Source of the DNA: Echinicola rosea
Lineage (GTDB): Bacteria > Bacteroidota > Bacteroidia > Cytophagales > Cyclobacteriaceae
Length of the DNA: 64,000 nucleotides
NCBI RefSeq assembly: GCF_005281475.1
Contig: NZ_CP040106.1
Span: 935,501 to 999,500, forward strand
Reading direction: 5' to 3'
Below the pieces are notes generated by a model. It was not told where the DNA came from. It saw only the letters and a program-made list of their open reading frames with translations, and did not search any database. Shown here one piece after another: positions 1 to 64,000 of this stretch. A program made the translations under genes and the position numbers. The first letter of the stretch is position 1, and each line of letters opens with the position of its first letter.

Positions 1-1207
1 TCAGCAGCTGGATGATGGTGGATTTTCCAGCACCGGAATGACCAGCCAAGGCGATTTTTTCGCCAGACTTAATGGATAAGTTGACATGCTTCAGTACATC
101 CGCTTCGGGTCTAGTGGGGTAATTAAAGCTGACATCATTGAAAGCAACGTCACCTTTGATCGGCACTTCATGGTAATCTGCCAGAGATTCCTCCGGTGTT
201 TCGTCCAGGATTTCGAGGACACGCTCTGATGAGCCGATGGCTTTTTGTACTTGGCCATAAATATCTCCCAGTCCCGCTATCGAACCACCAATGAAGGTAG
301 TATATAGTACAAAGGAAACCAGGTCACCAATGCTCATGGCACCTGTACTCACCATCATGGCACCATACCACATGACCGCCACGATGCCACCAAAAAGTGC
401 AAAGATGATAAAGGAAATAAACGCTCCCCTAAAGCCTGCTGCTTTTAGGGCTATTTTAACAACTCTGTTAAGCCCTTTTTCGTATCGCGCAGATTCATAG
501 ACTTCGCCGGCAAAGGATTTTACGGTGCTGATGGATTGTAGGGTTTCTTCTACGATGACATTGGCTGAAGCCAGTTCATCTTGGGTTTCTTTGGAGAGTT
601 TTCGGATAAATTTACCAAAAACCATGGCGATGATCACCAAAACCGGAAAAGTGGCCAGCATAAACAGCGTCAGCCGTGGAGTGGTCACAAAAAGGAAAAC
701 AGTCCCAGCCAGCAAGGTAATGATCTGCCTGAAAAGCTCCGCCAAGGTGACAGAAAATGTATCCTGTAGCAAGCTGACATCCGAAGTGATCCGGCTGATC
801 AGCTCTCCTGTACGGCGCTTGTCAAAGAAACTCATCGGCAGGTGCACTAATCTTCCGTAAAGCGAAAGCCGAATATCGCGCATGGACCGTTCACTTACCA
901 AAGCAAATAACCAGACCCTGAAAAAAGAAAATACACTCTGCACGAATAGAATACCGACAAGCACCAAGGCGATGGTGTTGATATTCGAAAACATCCATTC
1001 CTTGCCCTGCGCCACGTCGATAAGCTTACCGGCGACATAAGGAAAGGCCAAGAGTGTTAGGCTCGAAAACAACAGGAAGATCAACCCTAACGTAAAAATC
1101 CCTTTGTAGGGCAAAACAAAATTAAAAATGCCAATCAGCTTACTGAGGTTTTTCTTGTTCAGCTTCCTCTTTTCGTGTTCTTCCAGTGCTTTTTTCTTTT
1201 TTGCCAT
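1..1207 (-). CDS. ABC exporter, MsbA/multidrug type (3' end outside window)
   Basis: ATP-driven exporter with fused membrane and nucleotide-binding domains, probably moving lipid or drug-like substrates across the inner membrane as a homodimer. About 402 N-terminal residues are visible. They comprise a lysine-rich start (MAKKKKALEE), an ABC-type transmembrane domain over roughly residues 25-310, then the start of the ATPase domain with Walker A GHSGAGKS near the window edge. The Walker B and signature motifs lie outside the window. The ATG at 1207 is the first in frame and fits the family. There is no N-terminal C39 peptidase domain, so it is not a dedicated double-glycine-peptide exporter. 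A small membrane-protein gene lies 123 bp upstream on the same strand. Confidence 0.9.
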   Translation of the reverse strand, partial: MAKKKKALEEHEKRKLNKKNLSKLIGIFNFVLPYKGIFTLGLIFLLFSSLTLLAFPYVAGKLIDVAQGKEWMFSNINTIALVLVGILFVQSVFSFFRVWLFALVSERSMRDIRLSLYGRLVHLPMSFFDKRRTGELISRITSDVSLLQDTFSVTLAELFRQIITLLAGTVFLFVTTPRLTLFMLATFPVLVIIAMVFGKFIRKLSKETQDELASANVIVEETLQSISTVKSFAGEVYESARYEKGLNRVVKIALKAAGFRGAFISFIIFALFGGIVAVMWYGAMMVSTGAMSIGDLVSFVLYTTFIGGSIAGLGDIYGQVQKAIGSSERVLEILDETPEESLADYHEVPIKGDVAFNDVSFNYPTRPEADVLKHVNLSIKSGEKIALAGHSGAGKSTIIQLL

Positions 1208-1330
1208 ATCGGATGGGCTACTTGTTCATTTGCGGCTACAAATGTACAAGATTTGGTTTATAAATGATAACGTTCGCTATATCAATAGAAAATATGGGGC
1301 CAGTCGGTAAATGCTGTTTGTAACTACGGT

Positions 1331-1654
1331 CTATTTCCGCTTTCGGATGAACAATGCACCAATTCTTTTGAAGATTTTTTTCTCCTTCTCCCAAAAGAAT
1401 GAAAACTGGCCAAAGAGAAAGCCATAGGCCAGTAGCATGATCTGGTAAAGTGGCAAGACCAATAGTAGATAAAATACCGTCTTCCAAAATCCCCCTGAGG
1501 ACATGTCCACTCCCAAAAGATCAAAAATTGGTTGTTTGATAAACAGCACCGTAAATCCTGTACAGGCAAATACCAAAAGCACCAACAGGACCTGCCAGAT
1601 GCTCTTGAGTTGCCATTTTTGTTGGAGTCTTTTCAGGAAGCCATTTTCATTCAT
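1331..1654 (-). CDS. Small two-helix membrane protein (DUF6787-like)
   Basis: A 107-residue protein with two hydrophobic segments (about residues 18-45 and 58-85) and a strongly basic C-terminus ending IRKRK. Its WQLKS start and the FGQF..FWEKEKK region resemble a small Bacteroidota family I know as DUF6787, whose function is unknown. It lies upstream of the ABC exporter on the same strand and could share its transcript. The family name is from memory and less certain than the gene itself. Confidence 0.7.
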   Translation of the reverse strand: MNENGFLKRLQQKWQLKSIWQVLLVLLVFACTGFTVLFIKQPIFDLLGVDMSSGGFWKTVFYLLLVLPLYQIMLLAYGFLFGQFSFFWEKEKKIFKRIGALFIRKRK

Positions 1655-1940
1655 GCTACATTCTCTTCATTTGGACAAGGCAAATTATCCATAATTATGT
1701 ATATCTGCAATGAGACCAGTAATCATCGAGGCATTAAATAGATCCTCACAAAAGCCACGGAAATCCCAGAAAAGCCTTGTTTCATTCTGGGTATTCTGTG
1801 CTTTCGGTGAGAAATAAAACCTACTGACAAGAAAGCGTATCATTACATAAAAGGTTCCAACAGCCTATATACGTTCCTCAAATATTGGCAGTTAATCCTT
1901 TTCACTTCTGCCGCGGCCAGGTAATCGCTATAATGCCGCA

Positions 1941-3671
1941 TTAATCTACCCTGAAAATCGGATACCTCATGTGCTCCTTTTCTTTCCAAGGAGAATGTTC
2001 ATACACCCATCTCAATTGGGCAGAACCATCCCTTGCGAAGTCAGTATCGGCAGCCTTTTTCTTTTCCAGCTCTTCCTGCAATCCCGGATTTTGTGCCAGG
2101 TAATCGGCTGCCAAATCTTCAAACACATAGGCAGAATATCCTTCTTTGGACTGAAGGATGGTGTCAAAATAATTCCACGCAAAGTAGCTGTCTTCAGCCT
2201 GAGGCTCCAGCACTTCCATGATGAAGCCATTGACGGACTGGTCCATGGGCACAAGCCAGTCACCGGCGCGAAGGCTTACCTCTTGGGAAGTCTTTCTTAC
2301 CTGAATATTGGAGTGGAGGTAATGGCCTTCATAGGGCTTTTGTAAGGTTTCGAAGTCTGTGATATGGTACGCCGTGACGCGAATGGTAGAGTCAGCCTTC
2401 ACCGTCTTCATATGCACTTGATTTCGCCGTAGATTTTCTACTACCTTTAGCCAACCTTGGGGAATGACGTAATAGTTTGGCTTTTTGATCGAGAGCGAGG
2501 GGGAATAGGTATCGTAAAAATCCACTGCTGCCTCAAAAGGCTTATTGCGGTCATAAAAAAGCCTTGGCTCACCAGAGATCTCACTCGCCTTATGGCCTGA
2601 TTCGTAGCCTAGAAAATCGATTTTCACTGGATTCTCCTTTACAATTTGGTAGTTAAAATCGAAGCTTTCTTGGTTTTTCGCTGCTTCCCGATCTGCTTCC
2701 ACCGCCGTGACAATCTCCTCCCTGTCCCGCTCAAAAACCGTCGTATAAGACTGGAAGAGTTTGTACATACTTTCTACCCGTTGCCGATAGGTTTTGAGCA
2801 TATGCGCTTCTGGTACGTAGCTAATGGTGTGGAAAAGTGAAGCATAGCCGCTGGAATACCGCGGTGAATCCTTAAACTGTGACCATCCGTTTTCGGGTAC
2901 ATCGCCCCAGACATTCACATAAGGCACCAAGGGAGAACCACGCTCTTTCATTTGGCTGAAGAGGCCAGGGGTGAGTTTTTCATACATGTACTTTCCGGCA
3001 GCTCCGCCTAGCATATTATGCTGTGTCTCAATGAAGGTCATGACGTGCTGGTAATCTGCGCCATTGCTGGTGTGGGTATCAATGAAGACGTGCGGCTGCA
3101 GCCACTGAAAAATTTCCTGAAAGCTCTTGGAGTTTTCAGTGTCTGTTTTGATAAAATCCCTGTTCAGGTCATAGTTACGGGCATTTCCCCGAAACCCATG
3201 GGCTTTGGGTCCTTCTTGGTTTACCCGGGTGGTCGAATTTCTATTGAGGTGCCCACCGATGTTATAAACCGGAATCAAGGCCAGCACCATGTCTTCCTCC
3301 CAGTTTTCTTTTCCCTGCAAAATATCCCGGAGGTACATCATGGAAGCATCAATGCCCACAGGCTCACCCGGGTGGATGCCGTTGTTTACAAATACCACCA
3401 GGCGTCCTTCAGCCTGCCAGCTTTCGGGGTCAAAACTTCCCTTTTTGTCCAAGATGACAAGGTGCAAGGGCTTGCCGCTGTCCGTTTTACCCATCTTCTT
3501 CAGCTGAACCTCCGAAAAATCTTCGGCCAATTTTTCATAATAAGCCATCACATCGGCATAGGCAGGAGTGGCTATTCCTCCCGAAGACTCAAATAAGGTG
3601 GTGTACTGCTGCTGAGCAAAGGCGGTAAAAACAAACCCCGCCAAGGTCAGCACTAGTATTAGTTTTTTCAT
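1941..3671 (-). CDS. Secreted M14-family zinc carboxypeptidase
   Basis: A metallopeptidase predicted to remove C-terminal residues from peptides outside the cytoplasm. The 576-residue product starts with a signal peptide (MKKLILVLTLAG..TAFAQ, about residues 1-20). The catalytic domain follows: zinc ligands H100 and E103 in NNGIHPGE, substrate-binding arginines in RNYDLNRD (165-172), and the third zinc ligand H200 in FIDTHTSNG. The last 200 residues form an accessory region of unknown role and show no type IX sorting signal. The gene is monocistronic, with about 270 bp of non-coding sequence downstream. Confidence 0.9.
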   Translation of the reverse strand: MKKLILVLTLAGFVFTAFAQQQYTTLFESSGGIATPAYADVMAYYEKLAEDFSEVQLKKMGKTDSGKPLHLVILDKKGSFDPESWQAEGRLVVFVNNGIHPGEPVGIDASMMYLRDILQGKENWEEDMVLALIPVYNIGGHLNRNSTTRVNQEGPKAHGFRGNARNYDLNRDFIKTDTENSKSFQEIFQWLQPHVFIDTHTSNGADYQHVMTFIETQHNMLGGAAGKYMYEKLTPGLFSQMKERGSPLVPYVNVWGDVPENGWSQFKDSPRYSSGYASLFHTISYVPEAHMLKTYRQRVESMYKLFQSYTTVFERDREEIVTAVEADREAAKNQESFDFNYQIVKENPVKIDFLGYESGHKASEISGEPRLFYDRNKPFEAAVDFYDTYSPSLSIKKPNYYVIPQGWLKVVENLRRNQVHMKTVKADSTIRVTAYHITDFETLQKPYEGHYLHSNIQVRKTSQEVSLRAGDWLVPMDQSVNGFIMEVLEPQAEDSYFAWNYFDTILQSKEGYSAYVFEDLAADYLAQNPGLQEELEKKKAADTDFARDGSAQLRWVYEHSPWKEKEHMRYPIFRVD

Positions 3672-3805
3672 AACGGTTGATTTATATCATGTCAATATCC
3701 AGGCAAGGTAGTCAAAGAATGTTTTAGGAGAAAAGACACTTTTATAAGCACCAGACTTTTTTTACACAACTGGGCAACAGGCTCGTCAAATCACCCCAAT
3801 AACCA

Positions 3806-4315
3806 CTAACACTTGGAGGCTACCTCCTGCAGGGCATTGCTGACCAAGTCATACTCAAATCCTCTGCTGATCAAAAAACGGTGGATTTTGGCCTTTTTCT
3901 TAAAGAGGTCATTCTCTTGGGTGGTCGCCCATTTTTTTTCGGCAAGCCCCAGCAGTTCCTTCCAATACTCATCCGGGTCAATTTCCTTCATGCCCAGCCG
4001 CATGCAATTTGCCGAAAGGCGGTGTTGCTTCAAACCCTGCTCTATCTTCAGCCGCCCCCACTTTTTGAGGTGGAATTTTCCCCTGACGTAGGCCTCCGCA
4101 AAGCGCTCTTCATTGAGGAAATTCTCCGTGATCATCACAGAAATAAGTTCTTCCACCTCATCCTGATAGAGCCCGTAGCTGTATAGTTTGTCCCTCACTT
4201 CCTGCTGGCTCCGCTCTTGGTAGGCACAGAATGCCGCGATTTTCACCTTTGCTTGGCCGAGCGTTAGCGTTTTTTTCTGAGGCTCTTGTGAATAATCTTT
4301 TCTTGGGAAGGACAT
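3806..4315 (-). CDS. recX: RecX-family regulator of RecA
   Basis: RecX binds RecA and limits or modulates its filament on single-stranded DNA. The 169-residue product has the usual length and the all-helical three-repeat layout, with recognisable segments such as AAFCAYQERSQQEV, LYSYGL and FLNEERFAEAYVRGKF. It is divergent from tpiA across a 92 bp gap that contains a perfect hairpin. recA is not in the window. Confidence 0.9.
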   Translation of the reverse strand: MSFPRKDYSQEPQKKTLTLGQAKVKIAAFCAYQERSQQEVRDKLYSYGLYQDEVEELISVMITENFLNEERFAEAYVRGKFHLKKWGRLKIEQGLKQHRLSANCMRLGMKEIDPDEYWKELLGLAEKKWATTQENDLFKKKAKIHRFLISRGFEYDLVSNALQEVASKC

Positions 4316-4341
4316 TTTATGTAATTTTAGCAGCGAAACAT

Positions 4342-4366
4342 CTTTTTGGGCAAATCACCCAAAAAG
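4342..4366. promoter_or_regulatory. Hairpin in the recX/tpiA divergent promoter gap
   Basis: A perfect 9 bp inverted repeat (CTTTTTGGG / CCCAAAAAG) with a 7-nt loop lies between the two divergent starts, 41 bp upstream of the tpiA ATG. It may be an operator or a 5'-UTR stem for tpiA. No protein partner can be assigned from sequence. Confidence 0.35.
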
Positions 4367-4407
4367 TCTTTTCTCATTCAAATATATCAAACCTAACCTA
4401 AATTATC

Positions 4408-5169
4408 ATGCGCAAGAAAATCGTCGCCGGTAACTGGAAAATGAACGGAACGCAGGAAGAAGGCCAAAAGCTGACTTCTGAGATTGTCAATATGGTCAAA
4501 GACGAAAGAATCAGTGATGTCACTGTGGTGCTGAACCCTCCTTTTGTCCACGCTTCCAATGTAAAAAAACTGATCGGTGGAGTAGATAACATCTTCTTGG
4601 GTGGACAAAACTGCTCTGATAAAGCCTCTGGTGCCTACACCGGGGAGACTTCTGCCAGCATCTTGGCGTCTTTTGGAGCCAGCTATGTGATTATCGGTCA
4701 CAGTGAGCGCAGAGAATATTTTGCGGAATCCAACGAGCAACTTACCGAAAAAGTAAAACTGGCCTTGGAAAATGGCCTTACTCCTATCTTCTGCTGCGGC
4801 GAGCCACTTGAAATCAGGGAAGCCGGTACGCATGAAGCATATGTAAAAGATCAGTTAACAGAGAGCCTATTTGGCCTGAGCGAGGAGGACTTTGCCAAAA
4901 TCGTAATCGCTTATGAACCGATCTGGGCGATTGGCACTGGCAAGACAGCTTCTTCTGACCAAGCTCAGGATATGCATGCGGCCATCAGGACGCACTTGGC
5001 CAGCAAATACGGCCAGCAGATCGCTGACGGCACCAGCATCCTTTATGGAGGTAGCTGTAAGCCGGATAATGCCCAAGAGATTTTCGCCAAACCTGACGTA
5101 GATGGTGGATTGATCGGTGGTGCATCCCTTAAATCCAGAGACTTTGTGGACATCATCAAGTCCTTCTAA
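4408..5169 (+). CDS. tpiA: Triosephosphate isomerase
   Basis: Interconverts dihydroxyacetone phosphate and glyceraldehyde 3-phosphate in glycolysis and gluconeogenesis, in the cytoplasm. The 253-residue length is standard. Catalytic residues are visible: N9 and K11 in GNWKMN, the electrophilic H98 in IIGHSERR, and the base E170 in [11 protein letters not shown]. The phosphate-gripping GGS and GLIGGASL loops are at the C-terminus. A strong terminator follows at once, with prmA downstream on the same strand. Confidence 0.98.
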
Positions 5170-5176
5170 GATAAAT

Positions 5177-5205
5177 AGAGGCTGTTTTTATGAAACAGCC
5201 TCTTT
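5177..5205 (+). terminator. Rho-independent terminator after tpiA
   Basis: Inverted repeat AGAGGCTGTTT / AAACAGCCTCT closing a short loop and followed by a T-rich tract, 8 bp after the tpiA stop codon. Confidence 0.85.
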
Positions 5206-5240
5206 CTTCAAGCATTACACCACAAACTTTTCTATAAACG

Positions 5241-6071
5241 ATGGAATACCTCGAGTTTAAAATTTCCTGTTCACAAGAATTTTCGGAAATCCTCATGGCC
5301 GAATTGAGTGAAATCGGCTTTGACTCTTTTTTGGAAACTGACAATGGTGTAGATGCTTATATCCAGGAAGACCTTTTTGATCGGGAGAATTTCCAGGAAG
5401 TAATTGGCCGCTATCAGCAATTGGCCAGCATTTCACTTATCGAAGGCAAAATGCCCAAAGTCAATTGGAATGAGGAATGGGAAAAACACTACGACCCTAT
5501 ATCCATTGGCAATGAAGTATATGTCAGGGCCTCCTTTCATGCACCAAGGGAAGATGTCAACTACGACATCCTGATCAATCCAAAAATGTCCTTCGGTACA
5601 GGCCACCATGCCACCACCTACCTGATGCTTTCCCATCAGCTGGAAGTGCCGCATGAAGGCAAAAGCATGATTGACATTGGCTCTGGAACGGGGATCTTAG
5701 CCATCATGGCCTACAAACTGGGTGCTAAAAATATTGAAGCTTTTGATATCGACAATTGGTGTGTGGAAAACGGTAATGAAAACTTCGAGCTTAACGGCAT
5801 GGATCAAGTGAAAATGGGCCATGGCACCATTCGTGAAGTAAATCCCAAAGGGCCATTTGACATCGTCATGGCCAATATCAACAAAAATGTGCTTTTGGAC
5901 GAAATGGAGGTGTATGTTTCCTTGATGAAACCGGACGCCAAACTTTTTCTTAGTGGTTTTTATGAGCACGACATACCCGATCTCCAGTACCGGGCGGAAT
6001 CCCTTGGCCTTCACCTGAAAGGTCAAAAAGTGAAAGACAATTGGGCGGCGATTGTTTTTGAAAAAAGCTAG
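5241..6071 (+). CDS. prmA: Ribosomal protein L11 methyltransferase
   Basis: SAM-dependent enzyme that methylates ribosomal protein L11. The 276-residue protein has an N-terminal L11-recognition region (about 1-100), the family hallmark FGTGHHATT (118-126), the SAM-binding DIGSGTGILAI (145-155) and an ANINKNVL motif IV. It sits downstream of the tpiA terminator, so it is probably transcribed from its own promoter. Confidence 0.95.
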   Translation: MEYLEFKISCSQEFSEILMAELSEIGFDSFLETDNGVDAYIQEDLFDRENFQEVIGRYQQLASISLIEGKMPKVNWNEEWEKHYDPISIGNEVYVRASFHAPREDVNYDILINPKMSFGTGHHATTYLMLSHQLEVPHEGKSMIDIGSGTGILAIMAYKLGAKNIEAFDIDNWCVENGNENFELNGMDQVKMGHGTIREVNPKGPFDIVMANINKNVLLDEMEVYVSLMKPDAKLFLSGFYEHDIPDLQYRAESLGLHLKGQKVKDNWAAIVFEKS

Positions 6072-6378
6072 TCAAGGAGTGGGGGACGAAAGGCAGCCGA
6101 AGAAAAACCAAGTTGTCCCGCCATCGCCGACACGGAACTGCAGGCTGAGTCTATGATAAGACTCAAGAATATGCCCTAATTTTTCCTTGCTATAATTGAT
6201 CTTGTTGTCCCGCTGTCTCTGACGCGGGATCCTATCAACCGAGTCTTCGAATTCAGACTCAATTTCCATGTCAAAACTTAAACCTTTACCACTTTTAATA
6301 GAAGATAGCATCATTTATAACTTGGGAAACGTTTAGTACTTTTGATGCTGGAATTAAGGTGTAATAAAAAGAAGTACC

Positions 6379-7266
6379 ATGGGCAAAAAAACAGTTTCAC
6401 TCGTGCTTTCAAGTGGTGGTGCCCGAGGATTGGCACATATCGGGGTGATCGAGGCATTGGAGGAGGAGGGCTATACCATCAATGCCATTGCTGGCTGTTC
6501 CATGGGGGCATTGATCGGGGGAATTTATGCCCGCGGTAAGCTTCAGGCATACAAGGATTGGATCTGCCATTTGGATAGGATCGATGTGTTTTCATTAATG
6601 GATTTCACGATTTCCACCCGTGGTTTTATCAAGGGAAATAAAGTTTTCCAAGCGGTGGAAGCACTGGTGGGCGATGAGCTGATCGAAAACCTGCCCATCC
6701 CCTTTGCTTGCAATGCGGTCAACATTTTGTCTGGTGAGGAAGTCACTTTCAGCCAAGGGAGTTTGTTTCAGGCGATTCGTGCCTCCGCAGCAATTCCGAC
6801 GGTTTTTAAGCCCTATATGATCGGTCACGAGGAGTTTGTGGACGGTGCTCTACTGAACCCCATTCCGGTTGATTTGGCCAAGGACTATGAAAGTGATCTG
6901 CTGATCGCTTCCGATGTCAACGCACCCGTTGCCTGCCTGGTCCGAGAGCATCAGGCCCAAAAAGATGGCAAACCACTGATCACCGTACCACAATGGGTCA
7001 CGGAATACCGCACAAAAATGAGCAAATTTTTTCCCCAAGAACGGAAAGAAAAACCCAAAAGCCCTAGCTTCCTGGATCTGATGAACCTATCCTTTGAGAT
7101 GATGCAGGACCGGCTTTCTGATTATATCCTTCAGGCGCATACCGTGGATGCGGTGGTACAAATGTCCAGGAGGCAATGCGGCACCTTTGAATTTTACAGG
7201 GCCAAGGAAATTATCGAAGTGGGCAAAGACCTTACCCATGCCACCCTAAAGCAGCTCGATCCATGA
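6379..7266 (+). CDS. Patatin-like phospholipase
   Basis: Predicted serine lipid acyl hydrolase using a Ser-Asp dyad. In the 295-residue product the oxyanion-hole motif SSGGARG is at 11-17, the nucleophile elbow GCSMG has Ser41, and the DGA motif has Asp155. There is no signal peptide, so it is probably cytoplasmic, like RssA/YchK-type proteins. It overlaps the next methyltransferase gene by 4 bp (ATGA), so the two are co-translated. A TACTTTTG box 35 bp upstream of the ATG resembles the Bacteroidota -7 element. Confidence 0.92.
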   Translation: MGKKTVSLVLSSGGARGLAHIGVIEALEEEGYTINAIAGCSMGALIGGIYARGKLQAYKDWICHLDRIDVFSLMDFTISTRGFIKGNKVFQAVEALVGDELIENLPIPFACNAVNILSGEEVTFSQGSLFQAIRASAAIPTVFKPYMIGHEEFVDGALLNPIPVDLAKDYESDLLIASDVNAPVACLVREHQAQKDGKPLITVPQWVTEYRTKMSKFFPQERKEKPKSPSFLDLMNLSFEMMQDRLSDYILQAHTVDAVVQMSRRQCGTFEFYRAKEIIEVGKDLTHATLKQLDP

Positions 7267-7883
7267 ACATTTCTTCCTTGAATAAATTGTTTGGAAACAT
7301 CGACATTTACCTGTTGGATCAAATTCTAAAAGGCAGGTTCACTAAAAAAATGAGGGTACTCGATGCAGGTTGCGGAGAAGGCCGCAACCTGATCTATTTT
7401 ATACATGAAGGCTTCCAAGTTTTTGGTGTGGACCAAAATCCTTCCGCTATCCAGATGGCACGGGTTTATGCCAGAACCATTGACCGGGAATACGACCCCT
7501 TGCGGTTGCAGGTGGCTCCTGTGGAGGACATGCCTTTTCACCAAGGGGCATTTCAGGCGGTGATCAGTTCGGCTGTTTTACACTTTGCCAGGGATACCGC
7601 CCATTTTTATGCGATGTTTGATGAGATGATGCGTGTTTTGGCGCCTGGAGGCAAATTGTTTTTGCGGATGACCACAGGTTTTGGAGGCATGGAGGCCGCC
7701 AGTGAATCCCTTGGAGAGGGTACTTTCAGGTTGTTGGACGGATCTACGCGCTTTTTGCTAACTGAAAAATTGCTCAAAGAAGTCATGAAGAAGTATCGAT
7801 TAAGGTACTTGGAACCTCCTAAATCCGTTTTGGTTCACGATCTTCGGGCCATGGGCGTATTGATGATGGAGAAGGACGGGTAA
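7263..7883 (+). CDS. Class I SAM-dependent methyltransferase
   Basis: The 206-residue protein has a Rossmann methyltransferase fold: SAM motif VLDAGCGEGRNL (about 32-43), acidic motif II in FGVDQNP, and a post-motif region AVISSAVLHFA typical of the Methyltransf_11/25 group. The substrate cannot be predicted. Its start overlaps the patatin stop by 4 bp, indicating a two-gene operon. Confidence 0.85.
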   Translation: MNISSLNKLFGNIDIYLLDQILKGRFTKKMRVLDAGCGEGRNLIYFIHEGFQVFGVDQNPSAIQMARVYARTIDREYDPLRLQVAPVEDMPFHQGAFQAVISSAVLHFARDTAHFYAMFDEMMRVLAPGGKLFLRMTTGFGGMEAASESLGEGTFRLLDGSTRFLLTEKLLKEVMKKYRLRYLEPPKSVLVHDLRAMGVLMMEKDG

Positions 7884-8076
7884 TATTTAGAAAACCATGG
7901 ATTTCGGATGTTTGGTGGATAGTTCTTCCCATTATGGCCAGTAAAATAAAATTTCCAGAAAAATCCTCCTAAGATCTGCATACATCAACGTAATTTGCGG
8001 TGGAGATGTGACAGGTTTGGCACCGTTGGGTGAACACGGAAAACAATCACATTTACTGAAAAAACATAGCTACCCT

Positions 8077-8691
8077 ATGATGGATTTACAATTTATATTC
8101 GAATTGGTCGGCACCTACTTCTTTGCGGTTTCGGGAGCATTGGCAGTTCATGACCGGGAGCACGATGTGTTTGGGGCCGGCTTTACGGGCTTCATCACGG
8201 CCATCGGTGGGGGCACCTTGCGGGATGTACTATTGGACAGCTATCCATTGGTGTGGATCGCTGACGTTAGTTACTTGTATGCCATTTTTGCGGGGATTCT
8301 TACAGCCATACTATTTTTCAAAATCATGTCTAAGCTCCGAAAGACGCTATTTCTATTTGACACTTTGGGTATAGCCTTGTTTTCGGTATTGGGTGCCGAA
8401 AAGGCCCTTAGCTTAGGCATGAGACCTGAAATCGCAGCCATGATGGGGATGTTTTCGGCCGTAATGGGCGGTGTGATCAGGGACATGCTGTGCAATGCCA
8501 CGCCTATTTTGCTCAAAAAGGAAATTTATGCCACCGCCTGTCTCAGTGGGGCGATATTGGTGATTGTCCTTCAGAACTTGGGCGTAGAACGTAATACTAA
8601 TTTGATTATTTCCTTTCTATTGGTGGTCACCATCCGATTGGTAGCGGTAAGGTTTAAGCTAAGCCTACCGCAGTTGGATTGGAAGAAATAA
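8077..8691 (+). CDS. Trimeric intracellular cation (TRIC)-type channel, UPF0126 family
   Basis: A 204-residue polytopic membrane protein with two internally repeated halves. Each half carries the family glycine-rich motif followed by arginine-aspartate (GGGTLRD and GGVIRD). About seven transmembrane helices are evident. TRIC homologues form potassium-permeable trimeric channels. I place the start at the ATG of MMDLQFIFELVG; a further upstream ATG at 8008 would add 23 residues not typical of the family. Confidence 0.85.
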   Translation: MMDLQFIFELVGTYFFAVSGALAVHDREHDVFGAGFTGFITAIGGGTLRDVLLDSYPLVWIADVSYLYAIFAGILTAILFFKIMSKLRKTLFLFDTLGIALFSVLGAEKALSLGMRPEIAAMMGMFSAVMGGVIRDMLCNATPILLKKEIYATACLSGAILVIVLQNLGVERNTNLIISFLLVVTIRLVAVRFKLSLPQLDWKK

Positions 8692-8705
8692 TTCCAATTT
8701 TCTTA

Positions 8706-8850
8706 GCGCCTTTGTGCCTTAGTGGCGGAATATTAAGGCCACGAAGCCACCAAGTTCTCTTGGAGGGATTCTATGGGGATGTTATGGCCAATCCTTACTC
8801 CTTTGCGCCTTTGCGCCTTAGTGGCTAAAGTTTGAGGCCACGAAGGCGCT
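8706..8850. repeat. Two copies of a palindromic intergenic repeat
   Basis: Two near-identical 46 bp units (8706-8751 and 8805-8850) lie 99 bp apart in the gap between the TRIC and dipeptidase genes. Each begins GCGCCTTTG(T/C)GCCTTAGTGG and ends with the partly complementary (A/G)AGGCCACGAAG, so each can fold. The unit resembles short palindromic repeats common in Bacteroidota intergenic DNA. No coding potential is seen. Confidence 0.7.
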
Positions 8851-8947
8851 ATCCCTCGGCAGAAAATCCTATTCTCCCAATACCATGGAAATCACTGAAG
8901 AAAAGTGTAATTTTAGACATTCGAACGTTCAACCTAAAATCCCAAAT

Positions 8948-10336
8948 ATGGCATCGAAAGATTATATCCAGCAAAATCAGGATAAATTCATTGAAGAACT
9001 TTTGGAACTCCTCCGTATTCCTTCCGTGAGTGCAGATCCGAAATTCAAGGAAGATGTACTGAAAGCTGCAGAATATGTTAAAAACAGCCTGGCTCAAGCA
9101 GGAGCGGACAAGGTCGAAATCTGCCCTACCCCCGGCTATCCTGTGGTTTATGGAGAGAAAATAATCGATCCGGCCTTGCCAACGGTGTTGGTGTATGGCC
9201 ACTATGATGTGCAGCCAGCCGATCCTTATGAGCTGTGGGAGTCGGCACCTTTTGAGCCGGTGATCAAAAAGACAGACCTTCACCCGGAGGGGGCGATCTT
9301 TGCCCGTGGCTCGGCCGATGACAAAGGGCAGTTTTTTATGCATGTGAAAGCCTTTGAAGCCATGATGGCGGAAGGCGATCTGACCTGCAACGTGAAGTTT
9401 ATGATCGAGGGAGAAGAGGAAGTTGGCTCCGATAATTTGGCGAATTTCATCAAGGAAAATAAAGAAAAACTACAATCGGATGTGGTGCTGATCTCCGATA
9501 CCAGCATGCTGTCCCTGGAAACGCCTTCCGTGACCGTCGGTCTTCGAGGGCTTGCCTATATGCAGGTGGAAGTGACCGGCCCAAACCGTGACCTGCACAG
9601 TGGCACCTATGGTGGAGCAGTGGCCAATCCCATCAATATCCTCTGCAAGATAATTGCCCAGCTTCAGGATGAAGACAAAAGAATCACCGTTCCCGGCTTT
9701 TATGACAAGGTGGAGGAGCTTTCAGCGGAGTACCGTAAAAAGCTGAACGAAGCGCCTTTTGACCTCCATGATTATAAGCGTAAATTGGCCATCAAAGAAG
9801 TGGAAGGGGAAGCAGGCTTCACCACCTTGGAGCGAACAGGCATTCGGCCAACCTTGGATGTCAATGGTATCTGGGGAGGGTATATCGGAGAGGGCGCCAA
9901 AACTGTCCTCCCTTCAAAAGCCTATGCCAAAATCTCCATGAGACTAGTGCCCCACCAAGATCATCATGAAATTTCGGAGCTCTTCCAGCAGCACTTTGAG
10001 TCACTGGCACCGGATTCGGTGAAGGTAAAGGTGACGCCTCACCATGGAGGCAAACCGGCAGTAGTGCCTACTTCATCGGTAGGGTACAAAGCTGCTGAAG
10101 CGGCTGTGCAAGAAGTTTTTGGCAAAAAAGCCATTCCTACCCGAGAAGGGGGGTCAGTACCTATCACTTCCCTTTTCCAGGAAGAACTTAAGCTTGATCC
10201 TATTCTTTTGGGCTTTGGGCTGGACACCGATGCGATCCATTCCCCCAATGAGCATTACGGGGTCAAAAACTACCTGTTGGGAATCGAAACCATCGCAGCT
10301 TTCTTTAAACATTTCAGAAAACTGTCCCAAAAATAA
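8948..10336 (+). CDS. M20/M25/M40-family dipeptidase
   Basis: Zinc-dependent dipeptidase or carboxypeptidase of the CNDP-like group, 462 residues from the ATG at 8948 (MASKDYIQQ). An upstream in-frame ATG at 8885 adds 21 poorly conserved residues and is less likely. Metal ligands and catalytic residues can be read in order: H in VYGHYDVQP, D in RGSADDKGQ, the EE pair in EGEEEVGSDN, D in ISDTSML, and the late H in DAIHSPNEHYG. No signal peptide is present, so it is cytoplasmic. Confidence 0.93.
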   Translation: MASKDYIQQNQDKFIEELLELLRIPSVSADPKFKEDVLKAAEYVKNSLAQAGADKVEICPTPGYPVVYGEKIIDPALPTVLVYGHYDVQPADPYELWESAPFEPVIKKTDLHPEGAIFARGSADDKGQFFMHVKAFEAMMAEGDLTCNVKFMIEGEEEVGSDNLANFIKENKEKLQSDVVLISDTSMLSLETPSVTVGLRGLAYMQVEVTGPNRDLHSGTYGGAVANPINILCKIIAQLQDEDKRITVPGFYDKVEELSAEYRKKLNEAPFDLHDYKRKLAIKEVEGEAGFTTLERTGIRPTLDVNGIWGGYIGEGAKTVLPSKAYAKISMRLVPHQDHHEISELFQQHFESLAPDSVKVKVTPHHGGKPAVVPTSSVGYKAAEAAVQEVFGKKAIPTREGGSVPITSLFQEELKLDPILLGFGLDTDAIHSPNEHYGVKNYLLGIETIAAFFKHFRKLSQK

Positions 10337-10359
10337 AACCTTGATTGACCTTTCCCAGT

Positions 10360-10437
10360 AAACCACAAAAAGCAAGTGCTTAGATTTGGAGTTTTGCCCT
10401 AAAACTCCCTAATGAGCAGCTTAAGTTTTTGTGGTTT
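10360..10437. other. Nested hairpin element between dipeptidase and dsbD genes
   Basis: The outer arms AAACCACAAAAA / TTTTTGTGGTTT (12 bp, perfect) enclose an inner perfect 8 bp hairpin GGAGTTTT / AAAACTCC. It could act as a terminator for the dipeptidase transcript or as a processed RNA structure. There is no clear uridine run beyond the outer arm. Confidence 0.5.
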
Positions 10438-10489
10438 ATTGGTTTTATATGAAACCCTTGATGCACAAAGGTAGTTTTAACAGTTAGTT

Positions 10490-12652
10490 ATGAAGAGTCT
10501 AAAAAAATCCCTCCCGTTTGTATTGCTGTTTTGTCTGACGAGCTTGGTTACTTTTGCCCAGCTGATACAGCCCCCAAAATGGCAGATGAGCCTTTCCGAT
10601 CCAACGCCATTTGTGGATGATGAGGTCGAGCTTATTTTCAAAGCAGACATTCCGCGGGATTGGTACATTTATTCCAATGATTTTGATCCGGATTTGGGGC
10701 CAATGCTGACGGAATTGAGCCTGGAAGGATCAGAGGGAATTGAGCCAATAGGGAATCTCAAGCCCATCGACCCCAAACGGAAAATGGATGAAACCTGGGA
10801 TGGTGAAGTCAGCTATTTTACGGGTACGGCTGAATTTAGGCAGAAGGTAAAAATCACCAAAACCGCTGTCGAGGTCGTCGGGATAATGACCTATCAAATG
10901 TGCTCAGATGTCACTGGCCAATGCGTGCCTTATGAAGAGGATTTTTCCCAATCGGTCAATGCTTCCATCAAGAAAGAAGCCGTCCCGGATACGGATGAAG
11001 TAGAAGAAAAAAAGGCACCAAGTGCTGCAGACACTTCATCACCTGCCTCGGGGACAGCAGTTTCCGCTGCAGCGCCTCCGGAGGAGAAAACGGAAGCGGA
11101 TTCGTCAGATGATGTCAAGCCAAAAGCGACTACTACGCCTGAAAAGACCGGTACTAAAGTGCCTGAGGTGGACCTTTCACCAGAAGGAAAGCAGGGAGAT
11201 GCCACCTCCATGTGGCCGTTTGTGATTGCAGCGTTTTTAGGCGGCTTGGCGGCATTGCTGACCCCATGTGTCTTTCCCATGATCCCGATGACGGTGACTT
11301 TCTTTACAGGAAGAAGTAAAAACAAAGCCCAGGGAATCAGAAATGCCTTTATCTACGGGCTGAGCATCATCGTCATTTATACGCTGGCAGGAACCATTGT
11401 GGCGGCCGTCCAGGGTCCGGAGTTTGCCAATTGGCTTTCTACGCATTGGTTGCCCAATATCTTTTTCTTCTTGGTGTTTATTTTCTTTGCGTTGGCCTTT
11501 TTGGGCTTGTTCGAAATTACATTGCCCAGTGGCTTGGTCAATAAGATGGACGCCAAAGCAGACAAAGGAGGCCTTACTGGGGTGTTCTTCATGGCATTTA
11601 CCTTGGTATTGGTATCTTTTTCCTGCACGGGGCCGATTGTGGGATCGATCTTGATCGAATCTGCCGGGGGAGAGATCCTGAAGCCTATACTGGGCATGTT
11701 TGCCTTTTCGTTGGCTTTTGCGATCCCTTTTACGCTTTTTGCGATATTCCCAGAGTGGCTCAATGGACTGCCCAAGTCTGGAGGATGGCTGAATTCTGTG
11801 AAAGTGGTGCTGGGATTTTTGGAGCTGGCATTGGCCTTCAAATTCCTGAGTGTGGCTGATCAGGTGTACCACTGGGGACTGCTGGACCGTGACATTTACA
11901 TTGCCATCTGGATCGTGATTTTTGCGCTGATGGGACTGTACCTACTCGGAAAGATCCGGTTGCCACATGATTCTCCCATGGAAAAACTGGGGGTTCCTCG
12001 CCTGTTGCTGGCCACGGTGACCTTCATCTTTGTGGTGTATTTGGTGCCAGGTTTATTTGGCGCTCCGCTCAAATCCCTAAGTGGCTACCTGCCTCCGATC
12101 CACACGCACGATTTCAATATCGAAAAGCTGATCCGTGAAAACCGTGGCGGGGCAGTCACTGTCCAGCAAGAAATGACAGAAGTACCCCAGCACGGAGAGC
12201 TCTTGCATTGGCCACATGGACTGCAGGGGTACTTTGATTATGATCAAGCGCTGAGGGTAGCCAAGAAGGAAAATAAGCCACTTTTTATTGACTTTACCGG
12301 TCACGGCTGTGTCAACTGCCGGGAGATGGAAGCCAAAGTCTGGTCACAACCTGAAGTACTGGAGCGGCTTAAGCAAGACTTTGTACTGGTGGCCCTTTAT
12401 GTGGACGAGCGTACCGAACTTCCTGAGGAAGATTGGTACACCTCTGCTTACGATGATAAAGTGAAGAAAACCATTGGCAAGCAAAATGCGGATTTCCAGA
12501 TTACGCGGTTCAACAATAATGCACAGCCTTATTATGTGATATTGGACCATGACGAGGAGATGCTCGTCAGACCAAAAGCGTACGACACCGATCCACAAAA
12601 TTTCGTGGAGTTTCTGGACAAGGCAAAAGCGGCGTTTGACGAAGGCGCTTGA
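10490..12652 (+). CDS. dsbD: Thiol:disulfide interchange protein DsbD
   Basis: Carries reducing equivalents from cytoplasmic thioredoxin across the inner membrane to periplasmic thiol proteins. The 720-residue layout is complete: signal peptide (to about residue 23), an N-terminal DsbD-alpha domain with the redox pair C138/C145 (MCSDVTGQC), an acidic, proline/alanine-rich linker (about 155-235), a membrane domain with LTPCVFP and SFSCTGP cysteines, and a C-terminal thioredoxin-like domain with CVNC near residue 608. A perfect hairpin follows the stop codon. Confidence 0.95.
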   Translation: MKSLKKSLPFVLLFCLTSLVTFAQLIQPPKWQMSLSDPTPFVDDEVELIFKADIPRDWYIYSNDFDPDLGPMLTELSLEGSEGIEPIGNLKPIDPKRKMDETWDGEVSYFTGTAEFRQKVKITKTAVEVVGIMTYQMCSDVTGQCVPYEEDFSQSVNASIKKEAVPDTDEVEEKKAPSAADTSSPASGTAVSAAAPPEEKTEADSSDDVKPKATTTPEKTGTKVPEVDLSPEGKQGDATSMWPFVIAAFLGGLAALLTPCVFPMIPMTVTFFTGRSKNKAQGIRNAFIYGLSIIVIYTLAGTIVAAVQGPEFANWLSTHWLPNIFFFLVFIFFALAFLGLFEITLPSGLVNKMDAKADKGGLTGVFFMAFTLVLVSFSCTGPIVGSILIESAGGEILKPILGMFAFSLAFAIPFTLFAIFPEWLNGLPKSGGWLNSVKVVLGFLELALAFKFLSVADQVYHWGLLDRDIYIAIWIVIFALMGLYLLGKIRLPHDSPMEKLGVPRLLLATVTFIFVVYLVPGLFGAPLKSLSGYLPPIHTHDFNIEKLIRENRGGAVTVQQEMTEVPQHGELLHWPHGLQGYFDYDQALRVAKKENKPLFIDFTGHGCVNCREMEAKVWSQPEVLERLKQDFVLVALYVDERTELPEEDWYTSAYDDKVKKTIGKQNADFQITRFNNNAQPYYVILDHDEEMLVRPKAYDTDPQNFVEFLDKAKAAFDEGA

Positions 12653-12726
12653 GCATAGATGGGGTACCAGAAAGTATTCAATTTGCTTAAAAAAATAGCC
12701 TTGCCGCTTGCATTATGAGGGAGCAA

Positions 12727-12753
12727 CTTGCCTACCAGTAGAAGGTAGGCAAG
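12727..12753. terminator. Hairpin downstream of dsbD
   Basis: Perfect 10 bp inverted repeat CTTGCCTACC / GGTAGGCAAG with a 7-nt loop, 75 bp after the dsbD stop codon. There is no clear T-run directly after it, so it is a possible but not typical terminator. Confidence 0.4.
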
Positions 12754-12945
12754 CTGTCCCTGATAGCTTTCATTTTTGGGTTTTACAACCTTTTGGGGCA
12801 TCTTGAGATGCGATTTTCTCTTAATTCACTAGGGGAATTACCATTAATTGTTATTTTTTAGGTAAATGGGGCGTTTAATCAGGTTTACGCATTAGGATTG
12901 AAGCTAAGTTATTCAGGATTGAGCAGCCCTTGAAATGAAGTCAAT

Positions 12946-13803
12946 ATGGACCTATACAAGTTTCATACATCCAATCCTGCTATTTTTCAGCAATTTTCCA
13001 TTAAGGACATTCTATTCCTTTATTACAATTGTCCCCAAAAGGAAAAAATAGTCCAACTGCATTCATCATTTAATCAATTTGTTTTTTCACTTAGCGGAGG
13101 AAGGATTTTTCATCAAGGAGAGCTGACCTACCATGTAAACAAGCATTCAGGATATTTATTGCGGAGGGCAGGCTTTCTTCAAGAAATGAACGATGATATA
13201 AAAGGTTGGAAATTACTGGCTTTTTATTTGAAGGACGATTACCTGAAGAAGATCTTCGATGAATTTCGGGAGCACTTGCCCTTAAGGGATTTGCCACCGG
13301 TACCCAAAGAGATGATGATTCCGATGAGCATAAACGATCGTATCCGAGATTGTTATTTCAGCCTTATTCCGTACTTTAAGCAGAAGACATCGCTCCCTGA
13401 AGAAATCCTCGAAATCAAATTAAAGGAACTCCTCTATAATGTATTTATTCACCCCGATAATTTGCAATTGCTTTCCTATATCAACAGCCTGGCGGATGGG
13501 TATGAAACGCCCATTTGGGAAGTCATGGAAGCGAATTACATGTATTCCCTTAACCTGTCAGAATATGCCCATCTGACCAATCGAAGCCTATCTACTTTTA
13601 AGCGGGACTTTGCCGAATATTATGGTACTACGCCCGGAAAATGGCTTTCAGCAAAACGGATGGAAAGGGCCAAAAGATTAATTGATACCACTCAGAAACC
13701 TATAGGTGAAATAGCTTTTGAGAATGGGTTTAATAATCTTTCCCATTTTAGTCGGGTATTCAAAGATAAGTATGGCGTATCACCAACTTTGTACAGAAAG
13801 TAA
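12946..13803 (+). CDS. AraC-family transcriptional regulator
   Basis: The 285-residue protein has a C-terminal pair of helix-turn-helix motifs (about 185-285) with family signatures including LTNRSLSTFKRDF, TPGKWL and the closing GFNNLSHFSRVFKDKYGVSPTLYRK region. The N-terminal about 170 residues form a sensor-like domain without a recognised ligand. It sits 87 bp upstream of a small secreted cupin on the same strand, a likely target or partner. Confidence 0.88.
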   Translation: MDLYKFHTSNPAIFQQFSIKDILFLYYNCPQKEKIVQLHSSFNQFVFSLSGGRIFHQGELTYHVNKHSGYLLRRAGFLQEMNDDIKGWKLLAFYLKDDYLKKIFDEFREHLPLRDLPPVPKEMMIPMSINDRIRDCYFSLIPYFKQKTSLPEEILEIKLKELLYNVFIHPDNLQLLSYINSLADGYETPIWEVMEANYMYSLNLSEYAHLTNRSLSTFKRDFAEYYGTTPGKWLSAKRMERAKRLIDTTQKPIGEIAFENGFNNLSHFSRVFKDKYGVSPTLYRK

Positions 13804-13890
13804 ACATCTTGAACGTTTAAGAAAAGACTTTGATTTTTAGGTGTTTTACCTTTAGGAGGTAATCAATTTTTAACCAAAAATAACACCATT

Positions 13891-14238
13891 ATGAAAGTTT
13901 TAATGCTATCCATCCTGTTTTGCTTGTGTACCTTGGCTACCTATGGCCAGGACCATAAAGAAGATCGTAAGGTTTTGATCGATAATGAAAAAGTGAAAGT
14001 TGTCGAATTTGCAGGTGAACCTGATAAGGACGTTTGCGGAGCGGGCATGCATCATCATGATGCACATTTAACCGTTGCGCTTACCGATGCGCATGTTTTA
14101 ATTACCTCTCCGGAGGGTGAAGAGCAAACAGCTGAAATATCCAAAGGGGCAGCCATTTGGTTTGAGGAGGGAACACATAAGGCCGTTAACGTAGGGAATG
14201 AAGAAAGTAAACTATTGTTGGTTTATTTGAAAGAGTAA
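13891..14238 (+). CDS. Small secreted cupin-like protein
   Basis: The 115-residue product has a signal peptide (about 1-20, ending ATYGQ) and a single cupin barrel. A histidine cluster (GMHHHDAH) probably binds a metal, and a second cupin motif lies in IWFEEGTHKAVN. Its substrate is unknown; related proteins are annotated only as cupin-domain proteins. It follows the AraC regulator gene and ends before a long-loop hairpin. Confidence 0.75.
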   Translation: MKVLMLSILFCLCTLATYGQDHKEDRKVLIDNEKVKVVEFAGEPDKDVCGAGMHHHDAHLTVALTDAHVLITSPEGEEQTAEISKGAAIWFEEGTHKAVNVGNEESKLLLVYLKE

Positions 14239-14247
14239 TTTAATTTG

Positions 14248-14330
14248 GGTTTGCCCAGCATCCTTTATGGAGTAGGCAATGCAATTAAGTTAACTGAATA
14301 GCAATGCCGGACTAGGTTGGGCAAACCTTT
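14248..14330 (+). terminator. Long-loop hairpin after the cupin gene
   Basis: Arms GGTTTGCCCA (14248-14257) and TGGGCAAACC (14318-14327) are perfectly complementary over 10 bp and followed by TTTATTTA. A secondary GCAATGC-type stem lies in the loop. It separates the cupin gene from the convergent YeiH gene. Confidence 0.5.
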
Positions 14331-14396
14331 ATTTACTTCGCTTAAATTAACCATACTTTTTCAGCTCAAAGGAAAATGTCCCCTGGCCATGGTTAA

Positions 14397-15383
14397 TCAG
14401 AAGTTGACGATCACCAAAAGGGTCAACCCTGCAATGATCACCCATAAGATACTCGCTTGTCCGAGTACACGTACCCCCCCTGCAAACAACAGATTTTTGG
14501 ACAGTCCACAGCCGATAAGGAAGATGGACAGGCAAAGTGCCATATGCGACAAATGGTGAATGAGCGTGACCATCCAGTTTGCCATCGGCAGGTAACTGTT
14601 TGCCAAAATAGCCAAGATAAAAAAACCGATAAAGTAAGGTATTTTGATGTTTTCTTTTCCCTTTCCAAAGGTCATTGCAGCCACAAAAGCAACAGGAATA
14701 ATCCATAAGGCTCGCGCCAGTTTTACCGTGGTAGCAATATTGAGGGCTTCCTTTCCGTATTGGCTGGCGGCACCCACCACGGAGCTGGTGTCATGAATGG
14801 CGATGGCGCACCAAGTGCCAAACTGCTCGGCACTCAATCCAAGGAACTTCCCTATCGGTGGAAAGATAAACAGTGCTACCGAATTAAGGACAAAGACGGC
14901 ACCTAAGGCCATAGAAATCTGATGCTGCCGTGCCTTGATGGCAGGAGATACCGCTGCGATGGCACTGCCTCCACAGATAGCGGTACCTACAGCAACCAAG
15001 AAGCCTGTTTTTTGCTCTATTTTGAGGAGTTTACCTAGGATCACCCCAAGTCCCAAGGTGCCAAAAATAGCAACCATGGTCATTACGAATCCTGCTTTTC
15101 CAGCTTGAAAAGCTTGTTCTGCACCGATGCCAAAACCAAGCCCTACTACCGCAAATTGTAGCAGATAGTCTGTTGCTTTGGTCCTTGATGTGGCGTAGGG
15201 CGTGCCGAGGAGATTGGCAAATACCAAACCCATTAACAAGGCTAGAGGAGCGGTGACACCCGGAAAAAGGCATACCAACAATGCCAACCAAAATAGGATT
15301 TCTCTAATGGTCAGTCCATGATCCAGCAGCTGCTGGATATTGCTGAATTTAAAGAAAATGGTCTTTGTTTTTCCCATGTCCAT
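14397..15383 (-). CDS. YeiH/UPF0324-family membrane transporter
   Basis: The 328-residue polytopic inner-membrane protein has about ten hydrophobic segments and family signatures such as LGFGIGAEQAFQ, CGGSAIAAVSPAI and WCAIAIHDTSSVVGA. Members are annotated as putative sulfate exporters, but the substrate is not firmly established. A LysR regulator gene lies 72 bp upstream on the same strand. The same gene pairing is common in other bacteria, which suggests that the regulator controls it. Confidence 0.88.
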   Translation of the reverse strand: MDMGKTKTIFFKFSNIQQLLDHGLTIREILFWLALLVCLFPGVTAPLALLMGLVFANLLGTPYATSRTKATDYLLQFAVVGLGFGIGAEQAFQAGKAGFVMTMVAIFGTLGLGVILGKLLKIEQKTGFLVAVGTAICGGSAIAAVSPAIKARQHQISMALGAVFVLNSVALFIFPPIGKFLGLSAEQFGTWCAIAIHDTSSVVGAASQYGKEALNIATTVKLARALWIIPVAFVAAMTFGKGKENIKIPYFIGFFILAILANSYLPMANWMVTLIHHLSHMALCLSIFLIGCGLSKNLLFAGGVRVLGQASILWVIIAGLTLLVIVNF

Positions 15384-15455
15384 AACTGCTGATTTGAATA
15401 ATACAAAAATGCAGGAAAATATGAAGCAAGGGAAATCGTATTTTGCAATGACCGA

Positions 15456-16349
15456 TTACCTAGGGTTATGACGGTGGGCGAATTTCATAAAAAGATCCGC
15501 TATTCCTTCTTTGGCACCGTGAGGCTGAATAAACAAAAATGAACGCTCTATGGTTAGTTGGTCCACATCGATGACAGTGAATTTTTTACTGTTCAGCTCT
15601 TCCAAGACGGTAAAAACTGATAGAAAGGCCATGGCATTGGAATTCATCAGGTAACCTTTGATGCTTTCAGTGCTCCCGAGCTGCATCTCTTTTTTAAGCT
15701 GGCCCAGCTTTACGCCCAGTGGTTTGAGGGCATGGGCAATTACTTCCAAGGTTCCAGACCCCGGCTCTCTGAGCAGCAGCGGGACGTCAAGCAGCTCTTG
15801 GATTTCGATGGATTCTCTTTTGGCCAAAGGGTGGTCTGCCCGTGCAATAAGCAAGATTTCGTCCTTGGTAAATTCTGTGTATTTAAACTGGGACTGCTTG
15901 GTCTGACCTTCGATGATCCCCAAGTCGATTTCTCCCATATCCAGTGATTTGCCGATTTGTTCGGTATTATCCGTGCTTAGGCTTAACCTGATATCCTGGA
16001 ATTTTTCGTGAAACGCCGCCAAAATAGCCGGCAGTACATATTGGGCGATGGTCGTGCTGGCACCTATTCGTAGCTCACCGCGGTGGTCTTTGCTAAAATG
16101 GTTCATTTCAAATTCCAAATCCCGATAAACGGCAAAAATCCGATCTGCATGCTCATAAAGTGTTTGTCCTGCAGGCGTGAGGGATATTTTGCTGCCCTGT
16201 CGGTCAAAAAGTTTTACCTGATAGTGCGATTCTATCTGCCGGATATGTTTGGTCACTGCAGGTTGGGAAATGTAGAGTTCTTCGGCAGCTTTGGTGAAGT
16301 TCAGTCGCTTGGCGACGGTATGGAAAACCTGAAGTCTAAAATCAAACAT
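15456..16349 (-). CDS. LysR-family transcriptional regulator
   Basis: The 297-residue regulator has an N-terminal winged HTH (about 1-60, FTKAAEELYISQPAVTKHI) and a periplasmic-binding-protein-like effector domain (about 88-295). Its sequence is closest in character to CysL/CbbR-type LysR proteins. It lies directly upstream of the YeiH-family transporter gene, and co-transcription or control of that gene is the natural inference. Confidence 0.92.
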   Translation of the reverse strand: MFDFRLQVFHTVAKRLNFTKAAEELYISQPAVTKHIRQIESHYQVKLFDRQGSKISLTPAGQTLYEHADRIFAVYRDLEFEMNHFSKDHRGELRIGASTTIAQYVLPAILAAFHEKFQDIRLSLSTDNTEQIGKSLDMGEIDLGIIEGQTKQSQFKYTEFTKDEILLIARADHPLAKRESIEIQELLDVPLLLREPGSGTLEVIAHALKPLGVKLGQLKKEMQLGSTESIKGYLMNSNAMAFLSVFTVLEELNSKKFTVIDVDQLTIERSFLFIQPHGAKEGIADLFMKFAHRHNPR

Positions 16350-16394
16350 GATGAGGAATCGTTAGGGCTTTTCTTTGGGGGTGTCGCATTGGGC

Positions 16395-17357
16395 TCAATC
16401 TGCGGGAAGTTTGATATGGTATTCCCGGCCTTTTCTTACGGTGAGTTTTGGTGTTCGGAGCCAAGGATTGTAAATCTTTAGCTGTTTGTAATTGGTGCCG
16501 TTTTTAATGGCCCATTCGGCCAGGTCCTTTTGGGTATTTTTGATAACCAGTGTTTTCAACGCCGGCATATGGTAATAATCCTCCTCCTCAAGATGAAAAC
16601 CGTATTTTTCAGGATGCTCGAATATCTCTTTAAACGCCAGCACCCTAAACATGTACCGGCCTGTTTCTTTATTAAGCAATAGCTCATAATAATCCGGCTG
16701 CTGCTGGTCGTTCATTCTTCTGCGTAATCCCGTCTGGCCAATATTGTAGCTGGCCGCTACACTGGTCCATTTTCCAAACTTGGCATAGGATTGTTGCAGG
16801 TATTTGCACGCTGCATGCGTGGCTTTTTCGAAGTCGTAGCGTTCATCTACCTCACGGTTGACTTCTAGGCCATAATCCTTGGCCGTACCTTCCATAAATT
16901 GCCAAAATCCGCGTGCTCCAGCCGGAGAGACTACATTTTGAAGGCCCGATTCGATCATTGCCACATATTTAAAATCCTCCGGGATGTTATATTCGGCAAG
17001 GATCTTTTCGATCGTGGGGAGGTATTTTGCAGAGCGCTTCATCATCAGGAGCATGTTTGATTCCCAAAAAGCATTTACATATACCTCACGCTCAAATCGC
17101 TCTTTGATATCCATTCTATCCAATGGCACCCGCTCTCCGGCAAACGCCAACTTTTCTGGTAGATCGAAGAGCTTTACCCGCGGTTCTTTTTCATCCTCCC
17201 CTTGGCTTGATGAAACACTTCGCTGGAAGAAACCTCTTGGGCGATCTTGCGAGGAAGCACCCTCTTGACCCGATGCCGAACCGTTTTGATTGAGGAAGAA
17301 TAAAACAAAAAGTACGGCCACCAGACCGTACAGGATAATTGCATGAATGTTTTTCAC
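16395..17357 (-). CDS. Membrane-anchored lytic transglycosylase
   Basis: A peptidoglycan-cleaving enzyme of the SLT/MltD type. The 320-residue product has an N-terminal hydrophobic anchor or signal (about 5-24), the catalytic Glu in AMIESGLQN, and the family motifs SPAGARGFWQFM, ASYNIGQTG and GRYMFRVLA. The C-terminal 60 residues (VRKGREYHIKLP) look like a degenerate LysM-type wall-binding segment. Its start lies 2 bp after the stop of the LOG-family gene, so the two are almost certainly one operon. Confidence 0.9.
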   Translation of the reverse strand: MKNIHAIILYGLVAVLFVLFFLNQNGSASGQEGASSQDRPRGFFQRSVSSSQGEDEKEPRVKLFDLPEKLAFAGERVPLDRMDIKERFEREVYVNAFWESNMLLMMKRSAKYLPTIEKILAEYNIPEDFKYVAMIESGLQNVVSPAGARGFWQFMEGTAKDYGLEVNREVDERYDFEKATHAACKYLQQSYAKFGKWTSVAASYNIGQTGLRRRMNDQQQPDYYELLLNKETGRYMFRVLAFKEIFEHPEKYGFHLEEEDYYHMPALKTLVIKNTQKDLAEWAIKNGTNYKQLKIYNPWLRTPKLTVRKGREYHIKLPAD

Positions 17358-17359
17358 AA

Positions 17360-18091
17360 CTAGAAATTTGGAGAGAGTAAATATTTGTTGTAGAACTCAT
17401 CGATAGCTTCCACGGCTTCGGTCGCAGTGTCCACTACCGAAAACAGATCCATGTCCTCTGGGCTGATATTGATGTGTCGTTCCAGCATAATGGTTTTGAT
17501 CCAGTCGATCAGCCCTTCCCAAAACTCCTTCCCTACAAGGATAATCGGAAACTTTCCTGTTTTCTTGGTCTGCACCAAGGTCAATGCTTCAAAAAGCTCG
17601 TCCATGGTACCGAACCCTCCCGGTAAAACGATAAATCCTTGGGCATATTTTACAAACATCACTTTGCGGACAAAGAAGTAATCAAAGGTGATCAATTTGT
17701 CCTGATCTATGTACATGTTGTTAAATTGCTCAAAGGGCAACTGGATATTAAGGCCTACGGATTTTCCCTTTTCGGAATGGGCTCCTTTGTTTCCGGCTTC
17801 CATGATACCGGGGCCACCACCGGTGATCACTCCATAGCCGTGCCTTACCAGTTTGGCGGCAATCTCTTCGGCGATTTTATAGTACTTGTTATCCTGTGGC
17901 GTGCGGGCTGAACCAAAGATGGATACGCACGGCCCTATCTTTGCCAGTTTCTCAAATCCCTCCACAAACTCCGACATTACCTTGAAAATCACCCAAGAGT
18001 TGGCACTCTTGATCTCACTCCAGTCTTTCTCTTTAAAAGCCTTGCGGATTCTTTCTTCTTCTAAGTTGTTTTTTTCTGACTTTTCGCTCAT
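17360..18091 (-). CDS. LOG-family Rossmann-fold protein (TIGR00730)
   Basis: The 243-residue cytoplasmic protein has the two family signatures GGGPGIMEAGNKGA and LPGGFGTMDELFEALT. LOG proteins hydrolyse nucleoside 5'-monophosphates to the free base plus ribose phosphate; many bacterial members are of unknown physiological role. It is the first gene of a two-gene unit with the lytic transglycosylase. Confidence 0.9.
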   Translation of the reverse strand: MSEKSEKNNLEEERIRKAFKEKDWSEIKSANSWVIFKVMSEFVEGFEKLAKIGPCVSIFGSARTPQDNKYYKIAEEIAAKLVRHGYGVITGGGPGIMEAGNKGAHSEKGKSVGLNIQLPFEQFNNMYIDQDKLITFDYFFVRKVMFVKYAQGFIVLPGGFGTMDELFEALTLVQTKKTGKFPIILVGKEFWEGLIDWIKTIMLERHINISPEDMDLFSVVDTATEAVEAIDEFYNKYLLSPNF

Positions 18092-18341
18092 AACTTTTGG
18101 ACTGATGTTAAAAAACTAATACGATAATAACTGCTAAAAGTGGCTACTTTCAGGTATTAAAGTTAACTTTTTTGATGATAAATAGAAAACGGACTGGGCA
18201 TTTATCCACAAGCAAGCAACAAAAACACTACACAAACCCCTTGTATTCAACACATAATACCAGCCTCCGATATTTAGGGACAATGATAAACTGGTGTACA
18301 AATAAATTTTACAAAAAAGCAGGTCCAGAGAAAATTAACTG

Positions 18342-18372
18342 TTGCAAATCATCCACCATTCGTGTACTTTCG
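18342..18372 (+). promoter_or_regulatory. Bacteroidota-type promoter for the YkgJ-like gene
   Basis: A -33 TTG at 18342-18344 and a -7 box TACTTTCG at 18365-18372 are separated by 20 bp. This matches the TTTG / TAnnTTTG arrangement known from Bacteroides, with one mismatch in the -7 box. A start about 5 bp downstream would give a roughly 15-nt leader before the ATG at 18392. The rest of the divergent gap (18092-18341) shows no gene. Confidence 0.55.
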
Positions 18373-18391
18373 TGCGCTTTTATGTACATGC

Positions 18392-18985
18392 ATGAATCTA
18401 ATAGAAAAATCCCTCGCTGTCAATGAACTTTTCAAAGACTTAGCGATAGAAACGCAGCAGTTTAATGAGCAGAGCCACTTAAAATGCCTCTCCGGCTGTG
18501 GAAAATGCTGCGCTAATCCAAGCGTGCCGGCCACTGTATTGGAATTTTTGCCCCTGGCTTTTGAGTTTTATCACAGCGGCCTGGCCGAAGGGATCCTTGC
18601 CCAGCTTGAGGCTGCTGGCGAAGACAGCTATTGTATCGTACTAAACCAAATGACCATAGCAGGCCGCGGTGGCTTGTGTAGTCACTACTCCCATCGTGGC
18701 CTTATATGTCGGCTTTTTGGTAGCTCAGCCAGACGTAATAGAGAGGGCAAAAAAGAACTGATCACCTGTAAGCTGATCAAAGAGGATCAAAGCAAGCAGT
18801 ATCAAATCGTGAGTGCTGCTATCCAAAATGGACTGGAAATACCCGGTAGTGCGGACTACTATACCCGCCTGTTTGCGATCGATTTCCACCTTGCTGAACA
18901 GCAATATCCCATTAATTTGGCCATCAGAAAAGCCTTGGAAGCTGTCTTTTCCTTCTATTATTACATCGAAGGAGAGGCAGTATAA
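18392..18985 (+). CDS. YkgJ-family cysteine-cluster protein
   Basis: The 197-residue protein has a zinc- or iron-binding cysteine cluster of the CxBxCxxxxCC type. CLSGCGKCC lies near residues 32-40, with further cysteines in GLCSHYSHRGLICRLFG. The function of the family is not established. I chose the ATG at 18392; the upstream in-frame GTG at 18362 overlaps the likely promoter box. It heads a run of same-strand genes leading to pcrB. Confidence 0.82.
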   Translation: MNLIEKSLAVNELFKDLAIETQQFNEQSHLKCLSGCGKCCANPSVPATVLEFLPLAFEFYHSGLAEGILAQLEAAGEDSYCIVLNQMTIAGRGGLCSHYSHRGLICRLFGSSARRNREGKKELITCKLIKEDQSKQYQIVSAAIQNGLEIPGSADYYTRLFAIDFHLAEQQYPINLAIRKALEAVFSFYYYIEGEAV

Positions 18986-19061
18986 ATTTTTAAAGCATGG
19001 TTTTTGATGTATATTGTATTGAATTTATCGCACAGAAATTATTTTTCATTATAACCGAACT

Positions 19062-19424
19062 ATGATGCTAAACTTCTCTGAAATAATCAATACAGTGAAA
19101 AAACTCATCGAAGTAAAGATCCAGATGCTCAAAAGGGACCTGCAGGATGAACTTTCTGCCGTCATCACACGGGTGGCCATTCTTTCCATGATGGTGATTG
19201 TATCGGTATTGATCTTGCTTTTTGGAAGCATTGCCCTTGCCTTTTATTTTGCGGAGCTCACCTATTCCAATTCCTTGGGTTTTCTTTATGTAGGCCTGAT
19301 ATATTTGGCTGTACTGATTTTCCTTTACATCATCAAAGACTCCAAGGGAATCCAAAAGAATGTGGGTATGGTGCTGAACACATTCCTATTCTTTCGCAAA
19401 AAAAACAGTGGTGACAATGAGTAA
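19062..19424 (+). CDS. Phage holin-like / Act-membrane-protein family (DUF1469) protein
   Basis: A 120-residue protein with an amphipathic N-terminal helix (about 8-35), then two transmembrane helices (about 38-65 and 75-98) and a basic tail. This is the layout of the so-called phage holin superfamily III / DUF1469 proteins, which in non-phage contexts are chromosomal membrane proteins of unknown function. There is no phage gene nearby. Its stop overlaps the next start (ATGAGTAA), so the two are translationally coupled. Confidence 0.75.
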   Translation: MMLNFSEIINTVKKLIEVKIQMLKRDLQDELSAVITRVAILSMMVIVSVLILLFGSIALAFYFAELTYSNSLGFLYVGLIYLAVLIFLYIIKDSKGIQKNVGMVLNTFLFFRKKNSGDNE

Positions 19425-19782
19425 ATTAGATCTTAAAAAACAGGAAGAGGAGCTTGAAAAACAACTGGATCAACAGCTCGGGCTCTTAAAGCAGGAATCT
19501 ACCTCTTGGGCAAAGGTCGGTGGTGCGGTTTTGGCCGGCAGCATGCTGGTTTATGGTACGAAAAAACTATTCAAGGGCAAAAAAAAGAAGCCTAAAAAGG
19601 CCTCCAAAAAATCCAAACAAGCCCAGCAGGACGGTGCTGATTATGTTACTAAACCTAAGCCCAAAAAATCATCATTGGCCGGAAGCCTGGGAAAGCGCCT
19701 GTTTATGGTCGCCTTATCTCTGGGCCAGGCCAAATTGGTCGATGTACTTTCCAAGCAAGCAAGTGATGCCAAGAAAAAATAA
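19417..19782 (+). CDS. Hypothetical basic membrane-associated protein
   Basis: I do not recognise a family for this 121-residue protein. It has a charged coiled-coil-like N-terminus (about 1-28), one glycine-rich hydrophobic segment (GGAVLAGSMLVYG), a very lysine-rich stretch (about 50-85) and a second weakly hydrophobic segment. The start ATG overlaps the stop of the holin-like gene. Its own end overlaps the start of the pcrB-like gene by 17 bp. The tight coupling suggests the three products work in the same membrane-related process. Confidence 0.7.
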   Translation: MSKLDLKKQEEELEKQLDQQLGLLKQESTSWAKVGGAVLAGSMLVYGTKKLFKGKKKKPKKASKKSKQAQQDGADYVTKPKPKKSSLAGSLGKRLFMVALSLGQAKLVDVLSKQASDAKKK

Positions 19783-20548
19783 GCCTGTAATCGCCACTGC
19801 ATTAAAAGAACTTCGTCGGAATGGGGCGAAAGGGGTGGCGCTGCTGATCGATCCTGAAAAGTGTGAAGATACAGAAATGCTGGATCATTTGGTCAAATTG
19901 GCTGCCAGCCATAAGGTGGACTTTATCTTTCTTGGCGGAAGCCTAATCGATGACAATAACATGGATTTCATTATCCAAAGGATCAAGCGTCTTTCCAAAA
20001 AGACCCCATTAGTATTGTTCCCGGGAAATGCCATCCAGGTAACCGACAAAGCGGATGGTATATTATTTTTGTCTTTGATATCGGGGAGAAACCCCGAGCT
20101 GCTGATAGGGCAGCAGGTGACTGCTGCTCCGTTATTGGAAAAGTCATCTCTCGAAGTGCTCCCCACAGGATACATGCTGGTCAATGACGGCCAAATCACC
20201 AGTGCCAGCTATATTAGCCAGACCATCCCACTGCCCAATGATAAGCCTGCCCTAGCAGTAGCAACCGCCTTGGCAGGGCAATATTTGGGAATGCAGTATC
20301 TTTTCCTGGATGCTGGAAGTGGTGCCAAGGTACCGGTCAGCAAAGCCGTGATCCGAGCCGTCCATAAGAAGACAGATTGTCCGTTGATAGTAGGTGGCGG
20401 GATTGATTCAGTGGATAAGGCGAGAAATGCATGGGAGGCTGGTGCGGACCTGATCGTCTTGGGCAATGGGGCAGAAAAAAACCCCGGCCTGTTGACCGAG
20501 GTGACTGACTTAGCTAATGTCTATAATTTATCACTGAACGTTAATTAG
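19766..20548 (+). CDS. pcrB: Geranylgeranylglyceryl/heptaprenylglyceryl phosphate synthase
   Basis: Joins a polyprenyl diphosphate to glycerol 1-phosphate through an ether bond. The 260-residue TIM-barrel protein shows family landmarks: ALLIDPEK near the start, FLGGSL, PLVLFPGNA, YLDAGSGA-like FLDAGSGA, and the phosphate-binding LIVGGGIDS and VLGNGAEKN. I place the start at the ATG at 19766 (MPRKNKPVIA); a longer reading frame back to 19520 is only a shadow of the preceding gene. Its 3' end overlaps the convergent AraC gene by 18 bp. Confidence 0.9.
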   Translation: MPRKNKPVIATALKELRRNGAKGVALLIDPEKCEDTEMLDHLVKLAASHKVDFIFLGGSLIDDNNMDFIIQRIKRLSKKTPLVLFPGNAIQVTDKADGILFLSLISGRNPELLIGQQVTAAPLLEKSSLEVLPTGYMLVNDGQITSASYISQTIPLPNDKPALAVATALAGQYLGMQYLFLDAGSGAKVPVSKAVIRAVHKKTDCPLIVGGGIDSVDKARNAWEAGADLIVLGNGAEKNPGLLTEVTDLANVYNLSLNVN

Positions 20549-21460
20549 TGATTCCCTTCTTCGCATTTTGCCTGCTGGCAATCCGTACATCATTTTAAAC
20601 CGTCGGCAGAAATAAGCGGTATCTTTATACCCTACCTCTTTACCAATGTCTCGAATGCTTTTCTTTGTAGTACGGAGCAATTCCACAGCAGCTTCCATAC
20701 GCTGGTACTCGATGTAATCCTGCGGATTAATGCCTGTCAGCATTTTGAAGTATTGCCCTACATAGTCCTCGGAAACGTTGGCCACTTTTGCCAACACCTT
20801 GTTAGAGAGATCACCACCGATATTTTTCTTGATATAATTGAACATGTCAATCAAGCGTGGATCTTTGAAATAAGTACTGTTCGTCGACATTTCTTCCACA
20901 AACAATCGGTTTTTCAAAATATGCCTTACCAGCTCCACTACCAGTAGTTCCGTGTGGATTTTGATGACACGTTCCTTACCAGGGGTATTTTGCTCAGATT
21001 CTTTGACCACATCTTCAATAATAGATGCCAGTCGATCGTTAAACCGTATAATGAACGGTGGAATACCAAGAGAATTGAAGAAATTAACGACATCGAAGAC
21101 TTTGGCCTCAAAAGTCACTAATGTGATACAATCCTCTTCGATAGATTTGATGTCTTTAAAACTTACGGATTGCAAGTGTTTCTTTTTGTTTTCCAAAAAG
21201 CTGTTGTTTGACATCTCATTTCTTTTGGTAGCTTGACCAAAGGAAACTTTACATGCTCTACCAGCTGGAATGAACAGGATTTCGCCTTCATTGACAAGTT
21301 CTTGCTCATCTCCAAACTTCAATGTTCCTTGATGTAATAGAATGACGGTGTTTTCAGGTTCCAAGTAGTCCGTCACGGTAATAGGTCGCTCTACTTTGTA
21401 GTTATTACCCCTCGTATACCGCACACCCACGGATTCTATGACTTTATTGTAATATTCCAT
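20531..21460 (-). CDS. AraC-family transcriptional regulator with cupin-like sensor
   Basis: The 309-residue regulator has an N-terminal cupin-like domain (about 30-90; EILFIPAGRACKVS), a central helical region and a C-terminal AraC DNA-binding domain (about 205-305) with VSEDYVGQYFKMLTG and KDTAYFCRRFKMMYG. A long AT-rich leader lies upstream. It may be autoregulated or may control the adjacent acyl-CoA dehydrogenase gene, but nothing in the sequence proves a target. Confidence 0.88.
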   Translation of the reverse strand: MEYYNKVIESVGVRYTRGNNYKVERPITVTDYLEPENTVILLHQGTLKFGDEQELVNEGEILFIPAGRACKVSFGQATKRNEMSNNSFLENKKKHLQSVSFKDIKSIEEDCITLVTFEAKVFDVVNFFNSLGIPPFIIRFNDRLASIIEDVVKESEQNTPGKERVIKIHTELLVVELVRHILKNRLFVEEMSTNSTYFKDPRLIDMFNYIKKNIGGDLSNKVLAKVANVSEDYVGQYFKMLTGINPQDYIEYQRMEAAVELLRTTKKSIRDIGKEVGYKDTAYFCRRFKMMYGLPAGKMRRRESLINVQ

Positions 21461-21599
21461 GACAGATATTATTATGTTGTTACCTGTAAAAGTATGACTT
21501 TTTTAGTTAGAATATAATAAATTTAACGAAAAATTCAACAACAGCCGAATAATTATGTGATTTTGAAAGTTATAACGCCGTGATTTCGTTTTTGTTTTT

Positions 21600-22739
21600 T
21601 TATCTTAATAAGTTACGGGATATAACTATTTTTTGAATTTCACTCGTCCCTTCATATATCTGGGTGATTTTAGCATCTCTCATGAGTCGCTCTACATGAT
21701 ATTCTTTGACAAATCCATAACCACCATGAATTTGTACAGCCTCAATAGTAGTATCCATTGCCACTTGAGAAGCGTACAGTTTTGCCATAGCGCTGGCTTG
21801 GGCGTACGATTCCCCACGGTCTTTTAGCCAAGCTGCCTTCCACACCAGTAACCTTGCTGCTTCTATCGCTGTGGCCATATCTGCCAGTTTAAACTGGATG
21901 GCTTGGTGTTCGCTAATGGGTTTTCCAAAAGCCTTGCGCTCTTTGGAATAGGAGAGTGCCAGCTCATATGCTCCCGCAGCAATGCCCAATGCTTGCGCAG
22001 CGATGCCTATTCGTCCTCCGTCCAAGCTGTGCATGGCATAGGTAAATCCAAAACCATCCTCACCAACCCTATTTTCTTGGGGCACTTTTACGTCATTGAA
22101 CATCAGCGAATGGGTATCAGAGCCTCTTATTCCCAGCTTGTCCTCTTTTTTGCCTACCTGAAATCCTTCCATGCCCTTTTCTACGATGAACGTGGAGATG
22201 CCTTTGTGTCTCAATGCTGGATTGGTCTGTGCCATCACCAAGTAAACACTAGCGGTGTTACCGTTGGTGATCCAGTTTTTGGTGCCGTTTAGGATATAAT
22301 GATCCCCTTTCTTCTCGGCAGAGGTCTTTTGGGAGGTGGCGTCGGATCCTGCTTCAGGTTCCGACAGACAGAAAGCTCCCAAAATTTCCCCTGCGGCCAA
22401 AGGCTTCAGGTATTTTTCTTTTTGGGCATCCGTGCCATATGCTTCCAAGCCCCAGCAGACGAGGGAGTTATTGACAGACATGGCCACCGCTGCGGAAGCG
22501 TCAATTTTGGAGATTTCCTCCATAGCAAGCACATAAGAAATGCTGTCCATCCCTCCTCCATTGTATTCAGGCGATACCATCATGCCCAAAAATCCCAGCT
22601 CTCCCATCTTCTTTACCTGCTCATGAGGGAAGGTAGCATTAGTGTCACGGTCTATCACTCCGGGAAGCAGTTCCGTTTTCGCAAAATCCTTGGCGGCAGC
22701 TTGCACGGCCAAGTGTTCTTCAGTTAGGGTAAAATTCAT
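21600..22739 (-). CDS. Acyl-CoA dehydrogenase, short/medium-chain type
   Basis: FAD-dependent oxidation of acyl-CoA to enoyl-CoA, the first step of beta-oxidation or branched-chain degradation. The 379-residue protein has the signatures LSEPEAGSDA and QIHGGYGFVKEYHVERLMRDAKI. The catalytic base region (YEGTSEIQ) near residue 365 has Glu at the position typical of butyryl-CoA dehydrogenases. It appears monocistronic, followed by 139 bp to the AraC gene. Confidence 0.94.
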   Translation of the reverse strand: MNFTLTEEHLAVQAAAKDFAKTELLPGVIDRDTNATFPHEQVKKMGELGFLGMMVSPEYNGGGMDSISYVLAMEEISKIDASAAVAMSVNNSLVCWGLEAYGTDAQKEKYLKPLAAGEILGAFCLSEPEAGSDATSQKTSAEKKGDHYILNGTKNWITNGNTASVYLVMAQTNPALRHKGISTFIVEKGMEGFQVGKKEDKLGIRGSDTHSLMFNDVKVPQENRVGEDGFGFTYAMHSLDGGRIGIAAQALGIAAGAYELALSYSKERKAFGKPISEHQAIQFKLADMATAIEAARLLVWKAAWLKDRGESYAQASAMAKLYASQVAMDTTIEAVQIHGGYGFVKEYHVERLMRDAKITQIYEGTSEIQKIVISRNLLR

Positions 22740-22764
22740 ACGATTTGGGTTTACATTAAATTAG

Positions 22765-22927
22765 CCTAGTGTCAAGTCAATGCTTAATGACGGGCAAGGC
22801 GGTAGGGGATTTTGGACTAGATCAAGTCACAAAAATCGCCCCTAGCCGTAGCCAAGGAAGTTTTTGTAACACACATATAGGCCACTCACCGGATAACACG
22901 TAGGTTTAGGTTTAACTTGACACTAGG
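22765..22927. repeat. 163 bp element with perfect 13 bp terminal inverted repeats
   Basis: CCTAGTGTCAAGT (22765-22777) and its exact complement (22915-22927) bracket 137 bp of non-coding DNA between the acyl-CoA dehydrogenase and T9SS genes. This could be a miniature inverted-repeat element or a paired operator. No target-site duplication is obvious and no second copy is seen in the window. Confidence 0.5.
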
Positions 22928-23012
22928 AATATAACGTAAAAAATGATAGGTCGCAATCTGATTTCCAACATATAGCAGAGCCTGCCCGTTGCTCAAATTG
23001 GCTATTATTTGA

Positions 23013-25343
23013 TCACCGTTTGATCCATCGAAGGGTATGGCTATTCTGATCACTTAGAATATGGATGATGTATATCCCCTTTGGTAGCCTTGTCAATTTT
23101 TCTTTCACTCGCTGGGCCGTATTATTCTTCCTGCCCTCAAGCGAAAATACCCTCATCCCTTGGGCATCATAGATCTTCCATTGGAGGTGGTTTCCCATTC
23201 TGTCCGGGATCACCAAGTGGATGTCGCCCAGGGTATGCGGATTGGGAAAAATGAGCACCTGATCAATGGGTCCGGGGGTTCTTCGCACATGAAAAACCGG
23301 TGTAAATTCCTCCTTCCCCCCGCTCGACAAACTGGCTATTTTATAATAGCAATATCCATAATTTGGTGGAGTTTCGTCCGTGAATTGGTATGTAAATTCC
23401 TGTCTAGGGATATCCTCAGCTTGGATTGTCGCGATGGGCATAAAGTTATCCACATTATGGACGGAGCGGTAGATTCTAAATGTTTTAACACTTCCGTATG
23501 CAGAGACTTCCCATTGAAGGAGATTATTTTGCCCTCGCACTTTGCCCTGATACCTTAACCAATCTACGGGCAAGACGGTGGCCACCCGCTCACTTCCGAT
23601 CGTAAACTTGACATCGCTTATTTCATTGCGCCTTACCTTTCTTCTTGCCCAAAAGAAACCGTCTTCATCAAGCCCAGTTTGATGATTACCAACGGCAGGT
23701 TCATGGTCAGCGACAATTCTCAAATCATCTACATCATCTACAACCAGATCATCGGCGGAGATACGAATATTGATAACGCTGCTTCCTCCGGAAAATCCCG
23801 AGAAACTAAAATAGCTATACAGCTGGTACAATATCCAAGTCCCATCACTGTCATAAAAGTCCGCATCGTGATCGACGCCGGGAAGCTGGACATACTGAAT
23901 GGTGAGGTCTTCACCGGGAGATGTATTTGGCCCAGAGAGCTGTAACAGCCGCGTCCCTCCCTCATACTTGTCCACAAAAGGAAAACTGGCATTATCGACC
24001 GTCAAGGAATGGGGAGTACTGTGGTAATGAAGGGCTTGAAGGTCATGCCATTGGCCTGTCACATATTGATATTGCCCTGATCTGGATGCATTGATGGTCA
24101 TTTCATTTCCACCAAAATCCAATTCTCCCGCCTTCATGATAAAGTCCCGCAAAACCGTAAGGTCATTGTCAAAGAAAACCTTTCCGACAGACTTGTTCAC
24201 TTCTAGGTCCTTTACCAGTAGCGGCATCCCTTTGATATCTTGATTTTCTAATCCTTCCAATGAAAGTGAAACCGAATTGGATTTGATATTTCCTATGCCG
24301 GTATTGATCATATCCCCAGTGAGAGTGAGTATGAATGGAAGTATTTTTTCTGCATCACCGTCAAATGTAATATCATGATAGTACACTGGCTGTTGGGCTC
24401 CAGGCATAGTGCTGTCAATAAATTGCTGGGTACCAGCAGCGCTGGCATAGTGCACTTCTCCCCATAAGTTGGTATTTGCAGCATTGATTTCTGGCTGCTG
24501 GCCATACAAAACCAACCTTCCCTGATCTTCAAGCGTGACTTCTTGGGCGGGAAGGGTAGCGGATCGCTGGGTAATTGCCTCATTGCAGTAACTCACCAAG
24601 GTGGCATTGGCCTCGATGGTCAGGCTGCCATAGGCTCCTGGCACGGCGGGATCGTTATTGAAAGAAAACGTGGAGCACGCTCCACCTGATGCTTCTTGGA
24701 CGACTGTTCCCGAGGCAATCACGATCCTACTGGCCTTGATAGCTTCCTGAACCCTAAGCGTAGCTCCTGGATCGGGCGCAAAAACCACGGTATATCGGCT
24801 CCTTATGGAAAAAGCGCTCCACGCTCCTTCTTGTACAGCAATTCTCGATGCACCGCGAAACACCAACTTGCTCGCCTCACTGCTTCCGATCCAATCGATA
24901 TTGTTCCAAGTTCCCGATGGTGAGCCTGGCGCGGCGCCAGAAAAAGCGTTCAAACTACCAAACAGGGATAGTTCAAACCCATTAATATTCAGCTTTTTGC
25001 CTGTTCCGGCTTCAGCATTCAAGTAGAGGGATTTGACATTTTCATTTTGGCTAAGCGTGACCTCGTGATCAAAATCCACGTAAACATCATTCGACTCATT
25101 GGGCGGCTGACTGGCAGCGCTCCAATTGCTTCCATCATAAACCTCCCAAATGGTCATTTGGTCAAAATCGCCGCTTTTAATCGTCCGATAAGCACCGACT
25201 TCCTGACCATGAGAAGGCGTGGAGAATATACCAGATACAATAAAAATTACGAATAATATCTTGTAAATTCGTTTTGGATTAATGCCAGCTTGATTGGCCT
25301 GAGATGTATGATCATCAAGTTGAAAAAAATTGAACAACATCAT
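23013..25343 (-). CDS. Secreted protein with type IX secretion C-terminal sorting domain
   Basis: A 776-residue cell-surface or released protein with an N-terminal signal region after a polar stretch (hydrophobic core ILFVIFIVSGIF), a long beta-rich body of unknown function, and an approximately 80-residue C-terminal domain with the T9SS pattern (IFPNP, WKIYDAQG, LPKGIYIIHI, ending KR). The fibronectin-like segment before the tail is also typical. I place the start at ATG 25343; a TTG at 25364 would overlap the divergent gene. Its role is unknown. Confidence 0.85.
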   Translation of the reverse strand: MMLFNFFQLDDHTSQANQAGINPKRIYKILFVIFIVSGIFSTPSHGQEVGAYRTIKSGDFDQMTIWEVYDGSNWSAASQPPNESNDVYVDFDHEVTLSQNENVKSLYLNAEAGTGKKLNINGFELSLFGSLNAFSGAAPGSPSGTWNNIDWIGSSEASKLVFRGASRIAVQEGAWSAFSIRSRYTVVFAPDPGATLRVQEAIKASRIVIASGTVVQEASGGACSTFSFNNDPAVPGAYGSLTIEANATLVSYCNEAITQRSATLPAQEVTLEDQGRLVLYGQQPEINAANTNLWGEVHYASAAGTQQFIDSTMPGAQQPVYYHDITFDGDAEKILPFILTLTGDMINTGIGNIKSNSVSLSLEGLENQDIKGMPLLVKDLEVNKSVGKVFFDNDLTVLRDFIMKAGELDFGGNEMTINASRSGQYQYVTGQWHDLQALHYHSTPHSLTVDNASFPFVDKYEGGTRLLQLSGPNTSPGEDLTIQYVQLPGVDHDADFYDSDGTWILYQLYSYFSFSGFSGGSSVINIRISADDLVVDDVDDLRIVADHEPAVGNHQTGLDEDGFFWARRKVRRNEISDVKFTIGSERVATVLPVDWLRYQGKVRGQNNLLQWEVSAYGSVKTFRIYRSVHNVDNFMPIATIQAEDIPRQEFTYQFTDETPPNYGYCYYKIASLSSGGKEEFTPVFHVRRTPGPIDQVLIFPNPHTLGDIHLVIPDRMGNHLQWKIYDAQGMRVFSLEGRKNNTAQRVKEKLTRLPKGIYIIHILSDQNSHTLRWIKR

Positions 25344-25363
25344 CCTTAAATATAAGCCTGACA

Positions 25364-26548
25364 ATGAAGAAATCCGTCTTACTTTTTACCATTATCCTAT
25401 TGGCTTTTAGCCAATTATATGCGAAAAATTATAGGGTAAGCCTCTTAACCTGTGAACCAGGCGGAGAACTTTACAGTGTTTTTGGTCATAGTGCCGTGCG
25501 GGTGACCGATAGGGAAACGGGAAGGGACCTGGTATATAACTACGGTACTTTTGACTTCAACCCCAGTTTTTACATGAAATTTGCCAGGGGGAAATTGGAC
25601 TACTGGCTTTCTGTAAGTCCTTATGAAAGGTTTATAGGCCACTACAACTATCTGGGGCAGGCCGTGCATGAGCAAGTACTCAACCTCAATGAACAGCAGG
25701 CCACCAAAATGGTGGCGTTTCTTCAGGTAAATTACCAGCCAGACAACCGTTATTACCGATATGATTTTTTCTATGACAATTGTGCTACGAGGATTCGCGA
25801 TATGCTGGAGACTGTGCTGGGCAAACAATTGGAGTGGAATGATCCTGTAGGAGAAGAGGAAAAAACATTCCGGGACCTAATAGATGAATACGTATATCCG
25901 CTTCCTTGGGGTGATTTAGGCATTGACCTGGCCTTGGGCAGCGTGATCGACGTAAAGGCCAGTGAGCGCGAAAAGCAGTATTTGCCTGACTATATGGAAG
26001 CGGCATTTGGCAGAGCGGAAATTGTGGGAGATGGCCCCACGCGACCACTCGTAAAAAGTCAGCGGACACTTTTGGATTTACCTCCGGTGGACGTTGCTCC
26101 CAGCTTTTTCAATCCCTATTTTCTATTTTGGGGGATTACCATTCTATTTATGGCGCTCACTTTCATCGGATTTAAAAAGAAAAGACTCTTCATAGGTTTT
26201 GACCGGACCTTCTTCGGGATATTGTCCGTGCTGGGGATTGTAGTGGTATTGCTCTGGTTTTTTACGGAGCATACAGCCACGAAGTACAATTGGAACCTGC
26301 TGTGGGCTTTTCCTGCCCATGGCTTGTTGGTATATGGACTGGGAATGAAACATCCTGCACCATGGGTAAAAAAGTATTTGTTGTTTGCACTGATCATGGC
26401 TGATGCAGCGGTGGTGTGCTGGATTTTGGGTTGGCAATCGTTCCATCCAAGTGTCCTGCCACTGATTTTGGTGGTGATCCTGCGGAGCAATTTCCTGTAT
26501 TACAATTTGGAAAAGTTCAAAGCCCAAAAGCGGAAAGTCAGTGGCTAA
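25364..26548 (+). CDS. DUF4105-family membrane protein
   Basis: The 394-residue protein has a signal peptide (1-20), a periplasmic DUF4105 domain with conserved SVFGHSAVRV, YNYGTFDF and DNCATRIRD motifs (about 25-240), and a C-terminal block of four or five transmembrane helices (about 245-385). DUF4105 is related to the Lnb-type lipoprotein acyltransferase N-terminal domain, and the H/C-containing motifs suggest a cysteine-hydrolase-like active site; this role is inferred. The start is only 20 bp from the divergent T9SS gene start. Confidence 0.85.
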   Translation: MKKSVLLFTIILLAFSQLYAKNYRVSLLTCEPGGELYSVFGHSAVRVTDRETGRDLVYNYGTFDFNPSFYMKFARGKLDYWLSVSPYERFIGHYNYLGQAVHEQVLNLNEQQATKMVAFLQVNYQPDNRYYRYDFFYDNCATRIRDMLETVLGKQLEWNDPVGEEEKTFRDLIDEYVYPLPWGDLGIDLALGSVIDVKASEREKQYLPDYMEAAFGRAEIVGDGPTRPLVKSQRTLLDLPPVDVAPSFFNPYFLFWGITILFMALTFIGFKKKRLFIGFDRTFFGILSVLGIVVVLLWFFTEHTATKYNWNLLWAFPAHGLLVYGLGMKHPAPWVKKYLLFALIMADAAVVCWILGWQSFHPSVLPLILVVILRSNFLYYNLEKFKAQKRKVSG

Positions 26549-26600
26549 AAAACTTTTTACCCGTCCCAAAACGTTAGTGTAAGGATACTGAAGAAATACT

Positions 26601-28640
26601 ATGGATTTTAAGATCATCTCAGATTATAGCCCCACCGGCGACCAGCCAAATGCGATCAAAAACCTTTCCGAAGGGATTTCCAGCGGAGAGCCCTCACAGG
26701 TACTTTTGGGAGTGACAGGTTCGGGAAAGACCTTCACCGTGGCCAATGTCATCCAAGAGGTACAGCGTCCGACCTTGGTACTTTGCCATAACAAAACTTT
26801 GGCCGCACAGCTCTACGGGGAGTTTAAGCAGTTTTTTCCGGACAATGCCGTGGAGTATTTCATTTCCTATTACGATTACTATCAGCCAGAAGCCTTCATC
26901 CCCACCAGCGGCGTATATATCGAAAAGGACCTGTCCATCAATGAGGAAATCGAAAAGCTTCGTTTGAGTGCGACATCCGCTTTGCTGAGTGGACGGCGAG
27001 ATGTGATCGTGGTGGCATCTGTTTCGTGTATTTATGGTATCGGTAATCCAGAGGAGTTTGGCAAGAATGTGGTGAACCTGGAAGAGGGACAGCGTATTCC
27101 TAGAAACCAATTGCTATTTCAGTTGGTGGACATCCTTTACAGTCGTGCCAATGCGGAATTTAAGCATGGTACTTTTCGGGTGAAGGGAGATACAGTGGAC
27201 ATCTTTGTGGCCTATGCAGACTTTGCCTATCGGATTTACTTTTGGGGGGACGAAATCGAAGGTATTCAGCGGATTGATCCCAGCACCGGCAAGCGTATCA
27301 GCAGTGAAAAGCAAATTACGATTTTCCCTGCCAACCTCTTTGTGACGGGCAGGGAAACGATCGATGTGGCCATCAAGGAGATTCAAGATGACCTGATGAG
27401 CCAAATATCTTTTTTCGAAAAGGACATGCGGCTGGAGGAAGCCAGTAGGCTCAGGGAGCGAACGGAATTTGACCTGGAGATGATCAGGGAATTGGGCTAT
27501 TGCTCGGGAGTGGAAAACTACTCCCGGTATTTTGACCGGCGATCAGCAGGAGCTCGGCCTTTCTGCCTGTTGGATTACTTTCCGGATGATTATATGTTGG
27601 TGATCGATGAGAGTCACGTGACCGTTCCGCAAATACGCGCCATGTGGGGAGGTGACCGTTCCAGAAAAGTAAACCTTGTGGAATATGGTTTTCGACTGCC
27701 CTCGGCCTTGGATAACCGTCCACTTAAGTTTGACGAATTTGAGTCCCTGACCAATCAGGTCATCTATGTAAGTGCTACACCTGCCGATTATGAATTGAAC
27801 CAGACCGATGGGGTAGTGGTAGAGCAGATCATCCGCCCTACCGGTCTGCTGGATCCGCTGATAGAAGTACGGCCCAGTGGAGATCAGATCGATGACCTAT
27901 TGGAAGAAATTGACCAGACGATCAAAAAAGGTGATCGTATCTTGGTGACCACGCTGACCAAACGAATGGCCGAAGAGCTTAACAAATTCTTGGAAAGAGC
28001 AGGGATCAAGTCCCGCTATATTCACTCAGAGGTAAAATCCCTGGATCGTGTAGAGATTTTGCGGGAGCTACGTCTTGGAATTTTTGATGTGTTGGTGGGC
28101 GTTAACTTATTACGGGAAGGCCTGGATTTGCCTGAGGTCTCCTTGGTCGCCATTTTGGATGCAGACAAGGAAGGCTTCCTGCGAAATGAACGGAGTTTGG
28201 TGCAGACTATCGGCCGTGCAGCGCGGAATGAAAATGGCCGGGTGATCATGTATGCTGATCGAGTGACGGCATCCATGCAGCGCGCCATCGACGAGACCAA
28301 AAGGAGGAGAGGTATCCAAATGGCTTATAACGAGGAGCATGGCATTACACCCACTACCATCCTTAAATCCAAGGACAAAATCATGGGGCAAACCAAGGTG
28401 GCAGACAGTAAGAAAAACGCTAAATTCTACGATGATCATTTTACGGAAGAAAATGCCTACGCAGCAGACCCGGTGGTACAATATTTGAGCAAGGACAAGC
28501 TCGAAAAGTTGATCCCCCAAACTCAGAAGCAAATGGAAAAAGCCGCCAAAGAACTCAACTTTATGGAGGCAGCACGCTTACGCGATGAATGGCAGGGACT
28601 CAAAAAACGATTGGAAGAGCTCAAACGCATGGATGGATGA
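26601..28640 (+). CDS. uvrB: UvrABC system protein B
   Basis: The damage-verification helicase of nucleotide excision repair. The 679-residue product has Walker A GVTGSGKT, the beta-hairpin tyrosine region (YYDYYQPEA), the DESH box (VIDESHVT), the helicase motifs in the second RecA domain ([18 protein letters not shown]) and the C-terminal UVR motif (about 635-670) that contacts UvrC. It overlaps the next gene by 4 bp (ATGA). Confidence 0.98.
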
Positions 28641-29074
28641 AAAAAATGATAATGCTACTTACATTCCCCTTATTTTTGTTTGGGGCAAAGATAGTTATGG
28701 CACAGCAGGCGGAAGGCAGCTATTTGGTTTCAGGGGGCTTGGATTTGGCACGTACAGATGCTCCTGGAGTAATCAAGCGCTACCAAATTGGACTGGAAGC
28801 CAACTATTTTCACTGGTATAATATTTCCTTTTCCGGAGGTTATGAGTTTAACTATGACCGGCCAAACCAAGTAACCCTCGGCGGGCGGTATTATCCACTG
28901 GAGCCTGCATTTCTACGGGTAAGGGGCCTGATTGGCAAGGACAGTGATGTTGCCCTTGGAGCAGGCTATACCGTTAACCTTTCGTACCGAGTACGACTGG
29001 AGGGAATGGTGGATTATTATGCCGTAACCAATGTGGCAGGCTTAAGGGCTGCCATTGGGATATTGATCAACTAA
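28637..29074 (+). CDS. Small exported beta-rich protein (outer-membrane-barrel-like)
   Basis: The 145-residue product from ATG 28637 has a signal peptide (about 1-22, ending VMAQQ) and alternating hydrophobic and aromatic strands ([43 protein letters not shown]). This suggests a small eight-stranded outer-membrane barrel. No family is recognised. It is translationally coupled to uvrB by the ATGA overlap, which need not mean a functional link. Confidence 0.75.
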
Positions 29075-29085
29075 AACAATTAGAC

Positions 29086-29724
29086 ATGACACTTCAGGAG
29101 GTCACCAGGCTGGCACGGCAAGGTGAAGGCCTACATATTGAGTTTAAAAAGAAAGTTACTCACCCTGAGAAGATCGTTCGTGAAGTGATTGCCCTTGCCA
29201 ATACCGAAGGCGGCCACCTGCTAGTAGGAGTAGATGACAACGGGACAGTGAGCGGGCAACGCTATGTAGAAGAAGATGTTTATGTACTGAACAAAGCCAT
29301 CAAAGAAATGATCCGCCCATTGGTGGATTTTAAGCATTTTGTCATTCCCATATCAGAAAAAAAGGGCGTTGCGGTGTACCATTTCTATAGAAGTCCCAAA
29401 AGACCCCACTACCTCTACGAAGAAGGACGTAAAAGATCATTTGTAAGGGTGGAAGACAGGACAGTCCAAGCGAGCAAGGAAGTATGGGAAATACTAAGAC
29501 GAGGCAAAAAAGAGAAGGACATCATCTTCAATTATGGTGAAAAGGAAACCAAATTGATGCAAGCCCTTGGAGAGCGAGAAGCGATCACCCTAAAGGAATA
29601 CTCAAAAGTGGCGCAATTGCCACGTTTTATCGCCTCTAAGACCCTCGTGAGATTGGTGCTTGCCAACGTACTACAGGTGATCCCCCAAGAGCAAGAAGAC
29701 CTTTTTAAGCTGAAGGTAAATTAA
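29086..29724 (+). CDS. AlbA_2 (Schlafen-like) domain protein
   Basis: The 212-residue protein has an N-terminal AlbA_2 nucleic-acid-binding domain: ESxxxEFKxxV-type start (LHIEFKKKV), ALANTEGGHLLVGVDDNG, then FVRVEDRTVQAS. A C-terminal winged-helix-like region follows (about 150-212). Such proteins are usually annotated as ATP-binding or transcriptional-regulator-like; here only RNA/DNA binding is a fair inference. It lies 11 bp after the preceding gene and is probably in the uvrB transcript. Confidence 0.8.
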   Translation: MTLQEVTRLARQGEGLHIEFKKKVTHPEKIVREVIALANTEGGHLLVGVDDNGTVSGQRYVEEDVYVLNKAIKEMIRPLVDFKHFVIPISEKKGVAVYHFYRSPKRPHYLYEEGRKRSFVRVEDRTVQASKEVWEILRRGKKEKDIIFNYGEKETKLMQALGEREAITLKEYSKVAQLPRFIASKTLVRLVLANVLQVIPQEQEDLFKLKVN

Positions 29725-29848
29725 AGGGCACAAGAAAGCCAGCGGATCACAGCTATCCATTGATTTCAGGTACTGTACCAGTGACCATCTTCGGAATCCG
29801 TGAGGGCATTAACTAACCACCAGATCTCGACCTTTAAAAAAATCTAAA

Positions 29849-29954
29849 CCGTCTTTGCGAGCCCAGCTAACGCGGAATGAAGCAATCTTTCCTTTGTAAG
29901 CGATATTACACGTCATGCTTCCTTACTTGGCTTCAGACAAGCTCGCAAGGACGG
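29849..29954. repeat. 106 bp inverted-repeat intergenic element
   Basis: The left end CCGTCTTTGCGAGC (29849-29862) pairs with GCTCGCAAGGACGG (29941-29954), with 13 of 14 bases complementary. It includes a GAAGCAATCT core, which resembles the widespread CGTCATTGCGAG...GCAATCT class of bacterial intergenic repeats. It lies between the convergent AlbA_2 and aspartate kinase genes and encodes nothing visible. Confidence 0.6.
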
Positions 29955-29993
29955 CTTGATAATCGAACTTAAGTTATAAGCTAAATCAATCTT

Positions 29994-31313
29994 TTACCAT
30001 TGAAACAACTCGTCGTTGAGTCGCTGTAGGGCTTCATTTTTGAATTTAGTATCTACGAGAATGGAGACGTTGTTGCGGCTACCGCCATAAGAAACCATCC
30101 TTACAGGGAAGTCTTGTAAAGCTACGACTACCTCCTTGATCATGCCTGTATTTTCGGCGATCATATTACCGGCTACGCAGACAATGGTCTGACTATAGTC
30201 GATTTCCGTATTGCCAAATTTCTCCAGTTCCATGATGATTTCTTTGAGGTGGGTGTCATCATCAATGGTCACCGAAACCGCCACCTCGGAGGTGGTAATC
30301 ATATCAATTGGCGTCTTATACTTCTCAAAGATTTCAAACACCTTCCTTAAGAAACCATAGGCCAAAAGCATCCTGCTGGACTTTATTTTCACGGCGATGA
30401 TTCCGTCTTTGGCAGCGATGGCCTTCACCCCTTTGCCTGTTTCCTCAGCGGTAATGGTGGTACCGGGAGCTTCGGGCTGCATGGTATTCAGTAATTTTAC
30501 CGGGATATTATAGGTCTGTGCTGGCCAGATGGAAGCAGGATGGAGGATTTTGGCTCCGAAATATGCAAGCTCTGCAGCCTCGTCAAATGAAAGCTGTGCG
30601 ATCGGTCGGGTTTTGTCCACCACCCTTGGGTCATTATTGTGCATCCCATCGATATCCGTCCAGATCTCCACGACGCTAGCCTTGATAGCAGCACCGATGA
30701 GTGATGCGGTATAATCACTACCACCACGCTTAAGATTATCCACTTCATTACGGTGGTTTTTGCAAATATACCCTTGGGTGACAAAAAGGGTATCCTTGTC
30801 GTAATTTTTGAGGATGGCCTTCAGGCGGTCGCTGATTTTGGCTACTTCAGGCTCAGAATTTTCGTCAATGCTCATGTACTCCAAGGCAGGCAAGAAGATC
30901 GCCGGGATATCCTTTTCCTCTAGCAGCGTATAGAAAAGCTTGGTGGACAGCAATTCCCCTTGGGCAAGGATGTCGCGGTTTATCGCCTCATTAAAAGAGA
31001 TTTTGAGGATGATATTCAAAAACTCAAAGTGCTCTTTGATGATTTTTTCCGCCTTTTTCCTGCCTGCTTCTGATTCGAGCAGTTCCTTATAGAATTCTTG
31101 GTAATGGTCATGTAGCGTATCGATGCGCTCCTTTGCCAGCTCCTTTTTGCCTTCGGCCAACGCATCACCGATGCCTACCAGCGAATTGGTCGTACCAGAA
31201 AGCGCAGAAAGCACGATGATTTTGCGTTCGCTATCTCTTGTGATCAGGTCTTTTACCTGGTGCATTCTTTCGGGTTTACCTACAGAGGTACCCCCAAATT
31301 TCATGATCTTCAT
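29994..31313 (-). CDS. lysC: Aspartate kinase (monofunctional)
   Basis: Phosphorylates aspartate at the entry to lysine, threonine, methionine and diaminopimelate synthesis. The 439-residue product has the signature MKFGGTSVG at the N-terminus, the catalytic region GGSDYTAS, and two C-terminal ACT domains (about 300-439) for feedback control. No homoserine dehydrogenase domain is fused. The gene symbol is given by function; whether it is the lysC or a thrA-like paralogue is not certain. Confidence 0.92.
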   Translation of the reverse strand: MKIMKFGGTSVGKPERMHQVKDLITRDSERKIIVLSALSGTTNSLVGIGDALAEGKKELAKERIDTLHDHYQEFYKELLESEAGRKKAEKIIKEHFEFLNIILKISFNEAINRDILAQGELLSTKLFYTLLEEKDIPAIFLPALEYMSIDENSEPEVAKISDRLKAILKNYDKDTLFVTQGYICKNHRNEVDNLKRGGSDYTASLIGAAIKASVVEIWTDIDGMHNNDPRVVDKTRPIAQLSFDEAAELAYFGAKILHPASIWPAQTYNIPVKLLNTMQPEAPGTTITAEETGKGVKAIAAKDGIIAVKIKSSRMLLAYGFLRKVFEIFEKYKTPIDMITTSEVAVSVTIDDDTHLKEIIMELEKFGNTEIDYSQTIVCVAGNMIAENTGMIKEVVVALQDFPVRMVSYGGSRNNVSILVDTKFKNEALQRLNDELFQW

Positions 31314-31355
31314 GGGATAAGTGGGATGTATGTTAATGGTTTGTTTTGTTTCGGG

Positions 31356-31832
31356 TTAGAATCCCAGCATTTTGATGGCCGTGATGGCTGCTTCATCGCC
31401 TTTGTTGCCATGTTTACCACCTGCTCGGTCAAGTGCCTGCTGTTGGTCATTTGGGGTCAGCACTCCAAAGATGACCGGTTTATTGTATTTGAGGCCCACA
31501 TTGGTAATGCCATGGGCCACGGCATCGCAGATGAAGTCAAAGTGCTTTGTTTCACCTTGAATGACACATCCAAGACAGATGACCGCATCGATTTCCTTTA
31601 CCTCTGCCACCCACTGGGCGCCTAGGGAAAGCTCGAATGAGCCAGGGACATTCTTTCGGTAGATATTTTCTTTTTTAGCACCATGGATCCGCAAGGTTTC
31701 CACGGCTCCCTCATAGAGGGATTCCGTGATCTCTTCGTTCCACTCTGAAACCACGATTCCAAACTTTTTATTGCTAATATCGGCAATGTTTGTGTCAGAG
31801 TGTTGGCTAAGGTTTTTGAGTGATGTTGCCAT
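31356..31832 (-). CDS. ribH: 6,7-dimethyl-8-ribityllumazine synthase
   Basis: Penultimate enzyme of riboflavin synthesis; condenses the pyrimidinedione with dihydroxybutanone phosphate, usually as a 60-mer or pentamer. The 158-residue protein has the family landmarks VSEWNEEIT, PGSFELSLGAQ, CLGCVIQGETKHFD and PVIFGVLTPNDQQQALDRAGG. Its order with the TPR protein is conserved in many Bacteroidota (from memory). The TPR gene lies 100 bp upstream behind a terminator. Confidence 0.96.
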   Translation of the reverse strand: MATSLKNLSQHSDTNIADISNKKFGIVVSEWNEEITESLYEGAVETLRIHGAKKENIYRKNVPGSFELSLGAQWVAEVKEIDAVICLGCVIQGETKHFDFICDAVAHGITNVGLKYNKPVIFGVLTPNDQQQALDRAGGKHGNKGDEAAITAIKMLGF

Positions 31833-31876
31833 TTTTTTATCTGTTATATGGTATGTTCTATAGATGGGTATAAATA

Positions 31877-31908
31877 CAAAAAGAGTAAGACCTCTTGGCC
31901 TTACTCTT
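31877..31908 (-). terminator. Terminator downstream of the TPR gene
   Basis: Inverted repeat AAGAGTAAG / CTTACTCTT, followed on the minus strand by TTTTTG, 24 bp after the TPR gene stop. Confidence 0.8.
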
Positions 31909-31932
31909 CAAATGCTGAATATTACTAAAGCA

Positions 31933-32646
31933 TTACTTAGAAGCAAGGCCCTCCAAGCGTGCTTTGTGCTTTCGTGCTAATGTAAATTCGTATGACTCTG
32001 GATAGTTCTTTTCGATTTTACCATAGGTGCTAATCGCCTTGTCCACCTGGCCGGCTGCTTCATAGGCAACGGCAAGTTTGTTCAGGTACATCGGCGTAAA
32101 GAACTTGTTCTCCTTATACGTAGCGGCCTTTTCATAAGCACTGATCGCCTCACCGGTTTGGCCAAGCTCCATATGGGCATCTCCCAACAGGCTATAGGCT
32201 TTTGCCTGCACAAAGAAGTCATCTGCTGAGAAATCTTCCAAGTGATCTACAGCTTTTTGGAATTCTCCTTGGGTAAGGTAAATCGATCCTGTGTAAAAAT
32301 GGGCAAGATTAGCAGAATTGGTCCCACTGTACTCGTCCAAGATTTGGAGGAAACCGTCATTGACACCGTCTCCATTCAGTGCTAGGCCCAAACTGTCCTG
32401 CTCGTAATAATACACCGCCTGAAACATATCAGCCTGAGCTTGCTTATCTTGATTGGCCTTGTCAAACTGGAAGTAAAGAATTCCTGCAATCACCAGGATC
32501 CCTACAATGATAATTCCACCAACAACGCGTGAGTTTTTCTTTAAGAAAGCTTCACCTCTTCCCAACGAATCGGCAATTGCCTCTGGGTTTTCGAGCAGAT
32601 CATGCTCTTCCTGATGCTGCTCTTTTTTTATTTCTTTCTTAGCCAT
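31933..32646 (-). CDS. Membrane-anchored TPR protein (YfgM-like)
   Basis: The 237-residue protein has a charged N-terminus, one transmembrane helix (about 41-60, GGIIIVGILVIAGILYF) and tetratricopeptide-type helical repeats in the periplasmic part (about 80-230). The architecture matches the YfgM/Tol-associated TPR group, which assists envelope protein handling; the exact role here is inferred. It is downstream of pdhA on the same strand but separated from it by a terminator and about 270 bp. Confidence 0.82.
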   Translation of the reverse strand: MAKKEIKKEQHQEEHDLLENPEAIADSLGRGEAFLKKNSRVVGGIIIVGILVIAGILYFQFDKANQDKQAQADMFQAVYYYEQDSLGLALNGDGVNDGFLQILDEYSGTNSANLAHFYTGSIYLTQGEFQKAVDHLEDFSADDFFVQAKAYSLLGDAHMELGQTGEAISAYEKAATYKENKFFTPMYLNKLAVAYEAAGQVDKAISTYGKIEKNYPESYEFTLARKHKARLEGLASK

Positions 32647-32858
32647 TCTTTTAAAATTTCAGTCGCAAATATAGATTATGTTTCATATAATCCCAAAACC
32701 TACTGTTTTTTATGAGGCTACATTTTCATAAGGCCGCATTTTTTTCAGGGGAAGACTGGTTTTTATAAGTTTTTTGGTTTTGAGAAGGGGATTCGTAATT
32801 CCAATGAAGCCGAAGCCATCAGAAATATTGCCTAATCCAACATCAAGGAAGCTATCAT

Positions 32859-32892
32859 AAAAAAACGCCAATTGGTTTTAACAATTGGCGCT
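32859..32892 (-). terminator. Terminator downstream of pdhA
   Basis: CGCCAATTG / CAATTGGCG stem with a 7-nt loop, followed on the minus strand by a seven-base T-run, 28 bp after the pdhA stop. Confidence 0.88.
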
Positions 32893-32920
32893 TACAACAA
32901 ATCATATCTCCGAGGATATC

Positions 32921-33943
32921 TTATTCCATTACAAAAGGATAATCCTCTTGCATATATACATCTTCAAATGCCTTTTGACCGTCAGGCCATGGAGATTCCT
33001 CCGCAAACTTCACCGCATCGGCTACTTGTTTTTTCACTTTGGCATCGATTTCTTTAATATCGTCTTCGCTGAGGATCTTGTTGTCCAGAATGGTTTTCTT
33101 CACCTGCTCAATAGGATCTTTGGCTTTGTACTCTTCTACCTCTTCACGGGTCCTGTATTTCTGGGGATCGGACATGGAGTGGCCTTTGTACCGGTAAGTT
33201 CTTACTTCCAATAGTGTAGGACCATCACCTTTTCTCGCCCTTTCGGCGGCTTCCGCAACTGCCTCATGTACTTCCTCTACATTCATGCCGTCCACTGCAA
33301 AAGAAGGCATGTCGTAAGATTCTCCGAGGGTGGACAGGTCGTCCACATTGGAAGATCGCTTTACGGATGTACCCATAGCATAACCGTTGTTTTCTATCAC
33401 GAAAATTACCGGTACTTTATAAAGCATGGCCAGATTAAAGGATTCGTGTACGGCACCTTGTCGTACGGCACCATCACCCATATGGCAAATACAAAGGTTT
33501 TTGGTGCCCTTGTATTTTTCCGCAAAACCAATCCCAAGCCCCATAGGTACCTGCGCACCTACGATGCCATGGCCTCCCATAAAGTTGCGTTCCTTGTCAA
33601 AGATGTGCATGGATCCGCCTTTTCCTTTGGTGGTTCCGGTAGCTTTGCCGAATAATTCGGCCATCACCGCTCCCGGGTCAGTTCCCAAACCTAGTGGATG
33701 GGCGTGATCCCTGTAAGCAGTGATCCACTTGTCGTCTTTTTCAAGGGCAGTGATCGCACCTGCAGCACAAGCTTCCTGACCTATATACAAGTGACAAAAA
33801 CCTCTTATTTTTTGTTGGCCGTACAGTTGGCCAGCTTTTTCTTCAAACCTCCTCATGAGCAACATGCTCTCATACCAAAAGGTATAGGTCTCTTTGGAGT
33901 ATTTTACTTTGGATTTAGTGGTTGTCGAACTCTTTTTCGCCAT
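32921..33943 (-). CDS. pdhA: Pyruvate dehydrogenase E1 component, alpha subunit
   Basis: Thiamine-diphosphate subunit that decarboxylates pyruvate as part of an alpha2beta2 E1. The 340-residue protein carries the ThDP motif beginning GDGAVRQGAVHE and ending NNGYAMGTS, and the phosphorylation-loop-like YRYKGHSMSDP. The beta subunit and E2 are not adjacent, as is common in Bacteroidota. The gene appears monocistronic. Confidence 0.95.
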   Translation of the reverse strand: MAKKSSTTTKSKVKYSKETYTFWYESMLLMRRFEEKAGQLYGQQKIRGFCHLYIGQEACAAGAITALEKDDKWITAYRDHAHPLGLGTDPGAVMAELFGKATGTTKGKGGSMHIFDKERNFMGGHGIVGAQVPMGLGIGFAEKYKGTKNLCICHMGDGAVRQGAVHESFNLAMLYKVPVIFVIENNGYAMGTSVKRSSNVDDLSTLGESYDMPSFAVDGMNVEEVHEAVAEAAERARKGDGPTLLEVRTYRYKGHSMSDPQKYRTREEVEEYKAKDPIEQVKKTILDNKILSEDDIKEIDAKVKKQVADAVKFAEESPWPDGQKAFEDVYMQEDYPFVME

Positions 33944-34164
33944 ATCGATAGTTATAAAACATGCATTTTTAGGGGCTCAAATATAAATAAGTATTCATTG
34001 ATTAGCAAAGCCTTTTGCGAATCTGGAAAGGGATTCCCTAAATATCTGCTTGATTGCGGATGACTTGCAGGGAAAATATTGGCGCTATCTTGCTTAAGGC
34101 AAGCAGCCAATGTCGAAGACCAAATTTACCAGCTACCTCTCCGCAAATGACTGATCCCCCTATT

Positions 34165-35169
34165 TTAGTCCCCTACTTTCTGCATGAAATCGGGAAAACC
34201 ACTTGGTGTCCACTTCACGACCCTTGCTCGGGTAGCTCGGTTTGGGTCTGAAAGCTCAGGACCTTGGATCTCCCGGTAATCACGGGTATGATAGATCATG
34301 ATGGGTGTTTTGCCATCTTCTGCTACCGTAAAAGAATTATGGCCGGGACCAAAACGTTTTACATCAGCATTGCTATAAAAGACTGGGCCCGGTGATTTGT
34401 TCCAATTTGCCTTTTCGAGGAGATCTGCAGCTTCATCGATCCATAATAAACCGACGCAATAATTGTCATTTGTGGCACTGGCCGAGTAGGTGACGAAGAT
34501 TTTACCGTCATGTTTGATCACTGCGGGGCCTTCATTGACATTGTATTTTATCCTTTCCCAGCTGAATTCCGGCTCAGTCAAAACCACTTCTGGACCTGTC
34601 AGAGTGGTGGCGTCTTTCATTTCGGACATGACTAGCGCGGTGCCATGTTCGCCTCCACGGACGTTCTGCGCCCAAATCATGTACCGCTTGCCTTTGTGCT
34701 CAAATGTGGTGGCGTCCAAGGAAAAGGACTCGATATCCGTTTTGATCTGGCCCTCCTCTTTCCAATCGCCTTCCATGGGATCTTTTGCATCATTGGACAG
34801 GGCCCACATGCGGATGTTCCAGATGTTTTCTGCTTCACCGGCAGCAAAATAAATGTACCACTTACCGTCCACCTTGTGAAGCTCAGGAGCCCAGATATGG
34901 TGTCCCATCACCCCTTTTTCGTGCTTGGTCCATAGCGTTTTCTCTTCAGCGGTCTTTAGGCCATCGATGGTACTGGCTTTTCTGAGGACGATACGGTCGT
35001 AATCCGGAACTGTGGCGATGAGATAATAGGTGCCATCATCTGCCTTATACACCCATGGATCAGCACGCTGCTCAGCAATGGGGTTGTCAAATTGAAGTTC
35101 TTGTCCGATGAGATTTTCGGTACAGGCAATGGCCAAAACCATTGCTAGGGCTATTTTAACGAGGTTCAT
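34165..35169 (-). CDS. Secreted glycoside hydrolase family 43 enzyme
   Basis: Five-bladed beta-propeller glycosidase, likely alpha-L-arabinofuranosidase or beta-xylosidase. The 334-residue product has a signal peptide (about 1-22), the catalytic base Asp in RADPWVYK, the pKa-modulating Asp region and APELHKVDGKWYIYFAA, the catalytic acid Glu in NEGPAV, and a metal-site histidine in GPGHNSF. It is a single gene rather than part of a visible SusCD locus; the substrate is inferred from family only. Confidence 0.9.
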   Translation of the reverse strand: MNLVKIALAMVLAIACTENLIGQELQFDNPIAEQRADPWVYKADDGTYYLIATVPDYDRIVLRKASTIDGLKTAEEKTLWTKHEKGVMGHHIWAPELHKVDGKWYIYFAAGEAENIWNIRMWALSNDAKDPMEGDWKEEGQIKTDIESFSLDATTFEHKGKRYMIWAQNVRGGEHGTALVMSEMKDATTLTGPEVVLTEPEFSWERIKYNVNEGPAVIKHDGKIFVTYSASATNDNYCVGLLWIDEAADLLEKANWNKSPGPVFYSNADVKRFGPGHNSFTVAEDGKTPIMIYHTRDYREIQGPELSDPNRATRARVVKWTPSGFPDFMQKVGD

Positions 35170-35371
35170 TTTAATGTATTTGGTTGATCAATTTGGGTAA
35201 AGATATCAATATTGATCCATTTCAAAAACATAAAGTGTCAAAATTACACGAAAAATAATCGTGTTTTATTCCCCAGTACCCACTGATCGGTGTGGCTTTC
35301 ATCTTTAACCAAGAAGACTGGAAGTCGCGAAGTTGGACATTAGTGTCTTTGTGGCCAAAACTTCACGAATT

Positions 35372-35896
35372 TTACCAAGCCCTGAAAGCTGGTGGCTCTA
35401 TGCCATTGAGCCTAAGGTAAACGATGAGGTTTCCTCTGTGGTGGATACCATGGGTATCGATGAGGTTTTCTACTTGTCTGCGTGTGATTTTATTTCCACC
35501 GAAAACTTCCACTTCTTCAGCAAGCTCCGCATCCGTCAGGGAAGCAACTGTCTCGGCTACAAAATCAAATGATTTCTCAACAGCCTCTTTTAGTTCAGCT
35601 TTGCTCATGTCTTCTTTCTCCAAGTCCACACCTGCTTCACCTTCTCTAAGAAAGTTATTGGCCATCATAATATTGGCACCGGCAATGTGCATGACCATTT
35701 CACGAAAGCTCATGACATCATCCACTGGCTTGAAGTCGAGTTTGTCATCAGGCATGGCTTCTAGGATTTCTACTGTATATCCTTTCATGGTGTTCCATTT
35801 AGAGGAAAACTCCTCTTGGTTGGTTTGGGCATTTACATAAAAACCGCTCAGCATTAAGCCAAGTGATAATACAATGGGTTTGAAAATTTTGATCAT
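35372..35896 (-). CDS. Exported DinB-like four-helix protein
   Basis: The 174-residue product from ATG 35896 has a signal peptide (about 1-23) and a DinB/YfiT-type four-helix fold. Metal-binding histidines appear in MVMHIAGAN and near the C-terminus in DTHGIHHRG. Members are often putative metal-dependent enzymes or thiol transferases. An in-frame ATG at 35923 would put nine polar residues before the signal peptide, so I prefer the internal start. Confidence 0.82.
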   Translation of the reverse strand: MIKIFKPIVLSLGLMLSGFYVNAQTNQEEFSSKWNTMKGYTVEILEAMPDDKLDFKPVDDVMSFREMVMHIAGANIMMANNFLREGEAGVDLEKEDMSKAELKEAVEKSFDFVAETVASLTDAELAEEVEVFGGNKITRRQVENLIDTHGIHHRGNLIVYLRLNGIEPPAFRAW

Positions 35897-36087
35897 AGTA
35901 TGTAGGTTTTGGTTAGTTGTCATGAAAACATGCTGTCAGTGGGCACAGGGAAGACCAATTTCACTTTTAAGAATCTTTAGACCAGGTCATCACGAGTATG
36001 GGTCCACAGAGACACCTAATTTAATCATTTTAAACAAGAGAACAGACAATATGTACTATGTAAAATGAGAGATTGCGATCATTTTCC

Positions 36088-36095
36088 TAACTTTG
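36088..36095 (+). promoter_or_regulatory. TAnnTTTG -7 box immediately before gldD
   Basis: TAACTTTG ends 5 bp before the ATG at 36101. If used as a Bacteroidota -7 element, transcription would start about at the ATG, giving a leaderless mRNA. A correctly spaced -33 box is not evident, so this is tentative. Confidence 0.35.
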
Positions 36096-36100
36096 GCAGC

Positions 36101-36679
36101 ATGAGAAACAGCTTGATTTTCGGTATCGTCTTCTTAGCATTGACCGCCTGTGGAAAAGGAGACTATCTGCCAAGACCAAAAGGATACAACCGCATTGACC
36201 TTCCCGAACGAGCTTTTGTTTCGCTTCAGGATAATTACCCGTACCAATTTGAACGATCAATTCACAGTAAGGTAGAGGCGGACACCTTTAACCTGGCCGA
36301 AGAAAACTGGATCAATTTGGCTTATCAGTCGTTGGGAGCAAAGGTCCACCTGACATACAAAGCGATCAACGGAAATGAAGCCAGGCTCAGGGATATTCTG
36401 GATGATGCATTTAAGCTGACTGCAAAACACCAAATCAAAGCCTACAGCATCGATGAAGCCGTGACCCGAACGCCAAGGGGCTATGTCGGTGTGGTGGCCG
36501 AGCTCAGTGGGGAAGTACCTACACAGTTTCAGTTTTTTGTCACCGATTCCACCCAAAATTTTCTAAGAGGGGCATTGTACTTTAACACAGCAGTCAAAAA
36601 CGACAGCTTGGCTCCCGTAATCGAATACATCAAAGAAGACATGGCCCACCTGATGAACACCTTGGAATTTAAAAATTAA
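36101..36679 (+). CDS. gldD: Gliding motility lipoprotein GldD
   Basis: GldD is one of the lipoproteins required for gliding and linked to type IX secretion in Bacteroidota. The 192-residue product has a lipoprotein signal peptide with the lipobox LTAC at Cys17 and the family signature YLPRPKGYNRIDLP just after it, then the PYQFE region. The ATG at 36101 fits the signal peptide; the upstream in-frame ATG at 36065 does not. It agrees with the T9SS cargo gene at 23-25 kb. Confidence 0.93.
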   Translation: MRNSLIFGIVFLALTACGKGDYLPRPKGYNRIDLPERAFVSLQDNYPYQFERSIHSKVEADTFNLAEENWINLAYQSLGAKVHLTYKAINGNEARLRDILDDAFKLTAKHQIKAYSIDEAVTRTPRGYVGVVAELSGEVPTQFQFFVTDSTQNFLRGALYFNTAVKNDSLAPVIEYIKEDMAHLMNTLEFKN

Positions 36680-36734
36680 GGTCTGGTTTTTGAGGCTTGA
36701 CATTCTTTATCACAAAAGTTTGACGATTTAATTC

Positions 36735-38348
36735 ATGAAAAGAACGATCCGGTTTTACGGTATCATCTTCTTGGTACTGATGATGGCATCCTGCACGGGT
36801 TCCAAAAAAGTCAGCCAAGCACCATCCCCTGCGCCATTGCCTGATGATAGGGCTCCCGAAGCGCCCACTGTCCCTGATGAACCAGCTGTAGATGCGTCAC
36901 ATCCAGAGGCATTGCCGATGTTTACAGCACCCGAGCGGGAAATGAGGGGCGTATGGATCGCCTCAGTAGCCAATATCGACTGGCCTACCGCTAGTACGGA
37001 CAGTTTCGAACAGCAGCAACGTGATTTTATCAAGATATTGGATTTCTATAAACAGCGAAATTTCAATGCGGTTTTCGTTCAGATAAGGGCTGCCGGGGAT
37101 GCCTTTTACCCCAGCAAATTGGCTCCATGGTCGCGGTATTTGACGGGGAAGGAAGGTAAAGCTCCAGCCACCGTCATGGATCCATTGAAGTGGATGGTAC
37201 AGGCCGCACATGAGCGAGGCATGGAATTTCACGCTTGGCTGAATCCCTACAGGGCTTCATTTAACCTGAATGTCGATGAGCTTAGCCCAGCCCATGACTA
37301 TTATCAACATCCTGAGTGGATGGTAAAATACGGCAGCAAACTTTATTATAACCCCGGCCTTCCGGCGGTAAGGACACATTTGACAGAGATCGTCAAGGAA
37401 GTGACCAGAAACTATGATGTGGACGGGATCCATTTTGATGACTATTTTTATCCTTACAAAATCAATGGGATCGAATTTGATGATAAAAAGGCCTTTAAAA
37501 AGTACAACAACGACCTTTCCCTGGCTGATTGGCGGCGCAGCAATGTGGATCAGCTTATCCAGGCTGTCAGCAGTGTCATCAAAGACGAAAAACCTTGGGT
37601 ACAATTTGGCGTGAGCCCTTTTGGCGTATGGCGAAATGCCTCGGTAGATCCCCGCGGTTCAGCGACCAAGGCCGGCCATACCAACTATGATGATCTCTAT
37701 GCAGATCCAATGGTATGGATGAAAAATGGCTGGGTAGATTATATTGCACCACAAATCTACTGGAGCTTGGATTTCCCTGCGGCCTCTTACAAAACGCTGA
37801 TCAAATGGTGGTCAGATAATGCCCATGGCACAAAAATATATGTGGGCAATGCCTCCTACAAAATCCGCAGCGATGCCGATAACAGCTGGGACAGCAGTTT
37901 TGAAATCCCCAACCAAGTAGCGCTGGCCCGAAACACCCCAGGCATCAAGGGAAATGTGTTTTTCAGGGCCAAGTCCATGATGGGCAATAACCGGGATGTG
38001 GCCAATTTATTACTCCAAAACAATTATACCACCCCTGTACTAACCCCCGCGCTCCAAGTGAGTTCCGGCATCATGCAAAACCTGCTGCCGGCAGTGGAGA
38101 GTTTCCACCTGGCAGACAGAGGACTGCAATTAAAAATCACCAATGCCTACTTGTCTGAGGCGGTGGTTCTTTTTGGCTTATCGCCAAATGGTAAATGGGA
38201 ACTTATAGAAAGTCAGCGCACAAGCGCTTCATTTGATGGGGAAACTTTTGCCTTCGATAGCTTTATGATCCAAAACTATCCCTATCTCGCTGTCGGATTG
38301 ATGGGTAATTACGGTGAAATGTCCCAAATGAAAGTCTGGAAGCCGTAG
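36735..38348 (+). CDS. GHL10-type (DUF187/YddW-like) family 10 glycosyl hydrolase-like lipoprotein
   Basis: The 537-residue lipoprotein has a lipobox near MMASC (Cys about 20), a proline-rich linker (about 30-60) and a TIM-barrel domain of the GHL10/DUF187 class: EMRGVWIASVANIDWPT, FVQIRAAGDAFY, HAWLNPYRA, DGIHFDDYFYPY and PQIYWSLDF. The C-terminal 100 residues are a beta domain. Such enzymes are thought to act on glycans, possibly peptidoglycan-related. It is 55 bp downstream of gldD and may be in the same operon. Confidence 0.88.
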   Translation: MKRTIRFYGIIFLVLMMASCTGSKKVSQAPSPAPLPDDRAPEAPTVPDEPAVDASHPEALPMFTAPEREMRGVWIASVANIDWPTASTDSFEQQQRDFIKILDFYKQRNFNAVFVQIRAAGDAFYPSKLAPWSRYLTGKEGKAPATVMDPLKWMVQAAHERGMEFHAWLNPYRASFNLNVDELSPAHDYYQHPEWMVKYGSKLYYNPGLPAVRTHLTEIVKEVTRNYDVDGIHFDDYFYPYKINGIEFDDKKAFKKYNNDLSLADWRRSNVDQLIQAVSSVIKDEKPWVQFGVSPFGVWRNASVDPRGSATKAGHTNYDDLYADPMVWMKNGWVDYIAPQIYWSLDFPAASYKTLIKWWSDNAHGTKIYVGNASYKIRSDADNSWDSSFEIPNQVALARNTPGIKGNVFFRAKSMMGNNRDVANLLLQNNYTTPVLTPALQVSSGIMQNLLPAVESFHLADRGLQLKITNAYLSEAVVLFGLSPNGKWELIESQRTSASFDGETFAFDSFMIQNYPYLAVGLMGNYGEMSQMKVWKP

Positions 38349-38426
38349 TTAAAAAACTCAGCCTGAACCTTTGGCACTTCTAAAGGCTCCCCTCAGCAAA
38401 CGTTGGATCATAAACCCGCTTTATCA

Positions 38427-39350
38427 ATGTCGTTTAGTTAAAGGGATTTTCCAATACGGATCGTCCATTGAGAAAATTATGGTTTTAGTCCATGGTCTTT
38501 TTAAACCGGTATAAAATGGATCCGCCTTGCAGGTATTGGGCGTTAAGAAATTAAAAAGCGGGTAGGCAAGAAGGCAGGCTTGTTTGACGAAATACTAGCC
38601 AAAAAGATGTTGACAGCTAGAAAAGGAGGAGTTTGCCTGCATGAGGGAAGGTTTTAATTTGGCTCTATATGGATTATAGTGGGTAAAGATATTATTCCGG
38701 TTAAATTAATGTTGATTCATGTTCCTTTTCAGTGGGCAATTTTCTATTCTGCCTTGAGGTATTTGACGTTAAGAAATCAAAGAAGTGGGCTGGAAAAAGC
38801 GCAGGCTTGTTTGACGTGAATCAGTACAAAAAATTGGTATGCTGCACAAATAGAGGAGTTTGCCTGCGTGAGTGCTGGCTTTGATTTTAGTCATATAGCT
38901 CACCGCAGCGGGTTTTTTTGGTTACGTTTTTCACCTGAAGGAAAAAAGTAACAAGGCAACAAGATGAAAGGCAAGCTAGAATTTGACATGCAAAGTAATA
39001 GTTACCCATAGTAAATCATATAGAACCTTTAATTTTAGGCCGATAGATGCACACCTGTGCGCCGTGGCGTAGCGGCAGGGTTTTTTGGTTACTTTTTTGA
39101 CCTGAAGCAAAAAAGTAACAAAGGTAAAGAGATCAAAACCATCTTGGAATTTAACAAGAAAAGTAATTAAACCAATATTTCCAGATACACACTCAGGGCG
39201 AACGCATTTAAAAAAGTATCCCAGTTTGAATATATCTGCTGTTCCTAATGTACAAATTGCGGTAAAGTGCCAGCGGCACGGATGATAGCTGCCCTACACG
39301 AAATTAACACTAAATGGTTTTGCCCTGGATACACACTAACTAAACGACAT
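38427..39350. repeat. Dispersed composite repeat, copy 1 (924 bp)
   Basis: This gene-free block starts with ATGTCGTTTAGTTA (38427-38440) and ends with its exact complement (39337-39350). Inside are a block beginning TCCGCCTTGCAGGTATTGGG (38521) with a diverged second version from about 38740, and a block with the hairpin GTTACTTTTTTG / CAAAAAAGTAAC (near 39087-39120), which also has a diverged version near 38918. Copies recur at 43.0 and 56.8 kb. The rest of the 38349-39595 gap holds the adjoining TATGCATTAG element and nothing coding. Confidence 0.8.
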
Positions 39351-39357
39351 GGCCCGC

Positions 39358-39518
39358 TATGCATTAGGAATCGTAATAAGAGCTGAAACTACAAGAAAAT
39401 CAGGCTGTTTGGAGATTGAATCATCCGCCGCGGCGGATGGTGAAATCGAAAACAGCAGTAAAGCAACTGATTTTGTCCGCCGCAGCGGATCAGGTCGCAA
39501 TAGATAGGCTAGTGCATA
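39358..39518. repeat. TATGCATTAG...CTAGTGCATA element, copy A
   Basis: A 161 bp non-coding unit with inverted ends (TATGCATTAG at the left, CTAGTGCATA at the right) and internal GC-rich palindromes such as TCCGCCGCGGCGGA. It sits 7 bp from the inverted end of the larger repeat. A closely similar unit is at 56602-56759, and a right-end fragment at about 42994-43012. Confidence 0.75.
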
Positions 39519-39529
39519 ATGCGAGATAA

Positions 39530-39571
39530 AAAAAGAGGCTGTCTCATATCCTGAAAGACAGCCTCTTTTTC
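39530..39571 (-). terminator. Terminator of the SSS symporter gene
   Basis: Perfect 15 bp arms AAAAAGAGGCTGTCT / AGACAGCCTCTTTTT with an 11-nt loop, 25 bp beyond the symporter stop on the minus strand. Confidence 0.92.
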
Positions 39572-39595
39572 TTTGTGCTCCATCAACTGTTCTTT

Positions 39596-41377
39596 TTAAA
39601 ACAGCTTGATTTTGTTCCAGCTTTTAAAGAGGATAAAGAAGCCAATGGCACTGATGACTGATGCGATGCTTGCAGAAAGTACATTGTCATAAAGCCAAAA
39701 GCCAATGGCAAACAAGGCAGAATAAATCGCTACAGAACCGGTCACCATCAGCCCGATTTCAAAAGGCAATTGGCCCTGCTCAGCCTCTACCTCAGGGTGC
39801 TTGTTCAGTACTTTTCGCCATCCGTAGGCTGCAGGCTTAACTTTTTTGTAAAAAGAAAGGAGTACCTCCTCTTTCTCGGGTTTGGTCACCAAGGTCACCG
39901 TCAGCCAAGTAGCGGTGGTAATACTCACCCCGTAAAGCAGCTTGAGGTATTCCATGCCTTCAGGGATATTGATAATATTGAATTTAGGGTTAATGGTCTC
40001 AAAGAAAATGGCCACGATAAAGGAAATGATCATGGCAGAGATTTCCGTGTAAGAGTTGATTCTCCACCAAAACCACCTGAGGATAAAGATGAGCCCTGTA
40101 CCGGCACCGATCTGCAGCAGGATATTAAAGGCCTCAAGTGCATTCGAAAGCGCCAATGCCAAAAGCGCAGCAAGTCCCATTAACACGACAGTGGATATCC
40201 TTCCCACATTTACCAACTCCTTATCTGAGGCATCAGGCTTCACAAAGCGCAAATAGAAGTCATTGACGACATAGGAGGAACCCCAGTTGAGATGGGTGGA
40301 AAGCGTGGACATCACGGCTGCGATCAAAGAGGCCAATACAATCCCTATCAGGCCCGTAGGCAAGTAGGTCAACATGGCCGAGTAAGCCAAGTCATTGCCC
40401 AGTTTGTCAGCAGGCATATGCGGGAAGGCTTTTTGCAAATCACTGATTTCTGGGAAGATGATCAATGAGGAAAGTGCAATGATAATCCACGGCCAGGGAC
40501 GTAGCGCATAATGGGCTACATTAAAGAAAAGCGTTGCCCCAATGGCGTTTTTTTCATTCTTCGCAGAGAGCATTCGCTGTGCAATGTATCCTCCACCTCC
40601 TGGCTCAGCTCCTGGATACCAAGTAGCCCACCACTGGATGGCAATGGGTACCAAAAGCATGGGGATTACTTCGTTCATATTGCTGAAGTCAGGGAAGAAT
40701 GATAGCTTATCGGAGACATTTGGGTGGGTCAATAGGTTTTCGAGGGAACCAATCTGTGGTAAATCAAGAATATAAATTGCCGCACCAATAGCACCGGCCA
40801 TGGCGATAAAGAACTGGAAGAAGTCCGTCAGCAAAACCCCTTTTAGTCCACCCAGCGAGCTGTAAATCACCGTCACGATCGAAGCAATCAGCAAGGTCTG
40901 CACCGGAGTCAATCCAAGCATGACACCACCAATCTTAATGGCTGCCAGTGAAACGGTGGCCATGATCATGATGTTAAAAAAGACGCCCAAATAAATGGCC
41001 CTAAAACCACGAAGGAAAGCAGCAGGCTTGCCGCCATAACGGAGTTCATAAAACTCCAAGTCCGTGGTGATCTCAGATCTTCGCCAGAGCTTAGCGTACA
41101 CAAATACGGTGAGCATACCCGTCAGGAGGAAGCACCACCATCCCCAGTTACCGGACACACCATTGACCCGGACGATGTCTGTCACCAGGTTGGGAGTGTC
41201 AGCAGAGAAGGTAGTGGCGACCATGGATACGCCCAAGAGCCACCAAGGCATGTTTCTTCCTGATAAGAAGAAGTCTTTAGAACTTTTACCGGCAGTTTTG
41301 GAGGTAAATATGCCTATCAGCAACGAAATGATGAAAAAGGCAGCTATTATACCCCAGTCGATAGGAGAAATGTTCAT
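39596..41377 (-). CDS. Sodium:solute symporter (SSS family)
   Basis: Sodium-driven inner-membrane transporter, probably for a sugar. The 593-residue protein has about 14 hydrophobic helices and family motifs such as the N-terminal FLSGRNMPWWLLGVSM, the loop EFYELRYGGKPAAFLRGF and the LIAAVMSTLSTHLNWGSSYV core. The length and C-terminal TM extension are usual for SGLT-like Bacteroidota proteins. It is divergent from an APH-fold kinase gene, and the pair suggests uptake plus phosphorylation of one substrate. Confidence 0.92.
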   Translation of the reverse strand: MNISPIDWGIIAAFFIISLLIGIFTSKTAGKSSKDFFLSGRNMPWWLLGVSMVATTFSADTPNLVTDIVRVNGVSGNWGWWCFLLTGMLTVFVYAKLWRRSEITTDLEFYELRYGGKPAAFLRGFRAIYLGVFFNIMIMATVSLAAIKIGGVMLGLTPVQTLLIASIVTVIYSSLGGLKGVLLTDFFQFFIAMAGAIGAAIYILDLPQIGSLENLLTHPNVSDKLSFFPDFSNMNEVIPMLLVPIAIQWWATWYPGAEPGGGGYIAQRMLSAKNEKNAIGATLFFNVAHYALRPWPWIIIALSSLIIFPEISDLQKAFPHMPADKLGNDLAYSAMLTYLPTGLIGIVLASLIAAVMSTLSTHLNWGSSYVVNDFYLRFVKPDASDKELVNVGRISTVVLMGLAALLALALSNALEAFNILLQIGAGTGLIFILRWFWWRINSYTEISAMIISFIVAIFFETINPKFNIINIPEGMEYLKLLYGVSITTATWLTVTLVTKPEKEEVLLSFYKKVKPAAYGWRKVLNKHPEVEAEQGQLPFEIGLMVTGSVAIYSALFAIGFWLYDNVLSASIASVISAIGFFILFKSWNKIKLF

Positions 41378-41732
41378 AATCTAGTAATGTCTTTTGATAA
41401 TGTTGACTGTAATCGCAAATCAGTTTTTGGTGACCATTTCCTTTGCACAAATCAGTTTTATAAAATTTTATAAATAACAAAACCCACTTAACAAAGAAAT
41501 TTTACTAATGTATTCATTTATTCACGAAATACAAAAAAAGTATTTCAATGCTCGTTGTATTCTTTTACCCAAAGAAAAGAAATATTCATGAAAAGATATA
41601 TTACAACATATATTTTTTATTTTTACGTTCGTTTTAAGTTATTGAATATTTCATATTCTTTTGATTTAGGACTTAAGAAACTAATTTAAATAAATCAGGT
41701 TACACATAGCTGACCTGCCCCTAGGGATAATT
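41378..41732. promoter_or_regulatory. AT-rich divergent promoter region (symporter / kinase)
   Basis: This 355 bp gap between the divergent starts is strongly AT-rich, especially 41500-41690. No gene, clear inverted repeat or fully spaced TTTG/TAnnTTTG promoter stands out to me. It presumably holds both promoters. Confidence 0.4.
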
Positions 41733-42818
41733 ATGGTTTTCCACAGCACTACAGACAACGTTATGACGATTATCGGTCAGCTTTTGGAAAGTTACGGCCA
41801 TGGCACCTTGGATGCCAAAGTAAGCCGATATGGTTCTGGCCATATTCATAAAACTTTTTTGGTGGATAGCCCAAAAGCACAATTCATTCTACAGAGTTTT
41901 AATCAAAAAGTCTTTCCTTATCCTGACCGAATAGCCGGTAACCTACAATTGGTCAAGGATCACCTGCGGGAAGATGAATTGGACTTCGAGCTTCCGCTGC
42001 CCATGAAAACCACCAAAGGGTCGCTTTTTTCAGAGCATGGGGAGCACTTCTATAGGTTGTTTCCGTTTGTGTCTGGTAAGTGCATCGATAAGGTAACAAA
42101 TCCCGAACAGGCGTATTTGGCTGCCCGTGCATTTGGCGGTTTTATCAAGGGGTGTTCTTCCATCAAATTAGATGGTATGCAAGAAGTAATTGAAGGATTT
42201 CACGATTTGGCCTTGCGTTACCGCCAGTTCGAAAATGCCTTGAAGAACACGCAACTAAACTTGGAAGGTGAGGTAAAAGAGTGGGTGGACTTCTATAAAA
42301 AGCAAGTCTTATTGGTTCGGAAATTTAAGCGCTTTGCCGAAACCCTTCCCCTCCGTGTCACCCACAACGACACCAAGATCAATAATGTCATTTATGCCCA
42401 AGACTTCAGTAAAATCAATGCGGTCATCGATCTGGATACGGTGATGACCGGATATGTATTCTATGACTTTGGGGATTTGGTGCGTACAGTGGCCTGTACA
42501 GAAGAGGAAGCATCTACCGATTGGCTCAATATAGATGTGGACCTGGGCAAGTACGCAGCCTTGCTCAAAGGTTTTGGAGAAGCATTAAACGGCGAACTGA
42601 CCGACCAAGAAAAGGAGTCACTTCCATTTGGTGGGGAAATGATGGCCTGTATCATGGGCCTCCGCTTTCTCACAGACTACCTCAACGGCAATATTTACTA
42701 CCCCATCAGTTACCCTGACCAAAACCTCCACCGGGCCAAAAACCAAGGCCTCTTGCTACGGGCTTTGCAAAGTAAGCGGGAGGAGATAGCAACATTGGCA
42801 GAGAAGGAGTTGGGCTGA
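41733..42818 (+). CDS. APH-fold phosphotransferase, probable sugar (N-acetylhexosamine-type) kinase
   Basis: The 361-residue cytoplasmic kinase has the aminoglycoside-phosphotransferase/choline-kinase fold: catalytic loop RVTHNDTKINNV (Asp base) and the metal-binding VIDLDTVM. The arrangement HND-x-K and DLDTVM closely resembles N-acetylhexosamine 1-kinases. With the sodium:solute symporter gene divergent beside it, sugar phosphorylation is more likely than antibiotic resistance. The start may be 41733 or the ATG at 41763 (MTIIGQLLE). Confidence 0.8.
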   Translation: MVFHSTTDNVMTIIGQLLESYGHGTLDAKVSRYGSGHIHKTFLVDSPKAQFILQSFNQKVFPYPDRIAGNLQLVKDHLREDELDFELPLPMKTTKGSLFSEHGEHFYRLFPFVSGKCIDKVTNPEQAYLAARAFGGFIKGCSSIKLDGMQEVIEGFHDLALRYRQFENALKNTQLNLEGEVKEWVDFYKKQVLLVRKFKRFAETLPLRVTHNDTKINNVIYAQDFSKINAVIDLDTVMTGYVFYDFGDLVRTVACTEEEASTDWLNIDVDLGKYAALLKGFGEALNGELTDQEKESLPFGGEMMACIMGLRFLTDYLNGNIYYPISYPDQNLHRAKNQGLLLRALQSKREEIATLAEKELG

Positions 42819-43023
42819 TATAAGTGATCAGTGTTTCGTTTTCAATAGGCTTCGTCCTGATAATGGGTTGGTTTGGGAAGCGATCATTGCACCGTTATAA
42901 AGGACCCTGTCAGAGCGTCTGGCAAATCTATCCAGTGCCAGATATGACCAAAAACTAAAGCAAAACAACTGATCTTGGAGTAGTTTCAGCCCTCAATAGA
43001 TAGGCTAATGCATTTTCTGGGCA

Positions 43024-43448
43024 ATGTCGTTTAGTTAAGAACATTTTCCAATACGGATCGTCCATTGAGAGAATTATGGTTTTAATCCATGGCCTTTTTA
43101 AACATGTATAAAATGGATCCGCCTTGCAGGTATTGGGCGTTAAGAAATTAAAAAGCGGGCAGGCAAGAAGGCAGGCTTGTCTGACGAAATACTAGCCAAA
43201 AAGAATGTTGGCAGCTAGAAAAGGTTTACCTGGCTTTAGACAGGAAGAGTTTGCTTGCAAGAGGGCAGGTTTTAATTTTAGGCCAATAGATGCACACCTG
43301 TGCGCCGTGGCGTAGCGGCGAGGTTTTTTGGTTACTTTTTTGACCTGAAGCAAAAAAGTAACAAAGGTAAAGAGATGAAAACCATCTTGGAATTTAGCAA
43401 GGAAAATAATAGAACCAATATTTCAGGTACACACTAACTAAGCGGCAT
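43024..43448. repeat. Dispersed composite repeat, copy 2 (425 bp)
   Basis: It starts ATGTCGTTTAGTTA (43024-43037) and ends TAACTAAGCGGCAT (43435-43448), a 12/14 match to the inverted end. It carries the TCCGCCTTGCAGGTATTGGG block at 43118 and the GTTACTTTTTTG / CAAAAAAGTAAC hairpin near 43330-43363, but lacks the internal tandem duplication of copy 1. A right-end fragment of the TATGCATTAG element precedes it. The remaining part of the gap, 42819-42990, shows nothing recognisable. Confidence 0.78.
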
Positions 43449-43465
43449 CGATAAACCGAGTTAAA

Positions 43466-43507
43466 CCAAAAAAAGGCTACTCCATATCCGGAGTAGCCTT
43501 TTTTTTT
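43466..43507 (-). terminator. Terminator of the susC-susD operon
   Basis: Stem AAGGCTACTCC / GGAGTAGCCTT with flanking A- and T-runs, 22 bp beyond the susD-like stop on the minus strand. Confidence 0.92.
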
Positions 43508-43528
43508 ATTTAATAGGTTTTTACGACT

Positions 43529-45235
43529 TTATTTAGCCCACCATAGCTTGGTTCCTTGCATGTCAGCACCTTGCATATCTATTGCGTCTTGGTAATTTTC
43601 CGGATTGGAAGCCTGAAGGCTACTTCCATAGCGGAGACGCTGAGGATAGGCACCAGCTGTAATGGTACCTGGTCCGTAAAGGTCATAGTCACTCACTCCG
43701 GCAGCCAAGGAAGCCGGATATCCCGTATCCCTTACAATTGCCCAAGCTTCATAACCATCTGTATAATGAGCAATCCATCGTTGTATAGCGACTTTTTCGA
43801 GATTTTCATCCACAGTACCGTCCAGCTGCGCGATCGGTTCGGCTGCAAGAAAAGCATCAATAGCAGCATCATCTACTGCCCAAACCCTCATCGCTTCTCT
43901 GATGCCCATTTGGTACATTTCCTGTGCATCACCGGAGCCGATACCTTTAAGTACTGCTTCGGCCTGTAGGAAATAAGCTTCCGCAGAAAGTAATACCGTC
44001 TCGGGCGTGGAAGTACCGCCTTGGTTTTTCTGCTGGATCACCAGATCACTTGGTTTGCTGAAAAACCCAAACTGCAGCAAAGAAGACATTTCACCACTGA
44101 GCCTTACAGGTTGGCCGATGAAATTGGTGTTTTCGGGCATGGTGACCACGATGGCGTCACCTTGATCATCCCAGGTATATTCAGCCTCTGATTCATCAAA
44201 AAGCTCCCTGAGAAAATTGGTCCGTTTAGGGAACAGGTTATATCCTTCCGCATCCTCAGACTCCTCTGGACGTGTAAGGGTAAATTCCCCTCCTTCAGCA
44301 GGATTGGCATACTGTGCCAATCGCGGGTCATTATTGTCCCTGAGGTAATCGATCAATTCACGTCCCAGCACCCAATCAGAACCTACTCCGAAATTATGCC
44401 ACACATCAGCATAGGTAGAGTAATCCCACTGGGAGATTTCCAGGTCCTTTTCGATCAAGGCACTTTCTCCTTCTGAAAGAAGAGGAGCTCCTAGGGCTTC
44501 ATTGATAGCTGCTTGGCTGAAGTCATCGCCTTCTGCCCCTTGCGCCCTCATGGCCATTTTCAGTTTCAGGGTATTGGCAAATCTTTTCCATTTCTGAAGA
44601 TCACCACCATAGATGACATCATTGTCACCAAGGTCTTCCAGGGCATCACCCGTGCTGGTATTGTCACCGATGGCCGCCATGGCTGCGTCAAGGTCTGCGA
44701 TGATGCCTTTATAAATGTCCATTTGCGCATCAAATTTTGGCAAAGAAACATTTTCATCTGTAAAAACCTCACTGTAAGGGATCATCCCAAAAGTATCAGT
44801 ATATAGCTGAAAATAGTGGCTCTTCAAGATCAGCACCACCGCATGGGTGAGCTCATTTTCAAAAGCACCACCTGGTGCCGTAAACTCCAGCAACTGCTTG
44901 ACCGTACCCAATAGGCCATTATAATGATCCCAAGCAGCATCCGTATAAGCCACGTTATACGAGTAGCCCAGTTCATCACTCCACCAGTTACCATTCTGTC
45001 CTAAGGTAAAATGGCCGGCATACCGGTCTGTATGCAGCAAATTTGCCCTCCAATAATTGTATCTGGCCGGAATGTATGGCCTGATCATCAATTCGGTGAG
45101 GAAATACCGTGCGCTGGCATCATCCTTGCCGATCAGGTTGGGATTAGTATTCATCTCCTCGAAATTGGAGGTACAAGCTCCCAAAGTCAAGGATGTCATC
45201 AGTCCCACTAATGTTGTTTTATGTAAAATATTCAT
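43529..45235 (-). CDS. SusD/RagB-like surface glycan-binding lipoprotein
   Basis: Outer-membrane lipoprotein that forms a lid on its SusC partner and captures oligosaccharide or other nutrient. The 568-residue product has a signal peptide with lipobox LGAC (Cys about 20), then the NTNPN motif and a mostly helical SusD-like_2-type body, with TPR-like segments such as LSAEAYFLQAEAVLKGIG. It is directly downstream of the susC-like gene (20 bp). No glycosidase, sensor or sulfatase gene is coupled to it, so the substrate cannot be inferred. Confidence 0.93.
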   Translation of the reverse strand: MNILHKTTLVGLMTSLTLGACTSNFEEMNTNPNLIGKDDASARYFLTELMIRPYIPARYNYWRANLLHTDRYAGHFTLGQNGNWWSDELGYSYNVAYTDAAWDHYNGLLGTVKQLLEFTAPGGAFENELTHAVVLILKSHYFQLYTDTFGMIPYSEVFTDENVSLPKFDAQMDIYKGIIADLDAAMAAIGDNTSTGDALEDLGDNDVIYGGDLQKWKRFANTLKLKMAMRAQGAEGDDFSQAAINEALGAPLLSEGESALIEKDLEISQWDYSTYADVWHNFGVGSDWVLGRELIDYLRDNNDPRLAQYANPAEGGEFTLTRPEESEDAEGYNLFPKRTNFLRELFDESEAEYTWDDQGDAIVVTMPENTNFIGQPVRLSGEMSSLLQFGFFSKPSDLVIQQKNQGGTSTPETVLLSAEAYFLQAEAVLKGIGSGDAQEMYQMGIREAMRVWAVDDAAIDAFLAAEPIAQLDGTVDENLEKVAIQRWIAHYTDGYEAWAIVRDTGYPASLAAGVSDYDLYGPGTITAGAYPQRLRYGSSLQASNPENYQDAIDMQGADMQGTKLWWAK

Positions 45236-45255
45236 AATTGGCTCGTTAAGGGAAA

Positions 45256-48200
45256 TTAAAATTTCACGTTCAGGTTAAATCCAAGGGATCTGGCCGTAGG
45301 CATGGCGTAATAAAGATAACCTTGCCCCGCGTTACTGGTACCAAGTGTGGATTCAGGATCAAATCCTCCGTCAAATCCTTTGTAGAAGAAAAACAGGTTC
45401 CTTCCGATAAAGCTGATCGAAGCTGATCTCACCACACTGCCGCCCAAGAAAGCTGTTGGTATGCGATAAGTAAGGGACAATTCTCGTAAACGGACATTGG
45501 TCTGGTCCATGATATAGTTGGATCCGATACCACTCATCGCTCCCCAATACTGCTGCGCAGTGATCGGCTGGTCGTTTTGTGTGAAGGTACCATCTTCGTT
45601 TTCGATCACTCCATCTACGGTGATGCCTTCTTCCCTGTACTGCAAGGTCTTTTGTGAAATGCCTGCTCCGTCCATGGCAGCCTGTGTGCCGGCGTACATT
45701 TCTCCACCAAATCGGCCGTCAATCAAAAACTTCAAGGTGAAGTCTTTATAGCTGAACGAGTTATTGAAACCAAGCAGGTAGTCCGGTTGGAAATCGCCAA
45801 CTTTCACACGCTGGGAAGTAGCCTGCGGCATACCGTTGGCGGTGAGGATCCAATCGCCGGTTTCTGGGTTGGTCATAATGTCCGTGGCCCAGATCTCTCC
45901 ATATCCAGAACCTACAGTGGCACGGGTTTCGGCAGAACCTGAATTGTTTACGTTCCACTGACGGTTAAAGGCATCTGGTAAAAATTCCTTCAGCTCGTTT
46001 CTGTTATGAGAGAAGTTGATGTTGGCATTCCAGGTGAAAGATTCATTTTCGATAGGAGTACCACCCAGCATTACTTCGATACCTTTGTTGGTAATCTCAC
46101 CTACATTGGTATGCACTTCTGCCCGACCAAGGGGGTTTACAGCCAAGTTGTCCGTTTCGACGATATCGATCAGGTCAGTAGAACTGATATCATAGTAGGC
46201 CAGGTCAAAATACAAACGGTTTTTGAAGAAGCTACCTTCCAATCCGACTTCGTACGTCTTGGTAAATTCAGGACTCAGGTTCTGGTCATACCATACAGAA
46301 GGTACGGTCAGGGTAGTGATCCCCAGGTAACTATTGTTTTTGTTTTTTAGGTTATAGCTGTTTTGGAGGCTCCATGCGGAAGCATCCTTACCCACACTTG
46401 CCCAGCTACCTCTTACTTTCAAGTAATCCATCAATGTTTGGTCTGGATCGATAAATTCGCTGACCATCACCGCCAAGTTTACAGATGGATAGAAATAAGA
46501 CCAGTTGTCAGATGGCAAAGTAGATGTCCAGTCATTTCTACCTGTCACATCCAAGAACACCAACCCTGCATAATCAAATGATGCCGAAGCATAAAGGGAA
46601 TTGGTGACGCGCTCTGTAGGCACACCTGCGCTGTAGTTTACCTGGTCAGCACTACCGATCGTTGTTTTGGTAGGGATTCTCAGGTTTTGGCCGTTCAGGC
46701 TCATTCCTTGTGACAGCTGCTGCAAGTGATTGCCACCGATGTTGGCCGTTACGCGTAATTTTTCTGTGATGTTTTTATCGATCATGAACAAGAAATCAGC
46801 GTTGGTTTCTTGGTAGCGGTTATTGGAGAAGCCGACACGTCCGTCAGGATAAAACCAATGGCCGGGTTGTGTGGCACTTTCATAGCGGATATCAGTCCAG
46901 TCCGTACCTACTCGGGCATGTGCAGAAAGCCAATCGGTAAACTGGTATTGGATCTTGGCAAAACCGATGAACCTGTTACGGGTGTCTTCCGCTTTGTCAT
47001 AATTTAGGGTCCAATACGGGTTAATGGCACTCTCTGCATAATTTCTTGCCAATCCGGTTTCTTCATCCCGGTAATCCCTAAAATCATCCATAATGGCATT
47101 TCTAGGTACGTTGTACACACCTGCCAGCAGCCCTTCAGAACCTTGATTTACCCTATTTCGGGTAAACTGGTTGGTGTAGGTCACTTTGGCATCCAAGGAT
47201 AGCTTGTTTGATAGTTTGGCCGTGGTCCTGAGGTTAAAATTATTCCTCTTAAGGAAAGAGTTCTCCACCATTGCCTCGTTATAAGTATTGGTATAGGAGA
47301 ATCTGGCGGTTACTTTTTCCGTACCACCTGTAAGGGCTACCGTATTGACGAAATTACCACCGGTATTAAAGAAATTTTCCACGTTATCCGGCTGTGCCGA
47401 ATACGGCTTGGTACTTCCATCCCAATAAAGTTGGTCACTTCCATCAAGTCTGCCACCCCAAGATCCACCTGTAGTGCGCAATTCAGCATAATCGGTCGGG
47501 GTACGGCCTTGCGTTCCCTGTCCGTATTCATTCTGAAATTCCGGAAGTAGCATAGGGTTTGAAAACACCGAACTACTGGAGAAGTCAACACCTACACCTT
47601 TTCTGGACTTACCTTTTTTGGTGGTGATCATGATCACACCGTTGGCAGCCCTAGAACCGTACAAGGCAGCGGCGTTTGGCCCCTTCAATACGGTCATCGA
47701 TTCGATGTCATCTGGGTTGAGATCAGAGATACCTGATCCTGTATTGGTACTGGTGTACATATCCCCACCTTCATTAGTACTGGAATTGTCCATAGGAATA
47801 CCGTCCACTACATATAAGGGTTGGTTACTTTGCGTGAGGGAATTGTTACCACGGATAATTACCCGCACACCTGAGCCAGGCCCTGATCCAGATTCGGTAA
47901 TATTGACCCCTGCTACACGTCCTTTCAGGTTGGATACTGCGCTGGGAGATGCTTTTACGGTATTTATGTCCTCGCCATCCACTTTTTGTACAGCATATCC
48001 TAGGGACTTTTTGTCTTTTTCAATACCGAAAGCCGTAACGACGACCTCACTAAGCTCTTCCGCGTCTTGCTCCAAAACAATATCGATAGCAGTTTGGCTT
48101 CCCACAGTAACCGTTTGGGGCGTATAGCCCAAATACGAAAACTTCAGGGTCTGCCCCTCGTCTGCGACAATACTGTAATTTCCATCCAAGTCCGTGATGG

Positions 48201-48432
48201 TTCCCTTCGACGTTCCTACGATCGTAACACTTACGCCAGGAATCGGATTGCCGTCTTCACTGCTGGTGACAGTACCTGTTACGGTGACTTCAGCCAAGTT
48301 AATTGCTCTTGGGGACACATTCCCCGTCATCTCTCCTGCCAGTGTCTGATGGCCTGCAATCGGTTGCAGGAAGCAACCGACCAATGCCAAAGCCGCCACT
48401 GGTCTTAGTAATGGTAAAGATTTAGCGTTCAT
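45256..48432 (-). CDS. SusC/RagA-family TonB-dependent outer-membrane transporter
   Basis: A 1058-residue TonB-linked barrel importing the ligand held by SusD. In order it has a signal sequence, a carboxypeptidase-like regulatory domain (about 48-125, VTGTVTSSEDGNPIPGVSV..KFSYLGY), a TonB-box-like stretch (EVVVTAFG), the plug (KGRVAGVNI, RGNNSL, PLYVVDGIP) and a 22-strand barrel ending with aromatic FNLNVKF. It heads the two-gene operon. A perfect small hairpin lies in its leader. Confidence 0.95.
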   Translation of the reverse strand: MNAKSLPLLRPVAALALVGCFLQPIAGHQTLAGEMTGNVSPRAINLAEVTVTGTVTSSEDGNPIPGVSVTIVGTSKGTITDLDGNYSIVADEGQTLKFSYLGYTPQTVTVGSQTAIDIVLEQDAEELSEVVVTAFGIEKDKKSLGYAVQKVDGEDINTVKASPSAVSNLKGRVAGVNITESGSGPGSGVRVIIRGNNSLTQSNQPLYVVDGIPMDNSSTNEGGDMYTSTNTGSGISDLNPDDIESMTVLKGPNAAALYGSRAANGVIMITTKKGKSRKGVGVDFSSSSVFSNPMLLPEFQNEYGQGTQGRTPTDYAELRTTGGSWGGRLDGSDQLYWDGSTKPYSAQPDNVENFFNTGGNFVNTVALTGGTEKVTARFSYTNTYNEAMVENSFLKRNNFNLRTTAKLSNKLSLDAKVTYTNQFTRNRVNQGSEGLLAGVYNVPRNAIMDDFRDYRDEETGLARNYAESAINPYWTLNYDKAEDTRNRFIGFAKIQYQFTDWLSAHARVGTDWTDIRYESATQPGHWFYPDGRVGFSNNRYQETNADFLFMIDKNITEKLRVTANIGGNHLQQLSQGMSLNGQNLRIPTKTTIGSADQVNYSAGVPTERVTNSLYASASFDYAGLVFLDVTGRNDWTSTLPSDNWSYFYPSVNLAVMVSEFIDPDQTLMDYLKVRGSWASVGKDASAWSLQNSYNLKNKNNSYLGITTLTVPSVWYDQNLSPEFTKTYEVGLEGSFFKNRLYFDLAYYDISSTDLIDIVETDNLAVNPLGRAEVHTNVGEITNKGIEVMLGGTPIENESFTWNANINFSHNRNELKEFLPDAFNRQWNVNNSGSAETRATVGSGYGEIWATDIMTNPETGDWILTANGMPQATSQRVKVGDFQPDYLLGFNNSFSYKDFTLKFLIDGRFGGEMYAGTQAAMDGAGISQKTLQYREEGITVDGVIENEDGTFTQNDQPITAQQYWGAMSGIGSNYIMDQTNVRLRELSLTYRIPTAFLGGSVVRSASISFIGRNLFFFYKGFDGGFDPESTLGTSNAGQGYLYYAMPTARSLGFNLNVKF

Positions 48433-49030
48433 AAAATTCTGTTAAGGGTAAAGGTTGTATTTAATGAGTTGTATTATCACCAAGAAATTTGGTGAACCAT
48501 TTTGCTATCTGGGCAACTATTAATAGTTACCTATAAAACAAGTGATTTTTCCCAAATAAGAATTGGATTCTCTCCTCATTTGAAAAAAAAATTACTTAAG
48601 TTTTCAACGAACTAAACTCAATGTATGTAAAATTTATATTAAATCGAAAAACATTTTGTATAAATTCTATTAACATGCTTTTCCCTTTACTAAGAAAAGC
48701 GTCTTAAAAATTATATTTAATACAGGAAATAAAACAAAACCTATGAATTAGATACTAATAAATAAATTTTGATAAAGATTAATTAATTTTTGTCACGATG
48801 AAGCTCGTCTAAAATAATTGACATTACGCGTTGTTCAGGCTCTATTTTTTATTGAAATTTACTTATCCATCTATTTTTACGCTCCTAGCCACCTTAAAAA
48901 TGCCGTTACTTTTAACGCTTTTTATGGAATATAAAAAAACAGTAAGGTTTATATGGAAAAACGAAAGCATAATAGCTTGATTTACAGTCATTTATTAATT
49001 TTAGGAAGGGCAACACTGAACTGTCAATTA
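48433..49030. promoter_or_regulatory. Long AT-rich leader upstream of the susC-like gene, with hairpin
   Basis: The 598 bp gap is AT-rich with no gene. A perfect inverted repeat TCACCAA / TTGGTGA (48477-48495, 5-nt loop) lies 45 bp before the susC ATG and would sit in the mRNA leader. No sigma/anti-sigma pair or hybrid two-component gene is adjacent. Confidence 0.45.
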
Positions 49031-50200
49031 TCACCTATGCGTCCACTGCTTCCAAAGTCCCACAGCAGGGCCAATGGCCATAAGAACAAACATATAACGA
49101 GCGTCAAAGCTATTCATGAGGTAATTAAGAAGCTGTATGGTCACAATAGAAATAGCATACCCCATACAATTTACGATGGTGAGGGCCGTACCTTTATATT
49201 GTGATGGAGCATTTTGCGCGACCATGGTAGAAAACATTGGGCTGTCTGCCACCACTGTAAATCCCCAAAAGAGGAGGAACCCCAAAAATAATATAGGGCC
49301 TGCCATAAAAAGAAACGGTGAAACCAAGCAACAAACCCCAGAGGAAGCCAATGCAAGAGAGGCCATTCGCTTATTTCCCCATTTTTCTGAAAGCACACCA
49401 CTGACCACGCATCCAACCGCCCCAATGCCAATGATCAAAAATGACCAGACGGCCGAATGATCCAAAATTGATGGGGAATGATGAATTTTTAAGTAAATGG
49501 TAAACATCACGGGTACATAAGCCCAAAAAGCATAAAGCTCCCACATATGGCCAAAATACCCTTGGGCGGCAGCTCGGAAGGTTGGTTTGCGGAAAATTTT
49601 AAAAATGACTGAAACATCCAGCTTTTGGGAGGCCTTCCGGTAAGGTCCATCCGGAACCAGTACCCAAAGCATAAATCCTCCGATGGCAGCCAAAGCAGAC
49701 GTACCAATGACGACCGATTTCCAGGCAAGTCCTTCGGTAAAGGCACTGAGAAAATGCGGAAAGGCTGTCCCCAGCACCAATGCGCCTACCAGAAATCCAA
49801 GGGATTTTCCCAGACCTTTCTCAAAATAATCAGCTGCAATCTTCATCCCCACCGGGTATATGCCCGCCAAGCTAACGCCCACAAGACACCTGCTGACCAC
49901 TAGACTGGAAAGGTTGTTTTCCGGCAGGAGAATACACAAGTTTAAAGCACTTCCCGCAATAGCACAGATGAAAAATAATTTTGACGGAGACATCCTATCC
50001 GCAAAAGCCAACAGTGCAAACACCAACGTACCGATGATAAATCCAAATTGCACTGCTGCTGTAAGATGCCCCAGTGCCGTGCCTCCCAATCCAAAATCCA
50101 TCAACAGATCACCCATCACGGCATTACTCGCAAACCAAAGGGAAGTGCAACAAAACTGGGCGATAACAATAATGGGAAGAATGGGGCGTCGCTGGCTCAT
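49031..50200 (-). CDS. MFS transporter (CynX/NimT-like)
   Basis: The 389-residue major-facilitator protein has 12 predicted helices. Segments GGTALGHLTAAVQFGFIIGTL, LVGVSLAGIYPVGMKIAADYF and SVVIGTSALAAIGG are typical of the CP/CynX anion-cation subfamily. Substrate unknown. It is the first gene on the minus strand before a long intergenic region. Confidence 0.88.
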   Translation of the reverse strand: MSQRRPILPIIVIAQFCCTSLWFASNAVMGDLLMDFGLGGTALGHLTAAVQFGFIIGTLVFALLAFADRMSPSKLFFICAIAGSALNLCILLPENNLSSLVVSRCLVGVSLAGIYPVGMKIAADYFEKGLGKSLGFLVGALVLGTAFPHFLSAFTEGLAWKSVVIGTSALAAIGGFMLWVLVPDGPYRKASQKLDVSVIFKIFRKPTFRAAAQGYFGHMWELYAFWAYVPVMFTIYLKIHHSPSILDHSAVWSFLIIGIGAVGCVVSGVLSEKWGNKRMASLALASSGVCCLVSPFLFMAGPILFLGFLLFWGFTVVADSPMFSTMVAQNAPSQYKGTALTIVNCMGYAISIVTIQLLNYLMNSFDARYMFVLMAIGPAVGLWKQWTHR

Positions 50201-50222
50201 CGCCCAAAATTAGCCAAAAAAA

Positions 50223-50564
50223 TCACTTTCTTTTGCTGGACTTGGCCATGGGATTAAAAATAAGGCATTTGTCCACCCAATATTCCAGCTGAGGTTCTGT
50301 ATCCACTACATTACCATCCACAAAAACATAGCCCTTCATACTTTTTCCTGTGAAGTTCATCGCCATCGATCCAGCTTGTTGTAGGGCCTCTTCGTATTGG
50401 TCCGGTCCCACCCTGGCCATGATGCGATCTTCGTGCACTCCAATACACATCTTACCATTGACCATAAAGCAAATCCCTCCCATCATCTTTCTGGTTTCAA
50501 AAGACTGTTCCGCTCGGGAAAGTAGTTTTTCTATACGATTTGCCAAAAGTGTGTTAAAAGCCAT
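50223..50564 (-). CDS. TfoX N-terminal domain protein
   Basis: The 113-residue protein matches the TfoX/Sxy N-terminal fold: SFETRKMMGGICFMVNGKMCIGV, followed by MARVGPDQYEEAL and GKSMKGYVFVD. In enteric bacteria Sxy promotes competence, but stand-alone TfoX-N proteins in Bacteroidota are of unknown function. It lies 22 bp upstream of the MFS gene on the same strand. Confidence 0.88.
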   Translation of the reverse strand: MAFNTLLANRIEKLLSRAEQSFETRKMMGGICFMVNGKMCIGVHEDRIMARVGPDQYEEALQQAGSMAMNFTGKSMKGYVFVDGNVVDTEPQLEYWVDKCLIFNPMAKSSKRK

Positions 50565-50663
50565 TATTCTGGTCGTAAGTGAAACATAATTTAACCAAAA
50601 TCCACTGCTTTTTCAAAAAGGCTCCTCAAAATCGAATAAACCGACCTTACATTTTGCCAATGG

Positions 50664-51989
50664 TTACTTAAGTGAATGGAGAATATCAATAACCTTTTCC
50701 TTCTCCAAAATATACATGCCCAGTCGTACATGGGAGATGCCTTCGCATAGCTGATAGGTGTAATGGAGCTTATGGTCTTTCAGGCTGGCGTCAAAGTACC
50801 TGAAGAGGATATTGTCCCTTTTGCGCAGCTTTTCGGCTACTTCCAATATATGTGAAGAAACGAAAAAAGTACTCCCCTCTATACAGGAAAAACCTTCTAG
50901 AACCGCCACTGACGCTTCATAGGCATCTTTGACATTGGTTCCGCGGAAGAGTTCGTCGAAGATCACAAAGACCTGCTTCTTTTGCTGAATGTGAAGGGCA
51001 ACATCTTTGATCCGGTTTACTTCTGAATAAAAATGGCTGTAGCCCAATCCCATATCATCCGGTAAATTGATCGTCGTGGTGAGCCCCTTGTAGATGGGGG
51101 TCTTCATGCTGGTGGCCGGAACTGGAAACCCCAGATGTGCAAGGTAAATGGCCAGCCCCAAGGATTTTAGAAAGGTTGATTTTCCAGCCATATTGGGACC
51201 GGTAAGGAAACAAATGTTTTGACCTGCTTTTGTGCTGATTGAATTCCTAACGGGCTTTTCCAGGAATGGGTGAAAGAGTTGGGTGATGGTAAGCTGTGGA
51301 TGTGGCTCCATTGAATAGTCCGCCAAGCATAGCTGGTGGCTTTTTGCTGTTTGTGCGACGGCATTAAACGCATCGAAGAGGTAAACCGTTTTGATCAATT
51401 CTTGGGTTTCGTGCAGGTACTTCTCCCGGAAAAGGTAATCGTAACAATAGTGTTTGATTTTACGGGGATTTGGCCCAAGCGCTTTAAGCATTGACTTGAT
51501 CTCCGGCTTGTCCAGATAGCGCTGGACAAGGGAAAAATACGGACGAAGACTCACAGGAACCTTCACATCGGGTAATTTTCCTAATGCAGCCCTCAGAGCC
51601 AACAATAAAAAAATCAACTTCTCTATTCCGGTCTCAATCAGGTATTGGTCGTTTTTGTTATTCTGGCGAACAAATTTTCGCTGGAAATAACCATCAATGG
51701 CGTTGTGTTTCAGAACGGTTTTGGTGACGCGAAAATAATGGTCGATAAAGTCCATTTGGCTGGCATTGATAGTAAGTGGCATCCCCCTTTTCATAAAGAA
51801 TCCAATAATGCTCTTTCGTGCCTGAAGCTCCTCTATGGTGTCCAAGGGAGATTGCATCAGGCCTTTTAGCTGAAGCTTGCCACCGAATGTCTGGGTGCGG
51901 TTAAAAAAAGAAAAGATACTTTTTCCGTTGGGCTTGTCATTAAAAAGTTCAAGATCCCGAACAGTTTGATCGTCAATTACAAATGACAT
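50664..51989 (-). CDS. MutS-like ATPase without mismatch-recognition domain
   Basis: The 441-residue protein contains only the MutS core/lever helices (about 1-240) and the C-terminal ABC-type ATPase (about 250-441): Walker A GPNMAGKSTFLKSLG, Walker B region VFVIFDELFRGTN and SSHILEV. It lacks the N-terminal mismatch-binding and connector domains and also the Smr nuclease domain of MutS2. This short type is common in Bacteroidota and is annotated as DNA mismatch repair protein MutS; a role in standard mismatch repair is unlikely. Confidence 0.88.
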   Translation of the reverse strand: MSFVIDDQTVRDLELFNDKPNGKSIFSFFNRTQTFGGKLQLKGLMQSPLDTIEELQARKSIIGFFMKRGMPLTINASQMDFIDHYFRVTKTVLKHNAIDGYFQRKFVRQNNKNDQYLIETGIEKLIFLLLALRAALGKLPDVKVPVSLRPYFSLVQRYLDKPEIKSMLKALGPNPRKIKHYCYDYLFREKYLHETQELIKTVYLFDAFNAVAQTAKSHQLCLADYSMEPHPQLTITQLFHPFLEKPVRNSISTKAGQNICFLTGPNMAGKSTFLKSLGLAIYLAHLGFPVPATSMKTPIYKGLTTTINLPDDMGLGYSHFYSEVNRIKDVALHIQQKKQVFVIFDELFRGTNVKDAYEASVAVLEGFSCIEGSTFFVSSHILEVAEKLRKRDNILFRYFDASLKDHKLHYTYQLCEGISHVRLGMYILEKEKVIDILHSLK

Positions 51990-52090
51990 TTGAAAGAAAT
52001 TTTTAGTTAAATTACGTAAAACCCCTCCCTAAATGTTTCGTTTACCCCATCAATCGGCGTATCCAAAGGCACCAAAAATTCCTCAGGAGG

Positions 52091-53077
52091 TCAATATACC
52101 ATTACCTTGTCCACCACCAACTGACGCATGGCTTCTCCATCTTTTAGTTTATACTGAATCTGTTTGGTCTTGCCATTGGCCAAAGGAAACCTCCTGACCA
52201 GGTTATTTTCCACGATAGCAAACTCATCTCCTCCTTCATAGCCAGCGTTAGCTTCTTGGGAATCGGCAATGGGAGGTATTGCGATCATGCTCATCGATTT
52301 GCCATTGTTTACCGAATAGCCTACTACTTTCCCGTAGCCTTCCCCATCACGACTGTAAATGAAAATTTCAGCCTCCCCGTCTGCATTGAGGTCACCTATT
52401 TCAGCATTGAGCACTTCGCCCGTTAGGACGGATTCATACGGTCCCTTGTCCACTTCCAAGGTAGGGGACTCGATGATCAGCGCCTCCTCCCGTGCAGTGA
52501 CGATAAACAGTTGACTAGAAAGATTAAGGGTTTTCGTGTAATCCGTGGGATCCACTTGAGTAGCATCGAGATTTCCCTCTAGTTTCTGATAGTTTCCCGC
52601 AATGGTAGCCCCTCCCGAGCAGAAGAAATAAAGGCTTCCCTCCTCGCTTTCCTTTTCAGTAGTCACGGAAATGGTGCTGTCCGAAAAAGTAAACAGCAGT
52701 GTACTTCCTTGTTCGAAAGCTTTTAGCGTATGCTGATCAACCACCGAAGCATTGGTATCAAAAGTGCAGGTGGGCCGCTTCCTGTCCGATCTGGACCTTA
52801 TGGACACTCTCATGAAGGAATCATCCAATGGCCTTACAGTAACAGCTACCCAATCGCTCCCTTTGTCACGCTGGGCATAGCCATCGTCCACATAATTCCC
52901 GAAGTGCCGGCTATCAAACACTACTGTTTGGTCATCCTTTTTGGTGGCTATGGTATCTTTTGCCTGAAGCTGTCCGGTCTTTCCAGCCTGCTTGCGCTCA
53001 CAGCTTTGAAAAGCAATGGCCAATGTCAAAATTATGCTTACCAATAAGGTAAATTTTAGCTTTCTATGCATGATCAT
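52091..53077 (-). CDS. Lipoprotein with PliI-type lysozyme-inhibitor-like domain
   Basis: The 328-residue protein has a lipoprotein-type signal peptide (Cys about 26, FQSCE). Its C-terminal part (about 195-328) resembles the periplasmic inhibitors of invertebrate-type lysozyme (PliI): GDLNADGEAEIFIYS, VGYSVNNGKSMSMIAIPPI, EANAGYEGGDEFA, NNLVRRFPL and a closing VDKV. The upstream part also fits the longer PliI-family proteins (WVAVTVRPLDD, PTCTFDTNAS, YFFCSGG). If correct, it protects cell-wall peptidoglycan against lysozymes of animals or competitors. The assignment rests on recalled family sequence. Confidence 0.65.
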   Translation of the reverse strand: MIMHRKLKFTLLVSIILTLAIAFQSCERKQAGKTGQLQAKDTIATKKDDQTVVFDSRHFGNYVDDGYAQRDKGSDWVAVTVRPLDDSFMRVSIRSRSDRKRPTCTFDTNASVVDQHTLKAFEQGSTLLFTFSDSTISVTTEKESEEGSLYFFCSGGATIAGNYQKLEGNLDATQVDPTDYTKTLNLSSQLFIVTAREEALIIESPTLEVDKGPYESVLTGEVLNAEIGDLNADGEAEIFIYSRDGEGYGKVVGYSVNNGKSMSMIAIPPIADSQEANAGYEGGDEFAIVENNLVRRFPLANGKTKQIQYKLKDGEAMRQLVVDKVMVY

Positions 53078-53131
53078 GGTACTGTAAGGAATTCACCACC
53101 TAGATAAAACGATGCCAAAACGGTAATGGGA

Positions 53132-53569
53132 TTATTGACCGCTATTTTCATTGAAGCTGATCATCCAATTGATGTCAAACTTGTCGGTAAACATGCCAAA
53201 ATAATCACCCCAAAAAGTATCTTCCATGGGCATGGTAACTTTCCCTCCTTCGGATAGCTGGTTAAAGTACCTGTCGGCATCTTCTTTGGTGTCGGCGGTG
53301 ATGGAGATGGTGACATTATTGCCAATGACGGTCGGTGGGGCCCATTCTCCGCCGGTATCACTTCCCATTAATATGGTCTCAGGGCCGATGGGTAAGGACA
53401 CGTGCATGACCTTGTCTTTTTCTTCTTCTGTAAGCGTGACACCTTCTTGTGGGGGCATATCGGAGAACTTTCCCATATAGGTGAATTCTCCACCAAAAAC
53501 GGACTTGTAAAAGGTAAAGGCTTCTTCACAGTTGCCTAGAAAAGTGAGGTAAGGATTTACAGCAGGCAT
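53132..53569 (-). CDS. VOC-family (PhnB-like) protein
   Basis: The 145-residue protein has the glyoxalase/bleomycin-resistance fold in the PhnB/3-demethylubiquinone-methyltransferase-like arrangement: NPYLTFLGNCEEAFTFYKSVFGGEF at the N-terminus and DTFWGDYFGMFTDKFDINWMI at the C-terminus. Function in this subgroup is unknown. The ATG at 53569 (MPAVNPYLTF) matches the family start; a longer frame to 53629 adds a non-conserved leader. Confidence 0.9.
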   Translation of the reverse strand: MPAVNPYLTFLGNCEEAFTFYKSVFGGEFTYMGKFSDMPPQEGVTLTEEEKDKVMHVSLPIGPETILMGSDTGGEWAPPTVIGNNVTISITADTKEDADRYFNQLSEGGKVTMPMEDTFWGDYFGMFTDKFDINWMISFNENSGQ

Positions 53570-53813
53570 GGTTATGTAGTTTAGGTTATGAGTTTGATTC
53601 AGATGGATGAAGATAAGATTTCTGGGCACGAATTACTAGATATTTTTTAAGTAAAATTGGTGATAATGTCTTGTTTATCAATATTTCTGGTAATTTTCAA
53701 CACACGATTTTACACCTGCGGTGATCACAGAAAACTTAACATCCTGTAATTTTGTTGTCCCAATTATAAATTCAAGTTCAACACCAAAAATTACGGCATT
53801 AGCAATTTTATTT

Positions 53814-54419
53814 ATGGAGAATCCGATGTTTGATATCGAAGAAGTAAACAACATTATTAGAAACCGTCGATCGATGTTTGTTGCTCAGTTTAAGGAAAAT
53901 GACCCCGTGGAAGACAGCGTTATCCAGGAAATGCTGGAAAATGCCAACTGGGCTCCGACGCACAAATTGACGGAGCCTTGGCGATTTACAGTTTTCAGTG
54001 GAGAAGGCTTAAAGGAACTGGCCAGGTTCCAGTCCGAGTTGTATAAAGAAACAGCTGAAAAAAACGGCACTTTCAAAGAAGTTGTTTATGAAAAACTTCA
54101 ACAAAATCCCTTAAAATGTAGCCATGTGATCGCCATTGGCATGAAAAGGCACCTTACCGCGGGAATTCCGGATATGGAGGAAATCGCCGCGGTTTCCATG
54201 GCCGTCCAAAATATGTACCTCACGGCCAGTGCCCATGGTCTTGCGGCTTATTGGGGCACTGGTGGCGTAACATTCTATCCAGAAACCAAATCCTACTTTG
54301 GACTCGAAGAAGACGACTTGTTTATGGGATTCTTTTTTGTCGCCAAACCTACTTTGGACGGATGGCCAGCAGGTAGGAGAAAGCCCATTGAGGATAAAGT
54401 CACTTGGGTGAGGGAGTAA
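53814..54419 (+). CDS. Nitroreductase-family flavoprotein
   Basis: FMN- and NAD(P)H-dependent reductase. The 201-residue product has the FMN-binding RNRRSMFVAQF, APTHKLTEPWRF and the C-terminal AAYWGTGGVTFY / GFFFVAKP segments of the YdjA-like group. The start at 53814 (MENPMFDIEEV) fits best; MFDIEE at 53826 is also possible, while the frame back to 53721 is unlikely. Confidence 0.9.
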   Translation: MENPMFDIEEVNNIIRNRRSMFVAQFKENDPVEDSVIQEMLENANWAPTHKLTEPWRFTVFSGEGLKELARFQSELYKETAEKNGTFKEVVYEKLQQNPLKCSHVIAIGMKRHLTAGIPDMEEIAAVSMAVQNMYLTASAHGLAAYWGTGGVTFYPETKSYFGLEEDDLFMGFFFVAKPTLDGWPAGRRKPIEDKVTWVRE

Positions 54420-54441
54420 GTCAGCACAGTTCCCAAAAAAT

Positions 54442-54501
54442 AAAAAAAGGCTGCCCCATGGATTTCCGCCATGATGACGGTTATTTCTGGGTCAGCCTTT
54501 T
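54442..54501. terminator. Bidirectional terminator
   Basis: AAAAGGCTG-CCC and GGGTCAGCCTTTT form an interrupted stem around a loop that contains a second small stem (CCATGGATTTCCGCCATG). A- and T-runs flank both sides, serving the nitroreductase (+) and the convergent small gene (-). Confidence 0.7.
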
Positions 54502-54505
54502 AATA

Positions 54506-54763
54506 TTATTTATCAATGGATCCCATGACCCTTTTCATAAAGGCGTTCATGGCTTCTTTTTTATCCATTCCATCTTTGATCATGTTATTGACCTCAAGGG
54601 TCCCGTAGAGATTGGATAGAAGTTCGCCCATCACTTCGATTTCCTCGTCTTTGAGGGAGGAAATTTCCGTCATGTTCTCCAGAAGCTCAATGGTTTCATT
54701 TACCCAATCCTCATCGTTTTCCTCAATGAAGGTAAGAACATGCTTAATTATTGGCAATCTCAT
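54506..54763 (-). CDS. Small conserved thioredoxin-partner protein (DUF6952-like)
   Basis: An 85-residue acidic helical protein (LPIIKHVLTFIEEND.., LENMTEISSLKDEEIEVMGELLSNLYG, NAFMKRVMGSID). It belongs to a Bacteroidota family that regularly follows a thioredoxin gene; DUF6952 is the name I recall. Here its start overlaps the thioredoxin end by 20 bp. The function is unknown, but the conserved coupling suggests a physical or regulatory link with the thioredoxin. Confidence 0.8.
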   Translation of the reverse strand: MRLPIIKHVLTFIEENDEDWVNETIELLENMTEISSLKDEEIEVMGELLSNLYGTLEVNNMIKDGMDKKEAMNAFMKRVMGSIDK

Positions 54764-55058
54764 CTATCAGTGCTTTAAGGTTATCTTCTTTGTTCGTTTG
54801 AGTTTGGTTTACAAGTTCACCACCTTTAAAAGATGCGAAAGTTGGCAGGTTGTTCACTTCTGCCAGTTTGCGGGATTCTGGAAGCTTTTCAGCATCCACA
54901 TACAAAAAGGTAATCCCTTCATAATCCCCCGATAAACGCTTCATTTTTGGCTTCATAATCCTGCAGTTACCGCACCAAGTGGCTCCATACTGCACAATTA
55001 CTTTATCATTGTCAGCAATGATTTCTTTAAGGTTGTCTTGTTCTAATTCTTGTAACAT
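54744..55058 (-). CDS. Thioredoxin-family protein (CGNC active site)
   Basis: The 104-residue cytoplasmic thioredoxin fold has the active-site sequence ATWCGNCRIMKP (CGNC instead of the usual CGPC) and the cis-proline region VNNLPTFASFKGG. The asparagine at the third position should alter its redox potential. It is translationally coupled to the small downstream partner by a 20 bp overlap. Confidence 0.92.
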   Translation of the reverse strand: MLQELEQDNLKEIIADNDKVIVQYGATWCGNCRIMKPKMKRLSGDYEGITFLYVDAEKLPESRKLAEVNNLPTFASFKGGELVNQTQTNKEDNLKALIDEIANN

Positions 55059-55155
55059 ATCTTTTTTTGATTTAGCTGTTTTTCTTAATTGCTAACACAA
55101 AGGTAATGTCTATAGTTTTCTGAATCCAATTGAAAATAACTATCAGTCATCGGTT

Positions 55156-55740
55156 TTATTTATAGAGTTTATCACTGATAAAAGGGATCAAAGCCAATAT
55201 CACTGCTTGCTCGTAATATTCTTTACGGTCGATTGTTCCATTGGTAAGCATCCCCACGGCGCCATTCCCTTGCTTGGAATTTTCCCGATCAAAAACTTTA
55301 TCATCTGCCTCTCCCAACTCCATCCCACCACTAATCAGCGTGCCAATAGCCTCGGGAAGGATAAAGGTAGCCGTTTTGGACTTTCCTACTTTACCGTTTC
55401 TATCCATAATCACCACCCACGCATATGCCGTCATTTCAGCATCCAATTCTTCCACCCCACCTTCTATTCCTATCCAATAGTCGGCTTCTGGGAAAGTATT
55501 CTTGGCATTTTTTGCCCTATTATACGCTCCACGATAGGTTTCTTCATCCCCAATAGGTTGATCACTGACTTCCGAATTGATGTTCAACCCTTCCACAATA
55601 AAACGGCGTTCTCCAAATGCCCGCTGAAAACCATTTTCTGTACATTGGACTTTAACGGGGTTTTTACTGCCTACGACCACAAGGAGCTCTCTTTCCCGCT
55701 CCCTGTCTGGCTGGATATTTTTTCTTTTTGGAAATGCCAT
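55156..55740 (-). CDS. DUF84 inosine/xanthosine triphosphatase-like protein (YjjX family)
   Basis: The 194-residue product is predicted to hydrolyse non-canonical purine triphosphates. Family marks are VVGSKNPVKVQCTENGFQRAFG at the N-terminus, SDQPIGDEETYRGAYNRAKNA, the acidic WIGIEGGVEE, and the C-terminal GAVGMLTNGTIDRKEYYEQAV. The roughly 18-residue basic N-terminal extension is longer than in YjjX, so a later start is possible. A terminator separates it from yebC. Confidence 0.88.
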   Translation of the reverse strand: MAFPKRKNIQPDRERERELLVVVGSKNPVKVQCTENGFQRAFGERRFIVEGLNINSEVSDQPIGDEETYRGAYNRAKNAKNTFPEADYWIGIEGGVEELDAEMTAYAWVVIMDRNGKVGKSKTATFILPEAIGTLISGGMELGEADDKVFDRENSKQGNGAVGMLTNGTIDRKEYYEQAVILALIPFISDKLYK

Positions 55741-55758
55741 ATTTGTTTATATAAAAAT

Positions 55759-55788
55759 AAAAAAGCCTTTGGAGCTTTTCCAAAGGCC
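55759..55788 (-). terminator. Terminator downstream of the yebC-type gene
   Basis: GCCTTTGGA / TCCAAAGGC with a short loop and, on the minus strand, a T-rich tail (CTTTTTTATTT), 16 bp after the YebC stop. Confidence 0.85.
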
Positions 55789-55803
55789 TGGATTGGTGCT
55801 TTC

Positions 55804-56511
55804 TTAAGCGATGTTATGATAGACGTTATTGACATCGTCGTCTTCCTCCATTCGCTCGATCATCTTATTTACTTCTTCTTCCTGTTCTTCCGTGAGTTCG
55901 ACAGTGGTGGTTGGAAACCGCTGAAAGTCTGCACTGGTGACCTCGATATTCTTGTCTTCCAAGGCCTTCTGCATGTTACCAAAATCTTCAAATTCTGTAT
56001 AGATAAAGATTTCCCCCTCATTTTCATCAATATCCTCCAAGCCAAAATCGATCAATTCCAACTCCAACTCTTCCATGTCGTGTTCTCCTTTTGGAAAGCG
56101 GAAAACAGCTTTGTGGTCAAACATAAAGCTCACCGAACCAGATGTACCCAAAGAACCACCGCCCTTGGTAAAGTAATGCCTTACATTGGCCACGGTCCTA
56201 TTGATATTGTCTGTTGAGGCTTCGACGAGAATGGCGATTCCGTGGGGAGCATAGCCCTCATACACCACTTCTTCATAATTGCTCTGATCTTTATTACTGG
56301 CACGCTTGATGGCTGCTTCGATCCGGTCTTTTGGCATGGCAGCACCCTTTGCGTTCTGCATGACCGTCCTCAGCTTGGGATTACTGTCCGGATCTGGTCC
56401 TCCCACTTTTACTGCCGTGACGATCTCCTTGCCCAGTCGGGTAAAGACCTTGGACATCTTGCTCCAGCGCTTGAATTTTCTTTCTTTTCTAAATTCGAAT
56501 GCTCTTCCCAT
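55804..56511 (-). CDS. YebC/PmpR-family (TACO1-like) protein
   Basis: The 235-residue protein has family marks MGRAFEFRKERKFKRWSKMSKVF at the start, GGPDPDSNPKLR, NAKGAAMPKDRIEAAIKRAS, YEGYAPHGIAILVEASTDN and GGSLGTSGSVSFMF. Recent work links YebC-type proteins to ribosome function (easing translation of proline-rich motifs) rather than only DNA binding. The canonical AGHSKW start is replaced by AFEFRKER here, which marks the second YebC-like subgroup. Confidence 0.92.
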   Translation of the reverse strand: MGRAFEFRKERKFKRWSKMSKVFTRLGKEIVTAVKVGGPDPDSNPKLRTVMQNAKGAAMPKDRIEAAIKRASNKDQSNYEEVVYEGYAPHGIAILVEASTDNINRTVANVRHYFTKGGGSLGTSGSVSFMFDHKAVFRFPKGEHDMEELELELIDFGLEDIDENEGEIFIYTEFEDFGNMQKALEDKNIEVTSADFQRFPTTTVELTEEQEEEVNKMIERMEEDDDVNNVYHNIA

Positions 56512-56601
56512 ATATATTTACTTTTCAGGTGCGTAAAAATAACAAATCTTTTGAATTGCCCCATCATTTGTGCACTACCAAATCACATTTTGAACCCGTT
56601 T

Positions 56602-56759
56602 TATGCATTAGGAATCGTAATGAGAGCCGAAAATACAAGAAAATCAGACTGTTTGGATATTGAATCACAGCATCGCTATGGTGAGACCGAAAACAGCAGC
56701 GAAGCAACTGATTTTGTCCGCCGCGGCGGATCAGCTCGCAATAGATAGGCTAATGCATA
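56602..56759. repeat. TATGCATTAG...CTAATGCATA element, copy B
   Basis: A 158 bp copy of the unit at 39358-39518 with better-matched ends; the flanking CCCGTTT and AAGCGGG extend the inverted ends. The interior includes the same AAGCAACTGATTTTGTCCGC stretch and CGCAATAGATAGGCTA. It is followed 9 bp later by the start of repeat copy 3. Confidence 0.75.
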
Positions 56760-56768
56760 AAGCGGGCA

Positions 56769-57285
56769 ATGTCGTTTAGTTAAGGGGATTTCCTTCTTTT
56801 CATATACCTAAAAGTCCTTTTTTTGATTGACTTTGGCTGGGGAAACCTGATCATCCTGGTGGATTTTATCCTTTTCCTTTTTTCCATTGATGAAAAAAGA
56901 AAGAAAAAAATCTAGGCCGGTGGTCTGCCCTTTAAAATGGGACATAGATTTACCCTGCGACCGAGATCCGTCACCCATTTTAATTTCCACCCGATGGCTA
57001 CGGCCTAAAAGCGAGTGGGTCTCGCTGTTCCACGACGCGAGCCAACTCCCTTTCTTAACGGCCTCCACCACCGGCTGGAAAACAGGCATACCAAGGGCCG
57101 TAATAAGGAAGCGAAACCTTTTTGGGACTTATTAACTGAATCCGCCTTGCAAGTATTGGGCGTTAAGAAATTAAAAAGCGGGCGGGCAAGAAGGAAGGCT
57201 TGTTTGACGAAATGCTGCCCAAAAAGAATGTTGGAAGCTAAAGAAGGTTTACCTGGCTTTAGATAGGCCTGCTTAGCTTTAGACA
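56769..57285. repeat. Dispersed composite repeat, copy 3 (degenerate or interrupted)
   Basis: It begins ATGTCGTTTAGTTA (56769-56782). Similarity to the other copies then stops and resumes at 57141 (TCCGCCTTGCAAGTATTGGG) to about 57285, ending in two short CTTTAGA(C/T)AGG-type repeats. About 350 bp of unrelated sequence (56800-57140) with only weak open frames lies between. No inverted right end is found. Sequence from 57290 to 57630 is AT-rich and empty. Confidence 0.65.
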
Positions 57286-57633
57286 GGAGGTGAAACGTGA
57301 GACCCGAAAGCACAAGTCAAAGAATCCCTGGATTGCGCGGAATCTCTGCGCCTGTACAATTATTATCAAGCTAACTTTATCCGCATGTCTATCAACTATT
57401 TGCTATGAAAATCGTATTGTATTAGCAGTCACACAGGCTACTGGTTAAAGGCGGTAAAATCAAACTGATCTAGCAAAACGGGAATATGTTAACAGTTAAT
57501 GTTTAGCTTATTTTAATAACAAATAATCAATGAATTAATGCGTTTATTGTCAATTAATAAAAAAATTAGCCATAATATTTCATTTTATTTATAAATTAAA
57601 ACTTAAAAAAGTGCTTTTCATCAAAGGTGTTTT

Positions 57634-57641
57634 TATATTTG
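57634..57641 (+). promoter_or_regulatory. TAnnTTTG -7 box upstream of the NDH-2 gene
   Basis: TATATTTG matches the Bacteroidota -7 consensus exactly and lies 48 bp upstream of the ATG at 57690. The expected -33 TTTG is not well conserved (a TTTTC run instead). Confidence 0.55.
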
Positions 57642-57689
57642 TACCGCCCCGCTGAAATAACCTTTTATATCTGATCTTACATCTAAACC

Positions 57690-59039
57690 ATGAAAGCTAT
57701 GGACAATGTAACCGCAAAACATCCGATTCCCAACCTACCCGTTTCGAACAGACCAAAGCTGGTCATTCTCGGAGGCGGTTTTGCAGGCCTCAAGCTAGCG
57801 CGAAAGATGGTAAAATCCGATTATCAGGTTATCCTTCTGGACAAAAACAATTATCACCAGTTTCAGCCATTATTCTACCAAGTGGCCACCGCTTCCTTGG
57901 AGCCTAGCGCAATATCCTTTCCTTTGCGTAGGGTTTTTCACCACACTCCCAATGTGTCGTTCCGTATGGCAGAGGCGTTGGAAATAGACCAAGACCGAAA
58001 GCGGCTGTACACCAATGTCGGGTATGTAGATTTTGATCAACTGGTGCTGGCCATGGGAGCTGACACCAATTATTTTGGCATCCAGAATATCATGGAATAC
58101 GGTACGCCGATGAAGACCGTATCCGAAGCTTTATATGTTAGGAACAGGATTATTTCCAACTACGAAAAGGCGATCAATATCGAAGACGTGGAGCAGCGGA
58201 AAGCGCTGATGAACGTGGTGATCGTAGGAGGTGGGCCTACCGGCGTAGAATTGGCAGGGGCCATTGCGGAGCTAAGAAACAATGTCTTCCCAAAAGACTA
58301 TCCCGAGCTCAACTTCAAAAATATGCGTGTGGTGCTGGCTGAGGCCGGTCCAAAACTTTTGGCAGGAATGTCCAAACAGTCCAGTGAAAAGGCTGTTGTC
58401 TATTTGGATAAGCTTGGAGTGGAGATCATGGTCAATGCCGCCGTGGAGGACTACGATGGCCTGACCATCAAGATCAAAGACCATGAAAGCTTGGATACCA
58501 AAACGCTTCTATGGGCAGCAGGGGTAAAGCCAAACCATATCAAAGGCCTTCGCGAAGACCAGATGATCCGAAATGGCCGATTGATCGTGGATCAGTATAA
58601 TAAATTGAAAGGTGCAGAGGGCATCTATGTCATCGGCGACCTCTGTGTGCTCACCGATGATGACTATCCCAAAGGTCATCCCCAAGTGGCCCAAGTAGCT
58701 ATCCAGCAAGCCGATAACTTGGCCCACAACCTGAAAGCCGTGGCCGATAACCGCTCCATGAAAAAATTCAAGTACAAGGACCTAGGGTCGATGGCTACTG
58801 TGGGTAGAAAATTGGCCGTGGTGGATTTGCCATTTATCAAGTTTCAGGGCTTTACGGCTTGGATCACGTGGTTGTTTGTACACCTTATGGCCATCGTGGG
58901 CGTGAAGAACAGGATTTTGATCTTTATGGATTGGGCTTGGAATTACCTGTCCTTTGATCCGGCCTTGCGACTGCTCATCCGTCCCCGGTATGTAAAGCCC
59001 AAAGAGCAAGAAGAGCTGGTGGAAGAAAAGCACGATTAG
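57690..59039 (+). CDS. ndh: Type II NADH dehydrogenase (NDH-2)
   Basis: Non-proton-pumping oxidation of NADH with transfer to menaquinone. The 449-residue protein has an FAD-binding GxGxxG motif (LVILGGGFAGLKLARK, about 24-40), YHQFQPLFYQVATASLEPS, the NADH-binding VVIVGGGPTGVELAGAIAEL (about 172-190), the quinone/FAD motif YVIGDLCVL and a C-terminal amphipathic membrane anchor (about 385-435). All features fit; the symbol is by function. Confidence 0.93.
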   Translation: MKAMDNVTAKHPIPNLPVSNRPKLVILGGGFAGLKLARKMVKSDYQVILLDKNNYHQFQPLFYQVATASLEPSAISFPLRRVFHHTPNVSFRMAEALEIDQDRKRLYTNVGYVDFDQLVLAMGADTNYFGIQNIMEYGTPMKTVSEALYVRNRIISNYEKAINIEDVEQRKALMNVVIVGGGPTGVELAGAIAELRNNVFPKDYPELNFKNMRVVLAEAGPKLLAGMSKQSSEKAVVYLDKLGVEIMVNAAVEDYDGLTIKIKDHESLDTKTLLWAAGVKPNHIKGLREDQMIRNGRLIVDQYNKLKGAEGIYVIGDLCVLTDDDYPKGHPQVAQVAIQQADNLAHNLKAVADNRSMKKFKYKDLGSMATVGRKLAVVDLPFIKFQGFTAWITWLFVHLMAIVGVKNRILIFMDWAWNYLSFDPALRLLIRPRYVKPKEQEELVEEKHD

Positions 59040-59119
59040 AGGGAAGTATTGAGACTTGAGACATTAGAAATGGGAAAATGGAGTTTCGAGTAGCAAGAAT
59101 AGTTTCGCTCACCTCGCTC

Positions 59120-59244
59120 ATCCAGATTTGCAATCTGGATGTCAAATACTTCGGATTTATAATCCGCAAATCAAAAACCATCTGCGTTGTACTAGGGCTT
59201 TATCCCACGATACCGAATGTTGTGCTGGGTCTCTGCCCCAGCAC
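59120..59244. repeat. Cluster of three REP-like palindromes
   Basis: ATCCAGATT / AATCTGGAT (59120-59140), CGGATT / AATCCG (59152-59166) and GTGCTGGG / CCCAGCAC (59222-59244) are perfect short hairpins in the gap between the ndh and GGCT-like genes. This matches REP-type sequences often seen near genes in Bacteroidota. The rest of 59040-59365 shows no gene. Confidence 0.55.
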
Positions 59245-59365
59245 TAAAAGACATTGCGGCTCCGACTCATAAAGGTCCAAACACCAAAAAAACATGCTGT
59301 TTATACAATAAATATTCTCTTCTTATCGTTGATTCATCTCAAAAAAATAACAGTTCATTGTTGTT

Positions 59366-59812
59366 TTATATCAATTCATTTGGCAATCTATTCATAATGC
59401 TGGTAAGATAGGTATTGGGTAGTTTCAGGGCTTTTCCACCACGGATGATGGTGTCATAATAGGCCTGATCGGGAAAGATATTGGATACGTTTTGGGATGA
59501 AATAAAGGTAAAAGCTCCGACTTCTCCATTTTTAGTTTGGACACTTACTGCTGTAAAATCATAGGTTTTTTCTGAATTCAAAAAATGCGAAACGTCGGCT
59601 TCGGCAATTTCATAGACGGCACCATACACATTTTCATTTGGGCTGTGGACGATATTGGCGCGTGCAGACCCATCGGGGTTAGGGTGGTTAAAGCGAAAAC
59701 CGTAACGGGGGAGCATGCCGATTCCTATGAGTGTGGGAGGGTGGTGCAGCCTTTCGACAAGGGTGAGCTGATCCAAATTGCTGGCATAGCCAAAGTACAG
59801 ACGTGTGGACAT
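59366..59812 (-). CDS. Gamma-glutamylcyclotransferase-like protein
   Basis: The 148-residue protein has the GGCT/AIG2 fold: the glycine-loop YFGYASNLD at the N-terminus, GVYEIA-like VYGAVYEIAEADVSHFLNSE with the candidate catalytic Glu, and a terminal YLTSIMNRLP. Members cyclise gamma-glutamyl groups or act on related amines; the substrate is unknown. It is single and borders the accessory island. Confidence 0.85.
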   Translation of the reverse strand: MSTRLYFGYASNLDQLTLVERLHHPPTLIGIGMLPRYGFRFNHPNPDGSARANIVHSPNENVYGAVYEIAEADVSHFLNSEKTYDFTAVSVQTKNGEVGAFTFISSQNVSNIFPDQAYYDTIIRGGKALKLPNTYLTSIMNRLPNELI

Positions 59813-59966
59813 ATCAGAGAGCTGTTTTCAATGAAGCTAGTGAAAAAAATGGAGATGTCCATGGTGAGGCAGGTGATATCATTTTGGGTTGACTAAAGAT
59901 CTAAACAGGTAATTTCGAATGGGAATAAAGGAGGTAAGTATTTACAGTGAATATTACAAATTGAAG

Positions 59967-60500
59967 CTACATTAGCTGTAATAAGTCGTCGACTATGAAA
60001 CCAAACAGGTTTGAGAAAGCATGCACAACAGTAGCGGTGATATATCCATTCATATCTTTCCGACTTCTGGCGATTAAGTAAAAGACAGCATATGAGATCC
60101 CTGCCAAAACAGTAAATCCTACGTAATAGATGTTATACCAATGTGACAATCCAAACAGGATGGATGACAGGGCAATGGCGAAAGATGTCCTTTTAGGAAA
60201 ACTAAATCTATTAAAAACAAACAGGGTAATTTCGATGATAGCTAGCTGGAAAATTAATGTTTCAAGCAAGGGGGCAAACAATACAGTCATCATAAAAATA
60301 TAACTTAGTGTTTGACCTTCCAGATACCCGATTTCCGTTATCTCATCTCCGGCAATAGAGCTTATGAGAACAGATAAAGTAAATGTAAACATGATTTCAA
60401 AAAGGCAAAAAGCCGTTAGCACCAACGATCTCTTTCCACTAAGGGAAAAGTGATAAATGTAGTGAAGAATGGGACGGAACCCTTTCAACCTGCTCATCAT
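59967..60500 (-). CDS. CPBP (Abi/CAAX-protease-like) membrane protein, intact
   Basis: A 177-residue polytopic protein with about five transmembrane helices and the three CPBP motifs: APLLETLIFQ (motif 1, with ET..Q in place of EE..R), SILFGLSHW (motif 2 histidine) and VVHAFSN (motif 3). CPBP proteins include Rce1-type proteases and bacteriocin self-immunity proteins. It lies just downstream of the double-glycine-peptide gene on the same strand, beyond that gene's terminator. An immunity or peptide-processing role is inferred from context only. Confidence 0.8.
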   Translation of the reverse strand: MMSRLKGFRPILHYIYHFSLSGKRSLVLTAFCLFEIMFTFTLSVLISSIAGDEITEIGYLEGQTLSYIFMMTVLFAPLLETLIFQLAIIEITLFVFNRFSFPKRTSFAIALSSILFGLSHWYNIYYVGFTVLAGISYAVFYLIARSRKDMNGYITATVVHAFSNLFGFIVDDLLQLM

Positions 60501-60529
60501 GAGTGATTTGAAATGATTAGATGTTATTT

Positions 60530-60566
60530 AAGAAAAGCAGCCTAAATTTCTGTTGATTTAGGCTGC
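60530..60566 (-). terminator. Terminator of the double-glycine-peptide transcript
   Basis: Perfect 11 bp arms GCAGCCTAAAT / ATTTAGGCTGC with an 8-nt loop, followed on the minus strand by TTTTCTT. It lies 291 bp beyond the peptide stop and 30 bp before the CPBP gene start. Confidence 0.88.
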
Positions 60567-60857
60567 GCACTATACTTTATTTACGTTAAGAATTAGTATT
60601 TCTAATACTCATTCTACCCTCCATTGTTCCAATACCTAATTTAAAATCCATAGCGCCCTCTCTAGCACCGCAATCAACCTTTGCAAAGGAATTTCATCAC
60701 CAACATGATTTCCGGACTCATTGCCTACTCATTCTTCCCTAAAAAGCCCGCAATCAAATACCAAACAGTCCAAACTAACCAAATAGCTCTGTTTTAAAAT
60801 CAAACTCAGGTTTATATAAAAGGAAAACATAGATGACGAACCCACTATGAACGGATA
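60567..60857 (-). other. Coding-like fragments 3' of the peptide gene
   Basis: This 291 bp stretch between the peptide stop and its terminator has no intact gene. In successive minus-strand frames it reads short protein-like pieces: HSGFVIYVFLLYKPEFDF, then WLVWTVWYLIAGFLGKNE, then GDEIPLQRLIAVLERALW. These suggest a small membrane-protein gene broken by frameshifts. They could also be chance open frames in AT-rich DNA. Confidence 0.3.
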
Positions 60858-61019
60858 TCAGTTCATGGTCATCATTGTGAATGTTGTATTTTCGTGTGCA
60901 TCATGGAACGCCCTTACAGCACGTCCAAAATAATATGCAACCATTCTAGAGAAATCATCTCCTCCATTTATTTTTCTTTCTTCCTTTAATGATAATTCTT
61001 TGAGATTTATACTTTTCAT
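60858..61019 (-). CDS. Double-glycine-leader peptide (bacteriocin- or signal-like)
   Basis: A 53-residue peptide too short for common gene-calling cutoffs. Residues 1-20 form a textbook double-glycine leader: LKELSLKEE followed by RKINGG, with L, S, E, I and GG at consensus positions (LSxxExxxIxGG). Cleavage after Gly20 would release a 33-residue core starting DDFSRMVAYYFGRAVRAF and ending in a Thr/Met-rich tail, without cysteines and with an amphipathic helical middle. Such leaders are cut by C39 peptidase-containing ABC exporters. A possible promoter (TTG, 21 bp, TACATTGG; 61091-61122) lies upstream and a strong terminator downstream. CPBP genes flank it on both sides. No family is recognised for the core. 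Confidence 0.7.
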   Translation of the reverse strand: MKSINLKELSLKEERKINGGDDFSRMVAYYFGRAVRAFHDAHENTTFTMMTMN

Positions 61020-61090
61020 CTGCTTTAGATTTAATTATTTAGTTGTGACTATTGGAAATTTTGAATAGCAGTATCTACTTTCTTTTAATT

Positions 61091-61122
61091 CCAATGTATC
61101 CATAACAGTTTATGCCAGCCAA
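61091..61122 (-). promoter_or_regulatory. Possible promoter of the double-glycine peptide
   Basis: On the minus strand TTG (61120-61122) is followed after 21 bp by TACATTGG (61091-61098), a one-mismatch TAnnTTTG box. The predicted leader would be about 65 nt. Speculative. Confidence 0.3.
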
Positions 61123-61232
61123 TAGTTATAGATCATAATGATCACGACCATTGCTGCAAAAATAGTTAGTATGGTTACCTACGTTTTTTAGCGCCTGATT
61201 TTTCTTTTGGCGGCTTTTAACTCGTCATTTAT
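61110..61232 (-). pseudogene. Eroded small membrane-protein frame
   Basis: One minus-strand frame reads INDELKAAKRKIRR, then two in-frame stops, then VTILTIFAAMVVIIMIYNYW. This is a basic head followed by one hydrophobic helix, the layout of small membrane proteins. The would-be start codon is ATA. It lies just upstream of the peptide gene. It may be a decayed gene of the same cassette; chance is possible. Confidence 0.35.
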
Positions 61233-61277
61233 GGTTGGTTATTCAGTTTTGCTTTTAGGGTATTCACATTCGACTGG

Positions 61278-61310
61278 ATATCAAAAGTCCGCATTTGCAA
61301 AGCGGACTTT
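61278..61310 (-). terminator. Terminator downstream of the frameshifted CPBP gene
   Basis: AAAGTCCGC / GCGGACTTT with a 9-nt loop and a short T-run on the minus strand, 25 bp beyond the CPBP stop. Confidence 0.8.
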
Positions 61311-61334
61311 CTGGAAGAGGCATTTGTAATGCCA

Positions 61335-61975
61335 CTAAACTTCCATAAATAACATCGGGATAATGAGTACAGCATTAAATACACCATGGTACAGGATAGA
61401 CCATTTTATCCCATGGTTTAGCCGAATGTAACTTAGGATAAGTCCGCCGACAAACTGACTTCCCACTAGAAAAGGGATCAGGTAAAAGTGGCTCAGAATA
61501 TCAAACTTGGTATAATTGCCCAGATGAATCAATGCAAAGAAGGCTGCCGAGATATAAACGACCATCTTCAGGTTGGGCGGAGATTTTTCATGAAGCATGA
61601 TCAAAAGATAAAGCAAATAGATCATAAGCGCCAAGCCTACAAACCAATCGGAGATAACGATCAGCAATGACAGTCCCAATCCCCACCAAATATACGGCTT
61701 CTTAAGGTCGAGGTGAAGCCTAAAAATTGTTTCTTCAAAAAGTGGGGCCACGACAATCCCCATGATAATTAAGAGTAATTTCCTTTCTTTAAACAACTTC
61801 TCAAAGGCATGACCAAGTTCATCAAAGCCCAATAAATGACCTATAAAAAGGATAGGTGCTATAAGTACAATTTTCAGTAAAAGCAGAAGTATAAATCACT
61901 GGCAGGTAAAGTGGTGTACTTTTCGGCCTTTTGGGGTAGGATCAGAAATTGTTTGAATTTATAAATGGTTTTCAT
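61335..61975 (-). pseudogene. CPBP (Abi/CAAX-protease-like) gene with a single frameshift
   Basis: The intact downstream part (165 residues from ATG 61832) has perfect CPBP motifs: APLFEETIFR (EExxxR), FALIHLGNY and HGVFNAVL. Upstream, the -1 frame continues back to an ATG at 61975 (MKTIYKFKQFLILPQKAEKY..LPASDLYF), and the second frame picks up as LLLLKIVLIAPILFIGHLLGFDEL. A one-base deletion near 61886-61888 explains the break; restored, the protein would be about 213 residues, the usual length. It may be a true pseudogene, a sequencing error, or still active from the internal start. Confidence 0.7.
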
Positions 61976-62178
61976 TTTTTGAATAGGTTCCCTTTTAAAA
62001 TTGTCCCCATATCAATTGACCTTAAGACTTTTACGCTTCATAAACAAGATATCCCATTCTTGCTTTCCTGGCAAAAATATACCTACGCAGGCATACGCAT
62101 TTTTGTACAAATTTTTGATAAGGATTAAACCTAACCGGATCTTGGGGATCAAAGGGTTATAAACAAAACATAAAAACC

Positions 62179-62583
62179 ATGAAAAAGCTATTATTTGCAA
62201 TTGCCCTGATGACATTGACTGTATTGGCCGCAGATGCCCAGCAGCGAAAAGGTAGAAAAGACCTGTCGCCGGACAAAATGGCCGAACGCATTACCGAAAA
62301 AATGACCGAGGAACTTTCGCTGAATGAGGCACAGCAAAGAGAAGTCTATGACCTTAACCTCCAAACCACAAAAGAACGTACGGAAGCCATGCAGGAGTCC
62401 AAGGAAGCGCGTCAGAAAATGCTTAAAAAGATGAAGGCAGACCAGGAAAAGCATGATCAAGACTTAGCGGAAATCCTTACCCCAGATCAAATGGAAAAGT
62501 GGAAGGAATACCGTAAAGCATCCATGGAGCGCATGCGTGACCGTAGGGAAAAGGATCACAGGAGACAGAAAGAGGGGTTATGA
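62179..62583 (+). CDS. Exported helical protein (DUF4890/Spy-like)
   Basis: The 134-residue product has a signal peptide (about 1-20, ADAQQ) and a highly charged, helical body with repeated E/K/R/M content. The LSPDKMAERITEKM, LSLNEAQQREVYDLN and LTPDQMEKWKEYR segments recall LTxxQ-type motifs of Spy/CpxP periplasmic chaperones. A role in envelope stress is inferred by analogy. It ends before a strong terminator. Confidence 0.8.
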   Translation: MKKLLFAIALMTLTVLAADAQQRKGRKDLSPDKMAERITEKMTEELSLNEAQQREVYDLNLQTTKERTEAMQESKEARQKMLKKMKADQEKHDQDLAEILTPDQMEKWKEYRKASMERMRDRREKDHRRQKEGL

Positions 62584-62631
62584 TTTTCACCTATTTCTGT
62601 CAAATAACGATAGTATCTGTTAATTAATGTA

Positions 62632-62660
62632 AAGAAGACCAGATTTGGTCTTCTTTTTTT
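62632..62660 (+). terminator. Terminator after the Spy-like gene
   Basis: AAGAAGACCA / TGGTCTTCTT stem with a 4-nt loop followed by a run of eight T. Confidence 0.92.
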
Positions 62661-62739
62661 TGTTTTGGCAGTGGTTTTGATAACCTTAATGTCAAAAAAT
62701 CTGTTTAATATTGATTACCCGAATATAACAGTTATTACT

Positions 62740-63345
62740 ATGAAAGAACATGCAATAATAATTTTTCAAGAAAATCCGGTGCCCGGCAAGGTAAAAACAA
62801 GGCTTGGTGAGGTCATCGGTAGTGAGAAGGCAGTCGAAGTGTATGAATATTTGCTTCGCCATACCCACGAATTGGTGAGGGATTACCCAGCGGATGTGTT
62901 TGTTTACTTCCTTGATGAGGTAGATGAAGATTACCTCCTTAATGACCAATACCACCTTGGCCTTCAAGGAAAAGGGCTTTTGGGTGAGCGAATGCAGCGG
63001 GCATTTGCCGATGTCCTTGGCAAAGGATATGAAAAGGCACTTTTTCTTCGCGTAGCCGGCACCATGGAGCTCTCCAATGATATACTGGACGAGGCTTTTG
63101 AGGCACTGAGCTATCAGGATCTGGTGGTGGGACCTGCCCATGACGGGACTATTTACCTGCTGGGAATGACCCAAGTACATGATAAAGTGTTTGATCACAA
63201 TGATTGGAAATCAGACAGCCTCATCAGTGAATTGGCCCAAGAAGCCAAGGAAAGGGAACTGGAAATGCATAAACTTCCCGTACTTTATGAAGTAGAACAA
63301 TATGAGGACCTGAAAAGCTTAAAGGGTCTTCTAAATATTCAGTAG
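62740..63345 (+). CDS. DUF2064 (GT-A fold) glycosyltransferase-like protein
   Basis: The 201-residue protein has the family N-terminal motif ENPVPGKVKTRLGE (nucleotide-binding loop) and a late PAHDGTIYLLG. It resembles the TIGR04282 group linked to arsenosugar or other glycan synthesis. The usual mid-protein GSDxP metal/nucleotide motif is replaced by FLRVAGTMELS (about residue 102-112), so catalysis is doubtful. The start is the ATG at 62740; the in-frame ATG at 62665 is a leader without conservation. Confidence 0.82.
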   Translation: MKEHAIIIFQENPVPGKVKTRLGEVIGSEKAVEVYEYLLRHTHELVRDYPADVFVYFLDEVDEDYLLNDQYHLGLQGKGLLGERMQRAFADVLGKGYEKALFLRVAGTMELSNDILDEAFEALSYQDLVVGPAHDGTIYLLGMTQVHDKVFDHNDWKSDSLISELAQEAKERELEMHKLPVLYEVEQYEDLKSLKGLLNIQ

Positions 63346-63372
63346 CGATAAAACATGAGAGGTATTACCTTC

Positions 63373-63402
63373 AAGGTGTGGTTTTAGGCCACACCTTTTT
63401 TT
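63373..63402 (+). terminator. Terminator after the DUF2064 gene
   Basis: AAGGTGTGG / CCACACCTT stem with a 7-nt loop and a T-run, 28 bp past the stop codon. Confidence 0.9.
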
Positions 63403-63681
63403 GTGCGCAGTTTATTGGATAAAGCGGAAAAGTTGGGGACTGATAGAAAGCTGACAATACAGATGCTTATGATTTGCGCTGATTTTTTTCCTAAACGAGA
63501 AAAGCCAATTTACATAACAAAAGCCCTGAAGTTTATAGGTGAGATGTACCATGACCAAACCGGTCAGTGGTACCGGGCATACGGAAATGAAAATTGGGAA
63601 TTTGATGAACGGGGCTTTATGAAAAAGCGCTATGCCAGCATCAATGATCTACCTATAGATCAAGCTGATCGGAGGTTGTGA
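63403..63681 (+). pseudogene. Remnant of a DUF1348 (NTF2-like) gene
   Basis: The last 45 residues ([17 protein letters not shown], then [19 protein letters not shown] and DQADRRL) match the C-terminus of DUF1348 proteins, which are about 150 residues long and NTF2-like. The upstream 47 residues do not match the expected sequence, and the only start is a GTG inside the preceding terminator, so the gene has probably lost its N-terminal half. The function of the family is unknown. Confidence 0.7.
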
Positions 63682-63846
63682 TCCTTGGCTTTTCTTGATC
63701 AAACTGTGCAGGAAGGGGCGCCCAGCAGTGTTGATATCGGGGATTTACAATTCCTGGCTTATTTCAGGAGACTTGGCGGTCCATAAAATGATAAAAGTCG
63801 AAAGCCTTGCTTAAGTCTGGCGTCTGGAACCGGTCCTGTGAAAATG

Positions 63847-63877
63847 AAAAAAGCCCTCCGCCAAGGCGGAGAGCTTT
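63847..63877 (-). terminator. Terminator of the gene entering from the right edge
   Basis: GCTCTCCGCC and GGCGGAGGGC on the minus strand form a 10 bp stem with one mismatch, followed by a six-base T-run, 43 bp beyond the partial gene's stop. The stretch 63682-63846 contains nothing recognisable. Confidence 0.85.
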
Positions 63878-63919
63878 TCATCGAATTAACAAACTTATGT
63901 TAAATAAACTAAACTACTG

Positions 63920-64000
63920 TTATTCACAGAATTCAGCGTCTTCTACGTTCTCAAAGAACGATTTATCTTTGCGTGGAAGGTTGGACTTGCCCATCAGGAA
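63920..64000 (-). CDS. C-terminal fragment of an unidentified protein (5' end outside window)
   Basis: A minus-strand frame enters the window and stops at 63920, giving 26 residues that read MGKSNLPRKDKSFFENVED and end AEFCE. The frame ends upstream of a clear terminator, which supports a real gene end. Too little is visible to identify a family. Confidence 0.6.
   Translation of the reverse strand, partial: FLMGKSNLPRKDKSFFENVEDAEFCE

Follow-up and report, generated by a model that had tools for sequence, protein, structure and literature searches.

The peptide gene and the genes around it

The window, by which is meant the whole stretch of 64,000 nucleotides that was analysed, comes from a source genome, probably of the genus Echinicola, that is a single contig of 6,064,527 bases. 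A short gene for a double-glycine peptide, P0001, lies there between two genes of CPBP type, and these are enclosed by two flank genes that allow the site to be recognised in relatives. The features are, with their basis in brackets:

59366..59812, minus strand: flank gene marking the site in relatives, which we take to be gamma-glutamylcyclotransferase-like (ORF, comparison with relatives)
59967..60500, minus strand: CPBP_a, 177 residues, PF02517, ETxxxQ in place of EExxxR, FxxxH and HxxxN retained (Pfam, alignment)
60537..60566, minus strand: terminator-like hairpin of 11 pairs between P0001 and CPBP_a (consensus match only)
60858..61019, minus strand: P0001, 53-codon gene of a double-glycine precursor peptide, A-type (ORF and profile matches)
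60861..60959, minus strand: P0001 core, 33 residues, DDFSRMVAYYFGRAVRAFHDAHENTTFTMMTMN (translation)
60960..61019, minus strand: P0001 leader, 20 residues, MKSINLKELSLKEERKINGG (translation and leader pattern)
61283..61309, minus strand: possible hairpin 3' of CPBP_b (seen by eye; absent from the terminator scan output)
61335..61895, minus strand: open part of CPBP_b with EExxxR, FxxxH and HxxxN, its own N-terminus missing from the frame (ORF, Pfam)
61874..62011, minus strand: N-terminal piece of CPBP_b, a frame with an ATG at 61975 that differs from the frame of the remainder (comparison by eye with the genome G009)
62665..63345, plus strand: flank gene on the other side of the site, presumably DUF2064-like (ORF, comparison with relatives)

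In the direction of minus-strand transcription the order is CPBP_b (61975-61335), P0001 (61019-60858), hairpin (60566-60537), CPBP_a (60500-59967) and flank gene (59812-59366). The earlier note had described the peptide gene from the DNA as a 53-codon minus-strand frame with a double-glycine leader and a cysteine-free core of 33 residues, and this is confirmed by the translation, in which the leader is followed directly by a core with no cysteine, and by the expected frequency of the leader pattern. The strict pattern, M..L[ST]xxE..[IV]xGG inside a frame of 35-110 amino acids, is found once in the window, against an expectation of 0.017 per simulated window (order-1 model, 60 runs). Under an order-3 simulation it did not occur in 60 runs, and a looser pattern gave 0.07-0.10 per simulated window. 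The 53-codon gene is real, beyond chance. P0001 shares the double-glycine leader with the precursors of class IIb bacteriocins. The helical moment of the peptide is equalled or exceeded by 5 of 1,000 shuffles, and the peptide contains AYYFG, which is of AxxxG form. The net charge of the core is -1; bacteriocins are commonly cationic.

The two flanking genes, said in the earlier note to be of CPBP type and on the same strand, both score above the PF02517 gathering cut-off of 22.4 bits (CPBP_a 34.6, CPBP_b 31.2); the assumption that both are intact does not hold, as the upstream CPBP_b is split across frames. Its N-terminal piece and its remainder overlap at about 61874-61895, whereas in G009 the corresponding gene is a single open frame (223 residues). 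Only three PF02517 genes were found in the source genome (6.06 Mb), and two of them flank P0001. The Q in motif 1 of CPBP_a is invariant in all 18 rows of the alignment. Because ETxxxQ replaces EExxxR, CPBP_a is classed as a CPBP protein by fold family, an assignment that does not extend to protease. The AlphaFold2 model of CPBP_a has a pLDDT of 89.2, and a Foldseek search gave no PDB match at E <= 0.001; Rce1 does not appear among the rows listed, and this does not count against it.

The terminator-like hairpin separates P0001 from CPBP_a, and a simple operon is therefore doubtful. Sites of sigma-70 type are fewer than in shuffles (5 observed, 8.9 in shuffles). A weak TTG-N21-TACATTG site is found 103 nt upstream, on which no weight is placed. 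No hidden second peptide was seen between the CPBP genes when the frames of 60501-61340 were read by eye.

Relation of P0001 to a family of double-glycine peptides

Peptides of the P0001 type are here called A (profiles A4 and A5), and the partner double-glycine peptides are called B (profile A6, made of 19 B peptides hand-picked from loci). A direct search with the 53 residues among 5.8 billion proteins gave no match except P0001 itself, and P0001 alone matched no Pfam family at E <= 10. Against the lactococcin G-alpha model (NF038035) it scored 11.2 bits (E 0.32), short of the curated cut-off of 37 bits. PADLOC gave nothing at E <= 0.01 for P0001 or for either CPBP protein. Two other direct-search matches in the 11 genomes of the genus (E 0.15 and 0.32) were taken as chance.

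A family relation was found with profiles. The small profile A3, of peptides from CPBP loci and with P0001 included, led on to A4, which has 14 members, and the broader A5 has 31; both were built without P0001. In the family reached through A3 the core ESxWYWxAYGxG comes directly after NGG. A4 matched 71 proteins at E <= 0.01 among 641 candidates. None of the 71 has a precomputed Pfam domain, and all are unnamed or 'hypothetical protein' with the single exception of a 'bacteriocin' of Flavobacterium columnare. No curated model covering the core of the family was found.

Searches of the source genome recovered P0001 with A4 at E 6.2e-6 and with A5 at E 1.4e-7, so that the core, which had seemed to be of no recognised family, is placed in the A family. 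With the source genome counted, A4 matches occur in 6 of 395 genomes of the phylum and A5 matches in 25 of 390 genomes of the same taxonomic family; another family has A5 matches in 10 of 349.

When anchored at GG, the first 16 core residues of P0001 score above all of 20,000 shuffles (z 5.1), and the score of the first 12 is reached by a fraction of 0.0002 of shuffles. Of 32 other frames with the double-glycine pattern, a set that includes duplicates and some spurious antisense frames, only a single frame, itself a true member, is not outscored by the anchored 16 residues. V7, A8, Y9, G12 and R16 are the commonest or second commonest family residues at their positions. The WYW of the family is absent from P0001; it is present in 70 of the 71 members, a figure that is inflated because the members of A4 and A5 were gathered via shared exact words. 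A core-only A5 profile gives P0001 6.8 bits, which is reached by 3 of 5,000 shuffles, and B cores score up to 6.1. In the window another frame obtains 6.6 with the core-only profile and the P0001 frame 5.4. The core-only profile discriminates poorly. From the profile matches, set against the modest core-only scores, we conclude that P0001 is a diverged member of the A family and that the leader supplies part of its score.

Complete loci and the chromosomal site in relatives

In relatives, complete loci combine an A peptide with a B peptide, HlyD, a C39 exporter and CPBP proteins. Forty loci around A-profile matches were compared, source genome excluded. A second profile peptide lies at <=400 nt on the same strand in 35 of them, L136 being counted as unpaired because one of its two peptide frames alone reached the threshold. 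C39 or HlyD is present in 30, including L092, whose exporter is assigned on a weak match to an ABC protein only. CPBP genes occur in 23 loci, in 21 of them no more than 1.5 kb from a peptide, and an HTH gene occurs in 22. Five of the 40 loci (L055, L093, L094, L095 and L096) contributed members to A5, and some profile matches are mainly to the leader because both peptide profiles share leader columns. L096 has two successive sets of two peptides and CPBP. Within the genus, a single locus of G002 unites HlyD, C39 and HTH with CPBP genes and two double-glycine peptides, and G006 also has a complete locus.

Relatives of CPBP_a occur in 13 of the 390 genomes of the same taxonomic family. Outside the genus 5 of 11 adjoin HlyD and C39 (L052, L053, L054, L055 and L060), and four of these five adjoin double-glycine peptides as well. 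For L051 a peptide is 4.7 kb away. The other five (L056, L057, L059, L061 and L058, the last ending near a contig end) show neither exporter nor peptide.

The site between the flank genes is comparable in 9 of the 11 genus genomes, source included; the flank gene was not found in G002 and only in part in G003. The G005 site (L136) carries two double-glycine peptides and a CPBP gene. The second peptide there has an A-profile match at 1e-6 and a weak one to the lactococcin G-alpha model (E 0.0078). The first falls short of 0.01 with the B profile; its tail, judged by eye, is the ground for calling it B. The G006 site (L184) likewise has CPBP together with two double-glycine peptides. In G007 the site has a CPBP_b with an early stop and a B-like tail that lacks a leader (E 0.084 genome-wide), in G009 it has CPBP_b alone, and in G010 nothing but two stretches of CPBP_b DNA is left (119 nt at 93% and 44 nt at 100%). 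Profile searches of the site at E <= 0.01 gave no peptide and no CPBP in G001, G004 and G008. In all, 6 of the 9 comparable genomes carry the cassette or parts of it. The site is read as a recurrent, exporterless satellite, of which the window copy is partly decayed. That copy consists of an A peptide, one open CPBP gene (59967-60500) and one frame-broken CPBP gene (61335-61975). Searched with the B profile, the source genome yielded nothing beyond P0001 itself (6.4e-4) and one other peptide that matches in the leader alone.

The absence of a C39 exporter from the window had been noticed before and export placed elsewhere, and three C39 exporters were indeed found in the source genome, all outside the window. 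One of them, at 1.99 Mb, forms a locus of HlyD, C39 and HTH, which is the type of the complete loci; no double-glycine peptide was found beside it by leader pattern or in the listed frames.

The relatives bear out a double-glycine peptide with CPBP partners and of bacteriocin-like kind, as the earlier note had it. Homologues of the leader or core, whose absence from relatives the note would have taken against the proposal, exist as profile relatives, and the G005 site pairs two such peptides with CPBP. The idea of a stand-alone undescribed peptide system is not supported: the complete loci are two-peptide loci with HlyD and C39 and are lactococcin G-like, and the window has one peptide and a broken CPBP_b. 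Two different peptides side by side, a class IIb feature, are seen in 35 of 40 loci of relatives and not in the window.

Known systems and the reading of the locus

At E <= 0.01 the lactococcin G-alpha model is matched by 12 of 31 A-type peptides and the G-beta model by 7 of 31. The class IIb model TIGR03949 is matched by 9 of 19 B-type peptides and the lactococcin G-beta model by 4 of 19. Among the matches listed, none passes the cut-offs of lactococcin G (NF038035, NF038034) or TIGR03949, and the best A-type score against NF038035 among them is 26.7 bits (cut-off 37). Some of the model matches cover leader and core and others the leader alone; several members, P0001 not among them, pass the 15-residue leader model TIGR01847. 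The A5 profile is nearly in register with the solved lactococcin G-alpha (E 1.5). Helix-helix motifs of GxxxG type, as defined in the excerpt of PMC8538875, were counted against shuffles. Of the 19 B cores 14 contain GxxxG, where shuffles average 5.4, and of the 69 A cores 56 contain AxxxG, where shuffles average 25.3; both are enrichments. GxxxG itself, present in 20 of the 69 A cores against a shuffle average of 22.9, is not enriched there. From the model matches and the motif enrichment, the A/B system would most likely work like class IIb; membership of the lactococcin G family fails the curated test.

The resemblance to lactococcin G and enterocin 1071 (NF038035, NF038034) consists in two adjacent double-glycine precursors, in the weak matches of A to alpha and B to beta models, and in the GxxxG-type motifs. 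The present peptides differ in scoring below the curated cut-offs, in a Gram-negative Bacteroidota host, and in the CPBP proteins and the double-glycine-tailed HTH protein beside the exporter, and the window has one of the two peptides only. CPBP/Abi proteins stand beside the peptide genes of plantaricin EF and JK and sakacin 23K as well, and PlnI, PlnL and SkkI are implicated in self-immunity in the excerpted part of PMC8538875. CPBP_a, unlike these, has ETxxxQ, and its immunity role is putative. SilX from the Angicin region of Streptococcus anginosus is, like CPBP_a, a CPBP-type protein with Q for R in motif 1 in a bacteriocin region; according to the excerpt of PMC9298176 it differs in being part of the Sil quorum-sensing locus, is required for SilCR-dependent bacteriocin production and is dispensable for immunity. 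Bacteroidetocins, too, are double-glycine peptides, come from Bacteroidetes and leave the cell through a peptidase-ABC transporter. According to the excerpt of PMC6671954 their mature form has four cysteines, they are accompanied by a gene for a thiol oxidoreductase, and they have no immunity protein, whereas here there are CPBP genes and the P0001 core has no cysteine. In the pneumococcal rtg locus several double-glycine peptides share one C39-type exporter, but the regulation is of Rgg/SHP type and the peptides are others (excerpt of PMC7018657). The letters LWYWVAYG were not found in the literature searched, and neither was a description of the A peptide family in the titles and abstract openings listed, mostly from outside subscription papers.

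We think it rather probable that P0001 is the A half, lactococcin G-alpha-like, of a two-peptide bacteriocin resembling class IIb, and that the satellite cassette which holds it is partly decayed. In the mechanism that we infer, P0001 would be expressed as the precursor of an exported antibacterial peptide of a Bacteroidota two-peptide system. In complete loci the C39 peptidase-ABC exporter with HlyD would cut off the leader after GG and export A with B, the two would insert as helices in the target membrane and permeabilise it, and the CPBP proteins would protect the producer or assist production. In the satellite cassette of the window A and CPBP_a are open, CPBP_b is frame-broken and there is no B. 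Export of A, should it be produced, would fall to one of the three exporters outside the window, most likely that of the HlyD-C39-HTH locus at 1.99 Mb. The peptide would either lack activity or depend on a neighbour's B, and immunity may still be conferred by CPBP_a. Counting against the A-half reading are the missing B, the broken CPBP_b, the scores below cut-off, the poor core-only separation, the lack of WYW, the charge of -1, the lack of GxxxG enrichment in A cores and the hairpin before CPBP_a. The profile is now usable to search for small, mostly unnamed double-glycine peptides with their partner peptide, exporter, CPBP and regulator genes, which if active would be two-peptide bacteriocins of Gram-negative Bacteroidota.

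Decay may have gone further than this. The cassette would then be a dead remnant with its peptide neither made nor exported and CPBP_a at most still useful, which we regard as unlikely. It agrees with the broken frame of CPBP_b, with the B not found in the source genome and the lack of an adjoining exporter, and with the state of the site in relatives, decayed in G007 and G010, reduced to CPBP_b in G009 and empty by profiles in G001, G004 and G008. The frame, leader and GG of P0001 are, however, intact and fit profiles that were built without it, and CPBP_a is open and retains FxxxH and HxxxN. That a frame between two CPBP genes acquired its leader-like start by chance is very improbable. The frame is short, has no homologue by direct search and has a modest core-only score, but the rarity of the leader pattern, the recovery of P0001 by two profiles made without it, its position between two of the genome's three CPBP genes and the sister cassettes at the same chromosomal site all argue for a gene.

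An orphan A could also be a pheromone or inducer and not a toxin, with CPBP as its processing or receptor partner as for SilX/SilCR. P0001 is unpaired and negatively charged (-1), and the BlpC pheromone model gave weak matches to two A-type members (E 1.3e-4 and 0.02). The Q of CPBP_a matches the Q of SilX in EExxxR, and SilX is needed for the SilCR-dependent production and not for immunity in the excerpt of PMC9298176. A is nevertheless paired in 35 of 40 loci, and no histidine kinase or response regulator was noticed beside the cassette in the ORF list of the window; such a signal peptide appears decidedly unlikely.

Of 45 full-length distinct frames of the HTH protein encoded next to the exporters, 41 contain GG or AG with a tail of 7-34 residues after it, and in 36 of the 41 the motif is exactly 67 residues past a TGxP-like landmark. 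In the source genome its C-terminus is ...GPEETENIYGG followed by TYIPIIPEWLPQWKWLNEAV. The arrangement resembles a transcription factor that incorporates a double-glycine leader, and no such regulator was found in the titles and abstract openings listed, mostly from outside subscription papers. Because a double-glycine motif with a short tail stands at a fixed distance in this winged-HTH-like protein, it is proposed that the exporter clips or exports the tail. This would be an undescribed Bacteroidota branch of two-peptide systems in which the regulator is an exporter substrate and the C39 protein, by clipping or exporting the HTH tail, reports traffic to the peptide genes. The orphan A and the ETxxxQ CPBP would be a satellite wired to the exporter-regulator pair at 1.99 Mb, retained for signalling, for immunity or for pairing with a B made by a neighbour. 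The proposal is doubtful as a whole. The family and its neighbouring genes make it testable whether CPBP proteins with ETxxxQ still serve in immunity or in processing, and whether transcription factors are among the targets of C39 exporters. In all, 52 distinct HTH frames were examined, those beyond the 45 being truncated or without the landmark, and three landmark-less frames also carry GG. The source copy is above the cut-off of HTH_11 (PF08279), and its closest match, with 79% identity, is from Echinicola shivajiensis.

Interrupted CPBP_b and adjacent small membrane frames

In two genomes of the genus, the coding frame of CPBP_b, the PF02517 gene upstream of the double-glycine peptide P0001, is broken close to where its first membrane helix begins. 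The window copy changes frame there, whereas the G007 copy has an in-frame stop.

Window 61335-62011, minus strand: CPBP_b, interrupted
L032:4766-5425: CPBP_b counterpart of G007, interrupted
Window 61110-61224, minus strand: short membrane-helix-like reading VTILTIFAAMVVIIMIYNYWLA, between CPBP_b and P0001
L032:5750-5878: leaderless small membrane frame with a B-like tail, adjoining a CPBP gene
L035:9390-9527: leaderless small membrane frame with a B-like tail, adjoining a CPBP gene

Small membrane frames are found 3' of CPBP_b in G007 and G009, and the VTILTIFAAMVVIIMIYNYWLA reading may be a relic of these; stops lie upstream of it. The leaderless frames, whose tails resembling the partner peptide type B read INWEDAKNGF and NLDDFKAGL, are remnants, or perhaps something else.

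C39 exporter loci and the adjoining HTH protein

L007:7191-7415, about 3.37 Mb, own genome: glycine-rich double-glycine peptide MKFQELNQSELKEVNGG..., with HlyD and a C39 exporter immediately downstream
L004 and L009, about 5.24 Mb: third C39 exporter of the own genome
L008:9870-10199, about 1.995 Mb: own-genome copy of the HTH protein gene, adjoining a C39 exporter
L096:9061-13266: two successive sets, each of two double-glycine peptides and a CPBP gene

The third exporter is preceded by a protein of 490 residues, which we take to resemble part of a LanM-type lanthipeptide synthetase.

In 41 of the 45 full-length distinct frames from C39 loci, the HTH protein, a putative regulator, closes with GG or AG at a fixed position, followed by a short tail; in 36 of these 41 the motif stands the same distance, 67 residues, after a TGxP-like landmark.

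A single HlyD-C39 pair lies downstream of both sets in L096.
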